Positions 1 to 25,745 of a DNA stretch of 25,745 nt are shown in pieces (positions within the stretch are counted from its first letter, which is position 1; each line of letters begins with the position of its first letter). A program made the position numbers and the translations under genes. Location: NCBI GenBank assembly GCA_016098155.1, contig JAAAJB010000372.1, forward strand, positions 9,091 to 34,835, in the 5' to 3' direction. The stretch comes from Actinomortierella ambigua (taxonomy: Eukaryota > Mortierellomycota > Mortierellomycetes > Mortierellales > Mortierellaceae). The notes beneath the pieces are model-generated. The model was given only the letters and a program-made list of their open reading frames with translations. It did no database searches and was not told the DNA's origin.

Positions 1-608
1 TTTTTTTTTTTTTTTTATAAAAAAAATACTTTGCGAGTTTGGTTTGCACAAGACCACTTTACCTCAATGTTCAGGCGAGCCGCCACAAGAGATGGATCTT
101 CACTTGCAGGAGTGCTCAGTCGCTTTGCCGTTTTGATGTACTTTTTCCAGTGGCTGCGGTAAGACTCTCTCAGTTCTAAGAGATTTGATACCCACAGAAA
201 ATAGAAATGATGACGACAAAATGTCAGGGATAAGTTACATTGGTGAGAGACTGGAGGCACTCCATCCCGTTCCCCTGTCAATAGACTCCACTCCCTGCAA
301 AAGACTCCCTGTATCACCAGTGAATCCTACCAAAGTACTCGGCGTCTGCTTTGCCAAGCTCTTGAAGTCCTTGCTGGACCTCTGAAGGCAAGTTCTCCAA
401 GCCTACATTGCACAAAAGGAAGGATGTTGGTTAAGAGAAGAATACAGAAAATACTCCTCTGTTATGAACCATCAAGATGCTTGTCCTATTTGTGTATGGC
501 ATTACTCTCAATGTACTCCTCCAAGAATTCTCCTGCGGACATTGGTTGGGCTGTCAGGTTCATGCTCATGTTGGAATTCGCTGCAGACGGTGGTAATGAT
601 GAATGCAT
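1..608 (-). CDS. ING-family (inhibitor of growth) histone-binding protein, N-terminal part, cut by window edge
   Basis: Three exons read 608-506, 402-331 and 175-63, with donors GTAATG, GTAGGA and GTAAAG and consistent phases. Together they give 96 residues; the gene continues past base 1. Residues 27-58 carry the hallmark of the ING N-terminal domain: EEYIES joined across the first intron to LENLPSEV, then a charged helix. ING proteins are subunits of histone acetyltransferase or deacetylase complexes and read H3K4 methylation through a C-terminal PHD finger, which must lie outside this window. The start at 608 is the first in-frame ATG; ATGs at 569, 563 and 542 are possible alternatives. 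A pyrimidine/A-rich stretch at 1-30 lies inside the third intron. The specific ING/Yng/Pho23 subtype cannot be decided from this half. Confidence 0.72.
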
Positions 609-729
609 AAAAAACGAAATGTGACTGTCTTTTAAACTCCAGAACGACGGAGCCTCCCCTCTCTCAAAGACGCTTTACATGATTTGCACTGAAGCATTTG
701 TTATGATACTACGTATTCTGAAGGACTAT

Positions 730-1733
730 TTACTTGTTGCGCAGCTCTTCGGGGGTGTCGGGCTGGGCATGGGGGTGGGCAGCCTTGAAGGCGGGATGTT
801 CGAGCAAGGCGGCGTTGACGCGGCTGATGATGGGGTAAGGTGTCATGTCCACGTTGAAACTGCAAGTCAAAGAGAAGAAGAAGAAGAAGAAGAAGGGTCA
901 GACTTTTGCTCATCTTTCTTTTCCCGTGTGCACAGCAGGCAAAGAGTAGATCAGAAGCAACAGCACTGATGCACAATATGGCATCACAAAAAAAGAAGAC
1001 CATACCGAGCCGCGTTGTAGACCTGAGGCACCAGGGCCAGATCGGCAAGGGTGATCGAGTCGCCGTAGCAGTACTTGCCGGCAGTCTTGGCGAGAAGGGT
1101 CTCGATACCCTTGAACCCGTGGCTGGTCATCTTTTGGACCCACTCGGCCTTCTTCTTGTCGTCCTCGAGTGTCTGCAGGATCCGCATGTTGGTCACAGGC
1201 TGGATATCCATGGCCACCGCATAGGCGATTTCGCGAACCTTGGCGCGTCCCTTGGGGTCACTGGGAAGGAGAGGGACATCTATTTGTCGCGAAAAAAAAG
1301 AAGAGAGAAGAATTGGGATTGAAACAGAAAATGAGTAGATGGTCGAAGCGTGAGAGAAATATTGCAGTTTCTCCCCCCTTTGCAAACTTGCTTACCAGGA
1401 CGTGTCTCGTCGAGATACTCGATAATGGCCATTGACTGGGAAATGACCTCTCCATCGATGGCGAGAGCAGGGACCATGCCCAGGGGCTGAATGGCCTGGT
1501 ACTCGGGTGTTTTCTGTGAGGAAAGAGAGCGGAGAGTCAGTCTGCCGCGTGATTTAAAAAAAGTGCGGATTTGACGGATGGGAAACAATCATTGAACTCA
1601 CATGTTCGCCCTTGATAAGGCTGACAATGTGTTGCTTGTACGGGATATTCTTGATGTTGAGGGCAATACGCGTGCGGTAGGAGCACGAGGAGCGGAAGTA
1701 GCCGTACAGGGTGACTTCGTTGTTCTGCGACAT
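730..1733 (-). CDS. Maleylacetoacetate isomerase / zeta-class glutathione S-transferase
   Basis: Four exons (1733-1602, 1513-1396, 1279-1006, 859-730) join in phase to 217 residues, the usual length of the family (about 216). The enzyme isomerises maleylacetoacetate to fumarylacetoacetate with glutathione in phenylalanine/tyrosine breakdown, in the cytosol or mitochondria. Seen in the sequence: the zeta-class active-site motif [14 protein letters not shown] at residues 15-28, the thioredoxin-fold P-x-L segment (GMVPAL), [11 protein letters not shown], and the C-terminal helix segment [18 protein letters not shown]. It ends with a TAA at 732-730. The next gene on the same strand (ING family) starts about 120 bases downstream. 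A TATA-like TATTTAAG lies near 1809-1816, and the 5' leader ends in an ACC repeat directly against the ATG. Confidence 0.93.
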
Positions 1734-1766
1734 GGTGGTGGTGGTGGTGGTGGTGGTGGTGGTGGT
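1734..1766 (-). repeat. (ACC)11 microsatellite abutting the isomerase start codon
   Basis: On the plus strand this is eleven perfect copies of GGT; on the sense strand of the isomerase it reads eleven ACC units ending exactly at the ATG. It therefore forms the last 33 bases of the 5' leader. The histidine- and proline-rich open frames here are products of the repeat, not genes. Confidence 0.95.
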
Positions 1767-2456
1767 GAATGAGGAAGAATGAGTTTCCGAGTAACCCCAA
1801 CCACGACCTTAAATACAAAAGTATCAAGGGGTTTACAGGAGTATGATTTTGTGGGGGAGTGAGTGAGAGAGTGAGTGAGAAAATAAAAGAGAGAGGGAGA
1901 GAGAGAGATGGGCAGACTTGTCAGGGCAGGGTACCTCGGACAACGGCGGCGACGGCGATGATGGTTACAGCGCATGCCGCTCTCTTTCCCAATCTCTTGG
2001 TGACTCGTGTTGACCCCAGATGAGTAACCCGAGTGTGGAGAGTGTGTGTCTGTCTGTCTCTCTCGCTCTCGCTCTCTCTGTCTGTCTGTCTGTCTCTCTC
2101 TCTCTCGTTCTCCTTCCCTACCTCTCTCTCTCTGCGGCGCGTCAAGACGAGAGAAAGAGAGTCTATAATAGGCGACTCACTGAGAGTGAGAGTCAAGGAA
2201 GGATGGAGAGTGGCGGTGCCATGGTTGCCACTTTGCCACTGCTCCAGTGATCTCGCATGATGATATATATATATTTTTTTATGATGGCCTTGGCCCGGTC
2301 CACCAGGGCCCTTGGGCTGGATTCATTTTCTCCCCTATTCTTTTTTTTTTTTTCAGGAGGTCTCTTTTTTGTCTCTCCTCCTTTTTCCAACCACTTCCTT
2401 CTTTCCTTCTTCCATTACTCCTCATCCCCGATTGTCCAATCCACATCCCACACACA
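1767..2456. other. Divergent promoter region with low-complexity tracts
   Basis: This interval of about 690 bases separates the minus-strand isomerase from the plus-strand metacaspase, so it must hold both promoters. It contains a GAGA/GAGT-rich tract (about 1858-1910), a long TC/TGTC-rich tract (about 2045-2140) and an AT dinucleotide run at 2263-2274. Further on are a T-run and pyrimidine-rich leader (2338-2420) in front of the metacaspase ATG. The AT run could serve as a TATA element about 185 bases upstream of that ATG. I see no convincing coding sequence; the open frames follow the simple repeats. Confidence 0.6.
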
Positions 2457-4354
2457 ATGTATCCGGGACACTACTCCTCCACAGGACCACAGTACCAGCA
2501 GCCGCAGTACCCGCCCCCGGGCCAGCCTGCGCACCCCCCTGCCCCCAACGTCTACGCCCCACCTGGGAGTGCACCTCCCCCTGGAACATACCCTCCTCCA
2601 GCTGGCTACCCGGCCTACCCACCCCCGCAGCCAGGCATGCCCACACCCCACGCAGCCCCCAAAGCACACACTCCCTATGGCGCACCTCCTCCTCCCTATC
2701 CCTCGCCCGCTGCACCCTTTGGAGCCCCTCCCGCCCTGCCTCCACGTGCCCCATACGGTGCCCCTCCAACATCCTATGCGCCACCCGCCCATGCACCTCC
2801 TGCTGCCCCTGGCCACTACGGCGCTCCTCCTGGAGCCCCGTCTCCCTATGGAACAGCTCCTCCTCCCATGTACGCGCCTCCTCCAGGAATGGTGAGTGAT
2901 TGTCTTCTTGCTGCCTCCGACACCATTCTCAAATGTTGTCACACCAGCCAGTGTTGTTGTGGCAAATTGTGTACCAGCTGGACAATGGTGCAAAAGGCTC
3001 CTTCTCTCGCCGTGTAAAAAGTAACCTTATCCCCCTCCCCTGCTCCTCCCCTTTTTTTTCATTTGCGCCGCACTCATCTTAGATTGCTGCCTCTCAGGTG
3101 CCGCCGCCTCCTCAGGGCTGGGTGATGCAACAGTCACTGCACGGCTTGCCGCCGCCCAACTTCCAGCTCTCCAACTGCACTGGCCGCAAGCGAGGGCTCT
3201 TCATCGGCATCAACTACTTCCGCCAGCGCAATGAACTTCGTGGCTGTATCAACGATGTCCGCAACATCAAGGCCTTTTTGTTCCGTCAGTATGGCTTCCG
3301 TGAGGAGGACTCGGTCACCTTGACCGACGACCAGCGCGATCCGAGCAGGATCCCAACTAAGGCCAACATTATGGCTGCTATGCAGTGGCTCGTCCGTGAT
3401 GCCCGCCCCAACGATTCGTATGTTTTGTTTGTTTTGTTTGTTGGACGGCTGTGTTGGGAAGACTTGAAAAAGCTTTACGACTCTATTACTGTCATGATCG
3501 TTTACGAGGCTCTTTTTTTATATTCTCTTGGACACTAGGTTCTTCTTCCATTTCAGTGGACACGGTGGACAGACCAAGGATGTTGACGGCGACGAGGACG
3601 ATGGCTTTGATGAGACAATCTATCCAGTGGACCATGAGCGCGCCGGAGTCATCACGGACGACACCCTGCATGCCATTATGGTCCGACCCTTGCCCCCAGG
3701 CTGTCGTCTCACGGCCGTCATGGACTGTTGTCACTCTGGATCGGCGCTGGATCTGCCGTACATCTATGGCACCCAGGGCCAACTGAAGGAGACCAACCTG
3801 TTGGCGGATGCGGGATCCGGACTCATGAATGCCGGCATGGCCTACCTTCGAGGCGATTTGGGCAGTGTTGTCAACTCACTGGGCGGCCTCGGCAAGAAGC
3901 TGTCCAACCCCAACAGCAAGCAAAAGCAGATCCGCGAAAAATCAAGCCCGGCTGATGTGGTCATGTTCAGTGGATGCAAGGACACACAGACATCTGCGGA
4001 TGCGCACGAAAAGGGTTTTGGTATGACGGGTGCCATGACATTCGCCATGATCACAGCGTAAGTGTTGTTGTTGTTATTATTATTATTGTTGTAGTACGTT
4101 GTGCAAGATGTAAGCGAGAGTATCCACTACTCTTAAAAGCGAAGAGATCCCCTGTACTCTAACCAACATACAAACTTTTTTTGGACTTTTTTTTCCTCCT
4201 ATCGCTGTGCTCGTGTAGTTTGACAGCCAATCCTCGTCAGTCATATCTGCAGCTGCTCAATGCAATCCGTGAGATTCTGCGCACAAAATACTCGCAGAAA
4301 CCCCAACTTAGCTCCAGTCACCCTGTCGACCTCAACATTCTCTTTACCATGTAA
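2457..4354 (+). CDS. Metacaspase (type I, proline-rich prodomain; caspase-like cysteine peptidase)
   Basis: Four exons (2457-2891, 3098-3417, 3539-4057, 4219-4354) join in phase to 469 residues. Metacaspases are calcium-dependent cysteine peptidases that cleave after Arg/Lys and act in fungal stress response, protein quality control and cell death. Residues 1-145 are a low-complexity prodomain rich in Pro, Ala, Gly and Tyr with repeated YGAPP/YAPP units. The p20-like domain starts about residue 170 with [12 protein letters not shown]. The catalytic His is in FHFSGHGGQ (His260) and the catalytic Cys in MDCCHSGS (Cys316). An acidic stretch ([12 protein letters not shown]) follows the His, and a p10-like region runs from about residue 375 to the end. 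All key residues are present, so it should be active. The next gene begins 150 bases downstream on the same strand. Confidence 0.95.
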
Positions 4355-4505
4355 CCCATACTTACGACTTCTAAATTTCAGTAAATTTCGGCGCATCATT
4401 TGTGACTTTGTTTCCTGTCGCTGTATGGTTGATTCAAACTTGAATGCTGATCAGTGCAATTCCTGAAACAAACTCACCCTAACAACGCATTGACAGACGC
4501 TCGGC

Positions 4506-5592
4506 ATGGCAGAGGCACCCCACAAGAAGGAGCTTTCGGGCAAGCTCATGACCATGAAGGTATAGGCATTCATCATGTTATTCATTAGTGCTGCTGGGGA
4601 GGAGGACTCGCCTAACCTTGACTTTAAACGATTGTCAACCTCACCCCTTCCCTACCACCTGTAGTTTATGCAACGCCAGCAGGAGCGAGAAACAAGAGCC
4701 AAGCTGGAGCAGGAGAAGATTCGCGTCGTGACAGAGGCTCACTGGGTCATTGATCGCAAGGGCGGGGAACTTCCAAAGCCGTATGTTGAGTGCAGTGTGC
4801 TTCGGGCATGTGCAGCGTTCGTTTTGTAGTATTGCTCCCACTCGCTAACATCACTCCGTCTTTTTTTTTTTCAAAATTATGTTTATGTAGCAAATTCCAG
4901 GTGGAGTACGAGCCAAGTTATCTTCAGATGTACTCGACACAGTCGACAACTGTTGGACGGACGTCGTTCCAAAAGTTTAACAAGGACGTCGAGGTATTTT
5001 TTTTTTACCACCTGGGGCAACGGCACAGTTTGGAACACAAGGAAGAGAGGGATTCACCAGGAAACGACGCGATGACAGTCGAACAACATGCCACTGTTCT
5101 GGAGCTCAGAGATACAATAGCGATGAAGGAAGACAACGAGAAATATTATCTTCTTTCGGTGCTCAATAATTTTAACTGCCCACCTTATCGCCCGCATCCT
5201 CTCTCGGGGATTTTTTTTTCTATCATTATGTCCGATAGCGCACAGCATCTGATTCCAAGAAGACACAACGTCTGGAGCGTGAGCTGAAGCGAGAGCGACA
5301 TGACGAGTTGAGCGACTCGGAGATGGCCAAGGTGTTGGGCACTGATTCGAACGATATCCTGGGAGGGCCAGCACCTGCAGCCAAGAAGCACAAGGCCTCG
5401 GCCTCGAACAGACGTGAGTCTGGCAACCGTCGACCTTTGCTGAAAGGCCACAAGAGCGACCAGCGCCAACAAAAGGAAGGCTCCGCCGCTGCCGCCGCAC
5501 CAGCTGGTGCATCGTCCCGAACGATACAGGAAACATCCGCGTCGCCTTCATCGACGCCAGAGGAGCCAAAGTTTATGAAGCCAAAGGATTAG
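4506..5592 (+). CDS. M-phase phosphoprotein 6 (MPP6)-like nuclear exosome cofactor
   Basis: Exons 4506-4559, 4665-4780, 4891-4993 and 5239-5592 give 208 residues. MPP6 is a small RNA-binding protein that anchors the Mtr4 helicase to the nuclear RNA exosome, for 5.8S rRNA maturation and RNA surveillance. Family marks: the N-terminal LSGKLMTMKFMQR and EAHWVID; GRTSFQKFNKDVE, matching the conserved G-R-x-SF-x-x-FN-x-x-VE block; an acidic SDSEMAK segment; a basic, Ala/Ser-rich tail; and the C-terminal FMKPKD typical of the family. The last intron (4994-5238) is long for this gene and its acceptor is weak. I chose it because the reading phase is kept and other acceptors hit stops. The protein is somewhat longer than the human one because of the tail. 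Confidence 0.88.
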
Positions 5593-6077
5593 TTGCAACC
5601 ACTCGCTGCTCATCAATCCCGATTCGCACTCCTGTATCATAGCCTCATTCGCATGAAAAGAAAGAAAATATATTGTTGTATGAACCATTTTTTCTATGCA
5701 AAGTGATAAGCCAAGTGGAGCATAGTGATGATAATCGTTGCCAAAGGGAATAGGCTCTAGCATCCATGGGAGGATACAGCAATCCCCGTCCCCACTTCCC
5801 CCTTGTTGATATGAAAATCATGTGTGCAATTATGTGCTCGGGACGAATCTGGTTGTGGTCGACAACTAGCCAACAGTGACCAGGGAGGGCGAAGGTGTGC
5901 CGCGAGTGAGCGGGTCGGTGATTTTCATCCAAATGGGATGGCTGTATTTCCGTACATTAATAGAAGAAAATAACAATTTCCTGATCCGGCTCTCCAACCA
6001 ACTCACCTCGACACCGCGTGAACATTTGTGCAGGGTTCCTTCTCATTAATGCTCGCTTTGCTTCGTCAGACACCAGG
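5593..6077 (+). other. Intergenic: MPP6 3' region and AP-3 mu promoter
   Basis: These 485 bases separate two plus-strand genes. The first part is AT-rich and contains aaaatatattg-type sequence near 5665-5675 that could serve for 3' end formation. A minus-strand frame of 95 residues crosses 5645-5932, but it has no family similarity that I can see and I do not call it. Confidence 0.4.
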
Positions 6078-7807
6078 ATGCCAGTAATCGAATCGCTCTT
6101 TGTGCTGTCACCAACAGGGTATTGAAACCATTCCAGGAACTGCGAGGGCGTTGGACAACCTCCCCCCCCCCCTCAGGAACGCAAGCCCCCTCATCGAAAA
6201 AAAGATGTCAATGTGAACCTCATCGTGTTAGCTTCTCCATCTACCCATCTATCGCACAACCCCAATAGCAAGGTCATCATTGAAAAGCACTGGCATAACC
6301 TCATATCGCGCAAGATTGTCGACTATTTCAATGAACAGGTTGCCAAGATTCTGGCAGCCAGCGAGGATGTGACACGCCAGGATGTTCCACCAATTCTCTC
6401 CTCACCAAGATACCAGCTCCTGAATGTCTACCGCGACAACCTGACGTACCTCTGCCCAGTCAGCAAAGAAGGTAAAAAAAAATCGGTCTGCAGCTACTTT
6501 TTGTGATAGCTTTGGAGTTTTATCTTTGTGCGTTTAACGAACTATATGAACACTAAACCCCCCTACCCTCCTTTTTCGTTTTTTTTTCTACCACACATAT
6601 CTAGTGGACCCAATGATGGTCTTTGAGTTTATCCATCGGATTCCCGACTTGATGCAAGAATACTTTGGCCAGGTCTCGGAGACAGTGATCAAAGAGAACT
6701 TTGTGACAGTGTACCAACTACTGGAGGAGATGATGGACGACGGCTTCCCACTGATGACGGAGCCGAATGCACTCAAGGAGATCGTGCCGCCACCGACGAT
6801 CCTGAACAAGGTGATTAACACCATGAGCGCAGGCACCAACTCACGGACGCGCAAGATGCCGAACGGCATGTCGAACCTGCCCTGGCGCAAGGCCGGGGTC
6901 AAGTACTCGAGCAACGAGATCTTCTTTGACATTGTGGATGAGATTGATGCCATCGTCGACTCGACCGGAAAAGTCGTTTCGTGCGAGGCCCATGGTTCCA
7001 TCCAGGCCAACTCGAGACTCTCGGGCATGCCGGACCTCACCCTCAAGTTTGTCAACCCTCGACTCGTCGACGACTGCTCCTTTCATCAGTCGGTCCGCTT
7101 CCACAAGTGGGAGACTGAGAAGGTGCTCTCGTTTGTTCCTCCAGATGGCCAATTCCAGCTTATGAGCTATCGGTATGAGAACGGGAAAGGGGGTGGATTG
7201 GAGAGGGTACCAAATTGAAACGATTGTCGGATATTTGCAGTGAAGGGGACGTACTAGGTGAAAAAAAAAATCAAGTCGAAAAAAGCGGATGAAGCCCCGC
7301 TCACGATGACTTTATTTCTTTCGTATTTTTAGAGTGAACCTTCCAAGTATGCAGACATTGCCTATTCAAGTGAAGCCGTCGATTCACATTGGACCCAACG
7401 GAGGCAAGCTCGAGATCTCGATCAACTTGCGTCAGACGGACGGGAAGCCCGTGGAAGGATGCGTGCTGACAATACCGATGCACAAGTCGACGATGAACCT
7501 GATGGCGACGCTGAATCAAGGGCAGTACATGTTTGATCCCGTGACCAAGAGTTTGCGCTGGGATGTGGGCAAGATCATGCCTCGGGAACGGGCACCGGTC
7601 CTGTCGGCGACGTTTAGCTATGGCAAGGGTGTGACGCAGGAGCAGGTTGCGAACGCAGGATACACCCTCACGGTCGAGTTCCTGATCAACATGTACTCGC
7701 TCTCGGGACTCAAGGTCGATGCACTCCAGTTGTTCAATGAGGCCTACAAGCCGTACAAGGGCGTGAGGAGCGTGACAAAGGCTGGGCGTTACCATATAAG
7801 ACTATAG
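6078..7807 (+). CDS. AP-3 adaptor complex subunit mu
   Basis: Four exons (6078-6118, 6269-6471, 6605-7172, 7333-7807) join in phase to 428 residues, close to the usual length of about 418. The mu subunit of AP-3 recognises tyrosine-type sorting signals in cargo moving from the Golgi/endosome to the vacuole. Seen here: the N-terminal longin-like part (VIESLFVLSPTG, then IIEKHW, SPRYQLLNVYRDNL); the linker VYQLLEEMMDDGFPL with PPTILNKV, which is AP-3 rather than AP-1/AP-2-like; and the mu homology domain from about residue 180 (LPWRKAGVKYSSNEIFFDI, SGMPDLTLKFVNPRLVDD, VLSFVPPDGQFQLMSY). It ends in KPYKGVRSVTKAG, as in AP-3 mu of other eukaryotes. Nothing looks broken. Confidence 0.95.
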
Positions 7808-8102
7808 TTTTTTTCTTCTTCTTTCGTGTTATCTGTATCATAACCAAAACAAACACAAACAAACCGCACCCCCCTCATCAGAAACCTCGCGCCTCGTGTC
7901 TCCTTTTTTTTTGGCAACTTCCAAACCGGTAATTCATAGGGGGGGGGGTACTTTTCTATATCTCAAGTCCAGATCTCAAAAAATGGCTAAGTATTATTTC
8001 ATTGTAAAGCATAAATGGTCATCAAGGAAGTTTGGCATAGTGGCCATTGGGCGTAGAATTCATGGTCATAAAGAAAGAAAAAAAAAAGTATCTCATCTGT
8101 CG
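7808..8102. other. Short convergent intergenic region
   Basis: The AP-3 mu gene ends at 7807 and the opposing gene's stop is at 8103. The spacer is A/T- and homopolymer-rich (T, C, G and A runs) and probably holds both 3' ends. Nothing else is visible. Confidence 0.5.
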
Positions 8103-10223
8103 TTATTTGCGTTTCTTTGTCATACGAGTATCCGTTGAGCCGACCAATGGGTCCGTCGTCGGCTTTCGTTTGCCTCGCTTGGAATTTGCAGGAGGAGGAA
8201 GAGGAGGAGGAGGCTGCGCCGCCACGCTCATCGTACTATTCCTTGCCGCTATACGCTCACTCCTTCGGGTGGGGATAGTAGGCTCTCGACGGAGGCGTCG
8301 ACGTTTGGGCGCAGAGACGAAAGGGCTCGTTTCCCCAACAACATGAGCAGGGGCAAAGGTCGAAGCATCAACGGCGTCGACGGTGGCCAAAGTTGCTGTG
8401 GCTATTGAAGCTACCGCCAAAGCCCGAGAGAGGAGCGGATGAGATGGACTAAGGGCCGCAGAGGCAGCAGTTGTGGCATTGGTGGTAGTATCATCATTAG
8501 GAGGTGTGAGTGTGCCAGACGTGCTCGGGCCAACAGGGAAAGGGGGCATCATCGATGGTATCGACGACAAAGTCGAGGGGTGTGGGGCGTTACTGCTCAC
8601 TACTGATCGGCGCCCCTTCAGTCGGCGGTTGCTCCGTAGATGATGACCATTGCTGTCGCCATGTAACGATCGTGAATGGGCTCCAGCGATGGTGGTTGGC
8701 ATGAACGTGGCTGAGGAGTCAGCGGTGTTGCCTATGGTGGAACATGGAGTAGCTGCAGGAGCAGTAGCTGAAATGGATGCTTGGTCGTACAGGGTCTGTG
8801 CGGAGGGGAGCGAGGAGTGAGGCTCCGTAGCCCGTGGAGGGCTAGGAGCAGCAGGCAACGGCGAGGTTACTAATGGTGTTGCCGGCGCTCCTGTAGGGAC
8901 GGAAACGACAGGCAACGGTTCTGCTGTAGTAGGGATATGGCTGACAGGCAACAAAGGCAAAGGTAGACCAAGCGCTGGCACCTCGACTAGAGGTGAGGGA
9001 AGTATCGCAAAGTGTAGGCCATCGCCCATGGACCCATTACTTGAAACTACCCTTAGCGCTAGAGGTGTAGCGTGGTTCTGCGTGCTTGTGGTATCCCAGG
9101 AGGACGGAGGCGGTCTTGTGCTGGCTAGGTTCACTTCCGGGGTTTCTGTCGCAAACTGCGGAGCGGGTGTAATGGAAGGCGGAGGGATAGCGTAGACCCC
9201 ACCAGGCGTCGGAATCTGCATGGTGTGAATGATGCGGTGAGTAGACGGGTTTAGGGATTCACCATGCTCAACCAGATACGCCCCTGACATGGTGCCATCC
9301 CTAAGTGATCTCATTCGAAGAGTAGGCACTGCAAGGGCGGGCATGCCGGATACGACTGTCACTTCAATCCCCAAAGGCCCTTGTGCGTGGAGAGGAGGCA
9401 TGGCAGTGCTGTACGGAAGAGGAGGTGGCAGAGGCGGGCGCAATTGAGGCGGGAGATTCAGTGAACTATGCAAGGTGCTTGGAAGAGGGAGAGAGGGTAG
9501 AGACACAGGTGGGATGTTGACGACAGGTATGGTGACCGACTCCTTCATATTGGTAGGAACGGCAACGGCATGGGCATACATCTGAAAAGGTAAAGCTCCA
9601 GATGGCCTACGCACCGGTGGTGCCACACTCGGAAGTGTGGGGATAGCGGGTGTACGAGTTGAAGAAGTTTGTGCCATAGATCTAGTAGCCAAAGTGGTCT
9701 CCAGAGGGATTGTGCTTGCTGTTGACGATGCTGGTACTGTTGTCGCTGTTGTCGCTGCTCTTGTCGTTGTTGCTGCTGCCATTAATGTGCCCGGTGGGGT
9801 TGTATCCACCACGTATACTTGGCGAGGGTCAGCCTCATACCGGCGAGGCACCACGCTGCAAGTGTGAAGATGAATCCGAGAGAGAGAGAGAGAGAGAGAG
9901 AAGGGGGGTTAGGCATTGAATAGAGAACTTTTCCATGGCAGCGACAAGAACCTGGATACAACTTACACTTCATCTGCTAGTGCGAGCATGCGGACCTGTC
10001 GAGATCCAACAAGCAGGCGCTGCATGTGGGGAAAGTTGCTTCGGATGTGTCGATCAATAATGACATGAAACGGTCGTCTATCAATAGGGCTGCTGTACTC
10101 TGTTGGGTCGGCCACAAACTGGTAGATGGGAACTTGGATCGAGACCATCGTTCCCTGTTGACTGCATCCTTGAATCGTCTGGAAAGAGCCGGTGTCGACG
10201 AGAGTGGTCTGTGTTGGCTCCAT
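8103..10223 (-). CDS. Uncharacterised disordered Pro/Thr/Ser-rich protein, probably nuclear
   Basis: Two exons (10223-9967 and 9855-8103) join in phase (donor GTAAGT, acceptor TTGCAG) to 669 residues. Residues 1 to about 115 look folded: they lack the composition bias of the rest and contain VSIQVPIYQFV, RRPFHVIIDRHIRSNFP and RRYEADPRQVYVVDT. I do not recognise this as a known domain. The remainder is long, low in charge and rich in Pro, Thr, Ser and Ala. The C-terminus is basic, with KRRRLRREPTIPTRRSERIAARN-like clusters (key residues K-R-R-R, then R-R-S-E-R-I-A) and a final KKRK, which suggests nuclear import. An earlier in-frame start would need a non-ATG codon, so the ATG at 10223 is used. 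A TATATATA element lies 116 bases upstream. Function unknown. Confidence 0.75.
9878..9901. repeat. (GA)n/(TC)n microsatellite inside an intron
   Basis: A perfect GA run of about 24 bases lies in the only intron of the 669-residue protein gene. On the sense strand it is a TC run a few bases upstream of the TTGCAG acceptor, so it may serve as the polypyrimidine tract. Confidence 0.9.
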
Positions 10224-10338
10224 GGTGCTGGTAGTGACAACAAGACTGATGGGTGCTGGAAATGTCTGGGTAGAATGGATAGCAAGGTAGGAAGGAGTAG
10301 CGAAGAGAGACAATGAATGAAGAAGAGAAGCAGGGAGG

Positions 10339-10346
10339 TATATATA
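10339..10346 (-). promoter_or_regulatory. Probable TATA box of the 669-residue protein gene
   Basis: TATATATA lies 116 bases upstream of the minus-strand ATG at 10223, a plausible place for a core promoter with a leader of roughly 80-90 bases. Confidence 0.5.
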
Positions 10347-10518
10347 GGGCAGGTGCTATGGTTAAGAACGAACCACCTGCGTAACGAGCGACAAGTTATG
10401 ACCATTGCTATTGTTTTCACTGTCATATAGATAAAAACAGAGTGTGGATACATATCTGGAAGGAATGGATGGGTCAAATTAGAGGCTGGTTAAAAGAGAG
10501 GCTGATCCAACAACTTGC

Positions 10519-11023
10519 TCAGGGAACAAACAAGCATTTTGAAGTTGGAAATACCTCTGGTGGGGCGTTGACTGAACAGCTCTGCTGCTGCATCTCGAAA
10601 CCCCTGTCAAACGTCTTTCGATGAAGCTGTTTAAGAAAGTTGGCATTCACGGTGAGAGGGGATGAGGGCGAAGGGTGGACGACAAACAAATAACAGCCAG
10701 AAGGTTTCAACGGATAGGAACACCACAATGGTCCAGGTGGTCTTTGCAAATGGTGCACTGCAAGGCGCCCTCGTTTTTTGGGGAGGGGGGAAGGAAGAAA
10801 TAGACATCCACAAGCAGACAAGATACAAGCAGATTGTCGCAGAGGGACCGGAACAAGTAGATAAACTCCTCCATCGACATGTTCTTGTGGGTCGTTTTTT
10901 GCTAGAGCCCTGGCAATCTCCACCTGTCCGACGAGAGCTTCGCACATCTCCGTCCGTAGCTGTAGCTTTGGCAGAGAAGGCGTTCGACTGAGGTTCACCA
11001 TCAATAACACAGAACAGAGTCAT
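10519..11023 (-). pseudogene. Crinkler (CRN)-like N-terminal fragment, frame-broken
   Basis: From the ATG at 11023 the frame reads MTLFCVIDGEPQSNAFSAK, the typical opening of crinkler-type effector proteins of fungi and oomycetes (LFC-x-x-DG, then SNAFS). After about 20 residues this frame turns into arginine/serine-rich junk. From about 10965 the protein-like reading passes to another frame of the same strand (EIARALAKNDPQEHVDG, YLLVPVPL), which stays open to 10519. The usual downstream signature of the CRN N-domain (LTLWRV) and any effector domain are not seen. This points to a frameshifted remnant or a wrongly sequenced gene; a missed intron is possible. Crinklers are modular host-translocated or inter-microbe effectors. 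Only the first 20 residues support the family call. Confidence 0.5.
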
Positions 11024-11256
11024 ATGGTTCAGTCATGGTATAGTAAAGCAACGCGTAGAATGAAGGCTAGGGAAGTTGCGGAATATGAAGAATACAAAGG
11101 AGGGAGGGAGTGGCAAAGGGGGTAAAGTAGGCATGGGGTATTGGTGGCGCATGGTCACAGTCGTCATAAATTCATGTTGGTTTCGCATTTTCCTTTAACA
11201 CACATCAGCGATGCTAGGTCAGATCAACATTTCATGTTAGCGTGGGATGATCGACG

Positions 11257-11706
11257 TCAAGTTTGATTTGATGGGAGGCATTGGGAATAAGGACAGGGCG
11301 CAACTTCATCCCCATGCGTTCTGCATGTGATGCCTGCGAAAACTACAATCCTCATACTCTCATGTGCTCTTGCTTTTACCCCCTCGTCCGTCAACCTGGA
11401 GACATAACTGAGGCTTGAAGCATTGAGGTGTGATCTGTATGCTTGCCACTGTTTGCAGATTTGTGGTGCGTAACGCCATTCCATGTTATGGCGTTCTGCT
11501 GTGAGATGTGCGCGAAAACCACAATCCCCGTTTGCAACGTTCTCGTTACTGGTATTCCTTGCTCGTGATCTAGGAAACACGCCAACTTCTGGGAACTTGT
11601 TGCGGTCTGTGTGCTTATTGTGCGCTCTACTCTGTGAAACTTTGCCTTCCCATCTTTGTAATCTCAAATTCTCGGTGTATGATAGAAGATTGCGACTGAA
11701 CAACAT
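11257..11706 (-). CDS. Unrecognised 149-residue open frame, probably relic sequence
   Basis: An ATG-to-stop frame on the minus strand without family similarity that I can name. It contains VSRLTDEGVKARAHESMRIV and ends in CPYSQCLPSNQT. The DNA under it holds two diverged copies of a segment of about 60 bases (11298-11352 and 11467-11526). Because the two copies fall in different frames of this strand, the open frame as a whole is unlikely to be an intact gene. More likely it is a remnant of a repeated gene family. Confidence 0.25.
   Translation of the reverse strand: MLFSRNLLSYTENLRLQRWEGKVSQSRAHNKHTDRNKFPEVGVFPRSRARNTSNENVANGDCGFRAHLTAERHNMEWRYAPQICKQWQAYRSHLNASSLSYVSRLTDEGVKARAHESMRIVVFAGITCRTHGDEVAPCPYSQCLPSNQT
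11298..11526. repeat. Diverged direct duplication, two units about 170-180 bases apart
   Basis: The segments starting near 11298 and 11467 share the order gcg-aac, ccat, gcgttctgc, tgtga, gcgaaaac-acaatcc, with indels. Read on the minus strand in matching frames, the units give GIVVFAHISQQNA and RIVVFAGITCRTH. This shows an old duplication of coding-derived sequence followed by decay. Confidence 0.6.
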
Positions 11707-11932
11707 TTTTTTCTTCCATTTTTTTATGTCATCCGGACGACCATACTGGAGCCCATTGGGTACGGCGACTAAAACTAGACGGGCGATGATATTTTGGACA
11801 GGGCTTTGTTACTGAGCTTCACGATCCCGTCGACTTTGCCACTGCTCGCGTTTCTCCTTCGTTCTTTGATGTGACGACTTTGAGGGCCCCATTTCCAAAT
11901 TATCAAATGAATAAAGACCTCGTATTGTCGTT

Positions 11933-12250
11933 ACCTGTAGCATTATACAGCATAATTCATGGGCCTATGGCCCGCTTGACAGTATCGACATGGCCCATGC
12001 GGCACTCCAAAAGACGATGAGCCATATTGGTGCAGACTCGAAGTTGGTGCTCCTCATCGATGACTATTAATCCGAGGAGAGGCTCTCGACCGCCCACCAC
12101 TGCAAGTCAACCCCACAGACCGCCCCCTCCACTGGCTCAAAAGGCACTTGAAACCATTGAGACCCGAATCCAGCAAAAAGGATACTCGATCAGCAGGCAT
12201 ATCAGCAAAGCTAAGATTAATTTGATACGTGCGGGTGTCTCACTAGAGGG
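11933..12250 (+). pseudogene. Decayed fragment resembling Mortierella XPG/PIN-like nuclease family proteins
   Basis: The plus strand reads protein-like sequence from about 11933 (SWAYGPLDSIDMAHAALQKT, then GADSKLVLLIDDY) until a TAA at about 12068. Further conserved-looking sequence in a shifted frame follows near 12150-12235 (ALETIETRIQQKGY, SKAKINLIRAGV). The order of a short helix, a V-x-x-IDD strand and then charged helices resembles the N-terminal half of XPG/FEN1-like PIN-domain proteins that I recall as a repeated family in Mortierellaceae. That similarity is from memory. The stop codon and frameshifts are seen directly. No start codon or intact reading is available. Confidence 0.35.
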
Positions 12251-12566
12251 CCAAGAGCGCCCAGATCCGCACCGCATCGACACTTGTTCGCACATCCGAA
12301 CCCCTTTGCAGTCAACGTCTTAGAATCGAACGCTCGAGAGGTACAGATAACCCCCGACACCTCGCCCGCTACCGAGTGCAATGAAGATACCGCCATCCAG
12401 CAGTGAAGTCTAGGTATGTTTGACATCTTTTGCACTTTCTCTCCCCACAATATTTTCTGTATCCTCACGCGGTTATTCACATTATCTTCACCTATGCATT
12501 CGAAAACAGGATCAAAACGTAATTCGGCCAACTCCACCAATAGCATCGGTCGTACACCGTTAGCGT

Positions 12567-13157
12567 GTCGTGTCCCAAGGCGCGGGCACTGTTCACATCG
12601 CAAGAATAGAACGAGATTATCACAAGTGTATCCTTCCAGCTTCCAAAACTGCACAGAAAGACTCGAGCCTCTATCGAGAAGCTGCACCGTAGCCTTTACC
12701 ACAACAAGCACTACACCTATACACCCGTGCCTTTGCCCAACGATCCTACGATGAGAGATGCTGATCGATTTGATTGCAACCATGCAGTCAAGACAGTGGT
12801 CGAATGGTATGTCATTTTGGCATTTCTATCTTTATGAACATATACCAATTTAAAATTGACACACTCTATCAACAATGTTCTTTACATCCTCGGTACATGC
12901 TGTACACAAAAGTGCCATCTCCGTTCGTTGTTAGTGACCCTTCCGAGTTCTGATAGACACGCACATCGTGGGCGTTACTCTTTGATCTACCGAATGACGC
13001 TCCCGGCATCTTCATGGACGATGGAGAAGAGCATGGCCTCGACTCGTCGAGGCGCCGCAACATGGGACGGCTCTACAGCCCAGAGGAACCCAAGCGCAAG
13101 GTATCCGACCGGAAGGTTGACGTGATTTGCCTAGATGAAATACAGAGGCAAGATTAG
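12567..13157 (+). pseudogene. Broken copy of an unnamed repeated fungal gene family, two exon-like blocks
   Basis: Block 1 (12567-12806) reads ARALFTSQE, a TAG stop (12607-12609), then protein-like sequence including VSFQLPKLHRKTRASIEKLH, YTPVPLPNDPTMRDADRFD and NHAVKTVVEW. It ends at a perfect GTATGT donor. Block 2 (12957-13157) follows a TAG acceptor and reads SWALLFDLPNDAPGIFMDDG, SSRRRNMGRLYSPEEPKRKV and RKVDVICLDE to a TAG. The RKVDVI piece could be the metal-binding strand of a PD-(D/E)XK-type fold, but that is only a suggestion. The phases of the two blocks do not join cleanly, and an in-frame stop is present, so I call it a pseudogene. The 5' end is unknown. Confidence 0.45.
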
Positions 13158-13574
13158 CTGGTGATCGAACGAATGCGCGGTTGAAATTTATTACAAGAAG
13201 GAAGGGAGCTGTGTTGATTTAGTACTTTGTCAAGTGAAAGTACCCTAAAATTTGACACCAGAACAAGCACCCATGCACTGTGCCTTTGCCCAACGACATG
13301 GATAGAAGCTCCCTCGCAAACCACCATACCATGAATTCCTTGCCCTGCAATAAACACTTTTAATCAGCTTACGAGGCTAGATTCATGTACGCAAAATCTC
13401 TAGACTGCAAAGCGATTTATAGCCACATCAAACGACAATTTTAAAAGGAAAAGAGCGACAGCCTGGGGAGGTTGGTCATACATAGAGTAAAATTTTAGCC
13501 AAGATACGATGGCTGAGAGACCAATGATGTACTAGCCCATTTTATTGTCATACGCGCTTGCGAACGGCAATTCT
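13158..13574. other. Non-coding gap with a partial second copy of the preceding family
   Basis: At 13262-13296 the sequence repeats aacaagcac and gtgcctttgcccaacga, also found at 12703-12743 in the broken gene, with a slightly shorter spacing. It is thus a scrap of a second copy. No usable reading frame or RNA gene is visible in the rest. Confidence 0.5.
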
Positions 13575-13775
13575 TCAAGCTCGGGCGCAATCGCCGAGAC
13601 ACATCTGGTACTGCTTCTTAGCGTTGCTAACACAGTAAGGTGGGTAGCCGTTTCTCTGGCACCAAGAAAGAGCGGCTGTCTCCTCTCTCTTGCAGGCGTC
13701 CTGGCAAGGACCGGCGAATGCCGACGACATCAACGAGGCAACAACGACGATGCAGGCTACGGCAAAGGAACGCAT
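13575..13775 (-). CDS. Small secreted six-cysteine protein, copy 1 (66 residues)
   Basis: Intronless. Residues 1-21 form a clear signal peptide (charged MR start, VACIVVVASLM core, AFA cleavage context). The mature part of about 45 residues has six cysteines spaced C-x3-C-x10-C-x8-C-x10-C-x3-C, with a PPYC turn in the middle. The palindromic spacing fits two antiparallel helices tied by disulfides, as in alpha-hairpin peptides, with one additional disulfide near the turn. I do not know a named family with this exact pattern; candidates are effector, antimicrobial or cell-wall signalling peptides. A TTTAAAA element at 13877-13883 may be the TATA. Two paralogs lie upstream on the same strand (15072 and 16426). 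The family resemblance makes all three credible as real genes. Confidence 0.85.
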   Translation of the reverse strand: MRSFAVACIVVVASLMSSAFAGPCQDACKREETAALSWCQRNGYPPYCVSNAKKQYQMCLGDCARA

Positions 13776-15071
13776 GGTATTGATTACTATGGAGTGAAAA
13801 TTGGAGGATGGGAGAGGGAGTTTGAAAGGAACAACGGTGTTAAAAGTGCAAAAGAAGGGGGAGAAGAGGATTGGGGTTTTAAAGGGTGTGGCTAGCAGGT
13901 TTTCATCACCATTTTTGGATCCAAAGTCGAGATCCCTCTTTGCAAGTTGGAGGTACGAGCTCCTTGTCTCACCGTTCAACGGCGAGCCTCGATCCCACCA
14001 ATCCACTCAAAGGTGATTTTTGTGTTTGCTCAAGAGTTGACTTTGAGACGCGTTTCCCTGTTGGAAAGACGGTGGGAGAGTTGGAGGAGCCATCCTTGGT
14101 CTGATATTTTATTTTTTCACGCCGCCCTCTCAAGAAAGGATGGCCTTGTGTTACCCCCTCCCCAATGTTCAAAGCACCATATTCGACCACAAGAAGGAAA
14201 GATTGATATATGTAGAATCGCACGCCGCGTCCACTTTGCGCCTCCATGCGAATGTTGTAAGACAATGGCAATGGCATGTGCCATATCCGAGCGTCAAATG
14301 AGGGGGACTTGCGAAACGGCGTCATTTTCATAATTGTGCATGGAAATTTGCGACTGCATGCAGCACACCAACAACATGTCAATAGTGAAATACAAACCAT
14401 CTCTCTTGGATTGTCCTTAAACCATGACAGATAAACGAAGAGGGGGATGGATAGCAGTTTATACCTGCGGTGCACACTTGTGTGCCAACAAACTCTTGTA
14501 AGGAAAATAGCCGCTGAAGCTGCCAAAGCAATAACTCTTGTTCGTAAGGGAAAAAAAACAAGGTTACAGGTGACCGAATTATTCTTCGCGGTGACAAACT
14601 CGAGCTGCACATGCGCTCGCAAACATTAATTCTCTTGCGGCTTGAAGCTTAAAGTTCAAGTAAAGTTCCTGGAGGGTTTACATCGTCACGGGAACGCTTT
14701 TCACTCTAGTAGAGCCTCGCCCTTGCCACTATGGCTGTGAATGCTGTATGCGATGCGATTGGTTCATACTATGTGCGCGCTCGAGACTATCCGAGAAAAA
14801 AGTGGGGGAATTTGGACACAGAGCATTCTACCTGAATCTAGAAAGATACGTTCACCCGAGCATTCAATGGATGTGATGTAGCGAGTGGTGAATGACAATT
14901 GTTCAGTGGGATAAACAAGTCTGGTACATAGGCATCGTTTGAAAAAAATAGTCTGTATTTATTCTGTAGCACTCTGGCTTAGAAAAACAGCATGAGTGGG
15001 AAAAGAAGTGGTTGGATCGCACCATCCGATGTCATGGCTGGATTCCTGCTCTTTGGGCTTGTTCGCTTGTT
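13776..15071. other. Spacer of about 1.3 kb between secreted-protein copies 1 and 2
   Basis: It contains the copy 1 promoter at its left end. A minus-strand frame open across 13969-14622 lacks an ATG at its 5' end and shows no family similarity, so I leave it out. I found no third cysteine-framework remnant, RNA gene or mobile element by eye. Confidence 0.4.
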
Positions 15072-15284
15072 TTAACAGTCGCGAATGCACAGGTTGTAGT
15101 TGTTCTTGGCAGCCTGGTAGCAGGATGGGGGACGCGAGTACTTCCTGCACGAGTCGATAGCTCGCTCCCTTGCAGCCGTGCAATCGGAGCGGCAGCTACG
15201 CTTTTCCAGCTCTTCGGGAGCGGCCATAACCGAGGACATCATCGAGGCAACGACAACAAAGGCGACGAGAGTGAAAGAGCGCAT
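15072..15284 (-). CDS. Small secreted six-cysteine protein, copy 2 (70 residues), with Kex2-type site
   Basis: Intronless. The signal peptide (residues 1-21, ending VMA) is very similar to copy 1 (MRSF start, VVVAS-MS core). It is followed by a short pro-segment APEELEKR whose Lys-Arg pair is a typical Kex2/KexB processing site. The mature peptide then starts at Ser30. The six cysteines have exactly the same C-x3-C-x10-C-x8-C-x10-C-x3-C spacing, and the last cysteine is the C-terminal residue. The residues between the cysteines differ strongly from copy 1, except for a PP pair before cysteine 4 and a Y/N-rich helix before cysteine 5. A TATAAAA lies 78 bases upstream of the ATG. Expected location: outside the cell. 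Target unknown. Confidence 0.88.
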   Translation of the reverse strand: MRSFTLVAFVVVASMMSSVMAAPEELEKRSCRSDCTAARERAIDSCRKYSRPPSCYQAAKNNYNLCIRDC

Positions 15285-16425
15285 GGTGTAAGGAATGTGT
15301 GTTGAGAAATGGAGATTGCTTGTTAGGAATGAGGAGGGAAAGAGGGGAGGATTTGTGGAGCTTTTATATTCGAAAAGTGAAGAGAGCGCTCGACTTTTTT
15401 TTTTTTTTTGATCGCCACTGACCCTTACCTGGATGATGGAAATCTCGGAAGTACCGGATGATAGAACTTGTGGAAAGTCAAGTTGGAGGAGGACGCAGTT
15501 GCTGACCAGTCATGGACTGCAGTACCTGTCACTGGCACAGGTGTCTAATAGAGTCGAAAGTACAAATCGTGCGGGATCGATGCAACTACGGCATCCTCGG
15601 CTAACATCAGATGTCGTGACCAATTAAAGTGTGAGGAAGCTCGATGACAGCTGAATGACCACTAAGAAACAGCAGATCTCTCTTTCTCTATCCCGAATAA
15701 GGGAGCCAAGAGCCTGAGTTTAATTGTTTACTTTTGCTCAGGCTGCATTCCTAGATTCTCACGGCGAACTTTGTGTCACACAATGGCGTTTGACTGTGCG
15801 GCTTCAACGGTGGAGGAGGCTCTCGAATATTTTCCACACAACAGAAGCGGGATGGAGAAAGGCTGTACAGTGAAGACTTTTGGACTGCATAATGTAACAT
15901 GGCATATGTGACAACGGAAGGAAGATGACCCTACATATGTGAATGGTAAAAGAAGTGGCGATCTATCCCAAGACTAGACTGTACACGTACTATGTGATCA
16001 AGTCTATCCTCGTACGTGGCAAGATCCACGGGCGCTTTTGCTGCTCTAGAGAGAAAAAGGTGGCATAAATACAGAAGCCCGAGGTAACTCGTGTCCGTAC
16101 AAGAAGCTTGTTGATTATGTTTACATATTCCTATACATGCGGCATGTAGGATCCGATCGGTCTAAAAGTCTTTGCCTTTGAGTCCAAAAGCTACAAGTGA
16201 GTACAGTGGCTATGTATAGGATAGGAGACAGGTAAGAGAATTCGCTTTATCGTCTTTACAGCCAAGTTATCCTGAACATTCCTGTCATACCAGTAGGTCC
16301 AATATAGACAGAGTTTTATGGGTTTCTTTAATTTTCGAAGCAAGTGCAAAGAGAGAAGGCAGCGCACGCACGCTGGAGAATAAACTATGAGATTGTTCAG
16401 CGATGTACATGTACAGTACAGCCGC
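15285..16425. other. Spacer of about 1.1 kb between secreted-protein copies 2 and 3
   Basis: The left end holds the copy 2 promoter and a T-run near 15395-15410. I see no coding sequence with family similarity and no structural RNA gene in the rest. Confidence 0.4.
15362..15368 (-). promoter_or_regulatory. TATA box of secreted-protein copy 2
   Basis: TATAAAA on the minus strand, 78 bases upstream of the ATG at 15284. It is the cleanest core-promoter match in this part of the window and suggests a regulated, strongly transcribed gene. Confidence 0.55.
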
Positions 16426-16653
16426 CTATCGGTAGCAGTTTCGGAAGCAGATTTCGTGACGATACTTGGCGGTATTGCTGCAATCGGGACTGGGGTCGTG
16501 ATCGCGACACCACGTAAGTGCCTCCTGTAGTTTGACGTCGCATCGTTCCGCACAGCGGTCTGCATCGTCCATGGCGGGAGTGACGGGGAGAGCAACCGTG
16601 ACTGACACGATAAAGGCGAGGGCAACGAGGCAAGAAATGGTAGGGGCGCGCAT
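16426..16653 (-). CDS. Small secreted six-cysteine protein, copy 3 (75 residues)
   Basis: Intronless. Signal peptide of about 21 residues (MRAPTISCLVALAFIVSVTV-A), then an acidic 11-residue segment (LPVTPAMDDAD) and a mature part with the same C-x3-C-x10-C-x8-C-x10-C-x3-C framework. W/WC before cysteine 3 and a YR/YRH helix before cysteine 5 are shared in kind with the other copies; overall identity outside the cysteines is low. The ATG at 16653 is chosen over an in-frame ATG at 16713 because it places the hydrophobic core directly after the start, as in the paralogs. A TATAAAT element at 16715-16721 stands 62 bases upstream. Unlike copy 2 there is no Lys-Arg site. It is transcribed away from the kelch gene. 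Confidence 0.85.
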   Translation of the reverse strand: MRAPTISCLVALAFIVSVTVALPVTPAMDDADRCAERCDVKLQEALTWCRDHDPSPDCSNTAKYRHEICFRNCYR

Positions 16654-17771
16654 ATGGTTGGACTGGGTAAGATGGGGTGTCTGAAATTTTGGGTAGAGAA
16701 GCAGCTCTTGCATGATTTATACGAAAAGAGAAAATCGGCGTGTGAACACAAGGTGCTGCACATCAGGTCTTTCTCGATTGCCGATCGAGGATTGTTTGTT
16801 GTTGTTGTTATTGTGCATCATATATCGAGATGGTCGACTTGTCTGCCAACACGAAGGTGACCTATGGTTGAGTGAGTGGGGGCGCTCCTTATTTAGCCAC
16901 AATGGCAATGGTGGTGGTGGTAGAAGGTGGGGATCTCTGTGACCTGTGGAGGGGGGGATCTGGCTGGATGGCTAGCCATGTGTGTACACAGACTTGAACA
17001 TACAAAATCCTTCGCCATATGAGACATGTATGGAATGGGAGGTTGTAAGATATATTGAGGTGGTTCCTCTTTGTGCTTCTTCAGTTGTGTGCAACAATAC
17101 ACACATGTACCTCGCAGGTGCGTAGTAGGTGCGAGTGTCTATTAGTAGTTGAGAGGTATCCAGGTGTCTCACACAATCTTTCTTTAGCACTGCTTCTCTT
17201 TGACCATTGACCTCTCTCGTGATGTTGCATGTAGGGGGTGGGTGGGTGTGGTTCTGCTGCCTTGTCTGTCTGCCTGTCATATCTGTCTGTCTGTTTATCC
17301 GTCTACCTACCTGCCTGTCTGCCTGTCTACCTGCTTGTTTGTCTTCCTGCCTGTCTGCTTGCCTGCCTGCCTCTCTGCAGGGTCTTGACGCAACGGATCA
17401 AATGAACCACCGCCCCCCCCCTCCTTCTTCCGCGTGTCCTCAGGGATGATTGATTTCAAGAGAGAACGCCTTAAAGCTAAAAAAACCTTTTTTTGTGGTG
17501 CGTCCGAATTTGTCACTGTCTCGGCCCCACTCCCCCCCTCGTCTGCTTCATCGTATCGTCAGAGTTCTACTTTGCCACGTCTATACACACACACACAAAA
17601 AAGAGGTCTCTTCGCCGCCCTTTTTCCTTTTCTCTACTTCTCCATCTCTGCATTATTTCCATCGGTCCATCTGGACAACTCCTCTTGCATTCCCCAATGC
17701 GCCACTGCTAGTGCGTGCACTCCAATTCTCTATACCCTTTTCCCTCCTCCCCCTTTCATTCACACCAACCC
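16654..17771. other. Divergent spacer with a tetranucleotide-rich tract
   Basis: This interval of about 1.1 kb lies between secreted-protein copy 3 (minus) and the kelch gene (plus) and holds both promoters. It includes a CTGC/CTGT-type repeat tract at 17261-17380, C-runs near 17410, CA repeats near 17586 and a pyrimidine-rich leader in front of the kelch ATG. Open frames here follow the repeats and I do not call them. Confidence 0.5.
17261..17380. repeat. Degenerate (CTGY) tetranucleotide repeat tract
   Basis: About 120 bases made mostly of CTGT, CTGC, CTAC and CTTC units on the plus strand. It is a decayed microsatellite with no coding meaning. Confidence 0.8.
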
Positions 17772-19988
17772 ATGTGGCCTTTTCGGAGTCAGGCTGGGCT
17801 GCGCCTGCTATCGACTCTTGCTTTCCTCTCCAGCATAGTCCCATGGTGTGACGCCCAGCCTTCCTCAGGGCCACGGCGGACAAGCCGGGCCATCTCTATT
17901 CTTGGCGACCACCTCTATCTCCACGGAGGTAACACACCGCAAGAGAGCATATGGCTGGCATTGCACTTCTCCAGGACTAGACTAACCCCGTTCACTACTT
18001 CATTCCACTCCTTCCTTCCTTCCTAGGCTCGACCGTTGAAAAAGCCAACCAAGAACCCGACTGCAGCCCCGATCTCTTCAGGCTGTTTCTAGGCCGGACC
18101 AATACCTGGAACATCACAGATAGCTCTATAGGTGGATGGGAGCTAGTCGACCCCCCTTACGATCCAAAAAACCTGCTTGGGCGACCGCCGGCCGCTGGTC
18201 TCGGCCTGACCGCTCTGCCCTGGCAGGGATTCAACCCCAATGAGACAACGTCGCCACAAACGACCAAGGCAGCGCCCAAAACTTTCGACGATGATGACGA
18301 CGTTTTGGCCGAGGGCCATTTCCCGTTCCTCGTCGAATTTGGTCGCCTTGGGTGTGTCGACGTGGACGGCGGTGATAGTGGTAAACCAGGAAACAACGGG
18401 CTGGCCATTGGATTCAACGTTTACGACCGACAAAAAAACATTTGGAAAACTGTCGACTTTGAAGTGAGCGATCCAGCGACCAACACCTCATTGAGCCACA
18501 CAGAATGGATAACGGGCAATTGGCAGGCACCTGTCGTTTTGCTAGACTCCGTCAACATGACATGGCATATCATTCTCCAGAGCTCGACCCCATTGCGTCA
18601 AGTCATCATCACCCGCAGCATTGCCGACGCAGGAGAGGATGACCAGGAAAGAGAAGAAGAAGCTTTCTCATGGTGGGACGGTCCAGGGCGCAAGACAATA
18701 TTACGGCAGACCGTCGAGTTTCTCTCGCGAGGATGGACACTGACGAGCAATCTCAACCATACAGCCCCTTTTGTTGGACGTGGAACAGCAACATATGTGA
18801 ATGGCATGATTGTCGTCATTTCGGGCCAGGGCAACGCATTCACGCCGGGCGACTCGGATCCGCTGTCAGGAGGACTTCGTGCATGCGACCACGCATTTGT
18901 GTTCTCGTTGGATACCAAGCAGTGGCGTCGCGTCGAACTTTCTGTCCAGGGCGGAGGGGCACAGCCAGCTACTCGCGAGAACGCCGCCTTTATTACAGGT
19001 ACGGTTGCACATCATTCTTTCTTTCTATCGCTCAGTTCTATTCTGTGTGTTTCTTTTTTTTTAACCCGACATACGTGTATTCTCTCTTTTTTTTCTTTCT
19101 TTCTTTCTTGGCTTTGACTCTCTAGTCGGAAAAACGATTGTGATGTATGGAGGCATCATGCCATTCGAGACGGTCTTGAAAGATCTTTGGACATTGGATA
19201 CTGAAACTTGGACATGGACCCGTGGGCCGGATGCGCCATCACCGCGCGCAGGACATTCTTTGATTCCCTACCACGAGTACCTTCTCGCCGTCTCTGGCTT
19301 TGATGTGGGACCCAATCTGCCCCTGACAGGCGCGTTGCCCATCCTCGCCTACAACACTCACCTCTCGAGCTGGACCGACACCTTACGAGCCACTGTACAC
19401 CCGAGTGAGCTCGTGTCCGGTGTGACCAAGATCATGATCTTTATTCTGAGCGCCGTCATTGCGTGTACAGTGTGTGGCATCGTCTTTTCAGTGTCGTGGC
19501 TGAGGCGGTGGAATCTGCGCAATTATATGAAGGTGGACGGTGAGGCCTACGGTATGGATGGTTTCAGCCACCACCGGTCGGGGCAATTCCAGCAGGACCG
19601 TGAACAGGATCTTCGTGTGCGCAAGAAGCTTGCGCAGCTGGAGGAGATGACGGGGCTGAGTGCGATTGACGAGGAGACGGAGGGAGAGACAGAGGACGAT
19701 GATGATTATGGAGATGACGAGATTGAATATGAGGACGCAAGAGGCAGATGGCGGCGAGGCAGCAGCAGCAGCAGTATCAGCAACAACGGCGGTGTAGGAC
19801 AGCGCCTGTTGCACAATAATACCCAGCGAAACCCGATATCTGTGACCCGCAGCGATCGTAGCGTCTCGTTCGCGGAGGTGGTGGAGGTGCGAGAGCCAGA
19901 AACGTTTGATAGCGATGGCTCAGACGGCGAAGAGCATCATTCCACACCAAGGGAGGAGCAGGTCTTGTTCATGAGACACGAAGAGTAA
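17772..19988 (+). CDS. Type I membrane protein with kelch-repeat beta-propeller ectodomain
   Basis: Three exons (17772-17928, 18027-18998, 19126-19988) join in phase to 663 residues. The signal peptide is about residues 1-28 (LLSTLAFLSSIV core, ending in DA). The ectodomain shows kelch-type blades: ISILGDHLYLHGG, FVGRGTATYVNGMIVVISGQ, ATRENAAFITGTV/VGKTIVMYGGIMP, LWTLDTETWTW and PSPRAGHSLIPYHEYLLAVSG. One membrane segment lies at about residues 478-501 (IFILSAVIACTVCGIVF). The cytoplasmic tail of about 160 residues is strongly acidic (ETEGETEDDDDYGDDEIEYE) and later has RSVSFAEVVEV. Membrane-anchored kelch proteins of this layout are numerous in Mortierellomycota; their role is unknown, possibly surface sensing or carbohydrate binding. 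It may instead be related to fungal galactose-oxidase-like propellers, but the oxidase active-site residues are not evident. Confidence 0.85.
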
Positions 19989-20307
19989 AGTCATGTAAAA
20001 AAAAAACCGAAAAAGAGCGATGTGACTGGTCATGCTATGTAAGCTCGTGCAATGCTTGTGCCATGTACAATTCTTCTTGCCCAATGCATTGCTAAACTCC
20101 CCTTTCCTCCAACATTACATCTGTCTCTGTCGTCCATTCCCTAAAACTGGGCACTCACATCCCTCCTCCTCCCTACCTTTTGTTTCATACCCGATTTCTG
20201 CTTCAGCGCCACCCTGTACACCACCCGGGCAACCCTCCGTTCCTCTTCTGTCAGCATTCCTTTCTCTCGCACGACCCTTTCCTCCCTACCTCTTCAAAGG
20301 CTGCCTA
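19989..20307 (+). other. Intergenic: kelch 3' region and GUCD1-like promoter
   Basis: About 320 pyrimidine-rich bases between two plus-strand genes. The frame of the following gene stays open upstream to 20032, but that sequence is CT-rich leader and not conserved-looking. I see nothing else here. Confidence 0.45.
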
Positions 20308-22155
20308 ATGCAGGCTGTATCCAGAGTCCCTCATATTACACAAGAGAGTGACTGGGATTGCGGCCTGGCCTGTGTGGCCATGGTCTCGCGAGCCCTTGAT
20401 GCGCGATATAGTATCGGAGAACTTCGAACCATCTGTGGAGGTATGACGAAGAGAGAGAGAGAGAAAGAAAGAAAGAGAGAGAAAGCGAGAACGAAGAAAA
20501 AAAAAAGGTTCATTGATTCGGCTTCCTATCCTTGCTCTTTCTCTGCCACACTCATTCACACCGAAAGAGAGGATGTTGATGTATCTCCCCCGTTGGCGAT
20601 AGTTGAATCTGTGTGGACGATCGACCTAGTCTACCTATTGCGAAAGCTGTCCGACGATGCTCTAGAGTTGATGCCAAACCTACCTTCGCCGTCACAGCTC
20701 CTCAGCGTGCCTATGCTTTCACCGCGACGAGAAGAGGGCTGGGACTTTACCTATTATACAACCATGATTGGAGCAAACGCGGCTTATTCCAAGGAGAGGT
20801 TCTATCGCAAGGTATTCCTTCTGTCCCATAGCAGAGCTTTTCTCTTACCCTCATGGCATATCGATATCTACAATGGATGGACTGTTTGAGGGTGTGAACT
20901 AACACTGTGCTCTCTTATTTTTTTTTTCACCCTCCCTGTCTCTCATAGTCATTTGATGCGGATCAGGCGCGCGTGAACGGACTCTTTGAGAACGCAACTT
21001 CGTCCAACATTCGCATTATTGAGATGTAAGTGGGCCGAGGTCATGCGTCCAATTTTTTTTCCCCAAACCAGGGCTGTGTGCATGGTCGCAGTAGCAAGCC
21101 AGCGAGTAGTGACACGTAATCTACCAAGGGAGATAGGGGAGGGAGAGAGAAGAGGGGAAGAGGATGAAAGAGAAGGGAGAGAGGGGGGGTAGAGTTGCAG
21201 ACTTGGAGACTGGAATGGACTACTTTCTCCTCAACAGCCGCCGTTGTTCATCAGTAAACAATAGCCAGTGACATCGATGGGTCTATTAATACGCAGAGCG
21301 GGTTTTTTTCCCTCTTGTCGCTCTTGTCATTTTTTTTTTTAGGATGCTCCCTTTGGACGACTTTCGGCGGTTCCTCAGCTGCGGACAATACGCGATGGTC
21401 GTACTTGTCAACATGCGACTATTGCGGTGCTCGAATTGCGTGGTAGGGATTGCAACTCAATCACTGATGGTTTGCCTTGATGAACGCTTTGCTTGTTGCA
21501 GTGCTAACAGCGGAGAGAGAGGCGTTCTTTTTTCATTATGTATATTCGGTAGGAGCAAACCGCTATGTGCAACTGCAATACAGGTCCCTTAGGAGCGGTT
21601 GTCCAGCAGATGAGAGGATATCGCTATGTGGGTAAGTAACTGACACTGTGGATCGTTACCTCCGTGGGCTATGGAGAGAGAAAAGATCGGCTCTACTCAC
21701 AAGCAAACGTACTTTTTTTTTTTTTTTGGCCGACTTTAGGTCACTTTATTGTTTTGGTCCAGTATGACCCATCGACAGACGAGTTTTACTACAGAGGTAT
21801 TTCAGATACAATTTGTGAAGATTCAGAAGCCTCATTCAGTAATGCCTGCCTTTGCAATTCGTCTGACACAGTTATTTTTACGAAAACAAAAAAATATAGA
21901 CCCAGGAGTGAACGACGACCTATGTGTGATCTCAGCAAAAGATCTGGAAAAAGCGCGCCGATCGTCAGGCACAGACCATGACTGGTACGGGTTTTTCTTT
22001 TCCTTCTTTAGAAATGAGTATCGAGCCATTTGGCAGGTGCAATCCCTTTTACACTCACATGGCCCATGGTATCCGGCCCACTCACACATCCATGGACTCT
22101 TTATCTTTCTTTCTTTCCATGTTCTCAATATAGCATTGTGGTCAGAGTCGTATAA
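20308..22155 (+). CDS. GUCD1-like protein (Guanylate_cyc_2 / plant-type 'guanylyl cyclase' family, papain-like fold)
   Basis: Exon-like blocks 20308-20440, 20603-20811, 20949-21025, 21343-21548, 21584-21631, 21740-21796, 21900-21984 and 22134-22155 join in phase to about 278 residues. Family marks in order: VPHITQESDWDCGLACVAMV near the start, SVWTIDLVYLL, YSKERFYRK, ARVNGLFENA, GQYAMVVLVNMRLLRCSNC, GHFIVLVQYD, FYYRDPGVNDDLC and ARRSSGTDHD before a short hydrophobic end. The W-D-C-G start and G-H-F-I-V-L motif resemble the Cys and His of C39-type peptidases; catalytic activity is unproven. The least certain part is 21440-21583: joining the frames needs either a 35-base intron (21549-21583) or a different weak splice site. 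Family membership is secure; this junction is not. Confidence 0.85.
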
Positions 22156-22490
22156 GCCATCTACTTCTCTCTTTTCCTTACCGCTCGGCGAAACCCTGTG
22201 CTTGACATTCCGACTCCAGCCTTCCCCCCTTCTATACCCCCTGGATCTGAGCAGGCGGCAGACACAGAGCACCTTTTGACCCTTCGCCTATGCCAAGTAA
22301 TGTATTATACACTTTTCTTCCCATCTTCATTCTCATTGCGTTCACCATTGGATGGTGGATGGTGGTCTACAAGTTGAATAAACACCACTCGCCTGCTTTC
22401 TATGTTACCAGTTGAACAGGATGAGATTAAAAAAAAAATCAGATTTTTTTTGTCCTTGACCCTTCGTTGGAGAGGATTGTCAATGATTGG
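22156..22490. other. Convergent intergenic region
   Basis: This lies between the GUCD1-like stop (22155) and the RAD51D-like stop (22491). It probably holds both 3' untranslated ends; a run of A at 22431-22439 and AT-rich sequence follow. No gene seen. Confidence 0.5.
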
Positions 22491-24398
22491 TCATGTGAAA
22501 AAAAATGTGGTATGGCACAGTCTCTCTCCTACCATATGCTTCGACCTTGAAATCTCGGCGAAACGTGTCACGGACGAATGGTAGTCTGTTGAATCTCTGA
22601 CCTGCGTGCTCGTTGTGGAGGCCTCTCCATTGGCAGCAGCAGCTTCGCCAGCGGATTGGGCCATGTCGTCCTCTTGCTGATGGGATATCCGCTGCCTCTT
22701 TTGGCGATTGTCCGTTGATGAGGATTGATCCTCGTTGTTGTGAGAGTCGGCCGTGGGCGGGTTGGTGGTGTCTAGCCTGGATATCAATACCTGCATGTCG
22801 GTCGCGTAGTGCCAGCTCGTCCCAAGGCCTGGCTTGGCTTGGCTTGCGGTCAGGATAGAGGGGCTCTCCTCTCTAGCAGAGACATGGACAGTCAGCGTGG
22901 TTACCTAATTCAGTCAAGAAATGAGAGTTGCAGGTTGGCGACGGAGGTCTGTTGATCTGCGGATCAAATTCAAAACCTATAGGGCCAGCGGAACATACCA
23001 GGACGGCAGCATGTGTGCTTTTGGCTAAACGTTTGAGTTCACGCATCGTGTGCATCATCGTCGAGTGGCCTAAATTGAACCCAGAAGAAAAGAGACGAGC
23101 GCGACCACTCCCTGAGTTGTGAATACCCACTAAAAGAGTACTGCGAACAAAAGAAAAGCCATGAGAGGTGGATGTTTCGTACCAATGCCATTTGGTTTCT
23201 GGATGAGTTTGGACATGATCGTCGTTGCAGAGTCGAGAACAACTAATAATCGCTGTGGAGTATGTCCATGTGCCTGCTCAGTACTCATGGATCGCTCTAG
23301 ATCCTGCCGGACTACTTGAAGTACAGTAAGGAGCTTGTAGACATCTTTGCACGAGTATGCCGTAGTACGCGATAGGATGGTCTGGAGCTGATCCAAAATC
23401 GATTGTGAAAAAAGGCACACAGTGATTAATCAAGTCACGTCCAGAACACATTAGGGAGGAGAATGAAAGGAGAGGCTGACCTCTTTGAGGCAAAACTAGG
23501 CTTGATTGGGATAGAGACCATACCTCGATATCATCTGATAATCCTACGAGCTGGTTTTTGACGAGCTCAATGAATCGTTGAGTAAAAAGAGTGTTGTTGT
23601 CTTGCGTATCTATCCAGAGAACGCGTGCTGCGGGGTCTTGCGCCAGCAGTCGAACCGCAGCCTTGACACACAGTCGAGTCTTGCCAACTCCTGTTGGGCC
23701 ACACACTTCGCTGACTTGGCCACAACGCCACCCATGACCACCAAGTAGCTGGTCTAGCCTGGAATGAGTGTGGGGTGTGTTTTGAACAAAACCTGAAGAC
23801 TATTAGCCCAAACGACGAAAAATACAAAATAAAAGATGGGCACTGAGTACGCAACAAAAGGGTGGGCAGGATGAGGGGAACGCGTTTTACCTTGTCCAGC
23901 CCGTGCTTATGCTTTCGGGTGCATTTCGAGCCCTGCTATGGAAGACATCCTTTGCATTGGAGGGTGTTGCCTGTAAAGACATCGTATGCGGCAGAATGAT
24001 CCTTTGGATAAAGCTTTCAAGCGCCTGTTGTCCAGGGAGGTGTTGCAATTAGAACAGTGCGTAGCCCGGGGTTGGCATCAAAACAGAGAAGCGTTCATCA
24101 AGCGATGCATGAAGCATGGAGGAGGGTGAATAATAGTCCAACCTGCTTGTGGATTTTTCCACCAGATCTCGCAATCACTTTGCTCTCATCCTGGAGGAGA
24201 AGCACGTCGTCTATTCGCCACCAACGCGAGGTGCAAAGCATGGGAGTCAGTACCAGAGGAGGTGGAATTGGGAATCAAAGGAACGAGCCGTGGTCATCAT
24301 GACGGACCTGTCTTAATCTTGAGGCCAATGAGAGTGCGGATCATGGCCACATCCACTGGGGCGAGCCGTTCATTGATGTATGACTGAAGAGTTGGCAT
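22491..24398 (-). CDS. RAD51 paralog, RAD51D-like recombination protein
   Basis: Seven exons (24398-24308, 24210-24143, 24024-23891, 23758-23524, 23387-23183, 23069-22999, 22904-22491) join in phase to 405 residues. RAD51 paralogs help load and stabilise RAD51 filaments in homologous recombination and fork repair, in the nucleus. The N-terminal helical domain reads LAPVDVAMIRTLIGLKIKT, as in RAD51D. The ATPase core has SISTGWTRLDQLLGG, Walker A GPTGVGKT (residues 118-125) and Walker B RLLVVLDSAT (about 222-231). Next come HSTMMHTMRELKRLAKSTHA and LGTSWHYATDMQVLISRLD, matching the RAD51D PALGRSW block. A disordered insert rich in Ser, Asn and Gln (about residues 310-380) precedes the end. The exon 5 acceptor could be six bases further on. 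Fewer ATPase residues look altered than in many paralogs, so ATP binding is likely. Confidence 0.88.
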
Positions 24399-24488
24399 TT
24401 TGGTCAGGAGAAGAGAAGCGGCCGAGCGAAAACCTCTCAAGGGTAGCACCAAGGTCGACAGTCACTCGTTGCCACCAAATGTAGCTCT

Positions 24489-24850
24489 TCACTTTTTCAG
24501 ACTCCACGTTGCTCCAGAAGGATTCAACGAAAGGATAGGGGGGCCTGCAGGGGGACACAGACTGAGAGCACTCGGGAGGTGTGTGGCGCAAATGAGTTGA
24601 TACCCGATGAGGCTGGCAGTAAGGGTGGGACAGAGAGTACAGGGGGCGGGGCTGAGAACGGGACTGAGTCGCAAAAAGCCTCACCGCAGATGAAGATTTG
24701 GCGCAGATAGTCAATGGCTTTTTCGTGTGTCCACTGGGACGTCAACTCCGACACTTTGTTGCGTTCGTCGTCGTCGTCGTCGTCGTCTTTGTCGTCGTCT
24801 TCGTCTTCGTCCTCGACATCACCGACAGGGGCAACAAGGGTGCGATGGAT
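24489..24850 (-). CDS. Small unrecognised gene with an aspartate tract, 5' exon unresolved
   Basis: The clearest exon is 24850-24685, between a CTTTTCAG acceptor and a CG|GTGAGG donor. It reads IHRTLVAPVGDVE, then an Asp/Glu tract, then VSELTSQWTHEKAIDYLRQI. In phase it joins 24544-24489, which ends LSLNPSGATWSLKK and stop, about 90 bases upstream of the RAD51D-like ATG. A TATA-like element lies upstream (25163-25168). The first exon should be near 25000-25100: an ATG at 25050 starts a short proline-rich reading, but its frame does not join the exon. A length error in the G-run at 25022-25032 could explain this. I do not recognise the family. The non-repetitive part and matching phases argue for a real gene. 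Confidence 0.4.
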
Positions 24851-25021
24851 CTGAAAAGCACGCAAGAGGAGGCTCGCCACTCTCTGCTGTATACTATGTA
24901 TTCTCCACTCCTCCCCCCCCCCTGTACACTTGTGTCATAAGGAGCCCTCTCCAAAGCCAGGCACAGCGGTCAATACCGGTCCTTGCTGCACGGGTTGTTA
25001 CACCCATCGAGCCAAGGTTCC

Positions 25022-25032
25022 GGGGGGGGGGG
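25022..25032. repeat. G11 homopolymer
   Basis: Eleven G in a row, a common place for base-count errors, and it lies in the likely first exon of the small gene just described. Confidence 0.85.
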
Positions 25033-25162
25033 CAATGTGAGGCCCGCCATATGGACCCCATGGGGCGGGGAACACCCCCCAGGGGGTTTCATTCGTGGGC
25101 GCGTACCTGTCTGCCCGTCGCAACAATAGAGGATACAAATAGAGGAGGGTGGCAAGATGAAC

Positions 25163-25168
25163 TATATA
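25163..25168 (-). promoter_or_regulatory. Possible TATA box of the small gene at 24489-24850
   Basis: TTTATATAGT on the minus strand, about 115 bases upstream of the candidate ATG at 25050. Confidence 0.35.
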
Positions 25169-25260
25169 AAGTACAAAAGTAGACGGGAGATATGCAAGAT
25201 AAAACTACACACTATAACAATAGGAGAATCCAAAAGGCAGGTTACATGAGGAACCAGAGG

Positions 25261-25627
25261 TCAGAAAGGTCCAAGGGTGGCGGCAGCTCCACCCTTTCGT
25301 CGTCTCCGCCGGTGCCATCCCACGCGTGTCAAGAGGTTTCGGCTCTTCAAGCTCCCATAGTATTTTTTGGCCCGCTCCCATATTCGTGCTTGTAGTCAAA
25401 TGAACGTTGACCTTGCGGAAATGGTATACAGAACAGCACCAGAAATTGTTCACTCTTGCCGTTGTGTATGAAGATAGCCGCTATGGTGAAAAAAGAGCAG
25501 AGGGCGGAGGAGGGGGAGGGACGAGAGGGACGAGGAAGAGGAGAGTGGGGGATGAGGCATATGGACCGTGCTCCCACAATCGCGTGAAAGTGAGAATCCA
25601 CTTGGCAGCCACCAGCAAGACGTAGCG
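25261..25627 (-). CDS. 3' part of an unrecognised small basic protein gene
   Basis: Two exon-like blocks join in phase: 25627-25567 (after an ACAATAG acceptor; reads RYVLLVAAKWILTFTRLWEH) and 25388-25261 (ERAKKYYGSLKSRNLLTRV, then a five-arginine cluster and TLGPF stop). The result is a hydrophobic segment followed by a basic tail, as in some small mitochondrial or ER membrane proteins. The 5' end is probably within or beyond the last 120 bases of the window and was not found. The family is not recognised, and splice sites are only moderate matches. Confidence 0.33.
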
Positions 25628-25745
25628 CTATTGTTCTGCTTTTGTCACATTGTGTTTTCTTAGAAGTTATTTCAGCTTTTTTCCATTACCCCCACTCCTC
25701 CACTCCTCCACCCTCTCCCCTCATTCGAATTCCATTCCATTCCAC

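What the first reader, a model, noticed from the sequence alone, without database searches (positions are those of the whole stretch)
13575..16653. Tandem family of three secreted six-cysteine peptides with an identical palindromic cysteine framework
Three intronless genes, all on the minus strand and spaced about 1.4-1.5 kb apart, encode 66-75 residue secreted peptides. All three keep C-x3-C-x10-C-x8-C-x10-C-x3-C with no spacing change, although most other residues differ. Exact spacing despite sequence divergence implies selection on a disulfide-tied helical hairpin. I know no named family with this pattern. The array may be an undescribed fungal effector, antimicrobial or signalling peptide family that grew by tandem duplication.
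Basis: partly seen in the sequence, partly recalled or inferred. Interest (0 to 1): 0.88.

Follow-up and report, generated by a model that had tools for sequence, protein, structure and literature searches.

The report
Fungal secreted disulfide-laddered hairpin peptide family
A soil mould carries an apparently unnamed family of small, probably secreted proteins, predicted to be two helices bolted together by a ladder of three disulfide bonds, whose surfaces vary greatly between copies as in many defence and toxin peptides; what they act on is unknown.

Summary
Three minus-strand ORFs keep C-x3-C-x10-C-x8-C-x10-C-x3-C exactly; 600 dinucleotide shuffles gave none. The genome matches Actinomortierella ambigua. 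The array is part of a larger family: at least 27 open genes, 32 hairpin domains, on eight contigs. Arm spacings are nearly fixed; the loop varies from 5 to 15 residues. One contig holds five repeats of a three-gene module: single-, double- and four-cysteine types. There cysteines are lost in matched pairs (C3+C4 in one type, C2+C5 in one gene), as a nested ladder C1-C6, C2-C5, C3-C4 predicts. AlphaFold2 gives a confident helical hairpin for window gene 2 (pLDDT 86), but a poor model for the long-loop type (pLDDT 49). No Pfam or NCBIfam cut-off was reached; named database homologues are all Actinomortierella. In the window group signal peptides are conserved while mature arms are only about twice random identity. 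Best reading: a lineage-restricted, fast-diversifying family of secreted defence, competition or effector peptides that works like, but is not, an alpha-hairpinin. Disulfides, secretion, expression and activity are untested.

The parts
13575..13775 (-). gene 1: 66-aa peptide, signal-like stretch about residues 1-21, Cys framework 3-10-8-10-3
   Evidence: ORF and alignment; best matches on other contigs are C699 and C399
15072..15284 (-). gene 2: 70-aa peptide, signal-like stretch about residues 1-22, dibasic KR at residues 28-29, framework 3-10-8-10-3
   Evidence: 80% identical homologue P0002 in Actinomortierella wolfii; AlphaFold2 hairpin of the mature part
16426..16653 (-). gene 3: 75-aa peptide, most divergent of the three, framework 3-10-8-10-3
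   Evidence: matches the other two window genes and C536
13578..13706 (-). gene 1 Cys core C1-C6 plus three-residue tail (residues 24-66)
   Evidence: read from the translation
15075..15194 (-). gene 2 Cys core C1-C6 (residues 31-70)
   Evidence: read from the translation; in the 48-residue model C9, C13, C24 lie in helix 1, C33 and C44 in helix 2, C48 just after it
16429..16554 (-). gene 3 Cys core C1-C6 plus two-residue tail (residues 34-75)
   Evidence: read from the translation
15363..15368 (-). TATAAA, 84 bases upstream of gene 2 ATG, followed by a pyrimidine-rich leader
   Evidence: TATAAA upstream in 7 of 12 genes of the window and C635 groups, 102 of 5000 control stretches
16716..16721 (-). 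TATAAA, 68 bases upstream of gene 3 ATG
13877..13883 (-). TATA-like TTTAAAA stretch, 108 bases upstream of gene 1 ATG (gene 1 has no TATAAA)
   Evidence: looser pattern (10 of 12 genes, 489 of 5000 controls)

Best explanation
The three genes belong to a lineage-restricted fungal family of secreted miniproteins. Each mature peptide is a helical hairpin whose two helices are cross-tied by three nested disulfides (C1-C6, C2-C5, C3-C4), so the fold needs almost no conserved core and the outward helix faces are free to change. Copies arise by gene duplication, decay and rapid change of the mature part behind a better conserved signal peptide, which is how defence, competition and host-directed peptides usually evolve (recalled). 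Most likely they are released to act on other organisms (microbes, small animals or a host) by binding a membrane, cell-wall, enzyme or ribosomal target with the variable helix faces, as alpha-hairpinins do. Shown by computation: open genes, framework, family size, expansion, pattern of conservation. Predicted: fold. Inferred: disulfide pairing, secretion, and the role. My split: anatomy about 0.85, this role about 0.4.
For: Framework exact in all three, 0 of 600 shuffles. Hairpin model pLDDT 86.2, pTM 0.63 from 9 sequences. Palindromic spacing: in the modelled peptide C9+C48, C13+C44 and C24+C33 all sum to 57. Paired losses: 5 of 5 type-C genes of C197 lack C3 and C4 at unchanged total length (36, once 37, residues between the CX3C pairs) and their profile aligns with type A end to end (hhalign E 4e-11, signal included); 1 of 5 type-A genes lacks C2 and C5 together. 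Proline 4 of 520 residues in the arms against 38 of 296 in the loops of 26 domains. Window group of 8 genes: signal identity 0.50 (0.23 when shuffled), mature arms 0.14 (0.07 when shuffled, 0 of 2000 reach 0.14); the four DNA matches of genes 1 and 2 to family genes on other contigs cover the signal-coding part and up to 20 bases upstream, none the Cys core. All named homologues are Actinomortierella. TATAAA upstream in 7 of 12 genes of the window and C635 groups against 102 of 5000. A copy without a start codon at C536:2898 fits birth and death.
Against: No disulfide, transcript, protein or activity data. The second AlphaFold2 job, on the C197 type A with only 3 sequences, gave a poor beta-rich model (pLDDT 49), so the fold of the long-loop branch rests on spacing alone. 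Coordinates could not be read, so Cys-Cys distances in the good model were not measured. Net charge of the mature parts of the 8 window-group peptides ranges from -2 to +4, not uniformly cationic. Hydrophobic periodicity is not significant (484 and 273 of 2000 shuffles reach it). Synonymous sites are near saturation, so positive selection could not be tested. The signal-over-mature contrast is weak in C197 types A and B (0.51 against 0.43, 0.50 against 0.44) and absent in type C (0.36 against 0.36). Homology of the window branch to the C197 branch is modest beyond the cysteines (2 of 60 Cys-preserving permutations reach the real score). TATAAA is found in only 1 of 15 C197 genes and was chosen after a first look at the sequences.
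Confidence: 0.5

Rival explanations
1. The peptides are self- or mate-recognition or developmental signals acting on the fungus itself; diversification reflects recognition specificity, and the three-gene modules at C197 encode matching parts.
For: Five modules keep the same transcription order of three distinct types (type C, then B, then A) on either strand; conserved signal with variable mature part in the window group; a dibasic site one residue before the Cys core in gene 2, P0003 and the C536 copy.
Against: No receptor or processing partner is tied to them; dibasic sites are missing before the core in window genes 1 and 3 and in the A. wolfii homologue of gene 2, which reads ER there; allele classes across isolates could not be tested.
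Confidence: 0.2
2. [quoted passage not shown]
Against: Those matches are no better than unrelated helical pairs; no sequence match of the double-domain profile in the PDB up to E 10; arm residues of the window group are hardly conserved, unlike a shared metal site.
Confidence: 0.15
3. Structural or surface-coating peptides of hyphae or spores, with loose constraint on sequence.
For: Small, signal-bearing, many copies, arms variable.
Against: In the window group the mature part changes much more than the signal, more typical of interaction proteins; no consistent hydrophobic face was found.
Confidence: 0.15
4. Mitochondrial intermembrane-space proteins of the twin CX9C (CHCH) or twin CX3C (small Tim) kind.
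For: Paired Cys on two helices with nested disulfides is the same fold logic (passages of PMC12114033 and PMC3759932).
Against: Spacing is x10 where the part of the substrate table that I saw lists x9 for nearly all CHCH proteins; N-termini look like ER signals; no Pfam CHCH or Tim match in 9 members; many fast-changing copies.
Confidence: 0.03
5. Chance open frames, not genes.
For: Genes 1 and 3 are not among the proteins that the profile searches returned.
Against: 0 of 600 shuffles; a homologue of gene 2 in a second species at 80% identity; many paralogues with the same arms; TATA elements.
Confidence: 0.02

Closest known systems
alpha-hairpinins of plants (4C motif CX3C-X4-20-CX3C, 6C motif CX3CX3C-X4-20-CX3CX3C)
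   Same: Small helix-loop-helix peptides tied by disulfides, CX3C pair in each helix, cysteines kept while the rest varies.
   Different: The third Cys of each arm is 11 residues from the CX3C pair instead of 4; 30 residues lie between the CX3C pairs in the window peptides and 36-37 in type C, outside X4-20; fungal; no sequence link. Definitions from passages and section 6 of PMC11591084.
twin CX9C (CHCH) and twin CX3C (small Tim) proteins
   Same: Cysteines at fixed helical spacing on two antiparallel helices, nested disulfides.
   Different: Mitochondrial, with x9 or x3 alone in each helix; here both x3 and x10 in each arm, behind signal-like N-termini.
Vanabins of ascidians
   Different: No sequence match; only weak fold matches.
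Cbp1 of Histoplasma and relatives
   Same: Small secreted all-helical fungal protein with six cysteines and three intramolecular disulfides, restricted to one lineage and under positive selection (passages of PMC9255746).
   Different: Dimeric binocular fold with a four-helix bundle, genes with introns, not a simple hairpin; not among the profile matches.

Membership tests
alpha-hairpinin | 4C core CX3C-X4-20-CX3C | tested here: not met
   30 residues, with two further Cys among them, lie between the two CX3C pairs in all 3 window peptides; 36 or 37 in the 5 type-C genes
alpha-hairpinin | 6C core CX3CX3C-X4-20-CX3CX3C | tested here: not met
   the third Cys follows x10, not x3, in all 3 window peptides
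alpha-hairpinin | helix-loop-helix fold | tested here: met
   predicted helices 2-27 and 32-47 in gene 2, pLDDT 86; prediction only, one member; the other job failed to give a usable model
alpha-hairpinin | nested disulfides | tested here: inconclusive
   paired Cys losses fit; no chemical data, model coordinates not readable
CHCH / twin CX9C | C-x9-C in each of two helices | tested here: not met
   x10 in both arms of all 3 window peptides
CHCH / twin CX9C | no ER signal peptide, import into mitochondria (recalled) | tested here: inconclusive
   N-termini look like signal peptides by inspection; no localisation predictor was available
CHCH / twin CX9C | match to a curated CHCH profile | tested here: not met
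   Pfam scan of 3 window peptides and 6 relatives lists no such family at E up to 10; HMMER filters drop most matches above about 0.1
small Tim (twin CX3C) | CX3C pairs 11-16 residues apart (range recalled; 14-16 seen) | tested here: not met
   30 residues between the pairs; Tim spacings of 14-16 in the table passage of PMC12114033
vanabin | sequence or fold relationship to Vanabin2 | tested here: inconclusive
Cbp1 | sequence relationship to solved Cbp1 structures | tested here: inconclusive
   profile search of PDB sequences lists no Cbp1 up to E 10; absence of a match only

The most novel reading that the evidence does not exclude
The family is a new modular secreted system. A three-rung disulfide ladder lets hairpins change their surface almost freely, and at C197 three pre-diverged hairpin types (four-cysteine, double and single) are duplicated as a fixed set, so the three products work together, for example as parts of a combined toxin or as a recognition set. 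The natural copies that lost one matched rung each would make it a test bed for how many disulfides a hairpin needs.
Probability: 0.2. Interest if true: 0.78.

Novelty: new variant of a known kind. Interest (0 to 1): 0.62.

Why it matters
My impression, not a search result, is that secreted Cys-rich peptides of early-diverging fungi are little catalogued. Three paper searches on Mortierella or Actinomortierella with effector or small-secreted terms listed no description of this family by title or abstract start (1 of 1 paper listed, 8 of 8, 12 of 162). A hairpin whose core is replaced by a palindromic disulfide ladder, with natural variants that lack one rung, is a compact scaffold of use to peptide engineering and a clear case of signal-conserved, mature-variable evolution in a fungus. 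It also gives Mortierellaceae a defined, testable candidate class for microbial competition or host contact.

Tried and rejected
Known-family search: Pfam best values 0.3 on a signal stretch of gene 1 and 0.19, both far below the cut-offs; NCBIfam only sub-threshold rows, the best for gene 1 a pectinesterase inhibitor row at E 0.0058, 16 bits against a cut-off of 35.95; PDB sequences E 0.36 and worse, or nothing. None accepted.

Second structure job (P0008, 3 sequences): pLDDT 49, uninformative. Hydrophobic-moment test: not significant. dN/dS: synonymous sites near saturation, given up. Window array: no DNA self-match to prove tandem duplication directly. RNA genes: none. A weak row at C547 (E 0.09, from a shifted query) was not followed. 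Mortierella wolfii and toxin: 11 papers listed, none about these peptides by title or abstract start. Framework in print: 11 papers hold one of four motif spellings; the three whose passages I opened use it for small odorant-binding-like proteins of sand flies (two) and butterfly defensins; the other eight were seen as listing only.
Full report
CHECK OF THE OBSERVATION. The window holds three open minus-strand ORFs at 13575-13775, 15072-15284 and 16426-16653. Each begins with a basic residue, a hydrophobic stretch and small residues ahead of a likely signal-peptidase site (by inspection; no predictor was available), and each carries C-x3-C-x10-C-x8-C-x10-C-x3-C. The pattern occurs three times in the six frames of the window and never in 600 dinucleotide-preserving shuffles, whether the loop is fixed at 8 or allowed 5-15.

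WHERE IT IS FROM. The window is bases 9091-34835 of a 34,835-base contig (C304) in a 33.8-Mb, 846-contig assembly. Proteins on three other contigs of that assembly are returned as Actinomortierella ambigua DFQ27 entries on contigs of the same lengths (17,816, 25,025 and 45,005 bases).

THE FAMILY. Searches of the own genome with single members and scans of the DNA handed out give 27 open genes with 32 hairpin domains on eight contigs: the window group (C304 three genes, C536, C699, C399, C112, C478; 8 genes), a C635 group with two extra Cys (4 genes), and C197 with 15 genes. The genome tool scores only its best candidates, so these are lower bounds. The listing took any signal-like ORF with four or more Cys and required no spacing; in its 26 family domains that keep six or more Cys, the first arm is x10 in 26 of 26 and the second arm x10 in 25 of 26 (x11 once). 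The first spacer is x3 or x2; the last is x3 except x5 in C399, and in the C635 group extra Cys fall in and after it. Loops are 5, 7, 8, 9, 11, 14 or 15. A further copy at C536:2898 lacks a start codon and is left out of the counts. Five of the eight loci lie within 1.5 kb of a contig end, against an expected 7.5% per locus (binomial P 1.1e-4); I read this as assembly breaks at repeats, so arrays may be longer than seen.

THE C197 ARRAY. Between 27,820 and 43,627 of C197 lie five copies of a three-gene module, always transcribed in the order type C, type B, type A, three modules on the minus and two on the plus strand. Type A is a single domain, 3-10-15-10-3. Type B is two domains in one chain, each 3-10-14-10-3 apart from one x11. 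Type C has four of the Cys, as CX3C-X36-CX3C (X37 once; one copy has a fifth Cys elsewhere). Since 10+1+14+1+10 is 36, type C is the same hairpin without its inner pair. The profile comparison aligns types C and A over their whole length at E 4e-11, and A with the first half of B at E 3.3e-11; both alignments include the signal peptides, which add to the scores. One type-A gene (30561-30797) lacks C2 and C5 together, spacing 14-15-14. So both losses seen remove two partners of a nested ladder. If two lost Cys were picked at random, a nested pair would come up 3 times in 15; two independent events give 0.04 (my arithmetic). This is modest support and treats the five type-C genes as one event.

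FOLD. AlphaFold2 on the mature part of gene 2 with nine sequences gives a helical hairpin, helices 2-27 and 32-47, pLDDT 86.2, pTM 0.63. C9, C13 and C24 lie in helix 1, C33 and C44 in helix 2, and C48 just after it. The palindromic spacing would make C9-C48, C13-C44 and C24-C33 face each other about the turn. On an ideal helix (100 degrees per residue) offsets 0, 4 and 15 fall within a 60-degree arc, so x3 plus x10 puts three Cys on one face. Proline is 4 of 520 in the arms and 38 of 296 in the loops of 26 domains. Against this: a second job on the C197 type with three sequences gave a poor beta-rich model (pLDDT 49), and hydrophobic periodicity was not significant.

EVOLUTION. Among the eight genes of the window group, signal peptides are 0.50 identical on average (0.23 when residues are shuffled), the 20 non-Cys arm residues only 0.14 (0.07 shuffled; 0 of 2000 reach the real value, so some relatedness remains). 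Non-synonymous differences per site are 0.29 in signals and 0.56 in mature parts. Four DNA matches of window genes 1 and 2 to family genes on other contigs cover the signal-coding part and up to 20 bases upstream of the ATG; none covers the Cys core, and gene 3 has none at E 1e-5. The contrast of signal and mature identity is weaker in C197 types A and B (0.51 against 0.43 and 0.50 against 0.44), absent in type C (0.36 and 0.36) and intermediate in the C635 group (0.53 and 0.37). Synonymous sites are near saturation, so no dN/dS claim is made. Between strains, one presumed orthologue pair differs at 8 of 76 residues (C399 and P0003), two others at 1 of 73 and 1 of 80. TATAAA lies upstream in 7 of 12 genes of the window and C635 groups (not gene 1), 1 of 15 at C197 and 102 of 5000 control stretches; I chose that word after a first scan with a looser set had given 8 of 27 against 203 of 3000. 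Leaders are on average 69% and 73% pyrimidine.

RELATIVES. Three profile searches of about 5.8 billion proteins (14, 329 and 67 candidates scored) returned 2, 7 and 3 proteins. All that bear a name are Actinomortierella: A. wolfii (P0002, 80% identical to gene 2) and A. ambigua entries; P0001, without a name, is gene 2 itself. These searches need shared 5-residue words, so distant relatives in other genera are not excluded. The link between the window branch and the C197 branch is modest: profile comparison E 6.4e-5 and 6.7e-6, but 2 of 60 permutations that keep the Cys reach the first score. One superfamily is likely; convergence is not ruled out.

WHAT IT WORKS LIKE AND WHAT IT IS. The design, two helices tied by nested disulfides with free surfaces, is that of plant alpha-hairpinins, for which antifungal, trypsin-inhibiting and ribosome-inactivating activities are reported (passages and section 6 of PMC11591084). 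By that paper's motifs these peptides are not alpha-hairpinins. They are not twin CX9C or small Tim proteins by spacing (passages of PMC12114033 and PMC3759932). Vanabins share the idea of disulfides in place of a core (passages of PMC13348028). Cbp1 shows that a small six-Cys helical secreted protein can be a fungal effector (passages of PMC9255746) but has another fold.

MECHANISM. Shown: open genes, framework, copy number, modular array, conservation pattern. Predicted: hairpin. Inferred: signal cleavage and secretion; for gene 2, a possible further cut after the KR ahead of the core (Kex2-type processing, recalled; its A. wolfii homologue has ER there); oxidation to a three-rung ladder; action on other organisms through variable helix faces. 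I put the anatomy at about 0.85 and the defence, competition or effector role at about 0.4, with self-signalling, metal binding and surface roles as rivals.

NOVELTY. No Pfam or NCBIfam cut-off was reached and no PDB sequence matched credibly. The paper searches listed no description of the family by title or abstract start: 20 of 54 papers listed; 1 of 1; 8 of 8; 20 of 289; 11 of 11; 15 of 18; 11 of 11; 12 of 162. Of these papers I opened passages of five (PMC11591084, PMC9255746, PMC6123390, PMC4943706, PMC8427292); most subscription journals are not held. I call it a new variant of a known kind: a new cysteine framework and family within secreted disulfide-tied helical hairpins.

Noticed in passing
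own genome C197:27820-43627 (loci L049, L050, L055, L060): Five copies of a three-gene module of signal-bearing Cys peptides, transcribed C-B-A each time, two on the opposite strand to the other three; contains double-hairpin 12-Cys proteins.
   Followed up: yes
own genome C536:2898-3095 (L024): Family copy without a start codon at the expected place, 55% identical to the C699 gene; looks like a decaying copy.
   Followed up: partly
window 25599-25739 and C478:64-195 (L051): 141-base stretch 74% identical between the right end of the window's contig and the left end of C478, which carries another family member about 0.5 kb further in; probably a dispersed repeat that broke the assembly.
   Followed up: no
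own genome C635:1390-11476 (L041, L042): Four-gene subgroup with eight Cys (tail of type C-x1-C-x1-C-x3/4-C), suggesting a fourth disulfide.
   Followed up: partly
own genome C635 from about 15413 (L042 from 5413): Open frame with many repeated C-x2-C zinc-knuckle-like units.
   Followed up: no
window 984-1733 (-), 3125-4061 (+), 6613-7807 (+), 19143-19988 (+), 20032-20889 (+): Neighbouring gene pieces: glutathione S-transferase, caspase-domain protease, adaptor complex medium subunit, kelch-repeat protein, Guanylate_cyc_2 domain protein; nothing links them to the peptides.
   Followed up: partly
window 15198-15203 (-), with P0002, P0003 and the C536 copy: Dibasic residues one residue before the first Cys in some members (KR in gene 2 and P0003, RR in C536); ER in the A. 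wolfii homologue of gene 2 and KL in the DFQ27 copy at C399, whose other-strain counterpart P0003 has KR.
   Followed up: no
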